64,000 nucleotides of DNA, taken from Solibacillus sp. R5-41. Its GTDB lineage: Bacteria > Bacillota > Bacilli > Bacillales_A > Planococcaceae. The DNA is taken from NCBI RefSeq assembly GCF_002736105.1, contig NZ_CP024123.1:1976001-2040000 (forward strand), written 5' to 3'. Below the pieces are notes generated by a model that saw only the letters and a list, made by a program, of their open reading frames with translations, had not been told where the DNA came from and did not search any database. Positions 1-64,000 of this stretch are shown piece by piece (the stretch's first letter is position 1; each line of letters begins with the position of its first letter). The position numbers were made by a program, and so were the translations under genes.

Positions 1-723
1 TATGAGGAAACGATTACAAAGCAGTATCATTCGGTTAATTCAATCAATCGAAAATATGCGTCAACACGTCATTTTTTAAGCTTTTTACAACTAAGAGATG
101 TCATAAAAAATTACTCGCCGAAATACCTTCAGCCGTTAAATAAAGAACAGGCTGTAATCAAAACATTAGAACAGCATCAAGCAAAAAAAGCGCTGGCCGT
201 ATGGTTTCAAAAGTATGAGCAGGCAAAAACAGATGAAGATGCGTGGCTTGCATTACGCAATGCGACCATCGTAGCAGTCATTGCGGAACTTGGGATTAAA
301 TCCGCGGAAGTTGTTCGAATGGAGTGGAAACATTTTCATGAAGCTTCCCAGCAATGGACGGTCATTGCGGCGAAAAAGTCTCGGAAATTACCGCTCTCCA
401 ACGCGCTAATGAAGCAGCTTTTATATTATCAAGAAGAAACGCTCAAATGGATGCCGATTGCTAGTGAAGTGTCCGTCGTTTGGCTAGGACTTGGTAATAA
501 AAAAGGGCAATCCATCACGGTCAAAACGGTTGAACGTATCTTTTTTACGATTTCACAACAGGTTAGTTTTAAAGTTACTACGACCAATTTGCGATACCGC
601 GCCATGCAAAATGAGCTTGCCGATTTTAATAAACTAACTGAGTTATATGAACAATTTGGCTATGCACGAAAAGGTGTTTTTACAGAACGACAGCAGCGCA
701 TGACAAAACAAGTAAAAGAATGA
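1..723 (+). CDS. Degenerate tyrosine recombinase/integrase-like protein, 5' end outside window
   Basis: The reading frame is open from the first base, so the start lies upstream; 240 residues are visible. It resembles the C-terminal half of a phage-integrase/Xer recombinase: the segment ELGIKSAEVVRMEWKHF occupies the place of the usual GLRxSELxxLxWxDI box, and TNLRYRAM the place of HxLRHTxA. In both boxes key catalytic residues (the first Arg, the His of the HxxR box) are replaced, and no clear LGH...Y end is visible. The protein is therefore probably inactive as a recombinase, or a divergent structural relative. No terminator is evident before the next gene. Family assignment is by pattern only. 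Confidence 0.55.
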   Translation, partial: YEETITKQYHSVNSINRKYASTRHFLSFLQLRDVIKNYSPKYLQPLNKEQAVIKTLEQHQAKKALAVWFQKYEQAKTDEDAWLALRNATIVAVIAELGIKSAEVVRMEWKHFHEASQQWTVIAAKKSRKLPLSNALMKQLLYYQEETLKWMPIASEVSVVWLGLGNKKGQSITVKTVERIFFTISQQVSFKVTTTNLRYRAMQNELADFNKLTELYEQFGYARKGVFTERQQRMTKQVKE

Positions 724-822
724 TCTTGCTTATTGTAAACTACTAATTAGTGCGAGTGTATAATGATGGAAGATTCACAATATGATACAATAATTAAATA
801 AAAGTAAAAGGGGGAAATTCAA

Positions 823-1218
823 ATGGCTATTTCATTAATGGAAGCTTATATTATCGAAACATTAAAGGTGCATCCTTATACATATAAGGAAGTAGTCGGG
901 TATTTACAGCATGGGGATTTGGAAATTTTTTCGAAAGACTATGATTATGATTTTACGTTATTGCAAAAACTATATACTACGGATGAGACCGAGTTTAAAG
1001 CCGCTTACACAGAGCGTTATACGGTAAAGTACGTAACAATCAATGGGTTAATAGGACTTTTACGCATGAGATTTGGCATTGTGGATGGTTTTACTAAGCA
1101 TGAAACAAGTGTATCTGGCATAGAAGTGAACGCAGAAGTAGAGGAAGCGATTCGCTTTATGCTCTCGTCCAATTGGAATGTCACTCGTGAAGGGAATACC
1201 ATTACGATTTCAGCATAG
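823..1218 (+). CDS. Hypothetical protein, 131 aa
   Basis: A good AAGGGGGAAA ribosome binding site precedes the ATG, and a TATAAT -10 box lies at 759-764, with a possible -35 TTGTAA at 733-738 but a long spacer of 20 nt. The product is soluble and mildly acidic with no signal peptide or membrane segment. It contains a hydrophobic helix-like stretch near residues 65-85 (VKYVTINGLIGLLRMRFG) and a C-terminal segment alternating as beta strands. I do not recognise the family. The next small membrane gene follows after 9 nt, so the two are probably co-transcribed. Confidence 0.7.
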   Translation: MAISLMEAYIIETLKVHPYTYKEVVGYLQHGDLEIFSKDYDYDFTLLQKLYTTDETEFKAAYTERYTVKYVTINGLIGLLRMRFGIVDGFTKHETSVSGIEVNAEVEEAIRFMLSSNWNVTREGNTITISA

Positions 1219-1227
1219 GAGATGTCA

Positions 1228-1365
1228 ATGAATTTACTAATATTGTTGATTGTCGCTATAGTAATTATTCCGTTGTTTTTTAAGGTTTTAGGCAAGCTTT
1301 TTAAATGGGTGATCATTGCCATTATTCTCTATTATCTTTATACAAATTTTATAGCGGTCGGTTAA
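1228..1365 (+). CDS. Small hydrophobic membrane protein, 45 aa
   Basis: ATG at 1228 is preceded by AGGAGA at 1218-1223, a well-placed ribosome binding site. The 45-residue product is almost entirely hydrophobic: a first segment (residues 2-18), a short basic turn VLGKLFKW, and a second hydrophobic segment (residues 28-43). It would be a two-helix hairpin or a single long membrane segment. It sits 9 nt after the preceding gene and ends just before the ribosome binding site of the transporter downstream, which suggests an operon. Function unknown. Confidence 0.55.
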   Translation: MNLLILLIVAIVIIPLFFKVLGKLFKWVIIAIILYYLYTNFIAVG

Positions 1366-1396
1366 CGAGTCAATGGGAAGGAAGAAGGTGTTTTTA

Positions 1397-2665
1397 GTGT
1401 TTGCTAAAATACAAGAGCAAGATTCTATTGAAACGTACATTGAATCACCAGAGAAGTTAAAAAAGCTCTATAAACGTGTGCTTTTCGTTGTTAGTCTGTC
1501 ACAAATTTTTGGTGGTGCAGGGCTCGCTGCGGGTGTTACGGTCGGTGCATTATTAGCCCAACAAATGCTTGGGACGGATGCTTATGCTGGGCTACCTGTT
1601 GCTTTATTGACTTTAGGTTCAGCATGCGCGGCTTTTCTCGTTGGGAAACTGTCACAAAATCGTGGGCGCCGTATCGGACTTTCGACCGGATTTATCGTAG
1701 GTGGTCTTGGTGCGATTGGTGTAGTCATCGCGGCAATGATGAATAGTGTGCTGTTACTTTTTGTCTCGCTATTATTTTATGGTGCGGGGACGGCGACGAA
1801 TTTACAAGCCCGTTATGCAGGGACAGATTTAGCTAATACGAAACAAAGAGCAACGGCCATTAGTACGACGATGATGATGACGACATTTGGTGCAGTTGCT
1901 GGTCCGAATTTAGTCGGCGTAATGGGGGATTTTGCGACATTCGTTGGTATCCCTTCACTTGCTGGTCCGTTCATTTTATCGGCAGCAGCCTTTATTTTAG
2001 CGGGTATTGTATTATTTATTATGCTTCGTCCAGATCCACTACATATAGCGAATAAAATCGCAACGTATCAACAGCAAAATGGACAGTTTACAAATATTGA
2101 TGTACAAAAGGTGAATAATAAAAAAGGGTTAGCAGTTGGTGCGACTGTTATGGTGCTTACACAAATTGTAATGGTAGCGGTCATGACGATGACACCGGTT
2201 CATATGCAACACCATGGCTATGATATGGCTGATGTAGGATTGGTCATTGGTTTCCATGTCGCGGCGATGTATTTACCATCCTTATTCACAGGGATTCTTG
2301 TTGATAAAATAGGTCGAACAGCTATGAGTATTGCTGCGGGCGTTATATTGTTACTAGCGGGGTTATTTGCGGCGTTCGCACCGAATGATTCCTTACTTTT
2401 ACTAATTGTTGCACTATCCTTACTTGGACTCGGATGGAACTTCGGTTTAATTAGTGGAACAGCTCAAGTAGTCGATTCGACAGAGCCTTCAACACGAGCA
2501 AAAACGCAAGGTAAATTGGATGTGTTAATCGCATTAGCAGGCGCATCTGGTGGAGCACTGTCGGGAATGGTCGTAGCGAGTTCAAGCTATGATGTGTTAG
2601 CTTTAGCTGGTGGATTACTAGCTTTACTTTTAATACCGGTAGTTATTTGGTCTCGGAAAACTTAA
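1397..2665 (+). CDS. MFS-family membrane transporter
   Basis: The product has about twelve hydrophobic segments and an MFS-like loop after the second helix (GKLSQNRGRRIGLSTG), the position of the family signature between helices 2 and 3. A related loop in the second half reads VDKIGRTAMSIAAG. A central hydrophilic loop lies around residues 220-245. The frame is open from ATG 1373, but GTG 1397 is preceded by AGAAGGTG at 1383-1390 with 6 nt spacing and is the better start, giving 422 aa. The substrate cannot be told; drug or small-molecule efflux is a guess. A terminator hairpin follows directly. Confidence 0.85.
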   Translation: MFAKIQEQDSIETYIESPEKLKKLYKRVLFVVSLSQIFGGAGLAAGVTVGALLAQQMLGTDAYAGLPVALLTLGSACAAFLVGKLSQNRGRRIGLSTGFIVGGLGAIGVVIAAMMNSVLLLFVSLLFYGAGTATNLQARYAGTDLANTKQRATAISTTMMMTTFGAVAGPNLVGVMGDFATFVGIPSLAGPFILSAAAFILAGIVLFIMLRPDPLHIANKIATYQQQNGQFTNIDVQKVNNKKGLAVGATVMVLTQIVMVAVMTMTPVHMQHHGYDMADVGLVIGFHVAAMYLPSLFTGILVDKIGRTAMSIAAGVILLLAGLFAAFAPNDSLLLLIVALSLLGLGWNFGLISGTAQVVDSTEPSTRAKTQGKLDVLIALAGASGGALSGMVVASSSYDVLALAGGLLALLLIPVVIWSRKT

Positions 2666-2678
2666 TAATTGAAAATCG

Positions 2679-2711
2679 CGGTGCTTCCTGTATGGGATAG
2701 CGCCGTTTTTT
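2679..2711 (+). terminator. Rho-independent terminator after the MFS gene
   Basis: Arms CGGTGCT (2679-2685) and AGCGCCG (2699-2705) pair with one G-T wobble and are followed by six T residues. It lies 13 nt after the MFS stop codon. Confidence 0.7.
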
Positions 2712-2831
2712 ACATGTGTAAACGGTAAGCATCTGCGCGACGAGCAATTAACAGAGCTACTATTAGCATATATTGCAATGAACAACGATTGAATTTGAAT
2801 AGGAGGGGTCGATTTTAACGGAAATCATACA

Positions 2832-3512
2832 TTGTTGGACTGGAAGACAGGGGATGTAAACGGAGACGGTATTTTAGATACCGTCTATTTATATGGTAAT
2901 GTCGATGGATCACCAAGTATCTTTGCCGACAACATTACGCTGGTGATTCGTGATGGGTGGTCAAATAAAAGTACAATCGTTCATTTTAAAAACAACGCGG
3001 GATATAATGCTAGGTTGTTTCTTGGCGACTTTAATAAGAATCATATACCAGACATTATGGTAAGTATTGATACGGGCGGGAGTGGCGGATATGGCATCTT
3101 TTATATCTATTCCTTCAAAAACAACAATTTAACTGAGCTGTTTAACTTTGATAAATATAATGAAGAATACAAATTCCAATTAAATTACGCCGATTTTTAT
3201 AAGGTTCGTGTTGAAAGTCACTCACCTAATAGGTTGTTCATTATAGACATTAGCACCAAAGGACCTGATTACTTATCAGAGTATTACGACGCCAATGGAC
3301 TACTTAAAAAACCGATAGAAGGCGGGGTTCTAGCCTTAGGAGCTGTTTATCCGATCATTACAACTAACAAAAGCTATAATTTTGACTTAGTAGCTCTACA
3401 GCGTATTATTGGCCCAACAAATGTAGATACGTTAGGATACGTTGAAAACCTCCTGTCATGGAAAGGTTCACAATTTCATTCAAATCGCTTGTCAGTTTCA
3501 ATACCATTTTGA
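2832..3512 (+). CDS. FG-GAP/VCBS-like repeat protein lacking its signal peptide, probably 5'-truncated
   Basis: The protein carries DVNGDGILDTVYLYG (residue 8 on) and LFLGDFNKNHIPDIMVS (residue 62 on), the Asp/Asn/Gly calcium-binding signatures of FG-GAP/VCBS beta-propeller repeats. The C-terminal segment (IIGPTNVDTLGYVENLLSW) looks complete. Homologous Bacillales proteins are secreted, but here the frame opens only at 2799 after a TGA and has no ATG. The first usable start is TTG 2832, with AGGAGGGG at 2801-2808 lying 23 nt upstream, too far to serve it. The signal peptide and true start therefore appear lost, so this may be a pseudogene. A ribosome binding site with no start behind it supports a small 5' lesion. 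Confidence 0.55.
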   Translation: MLDWKTGDVNGDGILDTVYLYGNVDGSPSIFADNITLVIRDGWSNKSTIVHFKNNAGYNARLFLGDFNKNHIPDIMVSIDTGGSGGYGIFYIYSFKNNNLTELFNFDKYNEEYKFQLNYADFYKVRVESHSPNRLFIIDISTKGPDYLSEYYDANGLLKKPIEGGVLALGAVYPIITTNKSYNFDLVALQRIIGPTNVDTLGYVENLLSWKGSQFHSNRLSVSIPF

Positions 3513-3619
3513 AAAAAAACCACCCTTATGAAGGGAATTGTTAGCTGTATTTGCACCAAAAGTAAGTGAAGAATTGAGGCGAGAGGATGTTGCTGATGGA
3601 GAAAAGTAAAGATATAGCC

Positions 3620-3710
3620 TCCATCAGTGGCTGTCACAGATTTTGAAATGATTAATTCGGCAAGCATAATTCAAAAAATTGACGCAATTATGCCGAGGTG
3701 TAATTGATTG
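3620..3710 (+). repeat. Dispersed intergenic repeat family A, copy 1
   Basis: The palindromic core is at 3685-3706, with arms CAATTATGCC and GGTGTAATTG. It is preceded by a GTGG(C/A)TGTCACAGATTTTG block at about 3632-3650 that recurs at 58165-58185. Related copies are at 51422-51443, 60528-60549 and 61665-61686. Confidence 0.6.
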
Positions 3711-3763
3711 ATATAAACATAATTTTAAAATTAGATTCACTAATCTCATAGCATGATGAATCA

Positions 3764-3797
3764 AGCCTGCTCAATTATTAATCTGAGAGGGCTTTTT
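3764..3797 (+). terminator. Terminator-like hairpin in the 3.5-4.1 kb gap
   Basis: AGCCTGCTCA (3764-3773) pairs with TGAGAGGGCT (3784-3793) apart from a 2-nt internal mismatch, and five T residues follow. No intact gene lies just upstream; together with the repeat at 3620-3710 this is all I can see between 3513 and 4054. Confidence 0.4.
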
Positions 3798-4054
3798 ATG
3801 TTACATATTAAACGGTGGTTTGATAAACAATAGTTTTTCTCTAAATTGTAAAAATAATCCCAAATTTATCCATAAAACACTCTTTTTAAAAATCGCTCTG
3901 AGACGATTTGACCTATACCTACACCCACAAAAGTTAATTTCACTTCGTCTGAATGCGAAATTACAAAGGTAGAATATATGTTCTGTTTAGAGGTTGGAAT
4001 CCGTAATTTTTATCCATTTTATTACAAAAAGTGAAGGATAATGCTTGTAAATCC

Positions 4055-4103
4055 AAATAAAGTTCCCAAATATGAATTTGGGAACTTTATTTCATGCTAT
4101 AAT
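4055..4103 (+). promoter_or_regulatory. Extended -10 promoter overlapped by a perfect 17-bp inverted repeat
   Basis: The arms at 4055-4071 and 4076-4092 are exact reverse complements with a 4-nt loop, AT-rich outside and GGGAAC/GTTCCC inside. Immediately downstream is TGCTATAAT (4095-4103), an extended -10 element, so transcription would start near 4110. The dyad covers the -35 region and is well placed to be an operator. It could also act as a bidirectional terminator. Confidence 0.55.
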
Positions 4104-4122
4104 AGTGCTAGAGGTGAGGGAA

Positions 4123-5073
4123 TTGACAAAAACGGCTTTGCCAAAAGTTTTGAGAGATTTTTTAGTTTACTTAACGACGATTACCGGAAAATCACCACGC
4201 ACTCGGAAAGAATACGAATATGATCTCGTACTGTTTTTTCGATTTTTAAAAAGTGTGGAGAAAGACATGACACCGGATCTTATACATACGATTGATATTT
4301 CAGATGTTACTGCTGACTGGATTAAGGAATTATCTTTGGAGGATTTGTATTACTTTATGGAATATTGTGAGGTGCAGCGTGGAAATTCAGCGGCGGCACG
4401 AGCGCGCAAGGTGGCAACATTGAAAGCCTTTTTTAAATACTTGAAAGGCAAGCGAAGACTCATTGAAGAAAATCCGGCTGAGGAGCTTGAATCACCGAAA
4501 ATTGGTCGAAGAAAACCCATTTATTTGAATATGGATGAGGCCCAAACGTTTTTAAAAGCAATAGATGAGCAGTATTATTCCGCTCGGGACTACTGCATGA
4601 TGGTATTTTTCTTAAATCTGGGCATACGTGTATCCGAGCTGTGTTCGCTAAATGTCGAATCCATTCATGGGCGCCAGTTGACGGTAATTGGTAAGGGAAA
4701 TAAGGAACGCACTGTTTATATAAATGATGCTTGTGTTGCTGCGTTAGATCGATATGTAGAAGAGCGCCATACATATAAGGGGACGGGTCCAGAGCCTTTA
4801 TTCGTTTCACAGAAAGGGACGCGTTTTGCTCGCCAAACAGTTGCGAAAATGGTGAAGAAAATCAATGCGCAGTCGATTAAGAAAGAAAAATTAACACCTC
4901 ATAAGCTACGCCATACTTCAGCGACAATGATGTATAAAGCTGGCGCGGACATTCGAAGTTTGCAACATATTTTAGGACACTCAAGCGTTGCGACGACGCA
5001 AATTTACACACATATCGAAGACGAGCAAATTCAAGACGTACTGAAAAATAATCCGTTTAACACCATAAAATGA
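4123..5073 (+). CDS. Xer-like tyrosine recombinase
   Basis: This 316-residue enzyme has the two-domain layout of XerC/XerD: an N-terminal SAM-like core-binding domain (about 1-110) and a catalytic domain with all the expected residues, namely Arg in LGIRVSELC, Lys in GKGNKER, HKLRH, LGHSS and the nucleophile Tyr in TQIYTHIEDEQ. The frame is open from 4072, but TTG 4123 has GAGGTGAGGG at 4111-4120 directly before it and lies just after the predicted transcription start near 4110, so it is preferred. The family is conserved in Firmicutes alongside the true XerC/XerD; its target site is not known to me. Its 3' end is repeated in diverged form at 5988-6041, beyond the methyltransferase gene. Confidence 0.85.
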   Translation: MTKTALPKVLRDFLVYLTTITGKSPRTRKEYEYDLVLFFRFLKSVEKDMTPDLIHTIDISDVTADWIKELSLEDLYYFMEYCEVQRGNSAAARARKVATLKAFFKYLKGKRRLIEENPAEELESPKIGRRKPIYLNMDEAQTFLKAIDEQYYSARDYCMMVFFLNLGIRVSELCSLNVESIHGRQLTVIGKGNKERTVYINDACVAALDRYVEERHTYKGTGPEPLFVSQKGTRFARQTVAKMVKKINAQSIKKEKLTPHKLRHTSATMMYKAGADIRSLQHILGHSSVATTQIYTHIEDEQIQDVLKNNPFNTIK

Positions 5074-5086
5074 TTATGTAAACTAA
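5063..5086 (+). repeat. 24-bp direct repeat, left copy (recombinase 3' end)
   Basis: The 24 bases across the recombinase stop codon, starting CCATAAAATGATT and ending GTAAACTAA, recur without change at 6031-6054. The pair brackets the methyltransferase gene. Confidence 0.85.
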
Positions 5087-5171
5087 GATTAAATGCGCAA
5101 GTTTCTTGAAGAAGGAGTTATATACCTAAATGTCGAATTACTTAGAAAATTAAAAGAAATTAGGTGATTTT

Positions 5172-5987
5172 ATGAGTAATATTATTAATTACTATAATAA
5201 TTTTGATGAATGGGGACGTCTTGAAAGAGAGCCTATTGAATTCCAAGTAAATTGGCATTATATAAAAAAATATATGCCTTTATCTGGATCGGTGCTAGAT
5301 AATGGTGCGGGTCCAGGGAAGTATTCTATGAAACTCGCTACTGAAGGTTATCATGTAACATTGACCGATTTAACACCAAAACTTGTTGAAATTGCTAAAA
5401 ATAAAGCACGGGAACTTCAGTTAGAAGCATACTTTAGTGGTTTTTTTGTTGCTGATGCTACCGAACTTCATGTGATAAAAGATGCACAGTTCGATGCTTC
5501 ATTAATGCTTGGTCCTATGTATCATTTGCAAAAGGAAACCGACCGAATAAAAGCAATACAAGAGTTATATAGGGTGACGAAGAAGGATGGAATCGTTTTT
5601 GTTGCGTTCATGCCTAGAATCAGGCATATATTGACGTCCCTATTACATCCTGAAAATTGGAAACCAAATAATGATATCGAAAACATCCAACATTTTTCTG
5701 AAACAGGTTGTTTTAATCATCAGGATGAAGGACGATTTACAGGTGCTTATTACTTTAATATTGAAGAAATAAAACCATTTATGGAAGAGCAAGGGTTTGA
5801 AACTTTGGAATTAATAGGTTCAAATGTAGGTGCAATATTAAACGCTGAAAATTGGAGCTACTGGAGAGATAAAGGCGAAAAGGAATTTGAGAAAATTATA
5901 GAATTACTAATTGAAAAAGCAAATGATCCTTCTATTTTAGGAATTTCCTCCCACTTACTATATGTTGGAAGAAAAAAAGATAGCTAA
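5172..5987 (+). CDS. Class I SAM-dependent methyltransferase
   Basis: The 271-residue protein carries the class I SAM-binding motif I VLDNGAGPGKYS (about residue 41) followed by the acidic loop VTLTDLTPKLVE and the motif IV region FDASLMLGPMYHL, typical of the Methyltransf_11/25 type. The ATG is preceded by TTAGGTGATTTT. There is no membrane or signal segment, so it acts in the cytoplasm on an unidentified small molecule or macromolecule. It stands alone between two copies of the recombinase 3' end, and its stop codon is followed at once by the second copy. This suggests it arrived as a passenger on an inserted segment. Confidence 0.8.
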   Translation: MSNIINYYNNFDEWGRLEREPIEFQVNWHYIKKYMPLSGSVLDNGAGPGKYSMKLATEGYHVTLTDLTPKLVEIAKNKARELQLEAYFSGFFVADATELHVIKDAQFDASLMLGPMYHLQKETDRIKAIQELYRVTKKDGIVFVAFMPRIRHILTSLLHPENWKPNNDIENIQHFSETGCFNHQDEGRFTGAYYFNIEEIKPFMEEQGFETLELIGSNVGAILNAENWSYWRDKGEKEFEKIIELLIEKANDPSILGISSHLLYVGRKKDS

Positions 5988-6041
5988 GAAGAGCAAAAAC
6001 AAGATGTTCTGAGAATAAACCCTGTTAAATCCATAAAATGA
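5988..6041 (+). pseudogene. Remnant of a second, diverged recombinase 3' end
   Basis: Read in frame, the 18 codons give EEQKQDVLRINPVKSIK and a TGA stop. This aligns with the last residues of the recombinase at 4123-5073 (DEQIQDVLKNNPFNTIK, stop), with many synonymous base differences upstream of an identical stretch. It begins directly after the methyltransferase stop. It looks like the displaced end of an older recombinase gene rather than chance similarity. Confidence 0.6.
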
Positions 6042-6054
6042 TTATGTAAACTAA
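6031..6054 (+). repeat. 24-bp direct repeat, right copy
   Basis: Identical to 5063-5086. The identity spans the last codons, the stop and 13 nt after it; on both sides the two copies diverge. It is a candidate attachment or crossover core. Confidence 0.8.
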
Positions 6055-6152
6055 AATAATTTCCAAATATAATTACAGTGAAATAGTTCTAGGCTTTTGC
6101 ATTAGTATACATGTAAATGGTAATTTTTATATAAAAGAAACAGGGGGAAGTT

Positions 6153-6626
6153 ATGAGTGGTTCCATAAATTATAAAATCTGGACTGTATGTATGATCCAA
6201 AACGAAGATAAGGTATTACTTCTTGATAGACAACATGACAATTTCAAAGGATTTATTCCACCAGGTGGTAAAGTAGAATTTCCGGAAAGTATTATTGAAG
6301 CTGCTATAAGAGAAGTAAGAGAAGAAACGGGTTTAGAAGTTAGCAACCTTATATTTAAAGGACTTTATGAATACGTTAATCCAATCGCTAAGGATCGATA
6401 TATGATATTTAATTATATTACAAAGGATTTCGAAGGGGAACTACTTGAAGATGCTCCTGAAGGGAAAGCAGTTTGGGTAAATATCGAGGATGCATATAAT
6501 CTACCGATGCAAAATTCGATTCGTAGAAGATTTCCTTTATTTTTTAAAGATGGCACATTTGAAATTCAAGTTGAATGGAATCATGAAAAAAATCAAGAGG
6601 GTAAGGTAGTAATTCGAAATACATAA
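6153..6626 (+). CDS. Nudix hydrolase (MutT-like)
   Basis: The 157-residue protein contains a complete Nudix box, from GGKVEFPES to REVREETGL (about residues 37-60), matching Gx5Ex7REUxEExGU, which binds the metal ion for cleavage of a nucleoside diphosphate linked to X. The N-terminal part WTVCMIQNEDKVLLLDRQ is the usual first strand pair. The ATG at 6153 has a strong CAGGGGGAA ribosome binding site. Proteins like this hydrolyse oxidised or non-canonical nucleotides; the exact substrate cannot be read from sequence. It is monocistronic, ending before a strong terminator. Confidence 0.85.
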   Translation: MSGSINYKIWTVCMIQNEDKVLLLDRQHDNFKGFIPPGGKVEFPESIIEAAIREVREETGLEVSNLIFKGLYEYVNPIAKDRYMIFNYITKDFEGELLEDAPEGKAVWVNIEDAYNLPMQNSIRRRFPLFFKDGTFEIQVEWNHEKNQEGKVVIRNT

Positions 6627-6691
6627 TACTTCTTTTTTAACTAACGGCATATCCTGTGCCAACGCCTTTGTGACCAATATCGTGGTGCCTT

Positions 6692-6726
6692 AAAAGCAGA
6701 TAATACTAAATTATCTGCTTTTTTTG
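6692..6726 (+). terminator. Terminator after the Nudix gene
   Basis: Twelve-base arms AAAAGCAGATAA (6692-6703) and TTATCTGCTTTT (6711-6722) with a 7-nt loop and a T-run. The T-run overlaps the first dyad of the next gene's control region. Confidence 0.85.
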
Positions 6727-6774
6727 TTTACTTAAAAATAAACAATGGTATATTGTTTATGAAATAATAAACAA
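6724..6774 (+). promoter_or_regulatory. Two tandem dyads TTGTTTA...TAAACAA, candidate operator
   Basis: TTGTTTA (6724-6730) with TAAACAA (6739-6745), and TTGTTTAT (6753-6760) with ATAAACAA (6767-6774). The two dyads share half-sites and their centres are 29 bp apart, close to three helical turns. They end at the ribosome binding site of a regulator gene, so autoregulation is likely. Confidence 0.5.
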
Positions 6775-6789
6775 ATGGAGGTTTTGTTT

Positions 6790-7524
6790 GTGGATATTGA
6801 AACATTATCTATTGAGCAACTCGTAAATGGATATGTGGAAACCGACGAGGTGTATAGCTGTTTATTTTGTGAGAAACAGTATGATAAGTTCGAAGTTTAT
6901 CCAGTAGATGGACGCTTTTTCACGGCGCAAAAAATGATCTATCAGCATCACAAAGAAGAGCATGGCTCGGTGTTTGATGCACTTATTCAGCTCGATAAGA
7001 AGCATACAGGTTTATCGGATATTCAAATCGAATTACTTACGCTATTTGCACAGGGGTTGCCAGATAAAGAAATTGTACAACATACTTCCGCGAATAGTGT
7101 GTCAACCATTCGCCAGCATCGATTTAAATTGAAGGAAAAAGAGAAACAGGCGAAAGTTTTTCTGGCGATTATGCAAGTATTTGATGAGATCGAACATTAC
7201 GAACCGATACATAAGGGGGCAAAACAAGTGGATGAACGTTTTGCGATTACAGCCGATGAAAAGAAAAAAGTGCTAGAAACGTATTATAAAGAAGGTTTAG
7301 AAGGGGCGATTAGTACGTTTCCAAGTAAAGAGAAGCGTAAAATTATCTTATTGCAACAAATTATGACGAATTTTGAAGCTGGGAAAAAGTATTTGGAAAA
7401 AGAATTAAACGATATTTTAAAGCCTATATATAGTGATTATGTAACGATTCGACGTTATTTAATTCAATATGGATTCATGGAACGTACGGATGATTGCGCG
7501 TTTTATTGGGTGAAGGAAAACTAA
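6790..7524 (+). CDS. LuxR-like / DUF2087 transcriptional regulator
   Basis: The N-terminal third has a C-x2-C pair (YSCLFCEKQY) and H-x3-H (HHKEEH) that could bind zinc. The middle (LSDIQIELLTLFAQGLPDKEIVQHT...STIRQHRFKLKEKEKQAK) matches a LuxR/sigma-70 region 4 type helix-turn-helix. The C-terminal 80 residues (FAITADEKKKVLETYY...YVTIRRYLIQYGFMERTDDCAFYWVKE) fit the DUF2087 domain. GTG 6790 is chosen because GGAGG at 6777-6781 lies 8 nt before it; an ATG at 6775 would overlap that site. It probably controls itself through the two dyads just upstream and perhaps the DUF6176 gene after it. Confidence 0.7.
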   Translation: MDIETLSIEQLVNGYVETDEVYSCLFCEKQYDKFEVYPVDGRFFTAQKMIYQHHKEEHGSVFDALIQLDKKHTGLSDIQIELLTLFAQGLPDKEIVQHTSANSVSTIRQHRFKLKEKEKQAKVFLAIMQVFDEIEHYEPIHKGAKQVDERFAITADEKKKVLETYYKEGLEGAISTFPSKEKRKIILLQQIMTNFEAGKKYLEKELNDILKPIYSDYVTIRRYLIQYGFMERTDDCAFYWVKEN

Positions 7525-7555
7525 ATCGACTATTTTGGATGCGAGGAGGATTACA

Positions 7556-7906
7556 GTGGAAATTGAATTGACGAGATATAAAGTAAAAGCAGGAAAATCA
7601 AAGCGTGTGGATGAATGGATTAAGTTTTTAAATATTCATATGGATGATGTGCTTGTTACACTTGAAGGTGAAAAAATGTATGTTGAGACGATTTTCCGAG
7701 AGCAACTTAATGGACATGAGTACCTCTATTGGTATTCCGTTCGTGGAGAAGGCGGTCAAGAGGTAGAGAAATCTGAACATTGGATTGATAAAGAGCATTT
7801 AATGTTTTGGGAAGATTGTATCGATAAATCGTTCAAGCCCGTAGATTTAAAAACGGAAGTTGTAATGATACCTCAACAAGTAAAAGCAGTAATGCAGGAC
7901 AATTGA
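7556..7906 (+). CDS. DUF6176 family protein
   Basis: The 116-residue product, from GTG 7556 behind a perfect GAGGAGG at 7543-7549, matches the DUF6176 pattern: IELTRYKVKAGKSKRVDEWIKFLN, MYVETIFREQLNG, YLYWYSVRGEGG, and the C-terminal LKTEVVMIPQQ. It is a small soluble, possibly ferredoxin-like (ABM-type dimeric barrel) protein of unknown function. It follows the regulator by 31 nt and is likely in the same transcript. An alternative upstream ATG (7535) lacks a ribosome binding site. Confidence 0.75.
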   Translation: MEIELTRYKVKAGKSKRVDEWIKFLNIHMDDVLVTLEGEKMYVETIFREQLNGHEYLYWYSVRGEGGQEVEKSEHWIDKEHLMFWEDCIDKSFKPVDLKTEVVMIPQQVKAVMQDN

Positions 7907-7920
7907 TATTAGATGCGCGG

Positions 7921-7950
7921 CAACCCTTTCTTAATTTGAAAGGGTTATTG
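7921..7950 (+). terminator. Weak terminator hairpin
   Basis: AACCCTTTC and GAAAGGGTT pair around a 7-nt loop, but the following T-run is broken (ATTGATATT). Confidence 0.45.
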
Positions 7951-8001
7951 ATATTACTCCAGATAAAATACGAAAACATCATAAAATTTCTGAAAATATC
8001 G

Positions 8002-8062
8002 TTGACAACTGTACTATATCTGTACTATATTTAATTCAACAAATAAAATCTGTTATAGTACA
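8002..8062 (+). promoter_or_regulatory. Promoter with TGTACTATAT direct repeats and an inverted half-site
   Basis: -35 TTGACA (8002-8007) and -10 TATATT (8026-8031) with 18-nt spacing. TGTACTATAT occurs at 8010-8019 and again at 8021-8030, covering the spacer and -10, and its inverse TATAGTACA is at 8054-8062 just before the ribosome binding site. The arrangement looks like a repressor site for the two micro-genes. Confidence 0.6.
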
Positions 8063-8078
8063 AAGGGGAGCGGTTAAA

Positions 8079-8234
8079 ATGACAATTTATCGACAAGGCT
8101 ATGAAGTATACGTGAAAAAATGCGAGCAGTTTGGACTAGAGCCAATTAACTTTCGCTATTATGTAATTCAATTATCACCAAAGCAATTAAATGAATTCAA
8201 CAATCAAGCACTGCAGCAAGCAGGTGTGGAATAA
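8079..8234 (+). CDS. Micro-gene 1 of a duplicated pair, 51 aa
   Basis: ATG 8079 is behind AAAGGGGAG. The 51-residue product begins MTIYRQGYEVYVKKCEQFGL and carries EPINFRYYVIQLSPKQLNEF, closely matching the next gene (GYEYYKRACENFGLEPINFHYY...LSQEQLDAY). It is soluble with no signal. The next ATG starts one base after this stop (TAAGATG), so the two are translationally coupled. I do not recognise the family. Confidence 0.7.
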   Translation: MTIYRQGYEVYVKKCEQFGLEPINFRYYVIQLSPKQLNEFNNQALQQAGVE

Positions 8235-8235
8235 G

Positions 8236-8406
8236 ATGAACGATTATCGAAGTGGCTATGAATATTATAAGCGAGCGTGTGAGAATTTTGGTCTGGAGCC
8301 AATTAACTTTCATTACTATATTTTAAATTTATCGCAAGAACAATTAGATGCCTATAATTGCCGCGCAACGGAGAATCGAGGGAACTATGTGCTTGCAACT
8401 TCATAA
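8236..8406 (+). CDS. Micro-gene 2 of a duplicated pair, 56 aa
   Basis: The product begins MNDYRSGYEYYKRACENFGL and is about 60 percent identical to the preceding micro-gene over 40 residues, so the pair arose by tandem duplication. The shared core GYE-Y-C-FGLEPINF-YY-LS-QL is well conserved, which argues for selection. The C-terminal tail CRATENRGNYVLATS differs from copy 1. The start is set by coupling to the upstream stop and by where the homology begins. Function unknown. Confidence 0.7.
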   Translation: MNDYRSGYEYYKRACENFGLEPINFHYYILNLSQEQLDAYNCRATENRGNYVLATS

Positions 8407-8414
8407 GACAATGT

Positions 8415-8448
8415 AAAAAATCTTCCAATTATAATGGGGGATTTTTTT
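8415..8448 (+). terminator. Terminator after the micro-gene pair
   Basis: AAAAAATCTTCC (8415-8426) can pair with GGGGGATTTTTT around an AT loop, followed by T residues. The stem is AT-rich with two mismatches. Confidence 0.5.
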
Positions 8449-8561
8449 CTCTTTCGTGGACGATTTTAATATAGAAGGAATAGATATTTCAAACTCCCTT
8501 GCAGTCGTTCATAAAATTTCAGAGCAAACGAAATGACACCAGCTCAACTAGTGACAATCTC

Positions 8562-8609
8562 AAAAAAAATGCACCATTCCAATGTTGAGAGGAATGGTGC
8601 ATTTTTTTT
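8562..8609. terminator. Strong bidirectional terminator
   Basis: Perfect arms AAAAAAATGCACCATTCC (8563-8580) and GGAATGGTGCATTTTTTT (8591-8608) serve both the plus-strand micro-genes and the minus-strand gene ending at 8628. Between 8455 and 8560 a short open stretch (reading DDFNIEGIDISNSLAVVHKI) looks like a gene scrap without a start. Confidence 0.85.
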
Positions 8610-8627
8610 ATGGATTCTTAATAATCT

Positions 8628-9998
8628 CTAAAAATATGTTTCTAGGCGTTCAAACTCTTCGTAATCAATACAATCCATATATTTGTATAAAGTATCTAAA
8701 TCTACTTTTATTTGATTTTTATGTTTTAAGTAAAAAGACTCCGTCAAATGACAAATAATCAGTGGAACGGGCTGCTGGTGATTGAATTTATCCATATGCT
8801 TCGATAAAAACGATTCATCCAGTATACAATAAATGTTTAAGCCAAGTGACTGAAACTCGACATTATCCAAATGGGCAGTCAAAAAGGCTTCTGTTAAATT
8901 TTCATTGTACTGGCAAATGGCATGCCAATCCAATTGATTTTGATAACGACTAAGCCAGTGCAAATTAGCAGATGCACTGAAAAGCTGCAGTTGAAGTGCA
9001 TTATAGTGCTCGATTTTTTTATCCATCTCGCTATTTGTTAATTTTTTATCCCCATAACGATCATATTGTTGGCAATATAAAGAGGGAATACCTTCTACTA
9101 AATGCTCGCCACCTGGCCACTTATTAGTACCGCAATCATATTCGAAAAATAACAGTTCTATCTCTGGAAATTCGTCTACTTCAGGCAAATAGATGATATC
9201 ATGTGAGGATAAATAAACAATACTCTCAATGAATTCTTCTAATTGGTCTTTAAATTCTTCGTTTATTGTTTTTTGCTGCATTTGTAATGTTTTAACAAGA
9301 TGGGCTTTAAACGACGCAGTTAGACGAGCTAGGACTGGTATATTATATTGCAGCGCATCGAAATCAACTTGCTCGATGAAATCAATTAAAAATTGCTCTG
9401 AAAGAAACGGGTTGGCATAGCAAATATAAGAAAACGGTAAGTAACTAAAGTAGTTTTGTAGTTTACTATGATGCTCTGTAACAGCATTTTGGCACCAATG
9501 CATATAGGCATGTATAAACGCGCGGTCATATTGCGCTAAATTTACAAAGAGCGCTTCATCTTGATTTTGAAACTGTTTTAACTGCTCGATAGAATTGAAG
9601 TCTTGCAAGTTGAAATGTTCCGGAAATTTAATATTTTGAAACGCTTGTTGAATCGGAAATGTTTTTTTTGATCGATTCGTTACAAAGCTGTAAGAGCCAA
9701 TTGCACCACGTTCCTCTAATAAGATATAAGCTAGCTCTTGGCGCTGATCACGTGTCAGCTTTACATCCTTTGGAAATTTTACGGATGCAAAAAATTGTAC
9801 TTTTGCCATATCATAAAAAAACTTATAATCACCATCTTTTGTAAAAGGTGCATCGGACGTATTTTTTTGCCAATAGAGAAGTGCACCAGAGATGGGTTTA
9901 TAGTTTGAAAATGTAATATTCGCAACGGAAAAGAAATTTTGAGTAAGTGATTCATCATAGTGAACTTTGATGAATTCAATTTTTTTTATTTTTAGCAT
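8628..9998 (-). CDS. Uncharacterised protein, 456 aa
   Basis: Reads on the minus strand from an ATG with a strong AAAGGGGGTG ribosome binding site. The protein is soluble, rich in aromatic residues, Gln and acidic residues, with no signal peptide, membrane helix or recognisable catalytic motif. The N-terminal part (about 1-110) reads as beta-rich; the middle and C-terminus are helical, with several repeats of an L-x2-H/N-x2 type that could form an alpha-solenoid (for example HLDNVEFQSLGLNIYCILDE). It is monocistronic between two terminator-rich gaps. I do not recognise a family. Confidence 0.75.
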   Translation of the reverse strand: MLKIKKIEFIKVHYDESLTQNFFSVANITFSNYKPISGALLYWQKNTSDAPFTKDGDYKFFYDMAKVQFFASVKFPKDVKLTRDQRQELAYILLEERGAIGSYSFVTNRSKKTFPIQQAFQNIKFPEHFNLQDFNSIEQLKQFQNQDEALFVNLAQYDRAFIHAYMHWCQNAVTEHHSKLQNYFSYLPFSYICYANPFLSEQFLIDFIEQVDFDALQYNIPVLARLTASFKAHLVKTLQMQQKTINEEFKDQLEEFIESIVYLSSHDIIYLPEVDEFPEIELLFFEYDCGTNKWPGGEHLVEGIPSLYCQQYDRYGDKKLTNSEMDKKIEHYNALQLQLFSASANLHWLSRYQNQLDWHAICQYNENLTEAFLTAHLDNVEFQSLGLNIYCILDESFLSKHMDKFNHQQPVPLIICHLTESFYLKHKNQIKVDLDTLYKYMDCIDYEEFERLETYF

Positions 9999-10188
9999 CG
10001 TACACCCCCTTTAGTTATTATATACGTTTTACAAAATTCGACTAGGTATAAGTCTTGAAATAAAATATTTTAACTTACCTTAGAAGAAGTCCTTCATTTC
10101 AATATGTGAAAGATGAATTTTCAAACTTTTAAAGAGTTTTTTTATTTGAGCAAATTCATTATAATAGAAGGCAAAGGTGGGGAATCAC

Positions 10189-10563
10189 ATGTGGAAAATC
10201 ATCAATCATAAATTGGTTCAAACAACAGATGAATCACGTACACGCTATAAAACACGTATAAGCGCGGCACTGATTGAACAGTTGAAGGAATTAGCAGCCG
10301 AACATAACACACATATTGGTTATTTGCTAGAAAATGGATATCTAAATCTTTTGCAAGGTGAAACGATTTCCTATAATAAAAAAAATCGCCCAAAAGATCG
10401 CGTAGAATTCAGGACAACATGTGATGAACAATTACTTGCCCATTTGAAAGACTTTGCCAAGCAACAGCAATTGAACTTAAATGATGTCATTGAGGAAAGC
10501 GTAAAATACATTCAGTTTGATGAAGTGAAAAATGCAAGCTGGCGCTATCGGGTAGAGCTGTAA
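10189..10563 (+). CDS. Protein with two ribbon-helix-helix-like repeats
   Basis: ATG 10189 follows AAAGGTGGGG at 10173-10182; a TATAAT lies at 10160-10165. The 124-residue product contains two similar units, RYKTRISAALIEQLKELA...IGYLLENGYLNLL (about 21-58) and RVEFRTTCDEQLLAHLKDFA...LNDVIEESVKYI (about 72-110). Each has a basic beta strand followed by two helices, as in MetJ/Arc DNA-binding folds. Two such units in one chain could make an intramolecular dimer that binds DNA. Its stop codon is at once followed by the TetR fragment, so the 3' flank has been rearranged. The RHH assignment is by pattern only. Confidence 0.6.
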   Translation: MWKIINHKLVQTTDESRTRYKTRISAALIEQLKELAAEHNTHIGYLLENGYLNLLQGETISYNKKNRPKDRVEFRTTCDEQLLAHLKDFAKQQQLNLNDVIEESVKYIQFDEVKNASWRYRVEL

Positions 10564-11091
10564 AAAGAAATAGCGGAGCTTGCAGGTGTCAGTGAAATGA
10601 CTATATTCCGTCACTTCGAAACAAAGATGGGTATTTTGGAGGCGCTTATTCAGCAGCAATCATATTTTACCTACTTTGAACAGTATTTTAAATCGTCCTT
10701 AACATTTGATGTGAAAAAAGACTTAACAGATATTGCGCATCAATATTTACTGAATATGAACAAAAATAAAGTTATCTTCCTCATAAGTATTCAATAGCGA
10801 GGGAATTTACCTGAACTATCAGGTCTCATTACTGAAGCCAAGACGAACCAGCTCCAATCATTGCTAGCAGCGTATTTTGATCAATTGATTGAAAAGGGTA
10901 TTTTAAAACCGTTTCAATCAGAATCACAGGCCATTATTTTTTTAACAACATTGTTTGGTTTTTTTGCAACAACGGTAATTTTTGAGAATCACTTTTTGAA
11001 AAATCAACAAACTATGTTTATTAACAATTATGTTGACTCTTTTTTTATGGTGTTACAATGTAACATCATTTTATTTATACTCAAATGTTAG
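10564..11091 (+). pseudogene. TetR-family regulator remnant
   Basis: The frame begins inside the DNA-binding domain (EIAELAGVSEMTIFRHFETKMGILEALI is the second half of a TetR helix-turn-helix); the first helix and start are missing. An in-frame TAG at 10795-10797 splits the ligand-binding part, after which the same frame continues to 11091. A 5' deletion plus a nonsense codon make it non-functional. It precedes a broken efflux gene, the usual TetR-MFS pairing, so this was once a drug-responsive repressor with its pump. Confidence 0.8.
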
Positions 11092-11124
11092 TTATTACTA
11101 ACGTACATGTGAGGGATTATTTAT

Positions 11125-12248
11125 ATGGAACAAACTATTACAAATTCAAAAAGGACAATCATTGTAGCAATTGTTTTATCCGCACCGTTTGTTTCGATTT
11201 TGAATCAAACATTACTCATGATTGCGATGCCTCCAATTATGGCTGATTTTAAAAAAAGCAAGTGCCGCACAATGGCTAACCACGATTTATTTATTGACGA
11301 ACGGGATATTAATTCCTATTACTGCGTATTTGATTGGGCGCTTTTCAAATAGGGTATTGTTATTAGCTGCGTTAAGTTTGTTTACGCTTGGTACAATCAT
11401 CGGGGCATTTGCACCAAGCTATCCTGTTTTACTCGGAGCACGTGTTATTCAAGCAGCTGGAGCAGGAATCATTATGCCTAATGCAAACAATTATTTTAAC
11501 ACTTTATCCAAAAGAAAAACGCGGTTCTGTAATGGGCATTGCAGGTCTTGTAACCGGCTTCGCACCAGCAGTTGGTCCAACATTGGCTGGCTGGTTGCTC
11601 ACTTACTTTACGTGGCGTCATTTATTTTACACAATATTGCCTGTAGCGCTTGTCGCTATGCTACTTGTTTTCGCATTTATGATAAATGTTGCAAAGAGAC
11701 AAGAAAGACAATTTGATATGCTTACAATTATTTATTCAACATTTGGCTGGGGAGGCTTATTATATGGATTTAGTATGGTAGGTTCAGCTGGATTTACATC
11801 TTGGTATGTCCTGATATCATTAGCGGTTGGTATCGTTTCGTTATTCGTATTTATTCGTCATCAATTCAAGATGCCAACGCCGATTTTAGAATTCCGTGTG
11901 TTCCAATCAAAACTATTTACAATATCAACACTGTTATCTGTGTTAGTGTACGCACTCATGATTGGCACACAAATTTTACTTACGTTTTATGTACAAAATG
12001 TGCGTGAGCTTACGGCGTTAGAAACGGGAATCATTCTGTTAACAGTACATTACGTATGGTCGGTCGGTGGTGCAATCGTCACAGCACTACTTGTAACGGC
12101 GATGTCGGGTACAATGAGTTGTTTAGATGACTATTCAGCGGATGCAATGCTTATAGGGATTCGCATTGCCTTTATCATTGCGACGTTGTTAAGTATTTCT
12201 GGATTAGCACTTTCTATCATGTTAAAGGAACGTAAGGGCAGTTCATAA
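11125..12248 (+). pseudogene. DHA2-type MFS multidrug efflux transporter, frameshifted and internally deleted
   Basis: Three frames together read as an EmrB/QacA-like pump: ILNQTLLMIAMPPIMADF, then AQWLTTIYLLTNGILIPITAYL, then LTLYPKEKRGSVMGIAGLVTGFAPAVGP. The first shift lies at an A7 run (11251-11257), the second at about 11478-11481 where one base is missing before ATGCAAACA. In the last third about 100 residues are missing: after TALETGIILL (about 12040) the sequence jumps to SVGGAIVTALLVT and the C-terminus. The A7 shift alone could be reversible, but the other lesions are not. Decay is shared with the TetR remnant upstream. Confidence 0.85.
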
Positions 12249-12255
12249 AAAATAA

Positions 12256-12304
12256 AATAAAGCACTTCCTTGTACAATAGTGACGTATAAGGAAGTGCTT
12301 TATT
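12256..12304. terminator. Strong terminator hairpin, left copy of a pair flanking the Pel operon
   Basis: The arms at 12256-12271 and 12289-12304 are exact 16-base reverse complements. The stretch 12261-12311 is nearly the same as 25258-25306 (AGCACTTCC, ACGTATA, GGAAGTGCTTTATTTTGATTA in the same order). Confidence 0.85.
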
Positions 12305-13090
12305 TTGATTACCCGCGGGGGAAATGACCAAGAGTAGGGTAATGAAATGTAATTGTTTATATGTTCTATGCATGTTTGATAACTTTCTGAACGCATTATA
12401 AATGCTAGATAGGACGTGATATATATACATGAAGAATTTTTGTCCATTTATATTATTGTTCAATTAATTTAGTACTATTTGTTTCCGTTTATCGGACTCT
12501 AATCGCGATTCACTCAAGTGAAATGCTCAATTATTTGAGAATAAATTGAAAACTCACCCTATTTTTAATAGTATTAAGTAATTTATTTTACTTTTTTAAC
12601 CTAATTTTAACCTTTCCTATTTACAATTTGTTTTGAGGAAGTTAAAAATGCTCGCTTGTTAAATAATTGTTTATTACATAGGAAGAAAAGCATGATTATT
12701 TTTTTCTGGTGTATTCGTTTGAAAGGATACCTAGAGCAAAATTAGCAGTTTGTTTTGATCAAATAATTAAATATTTGAAAGAAAGCCACAGAATATAGTG
12801 GTAGTTCATGAATGGGATTCATATAGGACGGAGTATGTATTTCAAATGAAAAACTTCACAATTAAGATTCTATTAATTTTCACAATCAAAATAAAAAATA
12901 AATAAAAAACAATATCCATATTATGGTATTGTTACATAGTGATTCCAAATTACCTATTTTTAATGTAAAAAATATGCTATTATAAAATAGGGAGTAATTA
13001 AAAGGTAATGATTCCGATTGATTTTTTATGGGGGTTTATTATTTTTGTAATCCTAATTACCTATTTCAGTGAGAAGGGTGCATTTATTTG
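12305..13090 (+). promoter_or_regulatory. 780-bp AT-rich leader of the Pel operon with repeated motif
   Basis: No gene is evident here. AATTACCTATTT occurs at 12948-12959 and again at 13055-13066, and a partial inverse (AAAATAGG...TAATT) lies at 12985-12999 next to TATAAA (12981-12986), a candidate -10 region. A near-palindrome AACAATATCCATA/TTATGGTATTGTT is at 12909-12934. These are plausible operator sites for a biofilm regulator; I cannot name the regulator. Confidence 0.4.
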
Positions 13091-14338
13091 ATGGAAAATT
13101 TAGTTAAAGTTGTTCTATTTTGTTATACATTTACAATACCGCTATTTTTTATAGCAACAGAAACTGCACATGGCGCTTATTATGTTGCACCGAATGGTAG
13201 TGACGAATCAGAAGGTACGATAGATTCACCTTGGCAATCCATTCAACACGCTGTAAATCAGGTGGAGTCGGGTGATGTTATCAATGTTCGAGGCGGTATT
13301 TACAAAGAAATGGTCGTAATCTCAGAAAAACAGGCAGTAGACGACCAATGGATTACAATCCAAAATTATCCCTATGAAAAACCGATAATTGATGCAGAAG
13401 GTATAGAAATTACGTCATCAAATCGTGCAGGTATTGAAATTATAAACTCTAAAGGGATTCGAATTAAGGGCTTAGAAATACGTAATATGAAAGCTGATTC
13501 CCGAAAGTCTTATCCTGCTGGTATTTTAGTACGAGGAAGTAATAAAAATATTGAAATAGTAGAAAATGACATTCATCACATTGCCAACTACTCAAGCAAT
13601 GGGAACGCACATGGAATTCTTGTATATGGGGATAATACTCAGCCGATTCAAAATATTAAAATTTCGAAAAATCGCTTGCATGATTTAACGTTAGGTAGCA
13701 GTGAATCCTTAACGTTAAGTGGCAATGTTGAACACTTCACGATCGACGGGAATATTGTTTCACGCAACAATAATATTGGTATTGATGTAGCGGGTCGTTA
13801 CGGTGCTTGTAGAAGTGATGGGTGCACGGATTATGCTCGAGATGGTGTTGTTTCAAATAATATCGTTTCCTATATTTCTTCTGGTGACAATCCTGCTTAT
13901 GAAGGGGATAAATCCGCAGCAGGTATATATGTCGATGGCGCACAAAACGTCGTAGTGAAAAACAATTATGTCGGTAAAAGTGACTACGGAATTTCGGTAT
14001 CAAGTGAACAAGAGGGCTTTTCCGCCAAAAATATTACGATAAAAGATAACTTTATTGCAAAGAATACAAAGGCTGGTTTGGTCATAGGCGGTTCGGGTGA
14101 TGATAACGGTGGCGTTGAGAATAGCTCCATTACAAATAATTTGTTTTCGTTTAACGATCGTTCTAAAGAAGGATTTAGGGAAATTACGATTCAGCATCAT
14201 ACGCGCGGTAATGAATTTTCAAACAATTTTTATTTTATTTGCGGCTCAAAAGAGTACGTCAATATTTCGAAAAAAGTAATTGCTGATAATCGTTTCATAG
14301 ATGAATCCGTATATCCACGGGCTATGTGTAAAAAGTAA
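13091..14338 (+). CDS. Secreted right-handed beta-helix protein of the Pel operon
   Basis: A signal peptide (residues 1-29, hydrophobic core LFCYTFTIPLFFIAT) ends near AHGA. YYVAPNGSDESEGTIDSPWQSIQHAVNQVESGDVI... is the DUF1565-type entry of pectate-lyase-like parallel beta-helices, and the rest shows NN-I, N-I-I and G-I-V rungs throughout. Such proteins are polysaccharide lyases or epimerases. The operon's deacetylase lacks the glycoside hydrolase domain found in Pseudomonas PelA, so this protein may trim the polymer; that is inference. ATG 13091 follows GAAGGGTG by 11 nt; TTG 13088 is an alternative. The next gene starts 16 nt downstream. Confidence 0.75.
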   Translation: MENLVKVVLFCYTFTIPLFFIATETAHGAYYVAPNGSDESEGTIDSPWQSIQHAVNQVESGDVINVRGGIYKEMVVISEKQAVDDQWITIQNYPYEKPIIDAEGIEITSSNRAGIEIINSKGIRIKGLEIRNMKADSRKSYPAGILVRGSNKNIEIVENDIHHIANYSSNGNAHGILVYGDNTQPIQNIKISKNRLHDLTLGSSESLTLSGNVEHFTIDGNIVSRNNNIGIDVAGRYGACRSDGCTDYARDGVVSNNIVSYISSGDNPAYEGDKSAAGIYVDGAQNVVVKNNYVGKSDYGISVSSEQEGFSAKNITIKDNFIAKNTKAGLVIGGSGDDNGGVENSSITNNLFSFNDRSKEGFREITIQHHTRGNEFSNNFYFICGSKEYVNISKKVIADNRFIDESVYPRAMCKK

Positions 14339-14354
14339 GAAAGAGAGGGTTCTT

Positions 14355-16523
14355 ATGAAGGTATTAATAACTGGTGGCTATGGTTTTATCGGTTCACATG
14401 TAGCGGACAGATTTTATAAGGAAGGTTACGAAGTGCATATTATTGATAACCTCGTAACGGGGAAAGCCGAAAATATTCCATTTAAACATAAATTTTATCA
14501 TCTTTCTATAGATGATCCAAAATGTCGTGATGTATTTGCGGATTATGACTTCGATATTGTCGTTCACCTAGCTGCCCAAGCAAGTGTTGCGACATCGATG
14601 CATAATCCAACCTATGATGCACAGAGCAATGTAGTTGGCCTCGTTCAAATGCTAAAATTTGCGACGGAATATAAGGTAAAGAAATTCATCTTTGCTTCTT
14701 CGGCAGCGGTTTATGGTGAGCAGTCACAACTCCCTATAACAGAGGACATGAACACAGACCCGATTTCACCTTATGGCATAAGTAAGCTTTTAGGGGAAAA
14801 ATATTGCAGTAATTGGGCAGCAAGTCAAGGATTGTCGTCCATTTGTTTCCGTTTTTCGAATGTGTATGGACCACGCCAAACGCATGAAGGTGAAGGAGGT
14901 GTCGTTTCCATATTTTTGAATAACCTATTAACGAATAACAAGCTCACTATTCATGGGGACGGCAACCAAACGAGGGATTTTATTTATGTAGAAGATGTAG
15001 CATTTGCGATTTACCGTGCCTCACAAAGTACGCTTACAGGTATTTATAATTTGTCAACGAATACAGAGGCAAGTGTAATTGATCTTATTCACCATTATGA
15101 AAGTTTCCATGGAGCTATTGAAACGGCTCAAGTGGCGTCACGTGAGGGTGATATACAGCGCTCAATTTTAAATAATACCCGCATCATTCAAGATTTGGAC
15201 TGGGTCCCGATGTATTCGCTTGAAGAAGGGCTTCAAAAAACATATGAGTGGGGTACATTTCTTAAACCATCGGAACAAGTGGTTGTCAAAGAAAAGAAAG
15301 TAGTTCCTAATTGGTATAAGATTCTCAAGCCATATTTGGAAAATGCCGTATTATTCTTCATTTTAAGTGCGTTTGTTTTGAGCGTGGATATTCCTATTTT
15401 CTCAGTTTTTGAGGTTGGGATTTTCTATATTATTACGGTAGGTGCGATTTATGGTAATAAACAAGCGTTCTTTGCTGTTTGTTTATCCATTAGCTTGTTG
15501 CTTATTGATTACTTCCGTCAAGGTCGAGAAATCGTTTCGTTGCTGTATGATACGACGTTCTTTTTCCAAATCTCCATCTTTTTATTCATTGGTTTAGTTG
15601 TTGGTTACTCTGTACAACGGAAAAATATTAAAATAACGGAACAACAAGAAAAGCTTAATGATCTTCAAACGCGCTATGACTTTTTAGAAATGATTCATGA
15701 AGAACTGCGCGATGTAAAAGATGAGCTGCAATTGCGCGTCTTAAATAACGAAGATAGCTTCGGAAAAATTTATTCAATTACGAAAGAGCTGAATGAGGTC
15801 GAACCCGAAAAGATTTTTACGCGTACGATAGAGGTTGTACAAAAGACTATGCGATGTGAAAATGTCTCTATTTATTTATTAAATGTGGACAAAACGTACC
15901 TTCGACTCGTGGCAAGTTCTAATTTGTTAGATGGAAAACCTCATATGAGCTCATTAAAAGTAGCGGATACGAATTATATCCAACAAATTATTAGCACTAA
16001 TGCAATTTTTGCAAATCGAAATTTACTTTCAAATGTGCCGGTAATGGCTGCACCAATTTTCCACGATAATAAAATTAAAGCGGTGCTCATGATTGATAAT
16101 TTACCATTCTCTAGCTTTTCGAACTATCATGAAAACCTATTCAAGGTTATTGCAGGATTAATCGAAACGTCATTAAGCCGCGCCTTTGAGTATATTCAAT
16201 TTACTGAAGAGAGTCGTTATATTGGTCAATCTATTATCTTACAACCAGATGTATTCCAGGAAATATTGAGTAGCAAAATACTCGCTAAAGAAAAATACAA
16301 TATGCCATTTACACTATTAAAAATCCAAGTTGATGCTAGTGTATCACAGCAAGTTGCGGAAAAAGCGAACCAATTATTAAGGGAAACGGATTATATCAGT
16401 TATTTCGAAGACACACTTTATATTTTACTTTCAAATACAACACAAGAAGATATTCCGTTTATTTTAAAGCGTTTTAACAATGTAGGAATTGAAACTGAAG
16501 TTCATGATGGGGTGCTCTTATGA
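14355..16523 (+). CDS. pelD: UDP-sugar 4-epimerase (PelX/GalE-like) fused to PelD c-di-GMP receptor
   Basis: Residues 1-310 form an extended SDR epimerase: GGYGFIGSH binds NAD, SSAAVY holds the catalytic Ser region, and YGISK supplies the Tyr-Lys pair. This would make UDP-GalNAc/Gal precursors. Residues 325-420 hold about four membrane helices, then a coiled coil (ITEQQEKLNDLQTRYDFLE), a GAF domain (about 475-620) and a degenerate GGDEF domain. In that last domain the active site is lost (FEDTL) but the inhibitory-site motif RETD remains (about residue 676), as in c-di-GMP-binding PelD. The start at ATG 14355 has GAGAGGG before it. The gene overlaps pelE by 4 nt (ATGA). Confidence 0.85.
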   Translation: MKVLITGGYGFIGSHVADRFYKEGYEVHIIDNLVTGKAENIPFKHKFYHLSIDDPKCRDVFADYDFDIVVHLAAQASVATSMHNPTYDAQSNVVGLVQMLKFATEYKVKKFIFASSAAVYGEQSQLPITEDMNTDPISPYGISKLLGEKYCSNWAASQGLSSICFRFSNVYGPRQTHEGEGGVVSIFLNNLLTNNKLTIHGDGNQTRDFIYVEDVAFAIYRASQSTLTGIYNLSTNTEASVIDLIHHYESFHGAIETAQVASREGDIQRSILNNTRIIQDLDWVPMYSLEEGLQKTYEWGTFLKPSEQVVVKEKKVVPNWYKILKPYLENAVLFFILSAFVLSVDIPIFSVFEVGIFYIITVGAIYGNKQAFFAVCLSISLLLIDYFRQGREIVSLLYDTTFFFQISIFLFIGLVVGYSVQRKNIKITEQQEKLNDLQTRYDFLEMIHEELRDVKDELQLRVLNNEDSFGKIYSITKELNEVEPEKIFTRTIEVVQKTMRCENVSIYLLNVDKTYLRLVASSNLLDGKPHMSSLKVADTNYIQQIISTNAIFANRNLLSNVPVMAAPIFHDNKIKAVLMIDNLPFSSFSNYHENLFKVIAGLIETSLSRAFEYIQFTEESRYIGQSIILQPDVFQEILSSKILAKEKYNMPFTLLKIQVDASVSQQVAEKANQLLRETDYISYFEDTLYILLSNTTQEDIPFILKRFNNVGIETEVHDGVLL

Positions 16524-17452
16524 CCAATATGACCATAATGTTTATTATTTTCCTCTATATTGTCATTTCCGCCTTTGTGTTATGGTTCTTTTCACTCGGT
16601 AATTTGCAGGATTGGGTATTTAGATGTACACTTGTCCTTTTTTTACCGGTTATTGGTTGGTTTATTCCGAGTCTTTGGCCAAAAAAACTTCTTAGAAATG
16701 AAGGCGAACAATTCGAAGCATATATGAATGCCCAAACCGATGATATCGCCATAGAGTTACGTTCCTCAAAATTGACCATCGAAAAAGATCGTGAATTAGC
16801 GGTTGTTTCGATTGAAGAGGCTCTAATTATTAGTGATTTTACGACTCGTCGTCGCGTCATGTTGGACCTATTAAAACAAGATGCTATGAAGTATTTAGAT
16901 ATTTTACAAACAGCGGTTACGAATGATGATACTGAAACGTCTCACTATGCCGTAACTGCAGTAATAGAAGTAAAACGCGAACTATCACTGTTATTGCAAA
17001 AATTATCGGTGGAATTTAGTCAAAACCCACAGGACCAGCATGTGGCATTAACATATGTTCAAGTAATCAGAGAATACTTACAAAGTGGTTTCTTGGATAA
17101 GCAATCCACAAAAAATTATCGTATGACTTATATTCAAGTCATACAGTCAATCATTGAAAATAATAAGGCAACGGAAGCGTTATTTAACGAAAAAATAGAT
17201 ATGGAATTGACACTTGGCGAGCTACAGGCTGCTGAGCAAACGGCGCTTTTATTTAAAGAGCACTATCCACTTTCTGAAAAGCCATATTTACAATTGTTAG
17301 CAATCTATTGTGAACTAAAATCAGCTTCTAAATTTAGAAGCGTATTAAATAATTTGAAAAATGCACCCATTACATTAACAAATGAAGCGTTGGTAACGGT
17401 GCGCTATTGGTCGACTGGGGTGAATATTACAGATGAAATGGCTATGGACTAA
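16520..17452 (+). CDS. pelE: PelE-like membrane protein with helical repeats
   Basis: Two N-terminal membrane helices (about residues 4-24 and 30-52) are followed by a cytoplasmic all-helical region with TPR-like pairs (for example LGELQAAEQTALLFKEHYPLSEKPYLQLL), the known PelE layout. PelE partners with PelD and PelG in the membrane polymerisation complex. The gene overlaps its upstream neighbour by 4 nt and the deacetylase gene by 20 nt, so translation of the whole set is coupled. Identification relies on position and topology more than on sequence motifs. Confidence 0.75.
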   Translation: MTNMTIMFIIFLYIVISAFVLWFFSLGNLQDWVFRCTLVLFLPVIGWFIPSLWPKKLLRNEGEQFEAYMNAQTDDIAIELRSSKLTIEKDRELAVVSIEEALIISDFTTRRRVMLDLLKQDAMKYLDILQTAVTNDDTETSHYAVTAVIEVKRELSLLLQKLSVEFSQNPQDQHVALTYVQVIREYLQSGFLDKQSTKNYRMTYIQVIQSIIENNKATEALFNEKIDMELTLGELQAAEQTALLFKEHYPLSEKPYLQLLAIYCELKSASKFRSVLNNLKNAPITLTNEALVTVRYWSTGVNITDEMAMD

Positions 17453-19253
17453 TCAAAAGGTTATCTTTATTGCCGTATTGCTTTTTTTATGTGGGATTAT
17501 TTTGCAAATAACAAGAACTCAAATGGTATTAAAAATGGTAGATAATGAAGACATTTTGGAAATGAAGGAATTAGTAGTTTCGGCTAATATGAATAAAGAG
17601 CAAACGAGTGATATGAACAATCCATCGTATTGTATTGTATATGATGAAACATCCGTCGCTATTAAAAATAATGCAGAAAAGGCCCTTGAATATATGCAAA
17701 AAAGCACGCGGGCTTACGATGTAGCAAAAGGTCAGGTAGATTATGATCGTTGTCCTACTATTTTGTTAAGTACTCCTTATTTAAAGGATCTCGGGACAGT
17801 AGAGGATATTGAAAACTATGTATCAGCTGGCGGACAGCTCTTTTTAATGAATGTACTCGAAATGGATGCACATTTCGATATTTTGTATCGTAAATTGGGC
17901 ATATTAGATTTTGATGATTTCGTTATGACAAATGGTCTGCATATGGTATCGAATCTTCTTATTGGTACAACTGGGGAAACATATTTAGAAGAATCATTAA
18001 ATGATGTCAGTTTAGGGGTTGCGTTAACTAGTGAGGCGACCATTTTTATGGAAAGTACAACGAAAAATCCATTGCTATGGAAAGCGGAATACGGAGAAGG
18101 GACATTCATGGTATTTAACGGCGGTTTATTATCTGAAAAATCTTCTCGTGGATTGATTACGGGCGCGGTTAGTTTAATGGAACCAGACTATGTTTATCCT
18201 ATATTTAATACAAAAGTCTTTTTCATAGATGACTTCCCATCCCCTATAGCAAAAGAGCGAAATGATCTGATTTATAAAGAATACAAGAAAAGTCTTGCGT
18301 CCTTCTATCAATCGGTTTGGTGGCCAAATATGTTGAAATCAGCAGCAAATGAAGATATTCGATATACCGGTGCCATCATTGAGTCTTATTTAGATAATGT
18401 AACACCACCATTCGATAATGTAGAGGACAAGGAGTATGTGTATTTAATTTCCTTTGGTCGAGTATTGATTCAAAGTGGTGGGGAAATAGGCTTCCATGGA
18501 TATAATCACCAATCTCTTACGATGGATCAAAATATTGCTTCTTCGTTTGGTTATAATGCATGGACAAGTAGCGAGGATATGGAGAAATCAATTCGCGAGT
18601 TACAAAGCTATACTAAACAAGCCTTCCCATCTTATAAAGTAACGACCTATGTTCCGCCTTCAAATGTGTTGTCAGAAGTAGGGCGCCAAGCTTTAAAAAA
18701 TAGCTGGCCTGAATTAACGACCATTTCTTCCTTGTATTTAGAGGATCTTACCAATAGATCTTACGTTCAAGAGTTCGAAGTTGCAGAAGACGGTATTATT
18801 GAAATGCCGCGTATTTCTTCCGGCTATGTACGCAATGATTCGGATGATTGGGCCATTGCCAATACGTTAACGGGAATTGGTGTATTTTCTCACTTTATTC
18901 ACCCGGATGATATTATTAGTACGGACCGATCCGGAGGTAGTTGGAATGAAATGTATAAAGAATTCGATGCATTTATGAAAGATGTTCACGAAACCTATCC
19001 TTGGCTACGTGCAATGAAGGCATCGGAAGCTGCGATGGGCATTGCTTCTACTTTGCAAACGACGAGTACAATAGAAAAAAGTAATAATGTCGTTAAAGGG
19101 AACATTGAAAACTATTTGGATGAACAACATTTTATTTTACGAACTGATAAAAAAATTGGAAGGCTAGAAAATTGTGAGGTTACTAAAATTGACGACGGTA
19201 CTTATTTAATCAAGGCATTAGCAGCTCAATTTGAAGTGACATTAAAGGAGTAA
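17433..19253 (+). CDS. pelA: PelA-type polysaccharide deacetylase (DUF2194), membrane-anchored
   Basis: One N-terminal membrane helix (about residues 8-28) anchors an extracellular protein of 606 residues. The first 250 residues resemble a Rossmann-like accessory domain (DRCPTILLSTPYL, GGQLFLMNVLE). The deacetylase part has the Asp pair in FFIDDFPSP (about 263) and the metal-binding H-x3-H in GEIGFHGYNHQ (about 354), then YVPPSN. There is no N-terminal glycoside hydrolase domain, as in the Gram-positive PelADA form. It would partly de-N-acetylate the GalNAc-rich polymer, giving it positive charge. Confidence 0.85.
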   Translation: MKWLWTNQKVIFIAVLLFLCGIILQITRTQMVLKMVDNEDILEMKELVVSANMNKEQTSDMNNPSYCIVYDETSVAIKNNAEKALEYMQKSTRAYDVAKGQVDYDRCPTILLSTPYLKDLGTVEDIENYVSAGGQLFLMNVLEMDAHFDILYRKLGILDFDDFVMTNGLHMVSNLLIGTTGETYLEESLNDVSLGVALTSEATIFMESTTKNPLLWKAEYGEGTFMVFNGGLLSEKSSRGLITGAVSLMEPDYVYPIFNTKVFFIDDFPSPIAKERNDLIYKEYKKSLASFYQSVWWPNMLKSAANEDIRYTGAIIESYLDNVTPPFDNVEDKEYVYLISFGRVLIQSGGEIGFHGYNHQSLTMDQNIASSFGYNAWTSSEDMEKSIRELQSYTKQAFPSYKVTTYVPPSNVLSEVGRQALKNSWPELTTISSLYLEDLTNRSYVQEFEVAEDGIIEMPRISSGYVRNDSDDWAIANTLTGIGVFSHFIHPDDIISTDRSGGSWNEMYKEFDAFMKDVHETYPWLRAMKASEAAMGIASTLQTTSTIEKSNNVVKGNIENYLDEQHFILRTDKKIGRLENCEVTKIDDGTYLIKALAAQFEVTLKE

Positions 19254-19259
19254 ATGCAT

Positions 19260-20678
19260 ATGAGAATTTGTTTAATCGCAGAAGGCTCTTACCCTTATGT
19301 AACGGGTGGCGTTTCTAGCTGGATTCATAGTTTGATGAATGCTATGCCAGAACATGAATTCATCATTTATGCTATTGCTGCTGACCGTAAGCAGCAAGGG
19401 CAATTTAAATATACACTACCCCCAAATTTAATTGAAGTGCACGAATTTTTTTTAGACGCGCATTTAAGTGAAGAAGCAAAGTGGGGGAAACGCTATCATT
19501 TAAATGATGTTCAGAGAAACAGTTTAATTTCATTAGTAAGTGGTTCTAATAATGTGGACTGGGAAGCATTATTTTTTCTTATTAGAAGTGATAATTTTAC
19601 TAATGTTGGGGAATTTTTATCGAGCAAGGACTATTATGAATTAGTAGAACATTTAGCAAAAACGAAGTATACGCATGTCCCATTTACAGAGCTATTTTGG
19701 ACAGTAGGCTCGATGATTTTACCTTTATTCATGTTAATGCGCGATGATTTACCAAAAGCTGATATTTATCATACCGTTTCCACGGGCTACGCTGGAGTAG
19801 TTGGTGCCTTAGCGAAAGTTATTTACAATAAGCCACTCATCTTAACTGAACATGGTATCTATTCGCGAGAACGGGAAGAAGAAATTATTAAAGCCAATTG
19901 GGTTAAGGGTTATTTCAAAGATCTATGGATTAATTACTTTTACACATTATCTAATTCTATATATTCATTAGCAGACGAAATTATTACTTTATTCGGACGG
20001 AATAAGGAGATTCAAATTGAACTCGGTTGTGAACCAGAGCGCATACGAATCATACCGAATGGAATTGATATTAATGATTACAATCAAGTTGTTCGGACGG
20101 TCCAGGACAACACAATACGTATTGGTGCAATTGTGCGAATTGTTCCGATTAAGGATATTAAAATGATGATCCAAGCTTTTTCATTAGTTGAAAAACAATT
20201 ATCAAATGTTGAATTGTTTATTATGGGACCTGCTGAAGAAAACGAGGAATACTATGAGGAATGTATGCATCTCGTAGAACTACTAAACATACAAAAAATT
20301 ACATTTACAGGAATGGTCAATATTAAAGAGCATATAGGCAACCTTGATTTTCTTTTACTGTCAAGTATTAGTGAAGGACAACCTTTAGCCATTTTAGAAG
20401 GCTTTGCTTGTAGTAAGCCTTTTATTTCAACTAATGTTGGGAGCTGTCGAGAATTAATTGAAGGCGACTCAAATGATTCTTTCGGTCCAGCAGGATTTAT
20501 CGTACCTGTGATGCACTATGAAGAGATGGCGAATTTCATAATGAAGCTCTGTTTAGATGAACCGCTACGCCTCGAGATGGGGAGAAATGGTTTTAACCGT
20601 GTTGCTAGTAATTACACACGCCGAGCATTTATTACGAGTTACAAAGAAATTTATAAAGAGTTAGGGACGGTGATATAA
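19260..20678 (+). CDS. pelF: PelF glycosyltransferase (GT4)
   Basis: The 472-residue cytosolic protein has the PelF start MRICLIAEGSYPYVTGGVSSW, the Rossmann-type donor site IRIIPNGIDINDYN, GAIVRIVPIKDIKMMIQAF and the GT4 E-x7-E motif in SEGQPLAILEGFACSKP (about residue 368). PelF uses UDP-GalNAc as donor and works with PelG. ATG 19260 is preferred over 19254 because AAGGAG at 19245-19250 is then 9 nt away. The stop codon abuts the PelG ATG. Confidence 0.92.
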   Translation: MRICLIAEGSYPYVTGGVSSWIHSLMNAMPEHEFIIYAIAADRKQQGQFKYTLPPNLIEVHEFFLDAHLSEEAKWGKRYHLNDVQRNSLISLVSGSNNVDWEALFFLIRSDNFTNVGEFLSSKDYYELVEHLAKTKYTHVPFTELFWTVGSMILPLFMLMRDDLPKADIYHTVSTGYAGVVGALAKVIYNKPLILTEHGIYSREREEEIIKANWVKGYFKDLWINYFYTLSNSIYSLADEIITLFGRNKEIQIELGCEPERIRIIPNGIDINDYNQVVRTVQDNTIRIGAIVRIVPIKDIKMMIQAFSLVEKQLSNVELFIMGPAEENEEYYEECMHLVELLNIQKITFTGMVNIKEHIGNLDFLLLSSISEGQPLAILEGFACSKPFISTNVGSCRELIEGDSNDSFGPAGFIVPVMHYEEMANFIMKLCLDEPLRLEMGRNGFNRVASNYTRRAFITSYKEIYKELGTVI

Positions 20679-23600
20679 ATGGCTGGAATCGGTTTTGAAC
20701 TACGAAAGTTGTATAGACAACAGGGGCTAGTTCAAAATATTAAGGCGTATAGCTATTCAACGATGACGACAGTCGGTCCTATGATTCTCTGTTTAATACT
20801 TGTATTCGCCCAGCAATTAATGATGCGTGAAAATAATAGTTCCTTCCTACAAAATGAATTATTTATAGCGACAATCGCTTATAGCTTTGTGTTTTCGATC
20901 ATCGTTACTTCTGGTTTGTCGATGCTCGTAACAAGATTCATCGCGGATAAAATATATGAACGCAAATACGAGCAAATTATTACAGCATATTATGGTAGTT
21001 TAGTTGTAATTGTACCGATTGGTGCCATTATTGCTGCCTTGTTTTTATGGGGCGTTAATGAGCATATTGTCTATAAAATTGTAGCGTATATTTATTTTAT
21101 TGAACTTATTGTCATTTGGATGCAAAATGTTTTCTTATCTGCATTAAAGGATTATAAGCGCATCTTCAGAGGGTTTGCAATTGCAATGATTCTTTCCGTC
21201 GTGACGAGCTATCTGTTGTTTAATTTTACGTCATGGGATCCTGTTGTTATTGCACTGCTTGGCATGAATATCGGTTTTGCAAGTATTATTATTTTGTCGG
21301 CCTTCCATTTTGAACATGTTTTTCCACGCAATGAACAACGTGATTATTTTCAATTTTTGCGGACTTTAAAAACATATCCTGGAGCTATGATTACAGGGGT
21401 ATTCATTTATTCTGGTGTGTATATTCACAATATTGTTTATTGGTTATTTGCAGACAATAACACACAAGTTTCAGATCAGTTTTTACTTATGCCGCTCTAT
21501 GATGTATCCGTTTTCTATGCGTATTTATCAGTTTTGCCCTCCCTAATATTCTTTGTTGTAATAATAGAAACTGATTTTTATGAAAAGTTTTTAAATTACT
21601 ATAAAAATATTCTTGATGGGGGAACATATGAGAGTATACAGCAAGCTAAACAGCGCATGCAAAAAGTGATTGTTCATAAAACAGGTTTTTTAGCAGAAAT
21701 TCAATTGCTCTTTACTACATTATCAATCGCGCTCGGCATCTTATTTCTGCCGAAAATTGGATTCTCTATGGAACAATTAGATTTATTTATTATTTTATGT
21801 ATTGCGTACTTTTTCTTTATAATGATGTTTTTATTACTTCATATTCTTATGTACTTCGACGATCGAAAAGGTATATTAGCAATCAGTGCGACCTTTATTG
21901 TTTTGAACGCTATTTTAACATATATCACAATGGGATTAAACTTGCATGGTATGGGTATGTTTATGGCTTCGTTTATCGGGCTGTGTCTCACATTTTTCCG
22001 CTTGCTTTACATAGCAGAAAATATTGATTACTATACCTTCTGTCCACAGCCTTTAATGACGATCGGATCTAAAATGAAATTGGGTGAAACTTTGAAAAAA
22101 AATTCTTCAGCACTAACATTACTTTTATTACTGACATTAACTTTAGCTGGTTGTGTTGAAAAAACAGAAACGGATGAGACGTTAAAGGATCCAGGGCAGG
22201 TAACGGCACCCTTGACGAACAGCATTCAAATTGACGATAAAAGACTTTACGAACGAGATCAAGATGACTCAATCAAAACACTATATGTAACGGTTTTACC
22301 AAATGAAAACAATCCTGAACTTGATTGGTACGGGTTAAATCGAATTTCAGAACGATATAGCGAAGAAAAATTAGATATTATCGTATCAGAAGGTGAAACA
22401 AATGGTGCTGGGCCAAAAGCCGGCATGTTTGGGGCAAATGAAACAAAAGCTAATGGTAAAATTAGCATCCGAGGAAACTCAGCGCGTAAACAACCACAAA
22501 AATCATACAAAATTAAATTGATGGACAGCGCGGGTACTTGGAATGATCAGAGAACAATTAATTTAAATAAACATGTTTCAGATGGAAGTAGATTATTAAA
22601 TAAATTAAGCTTCGATTTAATGGAACCAATCCCGAATATTTCAAGTTTACGCACACAATTCGTTCATCTTTATGTGAAAGATACAACTGCTGGGTCAACG
22701 AGCTATGAGGATTATGGTTTGTATACACATATTGAACAACCAAACAAACAGTTTTTACGTAACCATCTTTTTGATCCAAATGGCTATCTGTATAAAGTAA
22801 CATTATTCGAATTTAACCGATATCCAGATCAAATACGCGCGCATACAGATGAAAAATATGATAAAAAAGCATTTGAATCCGTTTTAGAAATTAAAGGGCG
22901 GGAAGAGCATGATAAGTTAATTACGATGCTGGATGATGTAAATAATTACAGTATACCGATTGACGAAGTAATAGAACGTCATTTTGATGAAGAAAACATC
23001 CTTACGTGGGCAGCTATTAACATCTTAATGGACAATATGGATACAGATGCCAATAACTTCTTCATCTATTCACCTTTAAATTTAGACACATGGCTCATCT
23101 TACCTTGGGATTATGATGATGGGTGGGATGCAGGACGTAGCCAAGATTTCTTGAAGGAATATCAAGCAGGTATAAGCAATTTCTGGGGAAATCGTTTATT
23201 TAATCGTTATTTCCGAGTACAAGAAAACGTAGATAAATTAACAGCCAAATTAGAAGAATTAAACGCAACGTATATTAATGAGGCAACTGTAAAAAAACAA
23301 TTGGATTTATACGTACCTTTAGTAAAACCATATGTCCAACGCTTCCCAGACAATCAATATTTACCGATCGTCGGTAAAAACTATGATCAAATTTTAGGAA
23401 GTATTATTGATACACCTAAAAATTCTTTAGAACGGTACTATGAGGATCTCGAAAAACCAAAACCATTCTTTATGTCACAAGAGATTCCAGTAGAAGACAA
23501 TCAACATGTCTTTAGGTGGGAAGTATCATTTGATTTACAAGGGGACGATCTTTATTATGATGTGGCGATTGCACGAGATCCTGAAATGCAGCAAGTGCTC

Positions 23601-23780
23601 TATTCAGAAAAGGGCTTACGTATGAATGAATATCGAACACCAAAACTAGAAAATGGTGTTTATTATTGGAAAGTCACAGTGACAGACTCACAGGGAAATA
23701 CACAAAGTTCCTTCGAGCTGTATGACGATGAAGAAACAAACATTTATCATTTTGGTGTTTTACGATTTGAGGTGGAGTAA
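20679..23780 (+). CDS. pelG: PelG membrane transporter fused to a CotH-type kinase domain
   Basis: Residues 1-460 are PelG: the diagnostic start MAGIGFELRKLY and about twelve membrane helices of the MOP flippase type, for export of the polymer. Without a stop the frame runs on: MKLGETLKKN, a hydrophobic run and LAGC at residues 489-492, which is a complete lipoprotein-like signal inside the protein. A CotH kinase domain follows (about 510-860) with RGNSARKQPQKSYKI, YTHIEQ (about 680), NNFFIY (about 790) and LPWDYDDGWD (about 808). A fibronectin-III-like tail (about 935-1030, ENGVYYWKVTVTDSQG) ends it. An internal ATG exists at 22074 but has no convincing ribosome binding site. Confidence 0.88.
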   Translation: MAGIGFELRKLYRQQGLVQNIKAYSYSTMTTVGPMILCLILVFAQQLMMRENNSSFLQNELFIATIAYSFVFSIIVTSGLSMLVTRFIADKIYERKYEQIITAYYGSLVVIVPIGAIIAALFLWGVNEHIVYKIVAYIYFIELIVIWMQNVFLSALKDYKRIFRGFAIAMILSVVTSYLLFNFTSWDPVVIALLGMNIGFASIIILSAFHFEHVFPRNEQRDYFQFLRTLKTYPGAMITGVFIYSGVYIHNIVYWLFADNNTQVSDQFLLMPLYDVSVFYAYLSVLPSLIFFVVIIETDFYEKFLNYYKNILDGGTYESIQQAKQRMQKVIVHKTGFLAEIQLLFTTLSIALGILFLPKIGFSMEQLDLFIILCIAYFFFIMMFLLLHILMYFDDRKGILAISATFIVLNAILTYITMGLNLHGMGMFMASFIGLCLTFFRLLYIAENIDYYTFCPQPLMTIGSKMKLGETLKKNSSALTLLLLLTLTLAGCVEKTETDETLKDPGQVTAPLTNSIQIDDKRLYERDQDDSIKTLYVTVLPNENNPELDWYGLNRISERYSEEKLDIIVSEGETNGAGPKAGMFGANETKANGKISIRGNSARKQPQKSYKIKLMDSAGTWNDQRTINLNKHVSDGSRLLNKLSFDLMEPIPNISSLRTQFVHLYVKDTTAGSTSYEDYGLYTHIEQPNKQFLRNHLFDPNGYLYKVTLFEFNRYPDQIRAHTDEKYDKKAFESVLEIKGREEHDKLITMLDDVNNYSIPIDEVIERHFDEENILTWAAINILMDNMDTDANNFFIYSPLNLDTWLILPWDYDDGWDAGRSQDFLKEYQAGISNFWGNRLFNRYFRVQENVDKLTAKLEELNATYINEATVKKQLDLYVPLVKPYVQRFPDNQYLPIVGKNYDQILGSIIDTPKNSLERYYEDLEKPKPFFMSQEIPVEDNQHVFRWEVSFDLQGDDLYYDVAIARDPEMQQVLYSEKGLRMNEYRTPKLENGVYYWKVTVTDSQGNTQSSFELYDDEETNIYHFGVLRFEVE

Positions 23781-24490
23781 TGGCGATTGAAAATAAAAAT
23801 TTTCGGCACGAACTAAAATATTATATTACGTATTTTGAAATGATTGCGCTCCGAAAAAAGGTTTCTAGCTTTTTATCACTAGATAAGCATGCAACGAGTC
23901 CAGAAGGCTATAATATTCGTAGTTTGTACTTTGATGGGATGCATGATCACAGTATTTACGATAAAAATGATGGGATTTTTGGGCGAGAAAAATATCGAAT
24001 TCGTATTTATAACGAGAATGATGCGATTATCAAATTAGAAAGAAAGAGTAAATACGGTGATTATATTAATAAAGAGGCGGCGCCATTAACTCGGGAGGAC
24101 TATGATGCTATTTTGCGCGGCGAATATGGTTGTTTAAAAGAGCGGACAGAAGCGCTGATTCAGGACTTTTACCGTGCCCTAGAGTTCCGGCAGTTTCAAC
24201 CTCGCGTGATTGTTGATTATACGCGTGAGGCCTATGTTTATGAGCTAGGGAATATCCGTATCACTTTCGATAAAGAATTGCGTGCAGGCAGTAATGGTAT
24301 CGACTTATTTGATAAAAACATTGTGTATCAAGAAATTCTTTATCCAGAACAAGTTATTTTAGAAGTAAAATATGATGATTTCTTACCAGATGTCATTCGA
24401 CAATTATTACAGCCAGAGCGTTTAACTCGATCTGCCATTTCAAAATATGTCCTTTGTCGAGAAAGAACGATTCAATATTTCAAAGTATAA
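23780..24490 (+). CDS. VTC-domain polyphosphate polymerase
   Basis: The 236-residue protein has the basic tunnel motifs of the VTC catalytic domain: NFRHELKYYI, EKYRIRIYN, IKLERKSKYGDYINK, VIVDYTREAYVY, NIRITFDKELR and the last strand VILEVKYDDFLP. These residues bind ATP and growing polyphosphate in yeast Vtc4. The ATG overlaps the stop of the PelG-CotH gene by one base (TAATG), with GAGGTGGAG just before, so it is tightly coupled to it. It lacks its own membrane segment; the DUF4956 protein encoded next is the likely membrane partner. Confidence 0.9.
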   Translation: MAIENKNFRHELKYYITYFEMIALRKKVSSFLSLDKHATSPEGYNIRSLYFDGMHDHSIYDKNDGIFGREKYRIRIYNENDAIIKLERKSKYGDYINKEAAPLTREDYDAILRGEYGCLKERTEALIQDFYRALEFRQFQPRVIVDYTREAYVYELGNIRITFDKELRAGSNGIDLFDKNIVYQEILYPEQVILEVKYDDFLPDVIRQLLQPERLTRSAISKYVLCRERTIQYFKV

Positions 24491-24539
24491 ATGACAGGAT
24501 TCAATTTTTCCACAAAGCAGCTATTAAAGGAGTTTTATA

Positions 24540-25220
24540 ATGAATGATCAATTAAATTTTCAAAATATCATTAAAAAAAGTGTACTCGCGCTCGATTCTT
24601 TTGCTAGTTTTTCTTATATAGAAATTACTCTTGGTTTACTTTGCTCGTTCGGTATCGGGATGTTTATTTACTGGGTGTATAAGCGTTGTTTCCGTGGTGT
24701 TGTCTATAGCTACAACTATAATGTATCATTCGTTTTGATGACGATGATTACGACGCTCATTATTATGACAATCAGCACAAATATCGTCCTATCTCTAGGG
24801 ATGGTTGGTGCACTAAGTATTGTTCGTTTCCGTACAGCTGTGAAGGATCCATTAGATATCGTGTACATGTTTTGGTCGATTGCTGCAGGAATTGCGATCG
24901 GTGCGCAAATGTATCCGTTGGCAATTATGGGCTCGCTTGCATTCGGTGCAACATTAGCCTGGTTATCGAAGAAAAAAGTGCGTGGTGAAACGTATTTATT
25001 AATTCTCCAACATAATGAGGATGCTATGGAAGATGTTCGTAAAACATTGCAAAAATTAAATACGAAGTTAAAATCAAAAACAATCCGCAATGGATTTATT
25101 GAAATGACTGTAGAAATTCGATTAGTAGATGATAATACAGGCTTTATGAATAGATTAAACAGCATTGAAGGCGTGCATTCTTGTTCACTTGTCAACTATA
25201 CAGGGGATTATGCACAATAA
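24540..25220 (+). CDS. DUF4956 membrane protein
   Basis: Four membrane helices (about residues 28-45, 65-90, 100-118 and 122-140) are followed by a cytosolic ferredoxin-like domain of 80 residues. LSLGMVGALSIVRFRTAVKDPLDIVYMFWSIAAGIAIGA is split over the signature of the DUF4956 family, with the conserved VRFRT..K.P.D..Y.FW. Family members are commonly next to VTC polymerases and CotH proteins, so a role in polyphosphate handling or transport is inferred. AAAGGAG precedes the ATG at 24540; the 49-nt gap after the VTC gene holds no terminator. Confidence 0.85.
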   Translation: MNDQLNFQNIIKKSVLALDSFASFSYIEITLGLLCSFGIGMFIYWVYKRCFRGVVYSYNYNVSFVLMTMITTLIIMTISTNIVLSLGMVGALSIVRFRTAVKDPLDIVYMFWSIAAGIAIGAQMYPLAIMGSLAFGATLAWLSKKKVRGETYLLILQHNEDAMEDVRKTLQKLNTKLKSKTIRNGFIEMTVEIRLVDDNTGFMNRLNSIEGVHSCSLVNYTGDYAQ

Positions 25221-25255
25221 ATAGGGCATGTAAGCGTATTTTAAAACAATAAACG

Positions 25256-25301
25256 AAAGCACTTCCACATACGATAGACGTATAGGGAAGTGCTTTATTT
25301 T
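25256..25301. terminator. Bidirectional terminator, right copy of the pair flanking the Pel operon
   Basis: Arms AAAGCACTTCC (25256-25266) and GGAAGTGCTTT (25286-25296) followed by ATTTTGATTA. It closes the Pel operon on the plus strand and the ger operon on the minus strand. Nearly the same sequence is at 12261-12311. Confidence 0.85.
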
Positions 25302-25303
25302 GA

Positions 25304-26404
25304 TTAGCTTTGTTTCGTCTTGATTTTTCTTAATTTAGCGATTAAAAGCAATGTTAATGGCAAAATAATAGAGAAAATACCTATAGCTAGTGGCCAAGTC
25401 TCCTGGTTGTATTTATCGGAATGAATGATATTTGAATGAATAATTTGAGAAAGAGCCACAGCTAGCATTCCAAGTGGTAATATTAACGGTCTAGGATCCT
25501 TTATTTTAAGAATTTGACTTATACCGAATAAAGAAGCGTAAAAATACATAAAAGCTCGTACAAATATTGTGACCATCCACATAAAAGCCATAATAATTTC
25601 AATGCGTTGTAAAAAGTCTCCAATCGAAATTCTTTGTGCTAATGTATAACTTGGAAAAGTTCTTAAAGATGTATTGGTTACGCCCAATACTAATATCGAT
25701 AAAGCGATAAAGGCTGTTACAATTAAACCACCAATTAATGTGCCAATGTAAAAACCCTTTCTACCAGATTGAAGATTATTAATAGCAGAAGGAAAAATCA
25801 TTAATAGAACAATTAATGGAAATGAAAACAAACCCATGAAATGTAAAACACTATATATGAATGGTTGAATGGGTACATCAAAAAACGGCTGCACATTTTT
25901 AATATCAATTTGTGGAGAAACGGAGAACAAAAAAATAATAAATATGAACAAAAAAACTGGAAACAGTATTTCTAAAGTACGAGCAAAAACTTCTATACCT
26001 TGATAGGCCGCATAAAGAATAATAATCATAAAAAGTATAGAAAATACTACTGGCGGAGTTTCGGGCATCACCTCTGTTTGTAGGAAATAACCAATAAAGT
26101 AGATTAACTCTCCTGATGATAAAAGTGTTAACAGCACAAAACTTAGAGAAACTAATTTTCCAACAAAGCTACCTAAAATTTTTTCAGTTGCTTCTACAAA
26201 AGAATGGGTCGCCAATATATTTGAAAAAATGATATATAGCTTTATTAAAAGTAAGCTAAGTAGAGTACCTATTATTCCTACAATCCAAGCATCTTGATGT
26301 ACTTCTAGAGCTAAGCTTGCTGGAATAATTAATATTCCTGTTCCAACTGTATAGAGAATAACAATTATTGTGAATTGTCGTGAGCTTATTAATTGTTTTT
26401 CCAT
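25304..26404 (-). CDS. Spore germination protein, GerAB/GRKB permease-type subunit
   Basis: The 366-residue protein has about ten membrane helices and the amino-acid-permease-like layout of GerAB (start SSRQFTIIVILYTVGTGILIIPASLA). GerAB subunits sit in the inner spore membrane and bind germinants. This is the last gene of a four-gene minus-strand operon in the order A, C, small protein, B. The C-terminus ends in a basic tail (AKLRKIKTKQS). The bidirectional terminator at 25256-25301 follows. The germinant cannot be predicted. Confidence 0.9.
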   Translation of the reverse strand: MEKQLISSRQFTIIVILYTVGTGILIIPASLALEVHQDAWIVGIIGTLLSLLLIKLYIIFSNILATHSFVEATEKILGSFVGKLVSLSFVLLTLLSSGELIYFIGYFLQTEVMPETPPVVFSILFMIIILYAAYQGIEVFARTLEILFPVFLFIFIIFLFSVSPQIDIKNVQPFFDVPIQPFIYSVLHFMGLFSFPLIVLLMIFPSAINNLQSGRKGFYIGTLIGGLIVTAFIALSILVLGVTNTSLRTFPSYTLAQRISIGDFLQRIEIIMAFMWMVTIFVRAFMYFYASLFGISQILKIKDPRPLILPLGMLAVALSQIIHSNIIHSDKYNQETWPLAIGIFSIILPLTLLLIAKLRKIKTKQS

Positions 26405-26414
26405 AATATTCCTC

Positions 26415-26660
26415 TTATGAATTATTTTTATTTAACAATGTATCTTTTAAAAAGTCACTGATTGGTTGAAAAATATACATAATTGGGTCCAATGGGCTGC
26501 TATTAATGGCATTTAAATTTATAGCAATGTTTAATGACGTCCCCATAACTAACAAAATAGAGAATGTCCAAATTAGTTTAGTACTGCCTTTTTTTAATTT
26601 TGGAAGTTCGAAAAAAATAATAGCAATAGATACTATTGATATGCCTAAGGTGATTAACAT
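26415..26660 (-). CDS. Small two-helix membrane protein of the ger operon (D-type subunit)
   Basis: The 81-residue product has two membrane helices (about 2-18 and 28-47) and a short polar tail. Small two-helix D proteins are known within ger operons of Bacillus species and modulate receptor function, so the position between the C and B genes fits that role. The gene lies 8 nt after gerC and 10 nt before gerB. Confidence 0.75.
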   Translation of the reverse strand: MLITLGISIVSIAIIFFELPKLKKGSTKLIWTFSILLVMGTSLNIAINLNAINSSPLDPIMYIFQPISDFLKDTLLNKNNS

Positions 26661-26668
26661 CTCAATAT

Positions 26669-27856
26669 TTACTCCTTTAATTTTGTGTTTTTAATAGTCC
26701 CAAACCCGTGTGTATTGACATTAACCTTAACATTTACTTCTACCTCAGGATAAATCGTTTGCCAGTTGTCACTAATTTTTTTCCATTCTTTCGGGTCTGC
26801 ACGACGAATCGCTTCACCAAAACCAAGTACATCTGCTTGATAATTTTCTTGGAGAATTTCCAGCACGTGAGTAATATTTTTTTTAATGTACTTCTCAGTT
26901 TGATTATTAATCCAATCCATCATTTTTATTTCTGATAAATCAATATCACATTTGACCTCGGCGACATTTTGAACAATATCAATGCTAATATTGATTGTAG
27001 GCTGGCTGTTCTTAATTATCCCTTTCGTTTTCGTTTTAGATTGAGTAATTTCGGTTGTTAACTCGCCACCTGAAGGACAAGAGATAATTTCAATTGTTGA
27101 TTTAATATTATCGTTTAAATAATTAAAACTTTTACTTTCATACTCATCAATATAACCTAATAATTTATCCTCTTTAAAAATTGCGAGGCCAGTAAATTTA
27201 AGAAGTACGGGAGTTTCAACTCTCTCTACATTTGTTTTGTCTATTCCTAAGTTTTTATCCCCATGAACTTCAATGGCTGATATTACAAAAGAGGGGTTCT
27301 TTCCTCCTAAAGCTGACATTAAATCATCAATATCAACTTCCAATGTTGAGCCCCATGCATCTTCCGCACCTTTTAATGAATTTGACATTTTATTGGCAGG
27401 AACTTTTTCAATAGGCGTTAGTACATTTAATACATCTTTTGCAGTGGCTTGTTTAGATATGATGACAGAATAATCGTTCCGTATCTCTTGATCTCTAGCT
27501 AGAAAATCAACGGCATCCCTTAATCCAGTACTTGCCAATTCATCCCCGAAAATAACCATTTGCATATGTGCAAAATACAATTTTCTCGGGGAAGCTGCTA
27601 ATAATTTTCTAATCGCTTCAAATACTGTTTTTCCTTTACCGTGGTAGGTGACCACTGGTGCTTGTCCCTCTCCAGGTTTATTGGAGGAAACTTGTCCTGG
27701 GTTAATTACTTGTACAGAAATGGCGTATTCACCATCTATATAATCAATACCGAGCGCGGCAACAAGAGCTAATTCATTTAATTCACGTTTACTCCAACAA
27801 CCACTTAAAATTAAAAGTAGAGAGATGATTGTTAAAATGAATAGTTTATTTTTCAT
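26669..27856 (-). CDS. Spore germination lipoprotein, GerAC (Ger(x)C) family
   Basis: The 395-residue protein starts with a lipoprotein signal ending in ILSGC (Cys 20), followed by the family hallmark WSKRELNELALVAALGIDY. The family pattern continues with VVTYHGKGKTVFEAIRKL, PRKLYFAHMQMVIFGDELA and a C-terminal region with YQADVLGFGEAIRRADPKEWK, all typical of GerAC. It would be attached to the outer face of the inner spore membrane as the C subunit of the receptor. It sits 27 nt after the A subunit. Confidence 0.92.
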   Translation of the reverse strand: MKNKLFILTIISLLLILSGCWSKRELNELALVAALGIDYIDGEYAISVQVINPGQVSSNKPGEGQAPVVTYHGKGKTVFEAIRKLLAASPRKLYFAHMQMVIFGDELASTGLRDAVDFLARDQEIRNDYSVIISKQATAKDVLNVLTPIEKVPANKMSNSLKGAEDAWGSTLEVDIDDLMSALGGKNPSFVISAIEVHGDKNLGIDKTNVERVETPVLLKFTGLAIFKEDKLLGYIDEYESKSFNYLNDNIKSTIEIISCPSGGELTTEITQSKTKTKGIIKNSQPTINISIDIVQNVAEVKCDIDLSEIKMMDWINNQTEKYIKKNITHVLEILQENYQADVLGFGEAIRRADPKEWKKISDNWQTIYPEVEVNVKVNVNTHGFGTIKNTKLKE

Positions 27857-27883
27857 TGAGTTACCTCATTTATCATTTAATTC

Positions 27884-29407
27884 TCACTTATTTTTACGAC
27901 CTCTCACATTATTAGTTTGACTAATCAATCTAGGACGAGTAAGTAATGAACTACGAGGGAGTATTATTAATGCATCCTTTTGATCTTTAGGAATTAAAGG
28001 TGCAAACGGGCTCATGTATGGGACGCCAAATGAACGTAAACTACATAAATGAATAATTAGTAACATTAGTCCTATAAAGATTCCAAAAAGTCCAAACATA
28101 GCTGCTAAGACCATTAAAGGGAAGCGTAACATACGTATAGAATTAGATAGGCCGTATGCTGGAAAAAGGAAACTACTTATTGCCGTTAGAGCTACAATAA
28201 TAACCATAGCTGCTGAAACAATTCCTGCCTCGACGGCTGCTTGACCAATGATTAATGTTCCTACTATAGAGATTGCGGGTCCAATCATCCTAGGCATCCT
28301 TAAACCTGCTTCCCTTAAAACTTCAAATGCAATTTCCATAATTATTGCCTCAACAAATGCAGGGAATGGAACACCTTCTCTTTGTGCGTATATACTAATG
28401 AGTAAGGGTGTTGGAATCATTTCATGATGAAAAGTCGTTAGAGAAATATAGAGAGCAGGAGCAACTAATGCAAGGCTAATTCCTAAAAATCTAATAAGAC
28501 GAATAAACGAACTGACAAATGCATTTTGAGAATAATCTTCTGCAGATTGCAAAAAAGACGTGAATAATGCAGGTACAATTAACACAAATGGTGTACCATC
28601 TACTAAAATGGCTATTTTTCCTTCAAGTAAGTCTCCAGCAATTACATCTGGGCGTTCTGAATTAAAAACAGTAGGAAATAAGCTGAACTTAGAATCTTGA
28701 ATTAATTGTTCAATATAACCACTCTCTAATATACTATCAATGTCTATTTGATCTAATCTATCAAGTACTTCCTGAATTATTTCTTCATTTGCTATGCCAT
28801 TTATATACATTACAGCTACTTCCGTTTGCGTAACTTTACCAATAACTCTAGATTTTATCCAAAGGTTGGGGCTTTTAATTTTACGTCTAATTAAGGCGGT
28901 ATTGGTTCTTAAAGTTTCCGTAAAGGATTCTCTAGGTCCTCTAATTACAGACTCGGTTGCAGGCTCTGATATGGCTCTGTCTTTGGCATTTTTTGTACTT
29001 GTTGAGATGCCTTTTGAGCTACCATCTAGTAATATTACGGTATCCCCGTTTAAAATTGCGTTAAACAATGATGGGAAATCAACTATATCTTTTATACTCC
29101 CCACAGATAAACACTGAGTTTTTAATCGCAATTCAATATCTTGTAAGGTTGTTTCAGATTGTATCTCAAAATTTTTAATAATATTTTCTAGTATAAAATC
29201 TGTAATCGAAGTATTATCGGCAAGACCATCCGTAAAGATAATAGCTATTGGTATCTCAATAGGTTTTCCAATCATAAATTCACGGATAATAATATCATTA
29301 CTATTACCTAGTGAATCTTTTATGGTTTGTATATTTTTCAGGAGAGATGTAGAAAGAAATTGAGCTGTCGTTTCTTTCGATAGGTTATCATTTTCTGAAA
29401 TATCCAC
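27884..29407 (-). CDS. Spore germination protein, GerAA (GRKA) subunit
   Basis: The 507-residue protein matches GerAA: an N-terminal soluble domain with FMIGKPIEIPIAIIFTDGLAD and LIRRKIKSPNLWIKSRVIGK, then a conserved membrane part starting at LLEGKIAILVDGTPFVLIVPALF and containing RFLGISLALVAPALYISLTTFHHEMIPT. The GTG start has AAAGGAGG 9 nt upstream. As the first gene of the operon its upstream region (29420-29510) should hold a forespore sigma-G promoter; a GAATA...CATAACTA arrangement on the minus strand near 29480-29505 is only a loose match. Confidence 0.92.
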   Translation of the reverse strand: MDISENDNLSKETTAQFLSTSLLKNIQTIKDSLGNSNDIIIREFMIGKPIEIPIAIIFTDGLADNTSITDFILENIIKNFEIQSETTLQDIELRLKTQCLSVGSIKDIVDFPSLFNAILNGDTVILLDGSSKGISTSTKNAKDRAISEPATESVIRGPRESFTETLRTNTALIRRKIKSPNLWIKSRVIGKVTQTEVAVMYINGIANEEIIQEVLDRLDQIDIDSILESGYIEQLIQDSKFSLFPTVFNSERPDVIAGDLLEGKIAILVDGTPFVLIVPALFTSFLQSAEDYSQNAFVSSFIRLIRFLGISLALVAPALYISLTTFHHEMIPTPLLISIYAQREGVPFPAFVEAIIMEIAFEVLREAGLRMPRMIGPAISIVGTLIIGQAAVEAGIVSAAMVIIVALTAISSFLFPAYGLSNSIRMLRFPLMVLAAMFGLFGIFIGLMLLIIHLCSLRSFGVPYMSPFAPLIPKDQKDALIILPRSSLLTRPRLISQTNNVRGRKNK

Positions 29408-29728
29408 TACAAGAATCCTCCTTTATTTTCTCTATTATTGAATTGTTTTACAAATAAAAAAGATAACTGAAATTAGTTATGTGCTAACTTGTTATATTTT
29501 ATTCGATTTAATCAAATAGCGAATGCTTATCATGAAGGTCAAAATATTTATTTCCATTGTAAAGGTGATAGCAATCACACAGGTACGGTTCAACAGTTAC
29601 GTTATTTGAATTAGGGAAAGCTGTTTTGATGGCAGATACAGTTGTGAAAAATACATGTACGCGGAGAAACAATGAGCTTGCTAGTTGAAAAATATGAGAA
29701 TGAGATTGCATCCATTTTTACTTAGTTA
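29408..29728. other. Gap between the ger operon and the broken ars copy, with a gene scrap
   Basis: The first 100 nt are the ger leader. From about 29516 the plus strand reads AYHEGQNIYFHCKGDSNHTG and, after stops, MSLLVEKYENEIASIF near 29670. This looks like a decayed short gene, but I cannot assign it. Confidence 0.3.
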
Positions 29729-29753
29729 TAATATAAGTATATCGTTATATAGT
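29729..29753 (+). promoter_or_regulatory. ArsR operator/promoter of the broken ars copy
   Basis: ATAATATAAGTATATCGTTA and the following TATA are the same as upstream of the intact arsR at 32935-32958. The imperfect dyad ATATAAGTATAT/CGTTATATA is typical of ArsR sites. Confidence 0.6.
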
Positions 29754-29769
29754 GATGGAGGTTGTGGAA

Positions 29770-30084
29770 ATGGAAATTGAATAAATCGAAAAACAATTAA
29801 AGGCTGTGGCGGATGCAAATCGATTAAAAATATTGGCTTGTTTAAAGAAGGGTGAGGTATGTGTTTGTAATTTCACGGATATACTTGGTATTTCTCAACC
29901 TGCAGTGAGTCAGCATTTACGCAAATTAAAGGAAGCAGGGATTATTACAGAGCGTAAAGTTGGCACGTAGAAGCATTACCGGATCCAAGAAAAGCAAACA
30001 ACGTTAATGCAAAATGTACTTGCTTCCATTAATGAAGAGTGTACATGTGGCTGTAAAATTGATAGTGAATGTGTGGAGGGTTAA
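29770..30084 (+). pseudogene. arsR: arsR pseudogene with two nonsense codons
   Basis: The 105 codons align over their whole length with the intact arsR at 32974-33288 and retain ADANRLKILACLKKGEVCVC and GISQPAVSQHLRKLKEAG. TAA replaces a Leu codon at codon 5 and TAG replaces the Trp of KVGTWKHY. No insertion or deletion is present, so inactivation is by point mutation. The two copies differ at many silent sites, which speaks against a recent duplication. Confidence 0.92.
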
Positions 30085-30087
30085 AAA

Positions 30088-30354
30088 TTGAATATGTTTT
30101 TATTAGCGGCACTTATTTTTATCGTGACACTGATTTTTGTAATTTGGCAGCCAAAGGGACTGAACATTGGTTGGTCTGCAATGGCAGGTGCTGTTATTGC
30201 GTTATTTGTAGGTGTTGTTGATTTAGGAGATGTCGGCACAGTTATTGATATTACGTGGAATGCGACATTATCGTTTATAGCGATTATTTTAATTTCACTT
30301 GTTTTAGATGAAATCGGTTTGTTTGAATGGGCAGCATTACATAAAATAGGGTGA
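30088..30354 (+). pseudogene. arsB: Truncated arsB
   Basis: The first 84 residues are almost identical to the intact ArsB (33292-34590) from [20 protein letters not shown] to LFEWAALH. Then the sequence leaves the homology at about 30346 and stops after KIG. Only the first three membrane helices remain. The break marks the junction with unrelated DNA, probably the end of a deletion or insertion. Confidence 0.92.
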
Positions 30355-30414
30355 TCTAGCTAAGAACAACGCGTCCTGCAGTAACGCTAGAGTGCCCAAT
30401 AGAGCATTTGCATA

Positions 30415-30455
30415 AAGCCCAATTTCTCACGTACAACCGTTGAGAAATTGGGCTT
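30415..30455. other. Strong 15-bp hairpin after the arsB break
   Basis: AAGCCCAATTTCTCA (30415-30429) and TGAGAAATTGGGCTT (30441-30455) are exact reverse complements with an 11-nt loop. No U-run follows. It may be the end of a lost mobile element or an old terminator. Confidence 0.5.
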
Positions 30456-30613
30456 CTTAATGCAATCAAGAAATCGCTAGTTACTTTCATGTGCTCCTTG
30501 ACGTCTAATCATGGCTGCTTTACAAGCAACAGGGTACAACTCCAACACTACAACTATGGAATATTAAATATCATCAAGTGAGGGCTTGTGGAATGAAATA
30601 TAAAAATCGCTAA

Positions 30614-30749
30614 GAAAATTTGGTTACCATTACATCAGGTAGTAAAGTAACGACAGAAGAATGGCCATTAGGAGGTAGCAACCTCTGACGGAAAAGTGTA
30701 CACTGTGGATAAGACATATATTGGTAATTTTGGGATATTTGCATCTTAA
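30614..30749 (+). pseudogene. 3' fragment of an unknown gene, frameshifted
   Basis: NLVTITSGSKVTTEEWPLGG continues, after a one-base shift near 30685, as SDGKVYTVDKTYIGNFGIFAS and a stop. Neither part has a start. I cannot name the parent gene. Confidence 0.3.
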
Positions 30750-30776
30750 AAAAATTCATTATTGAGAGGTGTAGTA

Positions 30777-31925
30777 ATGAAAGTGAAAGTTATTCTCACA
30801 TTTTTTACTTTTACATTGTTCCTAGCTTTTGGTTACACGGCACACGCAGAAAATCTTTATGACTCTTATAAAGATGTAACAGAATTTGACTTGAAAAATA
30901 GTATGATTCTTTCTTCTGAAAGTTCCATGGCATTTATTAATGGGCAGAAGGTATCAGCCGTTCAGCCGATTGTTAAAGATGGCAGAACATTAGTACCCCT
31001 TCGTTTTATTTCTGAAGGATTTGGTGCAAAGGTAGAGTATAATACAAAAAATCAGGTCATTACTATTAAACACGCTAATAAAACCATATCACTGAAAATA
31101 GGGGAGAATAATATTTCTATAAATGAGAAATCAAGCGAAATGGATGTGGCTGCAAGCATTTACAACAATACAACGTATATTCCTTTAAGGGATATTGGTG
31201 AGGCATTTAATAAAAAAGTAGTCTATTTAAAAAAAGCAGAAATTCAACCATATAGTTTGATTATAATTAGAGATATTAACGCCTCAGCAATCGAAAACTT
31301 TAATATTATCCGCGCCGTTAAATTACTATTCGAAGGGAAATCTATTGTCTATAGTGATCGTTTTATGGCAATCATTAAAGAAAACGGTCACTTATTAGTT
31401 AGCAATGATTTCTATTATTTTGAGCCTTTTGTTTATCAGGAATTGATTGAGGATAAAAACTCGGTTCGACTTGGAGATATTTGGTTTAATACAGATATGG
31501 GCCATTTTTATTTGAATTATGCCTATAACACAACGCGGGAATCTATATTATACCGTGTGGATGGAGAAGTGATTACAAGGGTAGCAATTGAAAAAGCACC
31601 GATAAAGGCAGTAAAAACATATTTAAACGATGTCTATTATTTGACGAGATATGAGCGTGGTATACTTGATGCTCATGAAACAAGTAATTTAAAATCTGCA
31701 ACGTTTAACAATGGACAATGGTTTTCCGATTATTTAGGTAAGCCTGGATTTTATTACGGCTTTGACACATTAGGTAAGGTCTATGATTGGAAAATTAATG
31801 ATAACGGTATCTCTACATTTGGCTATCAACGCTCTGGAGATCTAAGTTCTGATGAAAGAAAAAAAACGTTTGGACATTATAGAATCGAACTGAAAGGGCA
31901 GCACCATGAGCTTGTATCGCCATAA
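30777..31925 (+). CDS. Secreted protein with copper-amine-oxidase N-terminal (stalk) domain
   Basis: A signal peptide (VKVILTFFTFTLFLAFGYTAHA, cleaved after about residue 24; first 20 residues hydrophobic) leads to a Cu_amine_oxidN1 domain at about 45-155. Its two strands read FINGQKVS...DGRTLVPLRFISEGFGAKVEY and INEKSSEMDVAASIYNNTTYIPLRDIGEAF. This small beta domain is common on Gram-positive surface proteins and binds no copper. The remaining 220 residues are beta-rich, with Y/W-x-repeats like a propeller, and unassigned. ATG 30777 has GAGAGGTG upstream. There is no obvious anchor, so it is likely secreted. Confidence 0.8.
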   Translation: MKVKVILTFFTFTLFLAFGYTAHAENLYDSYKDVTEFDLKNSMILSSESSMAFINGQKVSAVQPIVKDGRTLVPLRFISEGFGAKVEYNTKNQVITIKHANKTISLKIGENNISINEKSSEMDVAASIYNNTTYIPLRDIGEAFNKKVVYLKKAEIQPYSLIIIRDINASAIENFNIIRAVKLLFEGKSIVYSDRFMAIIKENGHLLVSNDFYYFEPFVYQELIEDKNSVRLGDIWFNTDMGHFYLNYAYNTTRESILYRVDGEVITRVAIEKAPIKAVKTYLNDVYYLTRYERGILDAHETSNLKSATFNNGQWFSDYLGKPGFYYGFDTLGKVYDWKINDNGISTFGYQRSGDLSSDERKKTFGHYRIELKGQHHELVSP

Positions 31926-32055
31926 AGTAATTGACATGTTAAATTTTTTATTTAAACCAATAAGAAATAGTTGTTGATGGATAAGAACAATCTCAGTTGG
32001 ATAAAATATTTGTGAACTTAAAAAGTTCAAATTTCAAGGATTGGGAGGACTAAAT

Positions 32056-32397
32056 ATGTCATCTGAAATGGGAGAAATACATCGTACTGGTCGAGACATT
32101 AACGACGAAATAGTACATTTTGGTGGGCAAGCTGAGAGTGTTTTTAGTTCATTGGCTGAACCAGGTCGACTTTCAATACAAAAGAAAGCAGACGACTTAG
32201 CTGCACAGTATCTTGAAAGTAATCCTAATCCAGACTATTATGATTGTGTTAAAATTGTAGCAGAGGGAGTTTTGACAGCAGGGAAAGAAATTAAGGCTAG
32301 CAGTGGTTCTTGGGGAGAATCAGTAGATGCAGCACTTGGTGCTGGTGTTGGAGTTCCAGCAGCAAAAATAGCTTGTAAAAGAATAACGATGTCTTAA
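32056..32397 (+). CDS. Hypothetical small protein with Gly/Ala-rich C-terminus, 113 aa
   Basis: ATG 32056 has GGGAGG at the right distance. The first 60 residues are polar and helical (EMGEIHRTGRDINDEIVHF, KKADDLAAQYLES); the tail (ESVDAALGAGVGVPAAKIACK) is Gly/Ala-rich and carries one of only two cysteines. There is no signal peptide. I considered a bacteriocin-like precursor because of the amphipathic Gly-rich tail, but no leader, modification or transport gene is nearby. A terminator follows. Confidence 0.6.
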   Translation: MSSEMGEIHRTGRDINDEIVHFGGQAESVFSSLAEPGRLSIQKKADDLAAQYLESNPNPDYYDCVKIVAEGVLTAGKEIKASSGSWGESVDAALGAGVGVPAAKIACKRITMS

Positions 32398-32403
32398 TTT
32401 TTG

Positions 32404-32437
32404 AAAAAGCGTAGGCGTAAAAAGCTTATGCTTTTTT
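32404..32437 (+). terminator. Terminator after the 113-aa gene
   Basis: AAAAAGCGTAGGC pairs with GCTTATGCTTTTT through two mismatches and ends in a T-run. Confidence 0.65.
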
Positions 32438-32586
32438 ATATTTATTGATTTCTTTTATTCTCTCCTCAATAGTAATTTTAGTTGTATGGACATTCTTGTC
32501 CATACTGTAAAAGGACAAGGACATCGAGTCTTGTTACTTTTGCCTAAAGTTAAGAGTATTAAGCATTTATTTTTTATAATGACTCC

Positions 32587-32680
32587 AAGTCCTTGTCCAT
32601 GTACATTAGGGAAGCTTGCTAAGTCATTTGTGCCCTTACTTCAATTACAAATTAGGAACACGGTCGTAATATATATATAC
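32587..32680 (+). repeat. Dispersed repeat family B, copy 1
   Basis: About 90 bp here match 43865-43958, including TCTTGTCCATGTACA-like and AAGTCATTTGTGCCCTTACT segments and ACAAATTAGG-ACACGGTC. No coding potential is visible. Confidence 0.75.
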
Positions 32681-32934
32681 CTTGGTCACAACTTTCTAAT
32701 TATCGGATGCTTCCTATAATTTATCGTTCAAAAGTGGATTATTCGTATAAATAATGCTAATTATCGTTTAATGTAGATTTATCCAATATTCATAAAATTA
32801 TTCACAAGAGTGACAAACTTAGTTTGTTGTTACTATATCTTAACAAAGGAGAAGAAGTTGATTTTGAAAATAATGTGACATCTTTACAATATTACTTTGC
32901 GTATTAGTGGTTGCAAAAATCATCACTACCACAT

Positions 32935-32958
32935 AATATAAGTATATCGTTATATAAT
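32935..32958 (+). promoter_or_regulatory. ArsR operator/promoter of the intact ars operon
   Basis: The imperfect dyad ATATAAGTATAT/CGTTATATA lies 15 nt upstream of the arsR start and recurs before the arsR pseudogene. ArsR would bind here and leave on binding As(III). Confidence 0.65.
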
Positions 32959-32973
32959 TATGGAGGTGTGAAA

Positions 32974-33288
32974 ATGGAAATTGAACTAATTGAGAAACAA
33001 TTAAAAGCTGTCGCAGATGCGAACCGATTGAAAATCCTTGCTTGTTTAAAAAAAGGAGAGGTATGTGTTTGTGATTTTACGAATGTATTAGGTATATCAC
33101 AGCCAGCGGTTAGTCAGCATTTAAGGAAGTTAAAAGAGGCTGGCATCATTGCAGAGCGTAAAGTTGGAACATGGAAGCATTATCGTATTCATGAGAATCA
33201 AACTACGTTAATGCAAAGCATACTGGCTTCCATCGATGGAGATTGGACTTGTGGTTGTAAAATTGATTGTGTATGTGTGGAGGGTTAA
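32974..33288 (+). CDS. arsR: ArsR family arsenite-responsive repressor
   Basis: The 104-residue winged-helix repressor carries the metal-binding ELCVC-type box as KKGEVCVCDFT on the alpha-3 helix and the recognition helix ISQPAVSQHLRKLKEAG. Additional Cys residues (CGCKIDCVC) at the C-terminus may widen metalloid sensing. The frame is open from 32911, but ATG 32974 follows GGAGGTG and matches the start of the duplicate copy. It opens the operon arsR-arsB-arsC-arsD-arsA and is separated by 3 nt from arsB. Confidence 0.95.
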   Translation: MEIELIEKQLKAVADANRLKILACLKKGEVCVCDFTNVLGISQPAVSQHLRKLKEAGIIAERKVGTWKHYRIHENQTTLMQSILASIDGDWTCGCKIDCVCVEG

Positions 33289-33291
33289 TAA

Positions 33292-34590
33292 TTGAATATG
33301 TTTTTCATTGCGGCACTCATTTTTATCGTGACACTGATTTTTGTTATTTGGCAGCCAAAGGGCCTTAACATTGGCTGGTCTGCAATGACAGGAGCTGTGA
33401 TAGCACTTTTAGTAGGTGTTGTTGATTTTGGAGATGTCGGTACAGTAATAGATATTACGTGGAATGCTACGTTATCGTTTATTGCGATAATTTTAATTTC
33501 ACTTGTTTTAGATGAAATTGGTTTGTTTGAATGGGCAGCATTACATATGGCACGTGCTGCAAAGGGAAGCGGTATTAAAATGTTTGTCTATGTCAGCTTG
33601 CTTGGCGCGGGTGTTGCAGCCTTATTCGCCAATGACGGGGCAGCCTTGATTTTAACACCAATTGTCCTGGCGATGGTACGTAATTTGCAATTTAGCGAAA
33701 AAATGATTTTTCCGTTTATTATGGCAAGTGGTTTTATTGCCGATACGACGAGTTTACCGTTTGTAGTGAGTAACTTAGTAAACATCGTATCAGCGGACTT
33801 TTTTGACATTGGGTTCGTTGAATATGCTTCACGCATGGTCATTCCGAATTTATTCTCACTCGTGGCGACAATTGCCGTGTTACTCATTTACTTCAACAAA
33901 TCGATTCCACGTGAGTACAATGAATCGATGCTAAAGGTGCCTCGTCTTGCGATTAAAGACATGAAAATGTTTAAGTTGTCTTGGTTCGTGTTATCTATTT
34001 TAGTTGTTGGGTATTTCTCAAGTGAGTTGATCGGTGTGCCTGTCTCAATTGTTGCAGGACTAGTAGCGATTTTCTTCTTATTAATGGCACGTCAAAGCGC
34101 GGTCGTTGACACAAAAGCGGTAGTGAAGGGCGCACCTTGGAACATCGTGTTCTTCTCGATTGGGATGTATGTCGTCGTATATGGACTCGGCAATGCGGGG
34201 TTAACGCCAATGCTTGCAAGTGTCATTGAATGGACAGCAGAGCAAGGACTATTTGTGGCTACAGTCGGTATGGGCTTTATTGCAGCCTTTCTTTCATCGA
34301 TTATGAACAATATGCCAACTGTGATGGTCAACGCATTAGCGATTGCCGAAACATCTACAAATGGCACATTACGTGAAGCACTCATTTATGCGAACGTCAT
34401 CGGTTCGGACCTAGGACCGAAAATTACACCAATCGGGTCACTCGCAACACTTGTTTGGTTATATGTACTGTCACAAAAAGGTGTGAAAATCTCATGGGGA
34501 ACGTACTTTAAAACAGGGATTGTGTTAACGGTGCCAATCTTAATCTTAACGTTAATTGGGCTTTACATTACATTAATATTTTTTAGTTAA
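33292..34590 (+). CDS. arsB: ArsB arsenite/antimonite efflux pump
   Basis: The 432-residue protein has 11-12 membrane helices and the ArsB/NhaD (ion transporter superfamily) segments [19 protein letters not shown] and [19 protein letters not shown], with the conserved NDG and NN-P signatures. It expels As(III) by itself or with the ArsA ATPase encoded downstream. TTG 33292, 7 nt after GGAGGG, is the likely start; ATG 33298 is an alternative. It is related to, but distinct from, the truncated copy at 30088. Confidence 0.95.
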
Positions 34591-34604
34591 GGGAGTTTAT
34601 TTAT

Positions 34605-35030
34605 ATGACAAAAAATACACTTTATTTCTTATGTACAGGAAACTCATGTCGTTCACAAATGGCTGATGGTTGGGCGCAAAAATTATTACCAGAAGATTGG
34701 GAAGTATATTCAGCTGGTATTGAAACGCATGGTGTTAACCCAAATGCCATCAAAGTAATGAATGAAGTAGACATTGATATTTCACACCATACATCGGATT
34801 TAATTAGCCAAGAAATTTTAAATAAAGCAACTTTAGTGGTGACGCTTTGTGGCGATGCAGCAGATAAATGCCCGATGACACCTCCAGGGGTTCGTCGTGA
34901 ACATTGGGGCTTTGAAGACCCAGCAAAAGCTAAAGGTACAGACGAAGAAAAATGGACTGTTTTCCAAGAAGTGCGTGATGCAATCGGATTACGCATTGAG
35001 CAGTTCGTGAATGAAGAACTAAAAAAATAG
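34605..35030 (+). CDS. arsC: ArsC arsenate reductase, thioredoxin-coupled type
   Basis: The 141-residue protein belongs to the low-molecular-weight phosphatase fold: the P-loop CTGNSCR binds arsenate (nucleophile Cys 10 or so) and the redox pair lies in [12 protein letters not shown], with the Cys-x6-Cys spacing of Bacillus/Staphylococcus ArsC. It reduces As(V) to As(III), the form exported by ArsB. AAGGGAG precedes the ATG, 14 nt after arsB. Confidence 0.95.
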
Positions 35031-35050
35031 ATGTTCGGAGGGGGACCGTC

Positions 35051-35410
35051 ATGAAGAAAATTGAAATTTTTGAACAAGCGATGTGCTGTCCAACAGGCGT
35101 ATGTGGACCAGCCATTGATCCGGAGTTACTGCGCATGTCTTTCGTATTAAATAACTTAAAAAATACGCAAATTACAGCAGAACGATTTAATTTAACAAAT
35201 AATCCAGATGTTTTTGTCGCAAATAAGGCAGTGAATGACTTGCTAATGACAGAAGGTATGGACTGTTTACCTGCAACATTCGTCGGTGGCGAGCTTGTTT
35301 TAAAGGGAAGTTACCCAACTACTGCACAGTTTGCTGAGTGGTCAGGACTAAGCGAAGAAGAGCTTGTGAAAAAGCCGAAAGTACGTCTATCTCTTGGAGT
35401 GCAGGAGTAA
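35051..35410 (+). CDS. arsD: ArsD arsenite metallochaperone
   Basis: The 119-residue protein starts KKIEIFEQAMCCPTGVCGP; the Cys-Cys pair and following Cys (12, 13 and 18) bind As(III) for transfer to ArsA. The rest is thioredoxin-like (PATFVGGELVLKG). The second and third vicinal Cys pairs of some ArsD proteins are missing. The stop codon overlaps the arsA ATG by one base (TAATG). Confidence 0.95.
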   Translation: MKKIEIFEQAMCCPTGVCGPAIDPELLRMSFVLNNLKNTQITAERFNLTNNPDVFVANKAVNDLLMTEGMDCLPATFVGGELVLKGSYPTTAQFAEWSGLSEEELVKKPKVRLSLGVQE

Positions 35411-37176
35411 TGGAACGTTTCACAAGTGAGCATTTTCCAACAACACCATTTTTATTCTTTACAGGTAAAGGTGGTGTCGGTAAAACATCGACTGCAAGTA
35501 GTCTTTCGATTGCATTAGCAACAGAAGGAAAGAAAGTCCTTCTAATTAGCACAGACCCTGCTTCGAATTTACAGGATATTTTCGACCAAAAATTAAACAA
35601 TGAACCGACAAAAATAAACGGTACAGAAAATCTTTATGCACTAAACCTAGATCCTGAGCAAGCAGCTGCAAGTTACAAGGAACAAATGGTTGGTCCATAT
35701 AGGGGCAAATTGCCGGAAGTTGTGATTCAAAATATGGAGGAGCAATTATCGGGTGCATGTACGGTAGAAATTGCTGCCTTCAACGAATTTGCGATGTTAT
35801 TAACGAATGAAGTGTATACGAAGCAGTTCGATACGATTGTTTTTGATACAGCACCAACAGGGCATACACTGCGGTTACTTCAATTACCGTCAGCGTGGTC
35901 AACATTTTTAGATGAAAATACGACTGGTACGTCTTGTCTTGGTCCATTAAAAGGGCTTGAACCACAACGTGAAGTGTATAAACAAGCGGTTGCCCAGCTA
36001 ACAAATCCTACACAAACAACGTTAATACTCGTGACACGACCTGATGCAAATCCGTTAAAGGAAGCAGAGCGTGCATCAGAAGAATTATATGATATTGGGC
36101 TGCGTAATCAGCAATTAATCATTAATGGGTACTTACAGTCGGAAAGTGATGATCCAATTGAACAGGCTTATTATGAACGGCAAAATCTAGCTTTAGCGCA
36201 TATGCCTGAAAAACTAAAGGTGTTTGACCACTATTATTTACCGTTTGTTCCGTATTCTTTATCAAGTATCGAACGAATGAAAGCGTGGATGAATGATGAA
36301 AGACTTACATCCGATTCATCAAGCACTACCTTTTTAAAAATCCCTGACCTTGAAGATATGATTTCTGATTACGTGGAGCGTAAGCCAAAAATTATTTTCA
36401 CGATGGGTAAAGGTGGCGTAGGGAAAACAACGGTTGCTTCGTATATTGCCCTTCGATTAGCTGAAGAAGGTATGCGTGTGCATTTAACAACGACAGACCC
36501 TGCAGCTCATTTAAATTGGACATTTGGCCAGGAAACAATTGCAGGTCTCACAGTTAGTCGGATTGATCCGAAAGTTGAAATTTCGAACTATAAAGAAGAA
36601 GTGCTTGCTAAGGCTAGTGAGATAATGAATGAAGACGGATTAGCATTTGTGAAAGAAGATTTAGCTTCTCCTTGTACAGAGGAAATTGCGGTTTTTAGAG
36701 CGTTTGCGAACCTTGTGGAAACACATCAAGATGAAGTGATTATCATTGATACAGCACCAACAGGGCATACGTTACTGCTACTGGATGCAACCGAAAGCTA
36801 TCATAAGGAAATTTCCCGCTCAGAAGGGGAAGTGCCAGTGGCGGTTTCGAATTTATTGCCTCGTTTACGTGATAATGAATATACAAGTGTGGCAATTGTG
36901 ACGTTACCAGAGGCAACCCCGGTTTACGAGGCAACACGTCTGCAAGAGGACTTAGAACGTGCTGGATTAAACGTGAATTGGTGGGTTGTCAATCAATCAT
37001 TTGCCAATTTGAAACTAACAAGCCCTACACTGATTCAAAAACAACAAGCTGAACGGAAATGGTTAGAGAACGTAAAAAATATTAGCAATAATCGTTTTGT
37101 CTCGATTCGCTGGGTTAAGGAAGCACCAGTGGGTAGAAACGGATTACATGCATTAAAAGGAGAGAGCAAAAAGTGA
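35410..37176 (+). CDS. arsA: ArsA arsenite-stimulated ATPase
   Basis: The 588-residue protein has two homologous ATPase halves with P-loops GKGGVGKTST (about residue 19) and GKGGVGKTTV (about 333) and two DTAPTGHTLRLL/DTAPTGHTLLLL signal boxes. Cys residues in SGACTVEIA and SPCTEEIA form the As(III) site with the third in TGTSCLG. It energises ArsB and takes arsenite from ArsD. An in-frame upstream extension to 35338 overlaps arsD and is not supported. Confidence 0.95.
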   Translation: MERFTSEHFPTTPFLFFTGKGGVGKTSTASSLSIALATEGKKVLLISTDPASNLQDIFDQKLNNEPTKINGTENLYALNLDPEQAAASYKEQMVGPYRGKLPEVVIQNMEEQLSGACTVEIAAFNEFAMLLTNEVYTKQFDTIVFDTAPTGHTLRLLQLPSAWSTFLDENTTGTSCLGPLKGLEPQREVYKQAVAQLTNPTQTTLILVTRPDANPLKEAERASEELYDIGLRNQQLIINGYLQSESDDPIEQAYYERQNLALAHMPEKLKVFDHYYLPFVPYSLSSIERMKAWMNDERLTSDSSSTTFLKIPDLEDMISDYVERKPKIIFTMGKGGVGKTTVASYIALRLAEEGMRVHLTTTDPAAHLNWTFGQETIAGLTVSRIDPKVEISNYKEEVLAKASEIMNEDGLAFVKEDLASPCTEEIAVFRAFANLVETHQDEVIIIDTAPTGHTLLLLDATESYHKEISRSEGEVPVAVSNLLPRLRDNEYTSVAIVTLPEATPVYEATRLQEDLERAGLNVNWWVVNQSFANLKLTSPTLIQKQQAERKWLENVKNISNNRFVSIRWVKEAPVGRNGLHALKGESKK

Positions 37177-37454
37177 AGATGAGTCCAGAAGGTAAACAAT
37201 TTGTCGAGCAAGTATTAGCGCAAGCAGAGGGTGCAACATTACGTTTTTATGGTGTAGCCGGTTGCTGCGGAATGAATTTAATTGCAGAAATAGCACATGC
37301 GAAAGAAGAAGATACAGTGCAAACGATTGAGGGGATTGAAATCGCTGTAGATCCACAAATTGCACAGCAGTTAACAGATGTAACAATTCATGCTGAAGAA
37401 GAAAATGGTCAGCCCGGCTTAGTTTTACTTGGCTACGAGCAATCAAGTTGCTAA
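37173..37454 (+). CDS. HesB/IscA-like protein of the ars operon
   Basis: The 93-residue product has the HesB fold pattern (EGATLRFYGVAGCCGMNLIAEI...TIEGIEIAVDPQIAQQL...GLVLLGYEQSSC) with Cys in GCCG and at the C-terminal SC. HesB-like proteins occur in ars operons, but the role, perhaps Fe-S or As(III) binding, is not established. GTG 37173 overlaps the arsA stop and has AAGGAG 10 nt upstream; ATG 37179 is an alternative. Confidence 0.8.
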   Translation: MKMSPEGKQFVEQVLAQAEGATLRFYGVAGCCGMNLIAEIAHAKEEDTVQTIEGIEIAVDPQIAQQLTDVTIHAEEENGQPGLVLLGYEQSSC

Positions 37455-37456
37455 TA

Positions 37457-37602
37457 TGCGACTACATTATTCTAGTACATTAACTGTTGAATACTTCTTA
37501 AGTTATGCACAACTTGCGATGAATAGCCGAGAACTATCCGTAGAAGAAACAAAACAGTTTATGGAAGAGTTTTTCTTTAAAGGAGATCCGCTTGTTTATT
37601 GA
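37457..37602 (+). pseudogene. Small gene at the end of the ars operon with a one-base shift
   Basis: MRLHYSSTLTVEYFL is read from ATG 37457 and continues in another frame from about 37501 as SYAQLAMNSRELSVEET and on to GDPLVY, stop at 37602. Together they make a sensible 48-residue protein, so one base seems lost near 37500. No known family. Confidence 0.4.
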
Positions 37603-37660
37603 GAGGCTGTAGCTTTATAAAAAAGTTTGATCATTTATAATAAAGTTTGATTAAAAACAT

Positions 37661-37696
37661 CTCACCTCTATAGATTTTTAGAGGTGAGTTTTTTTA
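37661..37696 (+). terminator. Terminator of the ars operon
   Basis: CTCACCTCTA (37661-37670) and TAGAGGTGAG (37679-37688) pair exactly and are followed by seven T. Confidence 0.9.
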
Positions 37697-37858
37697 TTGG
37701 AAATTTATGTATGGGGATTGTGAAGAAATGTACTTAAACTAACGGGGCAGCATTCCTGTTTGAAGGATGTTCGAGGTCTTGAAAGAAAAGGAGCCCTCTA
37801 GTATGATGCATGAGTGTCAACGACCATTGACCCATCATCAAACAAGGAGGACTCCTTT

Positions 37859-39136
37859 ATGCATTCTAAATGGAATAACAAAATTAATCAAGTTACTGAA
37901 AATACACTGGTTGTCGGCATGGATATTGCTAAGCGTATTCATTACGCATGTTTTGTCGATGAACGCGGGCGAGTAATAGAAAAAGCTTTTGCGGTACATC
38001 AATCGAAAGAAGGCTTCGAAAATTTGTATGAAAAGATCCGTCAAATGATGAAGGAAGCTAAGAAAACTGAAGTAATAATAGGGATTGAGCCTACAGGCCA
38101 CTACTGGATGAACTTAGCCTATTTCTTAGATCAATACGGAATCCCACTTGTCATGGTGAATCCAATGCACGTCAAACGTTCGAAAGAACTTGATGATAAT
38201 TTGCCGACTAAGAATGATAAAAAAGATGCATTAGTCATCGCACGGTTATTGAAAGATGGACGCTTTAGCTATCCACGAATATTAAAAGAAGTAGAAGCTG
38301 AACTACGGATTGGTTCTACTCTTAGATTAAAGTTAACGGAAGATCTAGCAAGTATTAAAAATCGAATCATTCGTTGGCTCGATCGATATTTTCCTGAATT
38401 CACTCAAGTCTTTCCTACTTTCGGAAAAATGGCACTTACTGCATTAGAAAGAACACCAATGCCACAGGACATTCAAGGGAAAACCGCGGAAGAACTTGTA
38501 TTTTTCTACCGTCAGGTAGGGGGTATGAGAGCTCCACAACTACCAAAAGCTAAGCTACTCATTGAAAAAGCTTCAAACTCTATAGGACTGACAGAAGGAC
38601 AAAAGATGGCCAAACATGAAATCGCCACACTCCTACGTCAGTTTCGCTTATTAGAAACTGAAATCGAAGCAGTGAATGACCAATTAACTGAATTGGCAAA
38701 GACAACGATGGAATATGACCTACTCGCGTCAGTACCAGGTTTAGGAGATGCGACAATTGTTGATCTACTTTCCGAAGTAGGGAGTTTTTCACTTTACGAA
38801 AATCCACGCCAACTCATTAAACTAGCGGGACTAACATTACGTGAAAACTCTTCTGGTCAACATAAGGGTCAAAAACATATATCAAAACGTGGACGTAAGA
38901 GACTTAGACATATCCTTTTCAAAGTGATTGTTCCTTTGATTCGGCATAACCTAGCATTCAAACAACTTCACGAATACTACACAACAAGGAATCAGAATCC
39001 CTTACGGGGTAAGCAATCGATGGTAGTTCTCTGTGGTAAATTACTGAAAATATTACATGGTATTTGTAAAAAGAAAGTGTATTTTAACGAGCAACTTATG
39101 ATGAAAGATCTCTACTCTCTCGGAGAGGCAGCGTAA
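37859..39136 (+). CDS. IS110-family transposase
   Basis: The 425-residue protein has an N-terminal DEDD RuvC-like domain (VVGMDIAKRIHYACF, GIEPTGHYWMNLAY, KNDKKDALVIARLL) and a C-terminal Transposase_20 domain (LASVPGLGDATIVDLLSEVG, ISKRGRKRLRHILF) with the serine-containing segment of IS110 enzymes (RENSSGQHKG). ATG 37859 has AAGGAGG upstream. Enzymes of this family act with a guide (bridge) RNA from the element's noncoding end. The gene is intact, so the element may be active. Confidence 0.95.
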   Translation: MHSKWNNKINQVTENTLVVGMDIAKRIHYACFVDERGRVIEKAFAVHQSKEGFENLYEKIRQMMKEAKKTEVIIGIEPTGHYWMNLAYFLDQYGIPLVMVNPMHVKRSKELDDNLPTKNDKKDALVIARLLKDGRFSYPRILKEVEAELRIGSTLRLKLTEDLASIKNRIIRWLDRYFPEFTQVFPTFGKMALTALERTPMPQDIQGKTAEELVFFYRQVGGMRAPQLPKAKLLIEKASNSIGLTEGQKMAKHEIATLLRQFRLLETEIEAVNDQLTELAKTTMEYDLLASVPGLGDATIVDLLSEVGSFSLYENPRQLIKLAGLTLRENSSGQHKGQKHISKRGRKRLRHILFKVIVPLIRHNLAFKQLHEYYTTRNQNPLRGKQSMVVLCGKLLKILHGICKKKVYFNEQLMMKDLYSLGEAA

Positions 39137-39507
39137 GCATTTCGATCAAAGAGCTATAGCAAAAAGGATGATACGGAGAAGCCGGCAATATCACTAAACT
39201 TAGACTATGAGTCCCCGGGGCAGCTTAGCAGGCCTCTGCCTTATGAATAGACCGAACGAAGGAATGTAAGCGCGTTGACGCTAAGAGACATGGGAGGGTA
39301 CGTCGTCATAAGCATCGCAGAGATCCATTGTGCATCAAAATAATGGATAAAAAAGCTAATGATTTCCATTAGTTTTAGCGAAGCGTACGCTTTACTTGGT
39401 AATATAATCTATAAATTCAAGACTCTGTTTATCAGAGGGGAGAAAAATATTTTTCTTAAATCACGAAGTGATGGAAACCGTTGATATCTCAATGTTTATA
39501 GAGGGAG
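39137..39507 (+). other. Noncoding right end of the IS110 element, candidate structured RNA
   Basis: About 370 nt follow the transposase stop without coding potential. The first 200 are GC-richer than the surroundings and contain several possible stems (GCAGCTTAGCAGGCCTCTGC, GCGCGTTGACGC). Bridge RNAs of IS110 elements are encoded in such ends. Confidence 0.45.
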
Positions 39508-39627
39508 TTTAGTTGAATAAGAAAAAGAATCATTGTATTTTTATGGTAAAATTAGTTTAGTATGTAGAAGTGTTGAAAAGATAATTTATTTAATAATTAG
39601 AAATATAAGTAAGGGGAGTTGAAGAAC

Positions 39628-39963
39628 ATGAACAAAAAAAATGTTTTACTTTTTTTCTTAACCCTATGTATTGAAGCAGTTATCACCTATTTTGTCGCAC
39701 AGAAATTCTCAGTTCGATTTATTGAGGTAATGGGAATTATCGGGGCAATATGTAGCGTATTGCTTGTTTTTTTAACAAGCGGAGGAGGGTCTTTTTCGAA
39801 TTTCTTTACAGGAAGAAACGCAGGCATGACAGGAATCATTCAAAAAAGAGAAGACTTTGTTTTTAAAAGAGGTCCTGTGTTTTTCGCTTCCGTTGTTTTC
39901 TTTGGCATCGGATTAATTTTCTTTATTTTGCTAGTTACGCTTGTCATTCCACCCGTTCAATAA
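39628..39963 (+). CDS. Small membrane protein, 111 aa
   Basis: Three membrane helices are evident (about 5-25, 30-50 and 85-108), separated by a Gly/Ser/basic loop SGGGSFSNFFTGRNAGMTG and RVFKRGP-like residues. It resembles the DUF3899 type of Firmicutes, but I am not sure. ATG 39628 is preferred over TTG 39619 because AAGGGGAG ends at 39618. It is monocistronic. Confidence 0.7.
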   Translation: MNKKNVLLFFLTLCIEAVITYFVAQKFSVRFIEVMGIIGAICSVLLVFLTSGGGSFSNFFTGRNAGMTGIIQKREDFVFKRGPVFFASVVFFGIGLIFFILLVTLVIPPVQ

Positions 39964-40046
39964 ACGATGGCCTATGTTGGGTTTTAAAATAGGTTTACCA
40001 AAAAAGTAATTAATTAAGCCAAATAAAAGCAACTCTCTTCTTTATT

Positions 40047-40070
40047 AACTAACGGGGGCTTTAGTTGAAT
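40047..40070 (+). repeat. Small hairpin repeat, uninterrupted copy
   Basis: AACTAA and TTAGTT form a stem around CGGGGGCT. The same sequence appears to be split by the IS110 element at 37737-37747 and 39508-39520. Confidence 0.6.
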
Positions 40071-40125
40071 ATTCGCATTTCGGAATAATCAATCTTTATT
40101 ATAAAAACCAAACTAGATAAATAAA

Positions 40126-40169
40126 AAACCAACTGTTTTGATCAAAATTTGTTTCAAAACAGTTGGTTT
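40126..40169. terminator. Strong bidirectional terminator
   Basis: Exact 16-base arms AAACCAACTGTTTTGA (40126-40141) and TCAAAACAGTTGGTTT (40154-40169). It separates the plus-strand membrane gene from the minus-strand flavoprotein. Confidence 0.8.
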
Positions 40170-40239
40170 CTTTCTGTATAAAATCAGCGTTTTCAACTTA
40201 CTTTTTATCGAACTTTATTCAAAAGCTACAGATACTTCT

Positions 40240-41625
40240 TTAACAGCAATTTGTTTTGTTATTATTGTTACTTAAATCTAAGCTACATACACCTGTTTCG
40301 GGTAAGTCTAATTCCACTTTAAGAGCCGCCTCTAAGTCGCCTGTTAAATACGCTACAATGGAACGTACTTGCTCATAACCAGTTGCCATTAAGAATGTAG
40401 GGGCGCGGCCGTAGCTCTTCATACCAACAACGTAGAAGCCGGTTTCAGGATGACGTAATTCTAACTCACCGTGTGGACGAACGGTTCCACAGCTATGTTC
40501 ATTTGGATCAATTAAAGTTGCTAATGCTTCGACACTCTCAATAGCAGCGTCAATCGATAATCGGATTTCTTTTAAGAACGAGAAATCAGGACGACTACCT
40601 GTATTGGCAATGATTTCATCAACAGGAGGAAGTTGATGTTCACCATCCGGACTTTCGCCTTTAATGATGATACCAGCAGATGTTTGTGAAAGTTCCTCGA
40701 TATAAAATGGGGTAAAGACTTTTACTTTTCCTTCATCAACTAACGCATGAATGCGACTTCCTAATTCGCCACGAGCAGCAAGGGCATCTTTTTCTTCACC
40801 ACCGTAAGCATCTGCTACACGCTTTTTACGTAAAATCCATGTAATTTCAACATCTTCAAGTTTTTCTAATTCTAAAATGGTATTAATCGCAGAGTGACCG
40901 CCACCAACAACAGCGATACGTTTGCCTGTATAACGCTCTTTTAATGAATCCACATTTGGGATGCCATAAAAGATTTTATGAGCAAGTTTTTGTTCAGCAG
41001 ATGTCCATACGTTGTCAGCGAGAACAGGATTCGGACTTGCCCACGTACCAGTCGCATCAATTACGGCACTTGCTAGTATTCGTTTTGATTCACCATTTTG
41101 TTCCGTATAAATAACAAATGGTGCTTCATTACGACGAGCAGATTTCATTTTATCGTGATTTTTTTTACTTATGCCAACCACAGTTGTATTAAATGAAATG
41201 AATGGCTTGATTTCAGGTACATTCGCTAGTGGTTGTAAGTAAGCTTCGCGAATTTCTTGCCCTGTTGGTAATCGATCTTCTTGTGGCATTACCCATCCAG
41301 CTGCTAGTAAAAGTTGTTTTGCAGCTTTATCGATATTATACTGCCATGGTGAAAATAGGCGAACGTGCTGCCAAGACTTAATATTTTCAGCGACTTCAGC
41401 GCCTTTTTCTAAGATGATGAACGATTCACCAGCAATGGCTAAATGTGCAGCTGCAGCTAGACCAACAGGACCAGCACCTAGAATTGCAACAGGATATGCC
41501 TTATTTAATTGAGAAGGCGTTTCTTTATTCGATTGTACAGTTGGCTCACAGCAAGAAGGAGCAGGCTCTGGACTCGGTGTACAACAGCTTGATGTTTGTG
41601 ATATTACATTTAATTTGATTTGCAT
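40240..41625 (-). CDS. FAD-dependent oxidoreductase with Cys-Cys ends
   Basis: The 461-residue enzyme has an FAD-binding motif AILGAGPVGLAAAAHLA (about residue 48), an NAD(P)-binding motif IAVVGGGHSAINTILEL (about 237) and the ATG-type motif VIDATGTW, as in flavin monooxygenases and lysine/ornithine hydroxylase relatives. Unusually it carries CC pairs at 14-15, 25-26 and the last two residues (460-461), suitable for binding a soft metalloid such as As(III). It lies 77 nt after a Cys-rich MarR gene on the same strand and close to the ars operon. A role in arsenic oxidation or organoarsenical metabolism is inferred. AAATGGAGGA-type ribosome binding site present. Confidence 0.8.
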   Translation of the reverse strand: MQIKLNVISQTSSCCTPSPEPAPSCCEPTVQSNKETPSQLNKAYPVAILGAGPVGLAAAAHLAIAGESFIILEKGAEVAENIKSWQHVRLFSPWQYNIDKAAKQLLLAAGWVMPQEDRLPTGQEIREAYLQPLANVPEIKPFISFNTTVVGISKKNHDKMKSARRNEAPFVIYTEQNGESKRILASAVIDATGTWASPNPVLADNVWTSAEQKLAHKIFYGIPNVDSLKERYTGKRIAVVGGGHSAINTILELEKLEDVEITWILRKKRVADAYGGEEKDALAARGELGSRIHALVDEGKVKVFTPFYIEELSQTSAGIIIKGESPDGEHQLPPVDEIIANTGSRPDFSFLKEIRLSIDAAIESVEALATLIDPNEHSCGTVRPHGELELRHPETGFYVVGMKSYGRAPTFLMATGYEQVRSIVAYLTGDLEAALKVELDLPETGVCSLDLSNNNNKTNCC

Positions 41626-41701
41626 TTAAAAATCCTCCATAAAATAAGTTTAGTTGTATTTTGCAAGTAATAATCAAAATGAAAAGCAAGATTGCTCCTG
41701 C

Positions 41702-42148
41702 TTAAAAAATTGGGGTGCAACATACAGTGGACTTCGACATTGCAACGTTTAACAATTGGATTGAGCGAAGAACTGTTTCTTTTTCGGAATCATTCATATG
41801 AGAGAAGACTTCCTCTAAGTATGCATTCATTGATTCCTCGATTGTTGTCGCAACAAATTTCCCTGGTGTTGTTAAGTTTAAAATGGAAACGCGTTTGTCT
41901 TGTGAAGACGGTGTTTTTTTTACTAAGTCCATTTTAATGAGTGTTTGGATTTGTCTACTGAACGTTGTAATATCCATTGCAAGTGCTTCGGCAATTTGTT
42001 GCATAGAAGGCGCGTGTTGCTTATCGATTTCATATAGAATATGGCTTTGGATTGTAGAAATTTCAAAAGAGCCTATAGAGCAACAATTTTTGTTTAATAA
42101 GCCAAACCTTCGTGTGAGTATGTGAAAAATCTCGCGTTTGTTTTCCAT
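41702..42148 (-). CDS. MarR-family regulator with two Cys-Cys pairs
   Basis: The 148-residue winged-helix protein shows the MarR core PSMQQIAEALAMDITTFSRQIQTLIKMDLVKKTPSSQDKR split over recognition helix and wing (DKRVSILNLT). It has vicinal cysteines at 22-23 (NKNCCS) and 143-144 (TVCCTP), so a metalloid or thiol sensor is plausible. The start is taken at the ATG at 42148 because GAGGTGATC precedes it; the frame extends further upstream without support. It is the first gene of a two-gene operon with the flavoprotein. Confidence 0.8.
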   Translation of the reverse strand: MENKREIFHILTRRFGLLNKNCCSIGSFEISTIQSHILYEIDKQHAPSMQQIAEALAMDITTFSRQIQTLIKMDLVKKTPSSQDKRVSILNLTTPGKFVATTIEESMNAYLEEVFSHMNDSEKETVLRSIQLLNVAMSKSTVCCTPIF

Positions 42149-42382
42149 TTGATCACCTCTAATTATAAGTAAAACAGATATACTTGCATAATACAACTAT
42201 TATGTTTACAATTTAAATAATTTATTGGGGATTAAACGATAACAATTTAAATTCGAATTATTATAAGTCAATATAGGTTTGTTGTAAAGCGTATTTATGA
42301 AGAAGGGTAATGGCAAGTATCATTTTATTGTTAACCAATTAAAGAATGAAAAACAAATTTGTGAAATACGAGGGAGAATAAT

Positions 42383-43438
42383 ATGAAAAAGATACTAGAT
42401 ACAATTGTAATTGGAGGGGGGCAGGCTGGGCTTGCTTCGGGTTATCACTTACAGAAGAAGGGACTTCATTTTTTAATTTTGGAGGCTAGTGATCAGATAG
42501 GTGGGTCTTGGCCACGTTATTATGACAGTCTTAATTTGTTTTCTCCAGCAGGCTATTCCTCGATGCCAGGTATGAAGTTTCCTGGAGATCAAAAGAGGTA
42601 TCCAGACCGAGATGAAGTCATTCGATATCTACAGGACTATAAATTGAAATTTGATTTGCCGGTTCTAATGAATCAACGAGTAGATTTGATTGAAAAAAAC
42701 GAAGAAGGATTTGTGATTCGAACGAATACAGGAGAATTATTTAAGGCTAGAACGATTATTAATGCTACGGGCTCATTTAGCAGTCCATTTATACCAAAAA
42801 TAGCAGGGATGGGGGATTTTCAGGGAAATACACTCCATTCTTCACAATATCGAAATTCGCAACCATTTCATAACCAAAGAGTAATCATTGTAGGTGGTGG
42901 GAATTCTGCTGTGCAAATTGCAGTTGAAATGTCTGAAGTAAGTCGAACAACTTTAGCTGTACGCCAATCGATTCAGTTTGTGAAACAACAGATTGGGAAA
43001 CTAGATTTACATTTTTGGATCAAACTAATTGGTTTTGATAATTTTCCATATTGGCGATTCGGAAAAACCGCTCCGATTTCAAATGCGGTAATTGATTCAA
43101 ATCGATTCAAAGAGCGAATAACTGCAGGAAATCCAAATCAACAACCAATGTTTACATCCTTTTATGAAAGTGGCGTTATTTGGCCAAACGGAGATAAAGA
43201 ACACGTGGATACCGTAATTTTTGCGACAGGTTTTAGACCTAAACTTCCTTATCTTCAGACGATTGGTGCATTAGATGACGAAGGCTTGCCGGTACATAAA
43301 GCTGGAATTAGCAAGGTTACAGGGCTTTATTATGTGGGGCTGGAAGGGCAGCGTTCCTTTGCTTCGGCTACATTAAGGGGAGTTGGATCAGATGCACAGT
43401 TTGTTGTGAAAAAACTATTGAAACATCTTAAGGAATGA
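42383..43438 (+). CDS. FMO-like flavin-dependent monooxygenase
   Basis: The 351-residue enzyme has FAD site TIVIGGGQAGLASGYHL (residues 7-23), the FMO fingerprint FQGNTLHSSQYR (about 145) and the NADPH site VIIVGGGNSAVQIA (about 170), followed by the FATGFRPKLPYL motif. It belongs to the CzcO/TrkA-type group, often found in ars and metal clusters. GAGGGAG precedes the ATG. It is transcribed divergently from the MarR-flavoprotein operon with 234 nt between them, so the MarR protein may control both. Confidence 0.85.
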   Translation: MKKILDTIVIGGGQAGLASGYHLQKKGLHFLILEASDQIGGSWPRYYDSLNLFSPAGYSSMPGMKFPGDQKRYPDRDEVIRYLQDYKLKFDLPVLMNQRVDLIEKNEEGFVIRTNTGELFKARTIINATGSFSSPFIPKIAGMGDFQGNTLHSSQYRNSQPFHNQRVIIVGGGNSAVQIAVEMSEVSRTTLAVRQSIQFVKQQIGKLDLHFWIKLIGFDNFPYWRFGKTAPISNAVIDSNRFKERITAGNPNQQPMFTSFYESGVIWPNGDKEHVDTVIFATGFRPKLPYLQTIGALDDEGLPVHKAGISKVTGLYYVGLEGQRSFASATLRGVGSDAQFVVKKLLKHLKE

Positions 43439-43540
43439 TATTCAGCAAAATTTAAACAGTTGGCATGGATTTTAGCACCGTATAATTGAGGCGAAGTACC
43501 AGATTGTTTTCATGCGTTATTTGAAAGAGAGGTTATATTT

Positions 43541-43810
43541 ATGAATGAATTAACTAAAGAAGTTTTAAAACATATAATTGAAACAAAGCCCATGAAAAAA
43601 GGTAAAAATTAATGGTTTTACCGCTGCAACGACTGTCAGCAAGTTTACAATAGCGAGGAACATAGGGAATACACCTTAATTAATACATTTAATCTTGATT
43701 ATCATGCTAATATTTCCTTTGAATCAATTCCTGATGGAAGCTTATTTTGTACACCAGAATATTTAATCGAATTCAAGAAACACAGTAAATTTTGTTACTA
43801 TGTTTCTTGA
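43541..43810 (+). pseudogene. Small zinc-ribbon-like gene with a nonsense codon
   Basis: From ATG 43541, behind AGAGAGG, 23 codons run to an in-frame TAA at 43610-43612. The same frame then continues WFYRCNDCQQVYNSEEHREY and on to the stop at 43810. The C-x2-C pair suggests a zinc ribbon. One base change would restore an 89-residue protein, so inactivation looks recent. Confidence 0.55.
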
Positions 43811-43864
43811 AATACATTAAAATTTTGAACTTCTAGTCCATATACATTTGTACAAAAGACAAGA

Positions 43865-43958
43865 AAGTCTTGTCCATGTACACTTATGGAAAGCTTGGGA
43901 AGTCATTTGTGCCCTTACTACAAATACAAATTAGGGACACGGTCATAATATATATTAT
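43865..43958 (+). repeat. Dispersed repeat family B, copy 2
   Basis: Matches 32587-32680 at nearly 90 percent, with AAGTCATTTGTGCCCTTACT shared exactly. Both copies lie beside decayed genes. Confidence 0.75.
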
Positions 43959-44047
43959 AGGAAGTTACGTCTCATTGGATAAGTATACTTGAAATAGTGA
44001 GATGAAACGAGAAATTTTAGGGGTTGGGATTAAATTTCAACAAAATA

Positions 44048-44080
44048 AAAAACTTTGGTTAAAACTGTTCCAAAGTTTTT
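44048..44080 (-). terminator. Terminator on the minus strand
   Basis: AAAAACTTTGG (44048-44058) and CCAAAGTTTTT (44070-44080) pair exactly; on the minus strand the stem is followed by a T-rich run. Confidence 0.7.
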
Positions 44081-44086
44081 AGGTAT

Positions 44087-44296
44087 CTATATGTTGCTAA
44101 TCAAATTCTGTGAAAATGCTTCAGGACGCTTATTAGCCATTTCATACCCTTTATCACGATTATACGGCCCAACCGCCAGTATTTGCATCTCAATGAATTC
44201 CTCTTCGATTGGTCTGTCACAATGCTTTGCAAATTCATAATGTTCACCAATTACTGGTCTAAAACTTGCACCGCGCAGATCTCGTTTAAGTTCAAG
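44087..44296 (-). pseudogene. 3' fragment of an unknown minus-strand gene
   Basis: Directly downstream of the DUF4097 gene the minus strand is open without a start and reads LRGASFRPVIGEHYEFAKHC, then DRPIEEEFIEMQILAVGPYN and NKRPEAFSQNLISNI, ending at 44087. It looks like the end of a gene whose 5' part was replaced. Confidence 0.4.
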
Positions 44297-45343
44297 CTAC
44301 TCTTCATAATTTGTATCTACAACAATTCGCCCATAATCCGTTTTTAAACCAATGAATAACTCGCCAGCTCCATCTACATAATGTTTTGTCGATTGATTAT
44401 ACATTTTCACTGAACCGGAATTTGATTTACATTTAATCGTTGCATTTTGAATTTTTTCTTTCGTACTAAGCGTTACGCTGCCAAAATCCGATTTTAAAGA
44501 TAATGGGTTTTCTACTTTTGTAAATTTCCCTTTGATTGAACCGTAATCTGTCTTTGCTTTAATTGCACCATGTACGTCCATTAATTCAATCCGTCCGAAA
44601 TCAGTTTTTAATTTGAATTGCTGTGCTTTCATTTCTTCAATGACGATGCGCCCATTATCTGTATAGGCATCGACAAATTCCATTTCACCATTGGATAATA
44701 ATATTTTGCCGTTGTCTGTTCTTGCTTTAAATGTGTCACCATTGATGTCATTTATTTCGATGCGTCCATTATCTGTTTCAATATCGGTTTCATTAACTCG
44801 TAAATTGGATGCAATAATGGAACCATTATCATTCACAACTTTCAATAATTCATATTGTTGCTCCGGAACATAGATGACCACTTTCGCTTCTGAATCATAA
44901 CTGATATTAATAAAAAATAGAATTCGTCTTTGTGTCTGTTTACGCTTAATTTTAATGATGAGTGTGTCACCTTCTATATTCATCGAAGTATCTGATAACT
45001 CATCATCATTTTTAACTACTATTTTAGCCTGATCAATCGGTGCTGATTTTAAAATAATCCGCGCATTGGTCGCTCTAATATTAATTTTATTGTATGGAAC
45101 TGTTGACGTTAATGTATGGCTAATCTTAATAGGCTGATTGAAATCATCTGGAGAATAAGCAGTTAACAATTCTTCTGCAATCTGTTCTGCTGAGCCTAGT
45201 GCTTTAATGATTTCGTCGGTACTTTTTCCTTCTGAACGTCCATTTTCAAAATATTCCTGGAAGTCACGGATGATATCACGTCGCTCCTGCTCATTCAGTT
45301 GGGCTAATTTATTTTCAAGAATTTCTAAATAACGCTTTTCCAT
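44297..45343 (-). CDS. HAAS/DUF1700 plus DUF4097 beta-solenoid protein
   Basis: Residues 1-70 form the HAAS (DUF1700) helical domain (YLEILENKLAQLNEQERRDI, ALGSAEQIAEELL). Residues 110-345 are a beta-solenoid with at least eight rungs sharing a (T/S)-D-(N/F/Y)-G-x-I/V motif: ETDNGRIEI, RTDNGKILL, YTDNGRIVI, KTDFGRIEL, KTDYGSIKG, KSDFGSVTL, KSNSGSVKM and KTDYGRIVV. No signal or membrane helix is visible, unlike many DUF4097 proteins. The gene follows a PadR regulator by 3 nt, a common pairing in which PadR controls an envelope-stress type protein. Confidence 0.85.
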   Translation of the reverse strand: MEKRYLEILENKLAQLNEQERRDIIRDFQEYFENGRSEGKSTDEIIKALGSAEQIAEELLTAYSPDDFNQPIKISHTLTSTVPYNKINIRATNARIILKSAPIDQAKIVVKNDDELSDTSMNIEGDTLIIKIKRKQTQRRILFFINISYDSEAKVVIYVPEQQYELLKVVNDNGSIIASNLRVNETDIETDNGRIEINDINGDTFKARTDNGKILLSNGEMEFVDAYTDNGRIVIEEMKAQQFKLKTDFGRIELMDVHGAIKAKTDYGSIKGKFTKVENPLSLKSDFGSVTLSTKEKIQNATIKCKSNSGSVKMYNQSTKHYVDGAGELFIGLKTDYGRIVVDTNYEE

Positions 45344-45346
45344 TGT

Positions 45347-45661
45347 TTAATTCACTCCTTGGATTAAATTATTGACGCCTGAGATGAAATGAACCCACTC
45401 GATTTGAAGTTTTGCAAGCTCTTCCTTCCCTAGTTTCGTAATTTGATAATATTTACGAGGTGGACCTTCGTTTGATTCTTGTAAGTAAGTCGTAAAGTAG
45501 CCTTCGTTCGTTAAACGACGCAATAATGGGTAAACTGACCCTTCTGAAATTTCAATTTGCTTGGAAATCGCCTGAACTAATTCATACCCGTACATATCTT
45601 TTTGTTCGAGCAAGGCGAGGACACATAAATTTAACACACCTTTTTTAAATTGAGGGTTCAA
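45347..45661 (-). CDS. PadR-family transcriptional regulator
   Basis: The 104-residue protein shows the PadR winged helix: [40 protein letters not shown] and the wing [21 protein letters not shown]. The preferred start is TTG 45661, 8 nt after AAGGTGG; in-frame GTG codons lie upstream to 45679. It would repress its own operon, including the DUF4097 gene. Confidence 0.88.
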
Positions 45662-45738
45662 AAATTTCACCACCTTCACTACTATTCAATATTTAGTAAT
45701 ATATCATAGGCTATTGTTCTATACAAAGTACTGAATCT

Positions 45739-45777
45739 AAAAAACAGAGTGATTTTTTCCCTTTCACTCTGTTTTTT
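45739..45777. terminator. Terminator between padR and the chemotaxis remnant
   Basis: AAAAAACAGAGTGA (45739-45752) and TCACTCTGTTTTTT (45764-45777) are exact complements. Confidence 0.8.
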
Positions 45778-45779
45778 CG

Positions 45780-46292
45780 TTAGTATCTAAAGCTCTGAAT
45801 CGATTCCTGTAATTCAATCGCCATTTGTGATAAATGAGTTGATGCTGCAGCGACTTCTTCCCTTGCTGCATTTTGCTCTTCTGATGCGGCAGCGACACTT
45901 TGAATATGATCGTTTGAATGAACAGCAATTTCATTAATATCATTAATTTCATGAACCAATTTTTTCACATCATCAGCGATTACTCGGATTGCCTGGGTTA
46001 CGTTTGAAGTTTGTTCCTGCACATGATTAATTGCGGTATCAATTTGTAGGAAAGTTTCGCGTGTAATGGCCACTTTTTCTTTGCCAGTCTCAACTGATTG
46101 ATCATTGTGAACAATATCTTCTTCAATGACGCGTGTGCTTTCTAAAATATTGGCCACGATCTGCTCGATTTCAGTTGCCGCCACATTGGAAACGTCTGCG
46201 AGTTTACGTACCTCATCTGCAACGACAGCAAAGCCCTTCCCTGCCTCACCCGCGCGAGGATAGCATTCCAATTGAAGTTGTTGTGTGAACAA
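45780..46292 (-). pseudogene. 3' part of a methyl-accepting chemotaxis protein
   Basis: The 170 residues cover the cytoplasmic signalling tip (RAGEAGKGFAVVADEVRKLAD) to the C-terminus with a heptad pattern and EEQNAAREEVAAAS methylation-like region. The sensor domain, membrane helices and HAMP domain are missing. At the left edge the usual N-x2-IEAARAGE reads QLECYPRAGE, so the break includes local base changes. Without a sensor it cannot be a normal receptor. Confidence 0.85.
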
Positions 46293-46864
46293 GTTCCCTC
46301 TGGTTTTTTAGTATGTTTTTGATTTAAAGTCTTTAAAATCTCGGGGTTTTATTTGAATGTGGTCAAATTATTATCATTTTTATATTTAATTATCTTGTTA
46401 ATTCCGCTTCGTTATTAACCAAGAATAAAATGAAACGTAAAAAAATCCCCTATTCTTCGTAAAAGTATAAAAAATTTATTAAAGTTTAGTAGCAAAAAAA
46501 TATCATTTTACCTTTTGTTATATAACAAAAGGACCTACATCGCCAAAATGGACCATTTTCATTATTTTAGAGTGACTAAATAATATATACTGCTTTATGT
46601 ATTCGATTTACTTGAAAAAAATGAAATCTAATGAAAAAGGTTGTTTTTAATAATATTTAAATAGCAAAAAAAAGTAAATTTACGTATAAATTTTCTGAAA
46701 AATGCATGTTAATTCTATGTATTGATTAGTCTATTGATTTTGAGTTTTCTGAAAAAATATTATTGCATAATAGAGAATTCCCCATTACAATATGGTTTGT
46801 TGACGTTATATTCGAGTAATATTCCGTTTAGAACAGAATAATAATCCTTAAGGGGGAAATTTAC
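46293..46864. other. 570-bp AT-rich gap with a perfect palindrome at 46511-46532
   Basis: No gene is evident. CCTTTTGTTAT and ATAACAAAAGG (46511-46521 and 46522-46532) are exact reverse complements with no loop, which fits a dimeric repressor site better than a terminator. It lies 330 nt before the first symporter pair. Confidence 0.45.
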
Positions 46865-47209
46865 ATGGTGGATGAAAAACACAGAAAATCCAAAAAGAAC
46901 GATATTATTAACTATGATGTAATAGATCGTATGGATAGTTTTAATGCATTTGTAAGGAAGAAGAACACGTTATTGTTTGGGATTACTGCAACTTTTTTGA
47001 CATTTTACATTTTATTACCTGTATTAGCGTTTACTTCTGTATTACAACAGCAAGCAATTGGCACAATTACATGGGTTTGGGTTTATTCTCTTGCTCTATT
47101 TATTATGACGATTGCACTTTGCATGACTTACGTTAAAATGGCTGGAAAGTTCGATAAAGAAGCAGCCGCAGTTTTAGAAGAGTATAAAAAGGCAGGTGTG
47201 TCACGATGA
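46865..47209 (+). CDS. DUF485 membrane protein, partner of the symporter (YwcB-like)
   Basis: The 114-residue protein has two membrane helices (about 35-58 and 68-90) with the DUF485 pattern: FVRKKNTLLFGITATFLTFYILLPVL (split by the first helix) and ITWVWVYSLALFIMTIALCMTYV. DUF485 proteins precede ActP/YwcA-type symporters throughout bacteria. AAGGGGGAAA precedes the ATG; it overlaps the symporter by 4 nt. Confidence 0.88.
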   Translation: MVDEKHRKSKKNDIINYDVIDRMDSFNAFVRKKNTLLFGITATFLTFYILLPVLAFTSVLQQQAIGTITWVWVYSLALFIMTIALCMTYVKMAGKFDKEAAAVLEEYKKAGVSR

Positions 47210-48756
47210 ATTTAGTATCAGCAGGATTTTTCCTTGGAATTGTAGGTTTAACTTTAATCGTAACGTATATAGCGGCAAAACGTACTTCTTCAGCGAGTGA
47301 CTTCTATACAGCTGGTGGTGGATTAAAAGGTTGGCAAAATGGATTTGCCATTGCGGGCGATTATTTATCAGCAGCCGCGTTTTTAGGGGTATCCGGTGCG
47401 ATTGCCTTAACAGGTTTTGATGGATTCTTCTTCTCTGTTGGGTATGTAGTAGCAAACTTAGTGTTACTTTATATGATTGCAGAGCCGATGCGTAACTTAG
47501 GTCGATTCACATTAGCGGATATGTTAACGGCTCGCTTCAACGAAAAGCGTATTCGTGGGGTTGCGGCAACAGGAACGATTATTATTGTTATTTTATATAT
47601 GATCGCACAGCTTGTTGGTGCAGGTGCGTTAATTAAACTTCTATTTGGAATCGAATATTGGATGGCCGTTTTAATAGTAGGTGTCATGATGACAACTTAC
47701 GTATTATTTGGCGGAATGACAGCAACTTCTTGGGTGCAAATCATTAAAGCTGGTTTACTATTATTCGGAACGACATTATTAGCGTTTTTAGTATTCCAAA
47801 AGTTCGATTTCAATTTAATGAATATGTTTAATACAATTAGTCAGGAATATGGTAATGAATATTTAGTGCCGGGGATGAAATATAGTTCAAGTCTTGACTC
47901 GGTATCAATGATGATGGCTTTAGTATTAGGTACTTCAGGATTACCACATATTTTAATGCGTTTCTTCACAGTTAAAGATGCAAAAACAGCTCGTTCTTCT
48001 ATTTCATGGACAACTTGGATTACGGCGATTTTCTTCTCTTTAACAATTTTCTTAGGGTTTGGTGCAATGCATTTCGTTGGCATTGATGCAATTATCGCAG
48101 AAAATGCTGCTGGAAATACAGCTGCCCCACTTTTAGCTGAGTTTTTAGGTGGCAATATTTTATTATCATTTATTTGTGCGGTTGCTTTTGCGACAATTTT
48201 AGCAGTTGTTTCAGGATTAGTTTTAACAGGTGCTTCTGCTATTTCACATGACATTTATGGAGAAATTTTAAATGATGGTAAATTAACAGAGAAGCAGCAA
48301 GTATTAGCCGCGCGTATTGGATCAATTTCAATTGCAGTTATTTCTATTATATTGGCTTTATTCGCGCAAAACTTAAATGTATCGTTTTTAGTGTCATTTG
48401 CGTTCTGTATCGGAGCATCTGCGAACTTACCGGTTATTATATATACAATCTATTGGAAGAAGTTTAACTCAAACGGTGCGGTTGCTGCAATGGTGACAGG
48501 CCTTGTATCTTGCCTAGTGTTAGGTGCAATGGGACCGAATGTTTGGAGCACAACAGGTAATGCCATTTTCGTTGGTGAACCACTGGTAAACTTATCGGTT
48601 CCAGCCATTATTACAATTCCACTGAGCTTTTTGGTAGGTTATTTAGGTTCGGTATTAACGGCCGATAAAGTAGAAAAAGAGAAAGCAGAACGTATTTATA
48701 AAGAAATTCGTGTGAAAGCGCATACAGGCGTTGCTGTACAAGATGTATCACATTAA
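47206..48756 (+). CDS. Solute:sodium symporter, cation/acetate (ActP/YwcA) type
   Basis: The 516-residue protein has about 13 membrane helices and SSS signatures: TSSASDFYTAGGGLKGWQNG, AGDYLSAAAFLGVSGAIAL, LGRFTLADML, GGMTATSWVQIIKA and LVLGTSGLPHILMRFFTV. By family it takes up acetate or another short carboxylate with Na+. A terminator follows at 48769. A close paralogue pair lies just downstream. Confidence 0.92.
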   Translation: MNLVSAGFFLGIVGLTLIVTYIAAKRTSSASDFYTAGGGLKGWQNGFAIAGDYLSAAAFLGVSGAIALTGFDGFFFSVGYVVANLVLLYMIAEPMRNLGRFTLADMLTARFNEKRIRGVAATGTIIIVILYMIAQLVGAGALIKLLFGIEYWMAVLIVGVMMTTYVLFGGMTATSWVQIIKAGLLLFGTTLLAFLVFQKFDFNLMNMFNTISQEYGNEYLVPGMKYSSSLDSVSMMMALVLGTSGLPHILMRFFTVKDAKTARSSISWTTWITAIFFSLTIFLGFGAMHFVGIDAIIAENAAGNTAAPLLAEFLGGNILLSFICAVAFATILAVVSGLVLTGASAISHDIYGEILNDGKLTEKQQVLAARIGSISIAVISIILALFAQNLNVSFLVSFAFCIGASANLPVIIYTIYWKKFNSNGAVAAMVTGLVSCLVLGAMGPNVWSTTGNAIFVGEPLVNLSVPAIITIPLSFLVGYLGSVLTADKVEKEKAERIYKEIRVKAHTGVAVQDVSH

Positions 48757-48768
48757 AAAATTGACAGG

Positions 48769-48808
48769 AAAAGATAGGGTTCACTCCCCTATTTTTTCTT
48801 TTTTTTTG
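48769..48808 (+). terminator. Terminator after the first symporter
   Basis: AAAAGATAGG and CCTATTTTTT pair (one G-T) and are followed by a long T-run. Confidence 0.75.
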
Positions 48809-49019
48809 TGGGAATTAAATAAGCAATTTTATGTTTTTTATAGAAAAATTATTCGAATTCTTGCATAAAAAGCTCAAAATTATTGATTATGTAATGTTTA
48901 AATAAGGATAGTTTTAATATACAAATAACTTTTTGAATATTACAATTTAGAAAAATTCAATTTCTTTTTTAAGGCAAATATTTTCTCGAAAAAACTCTTG
49001 TTTCATTCGTCAATCAATT

Positions 49020-49061
49020 TGTAAACGTTGGTAATTCAACGTTATTGCGTAATGTTGAATT
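49020..49061 (+). promoter_or_regulatory. cre-like site and dyad before the second symporter pair
   Basis: TGTAAACGTTGGTA (49020-49033) matches 12 of 14 positions of the CcpA cre consensus. It is followed by the dyad AATTCAAC (49033-49040) / GTTGAATT (49054-49061). Catabolite control of an acetate symporter would be expected. The rest of the gap (48809-49253) is AT-rich without a gene. Confidence 0.45.
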
Positions 49062-49259
49062 GGAAAATATTAAAATTTCGCTTGAAATTTCTATTATTTT
49101 CTCTCTTAAACTTATTTTTCTGGAAAATTTATTTATATAATTTGTCAGAAAAGTATTGCAATTTTGTGTCGGCTAAAATAGAATAAAAATGTAAAATGCT
49201 TGTAAATAGAATTTTACAAACATAGAGCAGTAAATTTTATCACAATTGGGGGAATGTTT

Positions 49260-49580
49260 ATGGGGAAAAATCAACTACGAAAAATTGATTATGACAAAAT
49301 TGCTTCACAAGAATCTTTTAAAGCGCTTTCTAAACGCAAAAATGCTTTCCTTTGGACGTTGACAGCTATTTTCTTAACAGCGTATATGATGTTACCAGTC
49401 CTATCGTCGTACACAAAGATTTTGCATCAACCAGCTATCGGGGCAATTACTTGGGTTTGGGTTTATGCTGCAGGACTGTTCATTATGACGTGGAGCTTAG
49501 CGCACTTCTATGTAGCAAAAGCAAACCGTTTTGACAAAGATGCGAAAGCAATTATCGCAGAATATGAAGGAGGTCGCTAA
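49260..49580 (+). CDS. DUF485 membrane protein, second copy
   Basis: The 106-residue protein is a paralogue of the one at 46865-47209 (AIGAITWVWVYAAGLFIMTWSLAHFYV in two pieces of the same helix). ATG 49260 is preferred over 49254 because the TTGGGGGA site would be too close to the latter. It is followed after 2 nt by its symporter. Confidence 0.88.
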   Translation: MGKNQLRKIDYDKIASQESFKALSKRKNAFLWTLTAIFLTAYMMLPVLSSYTKILHQPAIGAITWVWVYAAGLFIMTWSLAHFYVAKANRFDKDAKAIIAEYEGGR

Positions 49581-49582
49581 TT

Positions 49583-51136
49583 ATGAACGATTTAAGCTTC
49601 ACGGCGATATTCTTCTTCGTTGCTATTGTAGGTTTAACATTAGTCATTACTTGGTGGGCATCTAAACGTACTTCAAGTGCAAGTGACTTCTATACAGCAG
49701 GTGGCGGGTTAACTGGCTGGCAAAATGGACTTGCAATCGCAGGGGACTATTTATCAGCTGCTTCATTCTTAGGGATCGCCGGTTCGATTGCTTTATTCGG
49801 ATTTGACGGCTTCTTCTTCTCTCTAGGCTATTTAGTTGCTTACTTAGTGGTACTTTATATCGTAGCTGAGCCATTACGTAACTTAGGACGCTTTACACTA
49901 GCGGACATGATTACAGCTCGTTTTGACAAAGCAAAAGTTCGTGGAACAGCTGCTTTATCAACAATTACAATCGTATTATTTTACATGATCGCACAACTTG
50001 TTGGTGCGGGTGGTCTTATCCAATTATTATTAGGTATCGAGTATTGGGCTGCTGTATTAATCGTAGGTGTTATGATGACAATTTACGTATTATTCGGTGG
50101 TATGACAGCAACTTCTTGGGTACAAATTATTAAAGCTGTCCTACTAATGTTAGGTACAATCATTATTTCTTTCTTAGTATTAGCGAAATTCAACTTTAGT
50201 ATTATTACAATGTTTGCTGAAATGGCAACGGTAACAGAGCATGGTTCTGCTTACTTAAACCCAGGTTTACGTTATACAAATGGTATTGATACGATTTCAA
50301 TGTTAATCGCGTTAGTACTTGGTACAGCCGGTCTTCCACATATTTTAATGCGCTTCTTCACTGTAAAGGATGCACAAACAGCTCGTTCTTCTGTTATTTG
50401 GGCTACGTGGATCGTTGGTGGATTCTACGTATTAACAATTTTCTTAGGCTTCGGTGCTGCGGCATTCGTAGGTAAAGATGTAATTGTGGCTGCTAACCCA
50501 GCTGGTAACATGGCGGCTCCATTATTAGCAAAAGCACTTGGTGGAGAAATTTTATTCTCATTCGTATGTGCAGTAGCATTCGCAACAATTTTAGCGGTAG
50601 TAGCAGGTCTTGTACTTTCAGGTGCATCTGCCCTATCACATGATATTTACGGTCAAATTATTAAAAAAGGTAAAGTTACTGAAAAAGAAGCAGTTAAGGC
50701 TGCTCGTATCGGTTCAATCATCATTTCGGTTGTTTCAATCTTATTAGCATTAGGTGCACAAACGTTAAACGTAGCATTCTTAGTATCATTAGCCTTCTGT
50801 ATTGCAGCATCTGCTAACTTACCAGTAATCATTTACACAATTTACTGGAAACGTTTCAATACAAATGGTGCAGTTATGGCAATGTTAACTGGATTAATCT
50901 CTGCATTAATTTTAGTTGCGATTTCTCCAAACGTTTGGAATCCGGTTGCAGGTAAAGCCATTTTCGTTGGTGAGCCATTAATTATGTTAACAAACCCAGC
51001 GATTATCTCTGTACCACTTGGCTTCTTAGGTGGTTTCATCGGAACGTTACTTTCTAAAGAGAAAGACGAAGCGAAATACCGTGAAGTAGAAGTAAAAGCA
51101 CAAACTGGTATTTCTGTACAAGACGTATCACACTAA
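49583..51136 (+). CDS. Solute:sodium symporter, cation/acetate type, second copy
   Basis: The 517-residue protein is close to its upstream paralogue along the whole length, with all SSS signatures (SASDFYTAGGGLTGWQNG, GGMTATSWVQIIKA, LPHILMRFFTVKDAQTARSS) and the same C-terminus VSVQDVSH-like SVQDVSH. GGAGG precedes the ATG. The codon choice is very uniform (TTA, ATT, GTA), typical of well-expressed genes in this genome. Confidence 0.92.
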   Translation: MNDLSFTAIFFFVAIVGLTLVITWWASKRTSSASDFYTAGGGLTGWQNGLAIAGDYLSAASFLGIAGSIALFGFDGFFFSLGYLVAYLVVLYIVAEPLRNLGRFTLADMITARFDKAKVRGTAALSTITIVLFYMIAQLVGAGGLIQLLLGIEYWAAVLIVGVMMTIYVLFGGMTATSWVQIIKAVLLMLGTIIISFLVLAKFNFSIITMFAEMATVTEHGSAYLNPGLRYTNGIDTISMLIALVLGTAGLPHILMRFFTVKDAQTARSSVIWATWIVGGFYVLTIFLGFGAAAFVGKDVIVAANPAGNMAAPLLAKALGGEILFSFVCAVAFATILAVVAGLVLSGASALSHDIYGQIIKKGKVTEKEAVKAARIGSIIISVVSILLALGAQTLNVAFLVSLAFCIAASANLPVIIYTIYWKRFNTNGAVMAMLTGLISALILVAISPNVWNPVAGKAIFVGEPLIMLTNPAIISVPLGFLGGFIGTLLSKEKDEAKYREVEVKAQTGISVQDVSH

Positions 51137-51143
51137 GTAAAGG

Positions 51144-51182
51144 AACCGCTCCCCTTCACAGTTGAAGGGAGAGCGGTTTTTT
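51144..51182 (+). terminator. Terminator after the second symporter
   Basis: AACCGCTCCCCTTCA (51144-51158) pairs with TGAAGGGAGAGCGGTT (51163-51178), then TTTT. Confidence 0.9.
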
Positions 51183-51289
51183 CATGCGGTCAATTACGCT
51201 TCTGTGTAATGGCGTCGGGATTTTGAATTGTGCAGGTCAGTTAGCCGTTGTCGAATGGATGCGACGATCTTAGGTTAACATCCTAATAT

Positions 51290-51545
51290 TGACTCGTTTC
51301 AAAATTCTTGACATCCGCAGGGGGCTTTATTTTCATTTAGTTGGCGACAAAACGCCGACTGAATGAAAATAAAAGGACATCACCGAATGCGTGTTGCATG
51401 GTGATGTCCTTTTTTTAAAATCAATATCGCCTCAGCGTTATTGTGTCCAGAATTTTTTCAAGCTTGCTCGAACTTGATTCAGCTTGGGTTAGAAACCCAT
51501 TGAATTTCGATATTCATGCCCCACGTATTGAAGTGAAGAATGAAT
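51290..51545. repeat. Dispersed intergenic repeat family A, copy 2, with nested hairpin
   Basis: The core at 51422-51443 (arms CAATATCGCC / AGCGTTATTG) runs inverted relative to 3620 and 60465. TGACATCCGCAGGGGGCTTT at about 51309-51328 matches a block at 61738-61757. A separate hairpin AAAAGGACATCACC / GGTGATGTCCTTTTTTT (51371-51416) is a terminator for either strand. Confidence 0.65.
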
Positions 51546-51555
51546 GCTGAAGCAG

Positions 51556-53985
51556 TTATTTTTTCTTTTCGATATAAGCTCGTACAAGCTTGCCGTCTGA
51601 AACTGGATCTACACGCAATGAACCGTTTGAATAGCGGTCAGCTCGTGTCAGATTTGTTACTTGAATGGCTTCTTGTACGGCTTTTTCTGTTTCTAAAACA
51701 ATCGTATCGCTAAAGTGGACAACTAAAACGGCAAATATACGATGCGGATTGGCCTTTAATTCTTTTAACGTCACTACACCGCGCTTTGCACGATTGCCTA
51801 TTTCGATTTCAGATATGCTCATACGCTTTACGGCGCCGCGCTGCGTGACAATGATAAGCTCCTGCACGCTATCTGGCTGTAAAATAGAGACGGCTGTAAG
51901 GGATTCTTCGTCTTTAATAATGATACCCTTCACCCCTGCTGTTTTGACGCCTGTAACAGGGAGTTCACTGATTGGGAAGCGGATAGCATAGCTTGTATTC
52001 GTTACTAACAACAGCTCTTCGTTTTCCGTTACAAGGGAAGCAAAAATCATTTCATCCTGCTCTTTTACATTCATTGTTTTAATTGGCTTAGAATAACGCG
52101 TTACGACATAGTCAGTTAATGGCGAACGTTTTATTTGCCCATCCTTTGTCGCAGTAAATACAAATTTCTCTGGCTGCTCAAACTTATCAATGCCAATGAC
52201 TTGAAGGATTTCCTCATTCGCTTCTAGTGGAACGATACTTGAAATGTGCTGGCCGAGATCTTTCCAACGAATGTCTGGGAGCTCATGCACAGGCTGGAAA
52301 ATATAATTTCCGCGATTTGTAAAGAGCAATAAATGATGCTGCGTATTAATGCTTGCTTCGAATAGTAAATAGTCCGATTCCTTCATTGCGAAATCTTTGC
52401 CATTTGAAGCATTGTGAGAGCGTAAACTTGTACGCTTCACATAGCCGTCCTTCGTAACAGTAACGATGACTTCTTCGCTCGGAACAAGTACATCAAGCGT
52501 GATTTTAAGTTCTTCTATTTCTGCCTCAATTGTTGAAAGTCGTGGCACAGCAAAACGTTTGCGGATATCTGTCAGCTCGGTTTTAATGACACGAATTAAT
52601 TTTTTCTCATCTGCTAAAATAGCAGTCAATTTAATGACTAATTGATCTAACTCATCATGCTCATGTTGTAGCTCTGTAATATCGGTATTTGTTAAACGAT
52701 ACAGTTGCAAGCTGACAATAGCTTCTGCTTGCTCCTCAGAAAAACCAAATTTATTAATAATATTTGTTTTCGCATCACGTTTGTCTTTTGAGGCGCGGAT
52801 TGTGGCGATGACCTCATCTAAAATCGATAATGCTTTCATTAAGCCCTCAACAATATGTAAACGGTCTTCTGCACGTTTTAAATCATATTGACAGCGTCGA
52901 CGAATGATTACTTTTTGATGGTCTATATAGGCATCAAGCATTAAAGGTAATGTCATCATCGTTGGACGACGATCATGTATGGCAATCATATTGAAATTGT
53001 AAGAAACTTGCAGGTCCGTTGATTTAAAAAGGAAATTTAAAATTCCTTGTGATGGCACGTCCTTTTTTAGTTCTATTACAATACGAAGACCATTACGATC
53101 GGATTCATCACGAATTTCGGAAATTCCCTCTAGTCGGCGGTCACTCACACGCAACTCATCCATTTTGCGAATTAAATTGGCTTTATTCACTTCGAATGGA
53201 ATTTCTGTAATGATGATTTGTTCTTTATTGCCTTTTAACGCTTCCATTTCAGTACGGGAGCGAACGATAATCTTACCCTTCCCGGTTTCGTATGCCTTTT
53301 TAATCCCCTCTACCCCTTGAATAATGCCTCCTGTAGGGAAATCAGGTCCTTTAATAAGGGTCATAAGCTCATCAATGGTGCAGTTTGGGTTGTCAAGTCG
53401 CATTAATACGCCATCTAATACCTCTTGTAAATTATGCGGTGGAATATCCGTTGCATAACCAGCAGAAATTCCGGTCGCACCATTGACAAGTAAATTCGGG
53501 AAACGTGATGGTAACACAGTTGGTTCCATGTCTTGGTCATCAAAGTTTGGCACGAATTCGACGGTATTTTTATTAATATCACGAAGCATTTCAGCAGCAA
53601 TGGCCGAAAGACGTGCTTCTGTATAACGCATCGCTGCGGGTGGGTCACCATCAACAGAACCGTTATTCCCGTGCATTTCGATTAACATATGACGAGATTT
53701 CCAGTCCTGACTCATGCGTACCATCGCTTCGTATACGGAAGAATCGCCATGTGGGTGGTAGTTACCAATAACATTTCCGACTGTTTTAGCAGATTTTCGG
53801 AAAGGCTTTTCAAACGTATTGCCCTCATGGAACATCGCATATAAAATTCGTCGTTGTACAGGCTTAAGCCCATCACGTGTATCAGGTAATGCGCGGTCTT
53901 GAATTATATATTTGGAGTAACGTCCGAAACGGTCTCCCATAACTTCTTCTAATGGTAAATCTTGATATTTCTCAACGAAGCTCAT
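51556..53985 (-). CDS. parC: DNA topoisomerase IV subunit A
   Basis: The 809-residue protein contains the GyrA/ParC core from [32 protein letters not shown] (split: [10 protein letters not shown] is the diagnostic), the catalytic Tyr in [10 protein letters not shown], and [13 protein letters not shown]. The C-terminal beta-propeller contains repeats such as [32 protein letters not shown] and [14 protein letters not shown] but no canonical GyrA-box QRRGGKG, which supports ParC rather than GyrA. The ATG follows the parE stop directly. It decatenates sister chromosomes with ParE. Confidence 0.97.
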
Positions 53986-55956
53986 CTAGTTAACCTCCTC
54001 ATGCTGGATGAATTCATTTTCTAAAATGCTTGCATCCTCTTCCATGCCGAAGTTTACATTCATTTCGATCCATTTGCGGCGAGGCTCTACTTTATCACCC
54101 ATTAATGTTGTGACACGGCGTTCTGCACGCGCACCGTCTTCAATTTTTACACGGATTAAAGTACGCGTTTCAGGATTCATCGTTGTATCCCAGAGTTGGT
54201 CCGCATTCATCTCACCTAAACCTTTATAGCGCTGGATAATATAGCCTTTACCAATTTTTTTAATGGCAGCTTGTAATTCGTTTTCTGTCCATGCATAAAC
54301 GAGTTCCTGTTTCTTTCCAGAACCCTTTGACACTTTATAAAGAGGTGGTAAGGCGATAAATACTTTTCCTGCCTCGATGAGTGGTCGCATGTAACGGTAG
54401 AAGAATGTCAGTAGTAGCACTTGAATATGCGCGCCATCTGTATCGGCATCGGTCATAATGACAACTTTGTCATAAGCTGCGTCTGCCACAGTAAAATCGG
54501 CCCCAACACCAGCACCAATAGTATGGATAATTGTTGCAATTTCTTCGTTTTTCATAATATCTTGCAGCTTGGCTTTTTCGGTATTAATAACTTTTCCACG
54601 CAATGGTAAAATCGCTTGGAATGTGCGGTCGCGTCCTTGTTTCGCTGAACCACCTGCTGAATCACCCTCTACTAGGTATAATTCATTTCGTGCCGCATTT
54701 TTTGATTGAGCTGGTGTAAGCTTCCCTGATAGCAGCGTGCTCGATTTTTTCTTTTTGCCGTTCCGTGCATCATCTCTAGCCTTACGTGCGGCTTCACGAA
54801 CTTGCTGAGCACGAATCGCCTTACGTACTAACGATGCCGAAAGCTCAGCATTTTCTTCTAATACATAAAGTAATTTTTCAAACACGACGGTATCGACAGC
54901 AGAGCGTGCTTCACTTGTACCAAGCTTGCCTTTTGTTTGGCCTTCAAATTGCAGGAGTTGCTCAGGTATTCGAACAGAAACAATACCTGTTAAGCCTTCT
55001 CGAATATCAGCGCCCTCGAGGTTTTTATCCTTTTCCTTTAATAAACCAATTTTACGGGCATATTCATTAAATACACGTGTTAATGCAGCTTTTGCGCCTG
55101 TTTCATGTGTGCCTCCATCTTTCGTACGTACATTATTTACGAACGATAAAATGGTTTCTGAATAGCCATCATTAAATTGGAAAGCAAATTCTACTTCAAT
55201 TTCAGAAATGAGCCCCTCTACATATTTAACTGGGTGAAGAACATCTTTTTCCTCATTCAAATAGGTTACAAACGCTTCAATTCCATTTTCATAGTGGAAT
55301 ACTTCATGCTTTCCTTCTCCGCGTTCGTCAATTAGTTCAATTTTTAAACCCTTTAATAAAAAGGCAGATTCTCTTAAGCGCTCAGCTAACGTATCGTAGT
55401 TATACTTCGTTGCTGAGAAAATCGTTTCATCCGGCAAGAAATGGACGAGTGTACCCATTTCCTTCGTTTTGCCTATTGTATCAAGTGACGTAACAGGCTT
55501 TCCGCCATTCTCAAAACGTTGACGGAAAATTTCACCGTCACGATGAATGGTAACTTCTAAAAAAGTCGATAACGCGTTTACAACAGAGGAACCAACCCCG
55601 TGTAAGCCACCACTTGTTTTGTAGCCACCTTGTCCGAATTTTCCCCCTGCATGAAGCACGGTAAAAATAATTTCAGGCGTCGGTTTGCCCATTTTATGCA
55701 TCCCTGTAGGCATACCTCGACCAAAGTCACGTACAGATATACTATTATCCTCATGAATCTTTACAGTAATATGATTCCCAAAACCAGCAAGTGCTTCATC
55801 AACCGCATTGTCCACAATTTCAAACACTAAATGATGAAGACCTCGGCTATCAGTGGAACCAATATACATACCTGGTCTTTTACGAACGGCTTCTAAACCT
55901 TCTAATACTTGAATGGCATCATCATTGTATGCGATGCCCGGTTGGTTTTTAACCAA
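53986..55956 (-). CDS. parE: DNA topoisomerase IV subunit B
   Basis: The GHKL ATPase domain shows EIVDNAVDEALAGF, VRDFGRGMPTGMHK and GGLHGVGSSVVNALS; the TOPRIM domain shows LYLVEGDSAGGSAKQGRDR and MTDADTDGAHIQ. TTG 55956 is the likely start (VKNQPGIAYNDDAIQVLEGL), 8 nt after GGAGGGG; the frame is open a little further upstream. A consensus promoter lies at 56005-56033 on the minus strand. The stop abuts the parC start. Confidence 0.97.
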   Translation of the reverse strand: MVKNQPGIAYNDDAIQVLEGLEAVRKRPGMYIGSTDSRGLHHLVFEIVDNAVDEALAGFGNHITVKIHEDNSISVRDFGRGMPTGMHKMGKPTPEIIFTVLHAGGKFGQGGYKTSGGLHGVGSSVVNALSTFLEVTIHRDGEIFRQRFENGGKPVTSLDTIGKTKEMGTLVHFLPDETIFSATKYNYDTLAERLRESAFLLKGLKIELIDERGEGKHEVFHYENGIEAFVTYLNEEKDVLHPVKYVEGLISEIEVEFAFQFNDGYSETILSFVNNVRTKDGGTHETGAKAALTRVFNEYARKIGLLKEKDKNLEGADIREGLTGIVSVRIPEQLLQFEGQTKGKLGTSEARSAVDTVVFEKLLYVLEENAELSASLVRKAIRAQQVREAARKARDDARNGKKKKSSTLLSGKLTPAQSKNAARNELYLVEGDSAGGSAKQGRDRTFQAILPLRGKVINTEKAKLQDIMKNEEIATIIHTIGAGVGADFTVADAAYDKVVIMTDADTDGAHIQVLLLTFFYRYMRPLIEAGKVFIALPPLYKVSKGSGKKQELVYAWTENELQAAIKKIGKGYIIQRYKGLGEMNADQLWDTTMNPETRTLIRVKIEDGARAERRVTTLMGDKVEPRRKWIEMNVNFGMEEDASILENEFIQHEEVN

Positions 55957-56004
55957 AATGAAATCCCCTCCAAAACACAAACGAACGTTCTATTTACATT
56001 GTTA

Positions 56005-56033
56005 ATCGTACATACTATCGCACCCACTGTCAA
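56005..56033 (-). promoter_or_regulatory. Sigma-A promoter of parE-parC
   Basis: On the minus strand -35 TTGACA (56033-56028) and -10 TACGAT (56010-56005) are 17 nt apart, about 50 nt before the parE start. The rest of the 55957-56263 gap holds a T12 run near 56140 and no gene. Confidence 0.75.
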
Positions 56034-56263
56034 TTAGTGAATCCGAAATAATCAGCTTTGCAAAGATTAATTGTACCATCAACGAATGCGCATTAAAAGT
56101 TCATCCTGTGATTGATTCTTTACAATGTAACTATTTTCCTGTTTTTTTTTTTTAAAGAGTAAAAAATAATTCTTCTTTCCTTCCTTTCTAAAACGGTGTA
56201 AAATAATCATCACATAGTATTAGTACCAACTATTAATTTCGAAAATTGAAAGGAGCACAACTT

Positions 56264-56866
56264 ATGATTAATGGATTAATTCTCCTTTGTGCTTATGTAA
56301 TCGGTTCGATTCCTTCAGGGCTTTGGATCGGAAAACTATTTTATAATACGGATATTCGCCAGCATGGTAGCGGTAATTTAGGCGCGACAAATACATTTCG
56401 TGTGCTAGGTAAAAAACCAGGAATTGTTGTTACATTTATCGACGTCTTTAAGGGGACCGCTGCTGTATTATTATTAGCGTTGCCATTCTTTTCGGATTCG
56501 ACAATTCATCCGCTTATTTTAGGCGTTGTGGCAGTTGTTGGCCATATGTTCCCTGTTTTTGCAGGTTTCCGCGGTGGGAAAGCCGTAGCAACAAGTGCCG
56601 GTGTCATTCTTGGTTATTCTTGGCCACTTTTTATCGTGCTATTCTTTACATTTTTCCTCTCATTAAAAATGACGAAAATGGTCAGTTTAACTTCTATGAT
56701 TGCAGCGGTTGTCGCATTAATTTATAGTTCAGTTTATTGGGTTGTGACAGGAGATTTTGCGCTCATTATTTTGATCGCCTTTTTAGCAACATTTATTTTT
56801 TACCGTCACCGTGAAAATATAAAGCGTATAAAGAACGGGACGGAACCAAAAGTGAAATGGATTTAG
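56264..56866 (+). CDS. plsY: Glycerol-3-phosphate acyltransferase PlsY
   Basis: The 200-residue membrane enzyme has the three PlsY motifs: [30 protein letters not shown] and [14 protein letters not shown]. It transfers acyl from acyl-phosphate to glycerol-3-phosphate, the first step of phospholipid synthesis. ATG 56264 has AAAGGAG upstream. It is divergent from parE, the same arrangement as in Bacillus subtilis. Confidence 0.97.
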
Positions 56867-56887
56867 CCCCTTCTAGTTGAATAGTGA

Positions 56888-56920
56888 AACTCTCTCTGAC
56901 TTAGAGGGAGTTTTTTTTCA
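56888..56920 (+). terminator. Terminator after plsY
   Basis: AACTCTCTCT and AGAGGGAGTT (one G-T) followed by eight T. Confidence 0.85.
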
Positions 56921-57020
56921 TTTAAAGAATGAAAAAATCTATTTTTGTGGTAATTCTCATCATCAACTTGTATGATTTGAGATGAGACATGTATTGCATA
57001 ATTGATGTTGAGGTGAGCTT

Positions 57021-57311
57021 ATGGAAATTAGATTATCAAATGAAGCGATTGAATGGTTCCGCAATGAAATGGAAATTGAAAATGGCGACTTTATTCGCTT
57101 TTATGCACGGTACGGGGGTTCTTCTCCTTTTCATGAAGGCTTTTCATTAGGGATGAACCGCGAGCAACCGCATGAAATGGGCGTTAACGTCGTAGTAGAG
57201 GATGTTCATTTTTATATTGAAAAATCCGATGAATGGTTTTTTAATGAGCATAATTTAATCGTAAACGTCGATAACAGCTTGGATGAATTAAGTTATACGT
57301 ATGAAAAATAG
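57021..57311 (+). CDS. yneR: HesB/YneR family protein
   Basis: The 96-residue protein matches Bacillus YneR (EIRLSNEAIEWFRNEMEIENGD, FIRFYARYGGSSPFHEGFSLG, EDVHFYIEKSDEWFF), a HesB-fold protein lacking the cluster-binding cysteines. GAGGTGAG precedes the ATG. Its place beside plsY agrees with Bacillus gene order. Function is not established. Confidence 0.88.
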   Translation: MEIRLSNEAIEWFRNEMEIENGDFIRFYARYGGSSPFHEGFSLGMNREQPHEMGVNVVVEDVHFYIEKSDEWFFNEHNLIVNVDNSLDELSYTYEK

Positions 57312-57448
57312 TCTATTATAAACGTTTTGTCTGTATGTTGTTTCCCTTTAAGTTTTTTGAATTAACAGTTATCCCTCTTTTTTGCTTGTTGTCGTTATAA
57401 TGGTAGTTAGATTATGACAACTAAGATGGAATATAGAGGGATTTTTTT

Positions 57449-58081
57449 ATGAAGATAAAGCAAGAATTTTTTTGGCGCTGCTTGTTTTTTATTACAGGAA
57501 TTATCATACTTTCATTAGGCGTGGCACTGACAGTAAAGGGACAGGCGCTTGGCGTGGGCTCGTGGGACGTGTTGCATATAGGTCTTGCGAAAAACCTAGG
57601 TTTAACAATTGGTGCATGGTCCATTTTATTGGGCTTGTTAATTTTAGTGATTGATGCCCTATTTACAAAGCGACTACCTCGTGCCGGAACGTATATAGAT
57701 ATGTTTTTAGCCGGTATTTTTATTGATATATTTAATTTTCTATTGCCAAATCCGAATGGTCTTGTGGAACAAACACTCGCCTTTATACTAGGCTTACTAT
57801 TGCTAGGCTTTGGCTGTGGCATGTATATTGTCGCAAATCTAGGTGTAGGACCGCGTGATACGTTAATGCTGCTCATTGTTAATAAGTTGAGTTGGTCTGT
57901 TAAACGGGCACGTACGACGATCGAAATCATCGTTGCGGTGCTAGGCTTCCTTTTGGGCGGTCCGATTGGTATTGGGACGGTCATTATGGCATTTGCTTTA
58001 GGACCGATTGTACAATGGGCTCTGCGTGTCAATGAAAAGTTGTTTTACCGGGCTTCGGGTGTGGAAAGTGCGATAATGTAA
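57449..58081 (+). CDS. YczE/YitT-like membrane protein
   Basis: The 210-residue protein has five membrane helices with the Gly-rich signatures SLGVALTVKGQALGVGSWDVLH and FGCGMYIVANLGVGPRDTLML (each is split around a helix), a duplicated motif typical of the YczE (COG2364) family. RARTTIEI lies before the last helix pair. Function unknown; YczE has been linked to surfactin regulation in B. subtilis. AGAGGGA precedes the ATG. Confidence 0.85.
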   Translation: MKIKQEFFWRCLFFITGIIILSLGVALTVKGQALGVGSWDVLHIGLAKNLGLTIGAWSILLGLLILVIDALFTKRLPRAGTYIDMFLAGIFIDIFNFLLPNPNGLVEQTLAFILGLLLLGFGCGMYIVANLGVGPRDTLMLLIVNKLSWSVKRARTTIEIIVAVLGFLLGGPIGIGTVIMAFALGPIVQWALRVNEKLFYRASGVESAIM

Positions 58082-58087
58082 TGAAAT

Positions 58088-58160
58088 AAAAAAGAGCTGA
58101 GATGAATCGATAAGTAGTATAGCCTACTACATTATGTTTCGATTCGTCTCAGCTCTTATT
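58088..58160. terminator. Long bidirectional terminator
   Basis: AAGAGCTGAGATGAATCGA near 58091-58109 pairs with TCGATTCGTCTCAGCTCTT near 58138-58156 (one G-T), with an inner AGTAGTATAGCCTACTAC stem. It ends both the YczE-like gene and the met operon. Confidence 0.85.
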
Positions 58161-58195
58161 TTCATTCAGTGGATGTCACAGATTTTGGGATTTAC

Positions 58196-59020
58196 CTAAA
58201 ACGCTGGTGTTGCCGTTTCTTTATAATTTTTCTCTAAAAATTGGCGAACAGTATCGCTTGTCATCGCTTCTTTTAATTTTTGAATTGCTTCGTCATTTTG
58301 ATTTTCTTCACGCGTTACTAATTGAATGGCAAATTCATTTCCTTCGCCTTCAGTTAAAATCGCATCCTCTGTTGGTGTTAAGCCAAGTGGTGCTGCATAA
58401 GATGGATACATAACAACCGCATCCGCCTCATCATACATACGTGCTAGCATTAACAAATCAACTTCTTTAAATTGCAGATTTTTCACGTTTGTCGTAATGT
58501 CCTTTAATGTATAATATGGACCTGATTTTTCTTTTAGTTTGATCGCATCATTTTGGGCTAATAGCTGTAAAGTACGGTCGATATTTGATGCGTCGTTAGC
58601 GATGGCAATAGAAGCCCCCTCAGGTAAAGCATCCCATGAATCATAGTTTTTCGCGTAAATCCCAAAGTTCGGGTAATAAATTTCTTGAATCGCAACTAAA
58701 TCAGTATTGTTATTGCGATTATATTCTTGCATATAAAATTGGTGCTGGAAAAAGTTTGCATCGACTTCTTTTGCTGCTAAAGCGGCATTTGGTTGCACAT
58801 TATCACTTAAAATAACGATTTCAAGCTCAATGTTATCCTTTGCTAAAAGCGGTTTCGTTTGTTCTAGAATTTCGGTCATCGGTGGAATAAGTGATGCCAC
58901 TTTTAAAACCGTTTTTTCTGATGATGGTGATGATGTATCGACTTCTTTTTCTTTCTTGTCACCACAAGCGGCTAAAACAAGGACGAATAGCGCGGTAACA
59001 ACTAACAAGTATTTCTTCAT
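58196..59020 (-). CDS. metQ: Methionine ABC transporter substrate-binding lipoprotein
   Basis: The 274-residue protein has a lipoprotein signal ending LVLAACG (Cys 19) and the NLPA/MetQ fold with ANFFQHQFYMQEYN and VVMYPSYAAPLGL. It binds methionine outside the membrane. It is the last gene of metNIQ, 15 nt after metI. Confidence 0.92.
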   Translation of the reverse strand: MKKYLLVVTALFVLVLAACGDKKEKEVDTSSPSSEKTVLKVASLIPPMTEILEQTKPLLAKDNIELEIVILSDNVQPNAALAAKEVDANFFQHQFYMQEYNRNNNTDLVAIQEIYYPNFGIYAKNYDSWDALPEGASIAIANDASNIDRTLQLLAQNDAIKLKEKSGPYYTLKDITTNVKNLQFKEVDLLMLARMYDEADAVVMYPSYAAPLGLTPTEDAILTEGEGNEFAIQLVTREENQNDEAIQKLKEAMTSDTVRQFLEKNYKETATPAF

Positions 59021-59035
59021 TTGAATGCTCCTTAC

Positions 59036-59698
59036 CTATCTTTTGTCTATTTTTCTTGCCACAGTCATGCCAATGATTTGAATGAGCTGTACAAGAAGTA
59101 TCATAATGATGATCATATACATCATAAGATCCGTTTGGAATTGCTGATAACCATAGCGGATGGCAAAGTCTCCAATGCCACCACCACCTACGACGCCCAT
59201 AATCGTTGAATACGAAATAAAACTAATCGTCGAAGTAGTCAAGCCGAGTACAAGTCCAGAGCGTGCTTCTACAAATAAAAACTTAAAAATGATAGCGTTT
59301 ACTGAAGCACCCATCGAAATTGCAGCTTCTATGACCCCTTTAGGTACATCAAGTAACGATTGTTCAACAAGACGTGAGTAGTGAGCAATCGCGATAATAG
59401 CAAGCGGGACAATTGCCGCAGTAGTACCAATGGCTGTGCCGACGAGCCAACGTGTAAATGGAATTAAAAAGACGACTAATAATAAAAACGGGAACGAGCG
59501 AATAATGTTGACGAGCAAATTGAGTATAGTATGCACCCATTTGTTCTCTAATACACGTCCTTTTTGACATAAAAATAGCAACGTCCCGACTGGTAAGCCG
59601 ACGACAACAGCAGCTATTATAGAAGCACCAACCATAATCAATGTTTCTAAAATGGCTTGTACAATTTCTGTTTGATATTGAATGAGCACATCAGGCAT
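59036..59698 (-). CDS. metI: Methionine ABC transporter permease
   Basis: The 220-residue permease has five or six membrane helices and the EAA loop ALSDVPKGVIEAAISMGAS-type segment (DVPKGVIEAAISMGASVNAI). The start is the ATG at 59698, one base after the metN stop, with GGGGGACG upstream; the open frame further upstream overlaps metN. Confidence 0.92.
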   Translation of the reverse strand: MPDVLIQYQTEIVQAILETLIMVGASIIAAVVVGLPVGTLLFLCQKGRVLENKWVHTILNLLVNIIRSFPFLLLVVFLIPFTRWLVGTAIGTTAAIVPLAIIAIAHYSRLVEQSLLDVPKGVIEAAISMGASVNAIIFKFLFVEARSGLVLGLTTSTISFISYSTIMGVVGGGGIGDFAIRYGYQQFQTDLMMYMIIIMILLVQLIQIIGMTVARKIDKR

Positions 59699-59699
59699 A

Positions 59700-60437
59700 T
59701 TATTCGTCCCCCATTCGTAACGCATCTACAAACGACTGTGGATGGGCTTCAATGGAATGAATACCTGTCGGCGTAATGTCGATTGTATCATATAATTGTC
59801 CATCTGAAAGCACACTTACACGGGTACAAATACTCTTAATGACATCCATTTCATGACTTACGATAACAATTGTCACGCCAAACGTTTGATTGATTGACTG
59901 GAGAACCGATAAAATCTCATTTGTTGTCGAAGGGTCGAGTGATGAGGTCGGCTCATCGCATAACAATATAGTTGGATTGTTTGCAATGGCACGAGCTATG
60001 GCAACACGCTGCTTTTGACCACCACTCAGTTGTGCAGGGTATTTATGCTGCATTGCTTCTAAACCAACAAACCGTAAGCATTCCTCTACTCTGGATTGCC
60101 GCTCGCTTTTTGGGTAATTCGCAAGTTGTAAGGCGATTTCGATATTTTTAAAGACAGATTGATTTGCAACGAGGTTAAATTGCTGAAAAATCATGCCAAT
60201 CGATTTCCGCGCTTCACGCAGATTTCCATTCGATAAATGCATTAAGTTTTGTCCTTCTATTAATATTTCTCCAGTAGTTGGACGTTCTAATAAATTCATC
60301 GTACGTAGCAACGTTGATTTCCCTGCACCACTAGGACCGATTAATCCGTAAATTTCCCCTTTTTGAATGGAAATCGATACGTCATGAATGGCCATTTCTT
60401 GATTAAATTTTTTACTAACGTTTTTTAATTGAATCAT
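59700..60437 (-). CDS. metN: Methionine ABC transporter ATPase lacking the NIL domain
   Basis: The 245-residue ATPase has Walker A GPSGAGKST, the signature LSGGQKQRVAIARA, Walker B ILLCDEPTSSLD and the His switch VSHEMD. Canonical MetN is about 340 residues, with a C-terminal NIL/ACT domain that senses methionine; here the protein ends after the ATPase domain, so this feedback is missing. No S-box lies in the 255-nt upstream gap. Substrate assignment as methionine rests on MetQ/MetI homology. Confidence 0.88.
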   Translation of the reverse strand: MIQLKNVSKKFNQEMAIHDVSISIQKGEIYGLIGPSGAGKSTLLRTMNLLERPTTGEILIEGQNLMHLSNGNLREARKSIGMIFQQFNLVANQSVFKNIEIALQLANYPKSERQSRVEECLRFVGLEAMQHKYPAQLSGGQKQRVAIARAIANNPTILLCDEPTSSLDPSTTNEILSVLQSINQTFGVTIVIVSHEMDVIKSICTRVSVLSDGQLYDTIDITPTGIHSIEAHPQSFVDALRMGDE

Positions 60438-60464
60438 AAACGAATCCCTACCTAGGTATTAACT

Positions 60465-60560
60465 TGCTTCAGCAGAAGTCTTCCACTTCTTTGGAGTTTT
60501 CAAGCACGCTTGAAAAAAATCTGGACGCAATTACGCCAAGGCGTTATTGATTGCTTCACA
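60465..60560 (+). repeat. Dispersed intergenic repeat family A, copy 3
   Basis: Core at 60528-60549 with arms CAATTACGCC / GGCGTTATTG; TCTGGACG precedes it as in copies 2 and 4. It occupies the leader of metN. Confidence 0.65.
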
Positions 60561-60642
60561 TCGATTTTAAGTATAACGAACTTGTGAAGAAAAATGAAAT
60601 GGAAATTCATTCTTTTTGCATAAAATTTTTACGATACGCAAT

Positions 60643-60690
60643 AAAAAACCATCTGAAATGTTGAGTTATCAATGTTTCAGACGGTTTTTT
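60643..60690 (-). terminator. Terminator of metA
   Basis: AAAAAACCATCTGAAA (60643-60658) and TTTCAGACGGTTTTTT (60675-60690), exact but for one G-T pair. It lies just after the metA stop on the minus strand. Confidence 0.85.
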
Positions 60691-60692
60691 TA

Positions 60693-61634
60693 TTATATAT
60701 GATATTCTAATGCATCATTAACAAAATGCCATTCATATGGTGTTTCTTGGTATACGTAATAGTTCAACCAATTATAAAACAGTAAATGTGAATGCGCGCG
60801 CCAAGTATTTTGCGGTTCTTTTTGTGGATCATTATTTGGGAAGTAATTAACCGGTATTTCTGTATCTTCCGGATTCTTCTCAATATCACGGAAATACTCA
60901 TCTGACAGCGTCGTTGCATCGTACTCTAAATGACCAGTAATCATAATGTGCTTGTTATTTTTGGATTGAACGATAAATACGCCAGCATCATCTGAATAGC
61001 TTAGCAAGCGCAATTCTGGATGGGCACGAACTTCCTCGATCGAAACCGATGTATGACGCGAATGTGGTGCGACATAATAATCGCTGAAACCACGTACTAA
61101 ATCCACGGTTAAATCGGTAATGACATGCGAATAAATGCCCGAGCATTTTTTCGGTAATTCAAATTTTCCAATGTCGAAGTGGTGGTATAACGCCGCTTGT
61201 GCCCCCCAACAAATATGCATGATGGACGTGACGTTTTGATCTGCCCAGTCCATAACATCCTTAATTTCATTCCAATAGCCAACCTCTTCAAATTCCATCT
61301 TTTCAACTGGTGCACCTGTAATAATGAGCCCGTCATAACGGCGGTGCTTGATTTCGTCGAATGTTTGATAAAACGTGTCTAAATGAGATTTCGAAACATT
61401 TTTTGATTCGTATGTGGCTGTATTTAGAAATGTAACATCCACTTGCAATGGTGTATTCCCAAGTAAGCGTAAAAGTTGAAGCTCCGTTTTTTCTTTTTCA
61501 GGCATTAAATTAAATACTAAGATATTCAGCGGACGAATTTGCTGCGTTTTCGCGCGGTCTTCCTCCATGACGAAAATTTTCTCTTGTCGCAATAACGCCC
61601 CTGCTGGTAGTTGTTTCGGAATATTAATAGGCAT
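60693..61634 (-). CDS. metA: Homoserine O-acetyltransferase (MetA type)
   Basis: The 313-residue HTS-family enzyme starts [17 protein letters not shown] and has the catalytic Cys in [10 protein letters not shown], the His in YSHVIT/APHSRHT and Glu in GHLEYD. The acyl-donor switch reads APVEKMEF with Glu where succinyl-specific enzymes have Gly, so acetyl-CoA is the expected donor. It catalyses the first committed step of methionine synthesis. ATG 61634 has TTGGGGGAAC upstream. Regulation by the S-box riboswitch at 61853-62008. Confidence 0.95.
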
Positions 61635-61659
61635 GCTCGTTCCCCCAATTTCTCTATTT

Positions 61660-61850
61660 TTTATCAATTATGCCTCGGCATAATTGCGTCCAGAATCGGC
61701 TTTGCGCTTGCGCAAAGAACTCCTTCTAATTCCGTGACATCCGCCGGAGGCTTTCTTTCAGCAGATTTTTGAAACCCACTGAATAGTATCTTAAAATCCA
61801 CGTTTTTCACACAACCTATATAGGTGGGAAATTTCTGCTGAAAGAAGTTT
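61660..61850 (-). repeat. Dispersed intergenic repeat family A, copy 4 (longest)
   Basis: Core 61665-61686 with perfect arms CAATTATGCC / GGCATAATTG. It extends through a GCGCAAGCGC hairpin (near 61705-61715), the TGACATCCGCCGGAGGCTTT block (61737-61756) and paired CTTTCAGCAGA / TCTGCTGAAAG arms (61755 and 61837). It lies between the S-box terminator and the metA ribosome binding site. Confidence 0.7.
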
Positions 61851-61852
61851 GA

Positions 61853-62008
61853 AAAAAAATCCCTCATTCCAGAAAAAGAATGAGAGACCCTAAGTTCGCT
61901 CTTATCTTTCAAGGGAAAACCCTTGCTGGAAGTAGCACCTTTCTAATACAAATTAGAGGTTGCTGAAGCATCATCGGGCCAATCCCCTCCGCTTCTCTTG
62001 ATAAGAAT
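61853..62008 (-). ncRNA. SAM-I (S-box) riboswitch controlling metA
   Basis: Reading the minus strand from 62008: CTTATCAAGAGAAGCGGAGG, GATTGGCCCGATGATGCTTC, AGCAACCTCT and later GGTGCTACTTCCAGCAAG, closing with GATAAG as P1. These are the conserved S-box blocks. The expression platform is a terminator (CTCTCATTC / GAATGAGGG then T8) at 61853-61885. High SAM would stop transcription before metA. Confidence 0.95.
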
Positions 62009-62240
62009 ATTTAATTGTTAAACATCGTAACATGGAATTAGGAATTTTGCAATAATTCTTAAAAATTTAGAAATCATTGCTAATACAGCTTTCCCGCTAC
62101 AGATAATTTTAAATTTATGGGGGAGTTCAATTTATTACTTATTAATTCCACTTCTTATTGTAACTATGTAAAAATCATAATAAACTCATACTTTTGGAAA
62201 TGAGAAGTGGGATGCTAGGACTACTTTTCTTATTAGATGA

Positions 62241-62575
62241 TTACTTTTTAGCCACAAATTTAACATGATACCTATGTAATAAACTTGCAAACTGTTCTCT
62301 CGTCATGAAATTCTGCGGATTAGTTCCAACTGATAATTTAGCTTCTTTATATAACCATTCCCATGAATGCTTATGATGTGTATTAACTGTACGTACCTTT
62401 TCTACGTCTAATTTAGCATCAACTTACTTTTGTAACTCATTAATCATCTCCAGCGTGTATCCTCTTTAATTGATCCGATGTCCTCTTTAACATCCTTAAT
62501 ATTACTCTCAGCGACCGCTAGTCGAGTTTTAATGTCTGATACATCTGTTTCTAGTTTTCCAACTCTGTTTTCCAT
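62241..62575 (-). pseudogene. Phage-type protein remnant (XhlA-like coiled coil)
   Basis: On the minus strand ATG 62575, behind AGAGAGG, gives MENRVGKLETDVSDIKTRLA and a coiled coil ending at a TGA. A frameshift near 62450 and an in-frame TAA then separate it from VDAKLDVEKVRTVNTHHKHS, continuing to FVAKK at 62241. The N-terminus resembles the haemolysin XhlA family of phage lysis modules. It is a single decayed prophage gene with no other phage gene nearby. Confidence 0.6.
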
Positions 62576-62602
62576 ATGCTGACCTCTCTTTCTAGGTAAA
62601 AT

Positions 62603-62634
62603 AAAAAACACTCCACAAATTAATGTGAAGTGCT
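62603..62634 (-). terminator. Terminator of the SLH-transglutaminase gene
   Basis: On the minus strand CACTTCAC and GTGGAGTG pair (one G-T) and are followed by T6. It lies 30 nt after the gene. Confidence 0.75.
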
Positions 62635-62663
62635 ATGCGTGTTTCTAGTATCTATTAGTTGTA

Positions 62664-64000
62664 TTATTTTTTGTATGTGTAAGGTTTTGCCATGCTCTGG
62701 TTGAACTCAACATTTGATACTTTAAAATTAGTGTTCATTGGTGTAGAACCCTCGGCATTAGTCATTAATAAATACTTTTCATTTTTCTGATCTGCAGAAT
62801 CATAACCAGTAGCATCTGAGTAATACCAGTTACCACCAACTTTTACCGCATTCCAAGAATGGGCAAAGCCTGTGTGTTTTTCTGTTCCTTGCACTAATCG
62901 AGATTCAATACCAAAACGTTTATATAACTCTGCTGCAAAATCTGTATAACCGTTACAAGTTGTGTTCTCTTCTCCCCTAACCATGTATGGATTATCACTA
63001 GGAATATCAGTCCCGTAAGAAATATTAGAACCTATAAAATCATTAATAGCGTATATCACATCATAATCAGTTTCTAATTTGTAATTATCTACAATGGCTT
63101 TTTCAGCTTTATCCATACGTTTAACCCATGCAGAATGCTGTTCTGCATTACGATTATTGAAAACGTAGAGTGTTACTTTATATTTACCTTCACTCACTTT
63201 CTCGCTACTTGTTTGAAAAGTACGACCATACCAAGTGTAACCCTTTACTTCTTGACTAAAGTCAGCTGAATTAAAATGATAATTAATTAACTGTTCTTCC
63301 ATATCAGTTTTAGTGTAAACGATTGTTTCTTTAAAATCTTTGGAAGGATCATTGTAAAGATTTGTCATAATATTTTTAATATCTCCAAATGATTTAAACT
63401 CGCCAGAACCACTGTTTGAAACAGGAGGTTTAGAAGTTTCTGGTTTTGTAGATGGTGTTTCAACAACTACATTACCATTCAAAATACGGAAAATGAAGCT
63501 AGATAGTTCATTTGTAGTTACATTGTTTTTAGGTAAGTAGTTGCCTTTACCATCACCTTTAGATACTTCGTTTGAAGCTAAGATATTAATGTACTTGTAA
63601 GCCCAGTGGTTAGTCTTAATATCTTTAAATGTTGATTTACCAGCACTTTGTAATTTAAAAGCGTTAACTAAAATCTTTGACATTTCAGCACGTGTTAATT
63701 TACCATTTGGGTTAAAGTTGTTTTTGTTGTCTCCACCGAAAATACCAACCTCATAGCTCCAAATAATTGCATCAGCATATTGAGTGTTTGCATTCACATC
63801 TTTAAAGTTATTGTTGTAAGTACGTACTGTACTTAATTGAACTTTGCTCATAGAGTAAAGGATAGCACTTACCTCAGCGCGCGTAACCGGTTCTTTACCG
63901 TTTATTTGATTTCCAACTTTGAAATCAAATGCGTTAATGCTGTTTAAATAATTTACTGCTTCTGTATGTATCCCATTATTGCTTAAGTCTGTAAAAGCTT
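62664..64000 (-). CDS. SLH-domain surface protein with transglutaminase-like domain, 5' end outside window
   Basis: The frame stays open to the window edge, so the N-terminus is missing. Three SLH repeats are visible: FTDLSNNGIHTEAVNYL... ending PVTRAEVSAIL; FKDVNANTQYADAIIWSYEV ending KLTRAEMSKIL; and FKDIKTNHWAYKYINILAS. These bind pyruvylated wall polymer. A Pro/Ser/Thr linker follows, then a transglutaminase-like domain with the Cys-His-Asp triad in NTTCNGYTDFA, GFAHSWNAV and WYYSDATGYD. It may crosslink or hydrolyse wall or S-layer proteins. Confidence 0.9.
   Translation of the reverse strand, partial: AFTDLSNNGIHTEAVNYLNSINAFDFKVGNQINGKEPVTRAEVSAILYSMSKVQLSTVRTYNNNFKDVNANTQYADAIIWSYEVGIFGGDNKNNFNPNGKLTRAEMSKILVNAFKLQSAGKSTFKDIKTNHWAYKYINILASNEVSKGDGKGNYLPKNNVTTNELSSFIFRILNGNVVVETPSTKPETSKPPVSNSGSGEFKSFGDIKNIMTNLYNDPSKDFKETIVYTKTDMEEQLINYHFNSADFSQEVKGYTWYGRTFQTSSEKVSEGKYKVTLYVFNNRNAEQHSAWVKRMDKAEKAIVDNYKLETDYDVIYAINDFIGSNISYGTDIPSDNPYMVRGEENTTCNGYTDFAAELYKRFGIESRLVQGTEKHTGFAHSWNAVKVGGNWYYSDATGYDSADQKNEKYLLMTNAEGSTPMNTNFKVSNVEFNQSMAKPYTYKK

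Follow-up and report, generated by a model that had tools for sequence, protein, structure and literature searches.

Why should a soil bacillus encode its Pel exopolysaccharide exporter and a CotH kinase in one reading frame, with what looks like a lipoprotein signal in the middle? We addressed this question for a Pel cluster of Solibacillus sp. R5-41 (genome size, 4.28 Mb) within a 64,000-nucleotide stretch of the genome, hereafter the window, to which all positions refer. ORF calls combined with Pfam and NCBIfam scans yield eight tightly packed open frames on the + strand at 13091-25220, in the order beta-helix protein, SDR-PelD, PelE, PelA deacetylase, PelF, PelG-CotH fusion, VTC, and DUF4956. 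The features, including those within the fusion, are as follows.

13091-14338, + strand: beta-helix protein with a hydrophobic N terminus, first gene of the cluster (PF13229, E 2.8e-11)
14355-16523, + strand: PelD, with an N-terminal SDR/epimerase domain (PF01370), a GAF domain, and a RETD motif near the C terminus
16520-17452, + strand: PelE, named from position only; conserved between PelD and PelA
17433-19253, + strand: PelA deacetylase-only protein (DUF2194; PF09960, E 9.6e-152)
19254-20678, + strand: PelF glycosyltransferase (NF038011, 383.8 bits against a cut-off of 100)
20679-23780, + strand: PelG-CotH fusion, a single frame of 1033 aa (PF16933 at aa 1-454, PF08757 at aa 595-910)
20679-22043, + strand: PelG half, MOP-type exporter fold (PF16933; AF2 model; Foldseek to MATE, MurJ, and WzxE)
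22053-22154, + strand: internal lipoprotein signal, with a basic part, a hydrophobic helix, and the lipobox LAGC (Cys492 at 22152-22154)
22461-23408, + strand: CotH kinase domain (PF08757; match to 5jd9 by sequence and fold)
23780-24490, + strand: VTC-type polyphosphate polymerase-like protein (PF09359, E 7.3e-38)
24540-25220, + strand: DUF4956 membrane protein with a C-terminal alpha/beta part (PF16316, E 7.7e-11)

PelD (named from its domains and position), the PelA deacetylase, PelF, and PelG stand in the order expected of a Gram-positive pelDEADAFG operon, and CotH, VTC, and DUF4956 follow PelG contiguously as its accessory group. All families named in a preliminary description of this DNA are present on the + strand except PelE, which no Pfam or NCBIfam model matched; the complete Pel set claimed there holds for PelD, PelA, PelF, and PelG, with PelE named only from its conserved location between PelD and PelA. 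The eight-gene list given there is right as to families and packing, but it omitted the beta-helix gene at 13091 and split PelG and CotH, which form one frame of 1033 codons; the fusion, the most unusual part of the cluster, went unnamed. Its coupled junctions are also present: the overlaps of PelD with PelE (4 nt, 16520-16523) and of PelE with PelA (20 nt, 17433-17452), the abutting ends of PelA/PelF (19253/19254) and PelF/PelG (20678/20679), the TAATG between CotH and VTC (23778-23782), and the 49-nt gap from VTC to DUF4956. That gap is probably not the only one, however. The beta-helix gene stops at 14338, and since an SD-like gagaggg precedes the ATG at 14355, pelD probably starts there after a 16-nt gap; a purely mechanical call puts the ORF start at 14301, inside the beta-helix gene.

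A promoter scan did no better than shuffled sequences (58 versus a mean of 59.3), and it listed no terminator-like site on the + strand after 25220. No riboswitch upstream of the cluster reached the Rfam gathering threshold, the window's only Rfam match being a SAM riboswitch on the − strand (RF00162, 61899-62007, 96.7 bits). By eye, two overlapping frames at 11222-12248 resemble pieces of one MFS transporter, probably frameshifted, and the genes at 25304-29407 on the − strand, convergent with the Pel cluster, resemble what we take to be a spore germination receptor operon.

Operons of this type are already known. The composition had seemed undescribed, yet the gene set appears both in Whitfield 2020 (PMC7112168) and in a study of S. 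intermedius (mBio 2025, PMC12345266). As given in the accessible text of the former, CotH, a poly-phosphate polymerase, DUF4956, and DUF4832 follow pelDEADAFG in streptococci and clostridia, with a variant in bifidobacteria, and the accessory genes correlate with an SDR domain on PelD; Brevibacillus is named there once, for SDR-PelD and not for CotH, and the words "fusion" and "Paenibacillus" are absent from those parts of the main text. The Solibacillus locus shares the genes after pelDEADAFG and the SDR domain on PelD but differs in that PelG and CotH are one protein, a beta-helix gene lies upstream, and the Pfam scan of the eight ORFs found no DUF4832 gene. In S. intermedius (pel locus SIR_1591-1594), according to the sections available, the CotH, VTC, and DUF4956-type genes were each deleted: loss of CotH lowered Pel, loss of the DUF4956-type gene raised it, and either loss reduced aggregation in artificial sputum to less than half, while the VTC mutant still aggregates and has Pel, with no effect of VTC loss reported in those sections; the polymer is described as GalNAc-rich (PMC12345266). 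Both loci pair Pel with CotH (1594), a VTC (1593), and an MgtC/ACT membrane protein (1592), CotH being secreted there and predicted to be exported here, but in S. intermedius CotH is separate from PelG and PelD is without GGDEF, unlike the arrangement here.

PelD of the window differs from that of the streptococci described in PMC7112168 in keeping the RxxD motif, which theirs lost with the GGDEF domain. The motif is present in 62 of 65 PelD C termini (duplicates between two locus sets included), so c-di-GMP control is probably kept. For YxxxK, the first match in the window and two relatives is a non-catalytic site, with YGISK coming further along in the window.

The PelG-CotH fusion extends well beyond this genome. 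In a family sample, PelG matched in 20 of 151 genomes (17 over the cut-off), and 14 of those 17, the window's own included, carry fused frames of 1030 to 1069 codons; in all 14 fetched family loci a single frame encodes both PelG and CotH, and VTC and DUF4956 lie behind it. PelG and CotH are separate in the three remaining genomes, all of one genus. Fusions were present in 45 of 48 named loci, which is not a frequency because the query was made of fusions; nearer to a frequency is the class-wide sample of 398 genomes, where 7 of 53 full-length PelG hits lie in fused frames and six of those loci were checked. The genera involved are Solibacillus, Rummeliibacillus, Psychrobacillus, Sporosarcina, Ureibacillus, Brevibacillus, Paenibacillus, Cohnella, and Saccharibacillus. 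Of the 45 named fused loci, 40 have the order fusion-VTC-DUF4956, which is more than chance because VTC and DUF4956 lay outside the query, and in the other five (L143, L145, L146, L156, L164) VTC or DUF4956 went unlabelled, probably where a contig ended or the ORF caller settled on another frame. The order CotH-VTC-DUF4956 next to Pel is thus conserved across genera, rather than peculiar to one strain as in the refuting case set out in the preliminary description. In a tree, none of 7 unfused PelG sequences falls inside the group of 52 fused PelG, with low support (0.388) at the joining node. The literature searched, in the parts available, held no description of a PelG-CotH fusion with an internal lipoprotein signal, and the fusion is apparently undescribed.

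Several candidates fell outside these counts. An 818-codon PelG frame (G795), considered as a further fusion, proved to be unfused and lengthened by a spurious N-terminal extension; the locus L173 is broken and does not count as a fusion; and partial or weak pieces (two each in G281:C2 and G309:C24, and G351:C1:1853946) were left out of the fetched loci. Eighteen plasmid records match the fusion query, none over 80% of it, and the 10 matches listed among these 18 all cover the PelG part only. Copy number of CotH also varies: L042 and L043, two relatives in the window's genus, carry a second CotH between fusion and VTC, as a separate lipoprotein gene directly after the fusion, and L085 and L183 have two tandem CotH genes behind an unfused PelG.

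The beta-helix protein that opens the cluster is probably secreted, and a profile HMM built on it finds matches in 24 of the 45 named fused loci. Paenibacillus, Brevibacillus, Cohnella, and Ureibacillus have longer versions (678 to 966 aa), while L041/L130 carry the gene downstream of DUF4956. Our guess is that this protein takes the place of the hydrolase that cuts Pel in other pel loci.

An AF2 model of the fusion (mean pLDDT, 80.6; pTM, 0.51) has 12 long helices, a helix at 470-490 flanked by disorder, and then CotH, and a Foldseek search with it returned CotH 5jd9 at the top, followed by MATE, MurJ, and WzxE structures. The linker, which runs from the end of PelG near aa 455 to the start of CotH near aa 520, evolves fast, and at aa 459-492 of the single frame it holds a basic part, a hydrophobic part, and a lipobox with its Cys, the elements of a lipoprotein signal. 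Such signals are N-terminal by definition, and this one lies far from the N terminus of its precursor. Among the first 14 fusions, C492 is the sole invariant column between Q457 and D520, and all 52 distinct fusions have a C there (L127 and L045 missed the text anchor and L139 hit an earlier Cys pair, but in the alignment each of the three shows the C, and its lipobox is visible); L179 and L180, from the class-wide sample and outside the set of 52, carry the lipobox as well. Parsimony on a FastTree tree of the 52 fusions gives 0 changes at the Cys, 5 at the −3 position, and 9 at the −1 position, against medians of 25 in the linker, 25 in the hydrophobic part, 30.5 after the Cys, 7 in PelG, and 8 in CotH. 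At least four K/R precede the hydrophobic part in all 49 correctly placed rows, and the 14 residues before the Cys bear no charge in 46 of these and one charge in 3. In 51 of the 52 fusions there is no further Cys downstream of C492, and the exported part therefore has no disulfide partner for it.

We compared these sites with conventional ones using a PWM trained on 77 N-terminal lipoprotein sites that occur in the same loci. Median scores were 5.8 for the internal sites, 5.9 for the N-terminal lipoprotein sites, and −5.4 for 550 control internal cysteines after hydrophobic stretches; 52 of 52 internal sites and 69 of 550 controls scored above the 5th percentile of real sites, where the training sites had been filtered on −1 and −3 and hence are lipobox-like by choice, the 52 being unfiltered. 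Several of the top-scoring controls resemble lipoproteins with a misplaced start. The host genome has both the Lgt and LspA families. Strict retention of the Cys argues for lipidation and release by LspA, and a lipobox in mid-protein suggests one protein that the cell cuts into two; the literature searched yielded no report of LspA acting on an internal site. A precedent for the general scheme is FbcH of Bradyrhizobium, a cytochrome b/c1 polyprotein cut at an internal signal by signal peptidase. Like PelG-CotH, it combines a polytopic membrane protein, an internal signal, and an exported domain, so that one gene gives two proteins, but it is without a lipobox, whereas the PelG-CotH signal is of the signal peptidase II type.

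The CotH half resembles the Bacillus cereus CotH kinase (PDB 5jd9/5jda) in kinase fold and catalytic-type residues, matching 5jd9 with E 1.4e-7 by sequence and 7.5e-12 by fold; E686, D788, N793, D811, and D813 are common to both and invariant in the 52 fusions. Kinase activity is predicted for this CotH atypical kinase fold. In contrast to the B. cereus protein, the domain is preceded by an internal lipobox signal and joined to an exporter. Six of the 14 family genomes with the fusion, the window's included, have no CotH match besides it. Among unfused Pel-linked CotHs, six open with a lipobox signal (L085, L168, L172, L175, L182, L183) and four have a hydrophobic N terminus without a lipobox (L039, L040, L046, L111). 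CotHs of non-Pel loci show a lipobox-like motif within the first 70 residues in 2 of 37 cases and, by a crude test, a hydrophobic N-terminal stretch in 37 of 37. Because of those four Pel-linked proteins and the low non-Pel count, lipidation is no general need of CotH. That CotH phosphorylates an exported partner, as suggested earlier, is plausible because CotH follows an export signal, although the target itself we only infer.

The VTC protein keeps the charged residues of VTC polyphosphate polymerase: at least 97% conservation across 134 sequences (61 Pel-linked and 73 other VTCs) holds for E11, K13, K71, R73, R75, E87, K89, K98, R149, R160, D164, E195, K197, S221, and K222, and the charged residues among them presumably line the polymerase tunnel. 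Polyphosphate synthesis and transport are predicted functions of this protein. It would not be the host's sole polyphosphate maker, as the genome also has a PPK1 family match. Neither VTC nor the DUF4956 profile found a convincing match among PDB sequences, and the AF2 model of DUF4956 is weak (mean pLDDT, 67.8).

The CotH-VTC-DUF4956 set is not confined to Pel. In a phylum sample, VTC occurs in 69 of 398 genomes and PelG in 17 (13 over the cut-off). From 78 fetched VTC loci, 3 in which the caller gave no VTC ORF were left out, and of the resulting 75, 69 have a same-strand DUF4956 nearby and 40 a CotH within 6 kb. PelG is absent from 38 of those 40, so the trio is not a Pel-only set; the order in the 38 is VTC-DUF4956-CotH (33 loci), CotH-DUF4956-VTC (3), or one of two other orders (once each), and CotH-VTC-DUF4956 occurs only in the 2 loci with PelG. 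The authors of the S. intermedius study, in the text available, report this synteny as not found outside Pel (PMC12345266), a statement that fits only the exact order because the 38 loci hold the trio in other orders. In C. perfringens NELoc-2, as described in the source consulted, VTC genes, small "tubulin" genes, CotH, and a putative chitin synthase lie together, and the "tubulin" genes are probably DUF4956. Of the 35 VTC loci without CotH, 10 were tested, and in 9 of these the next gene is Cthe_2159 (PF14262), with a lipobox in the first 30 residues of 7 of the 9 by eye. In five loci outside Pel (L052, L053, L054, L058, L061), VTC-DUF4956 is flanked by a divergent 225-aa gene resembling a response regulator, beyond which lies a 410- to 454-aa gene, perhaps a sensor kinase.

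On balance, we think it probable from sequence evidence that this is a Gram-positive pelDEADAFG operon of the CotH/VTC/DUF4956 type whose PelG-CotH polyprotein is lipidated by Lgt and cut by LspA at the internal lipobox. We infer topology, lipidation, cutting, kinase target, and the roles of VTC and DUF4956 as follows. PelG would insert as a 12-helix exporter with its C terminus inside, and the former lipoprotein signal peptide would cross the membrane as a 13th helix, bringing the lipobox Cys to the outer face. Lgt would lipidate this Cys and LspA would cut before it, giving PelG and a membrane-anchored CotH lipoprotein in equal number and in the same place. CotH might then phosphorylate the Pel chain as it emerges, or a partner located at the point of exit, with VTC (inside) and DUF4956 (in the membrane) supplying or controlling the phosphate side.

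It is unlikely, although worth weighing, that the fusion stays uncut, with the 13th helix holding CotH to PelG and the Cys either lipidated as an extra anchor only or a relic. A hydrophobic N-terminal segment without a lipobox does serve CotH in the four Pel-linked loci named above, and AF2 predicts the helix at 470-490; if such a helix sufficed, however, a relic Cys would drift, and it shows no change where the linker median is 25, while the −1 and −3 positions are slow too, as in a cleavage site. We consider it very unlikely that CotH is made separately from an internal translation start and that the fusion is only apparent. An in-frame linker start codon with an SD-like motif upstream exists in 3 of the 14 fusions examined (the window, L043, L035), but such starts are not conserved: L045 has no ATG, GTG, or TTG between PelG and the Cys, and L034 and L036 have only a TTG three codons before it. 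Moreover, no stop codon ends PelG, which makes the full-length product unavoidable in any case.

CotH is known from spore coats, and the genes at 25304-29407 resemble spore germination receptor genes, yet we give almost no credence to a spore-coat kinase that happens to adjoin Pel: this CotH has an export signal ahead of it and shares its chain with a membrane exporter, and the gene set also occurs in streptococci (PMC7112168), which are non-spore-formers. The idea offered in the preliminary description, that the cell co-produces cationic Pel and exported polyphosphate in a matrix whose charges balance, has in its favor the retained charged residues of VTC and the co-occurrence of VTC with the fusion, but it now appears highly improbable. 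VTC-DUF4956 is mostly found without PelG, the host has PPK1, the S. intermedius VTC mutant keeps Pel and aggregates, and the GalNAc-rich polymer there argues against a strong positive charge (PMC12345266).

A wider role for polyphosphate, in which the lipobox-matured PelG-CotH stands at the Pel exit and the VTC-DUF4956 pair both produces polyphosphate and exports it as a phosphate source outside the cell, seems to us unlikely as a whole. Its polyprotein half has strong sequence evidence; the phosphate relay from VTC/DUF4956 to CotH is speculation from gene pairings. Polyphosphate outside the cell, where ATP is scarce, would feed CotH (in Pel and many other loci) or Cthe_2159 surface proteins, and CotH would use it to phosphorylate a sugar polymer.

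The fusion ties CotH physically to the Pel exporter and makes the role of Pel-linked CotH directly testable in soil bacilli. If the lipobox is cut, Lgt and LspA would accept a signal far from the N terminus, and the fusion would be a simple genetic route by which one chain yields an exporter and a surface lipoprotein in equal number.
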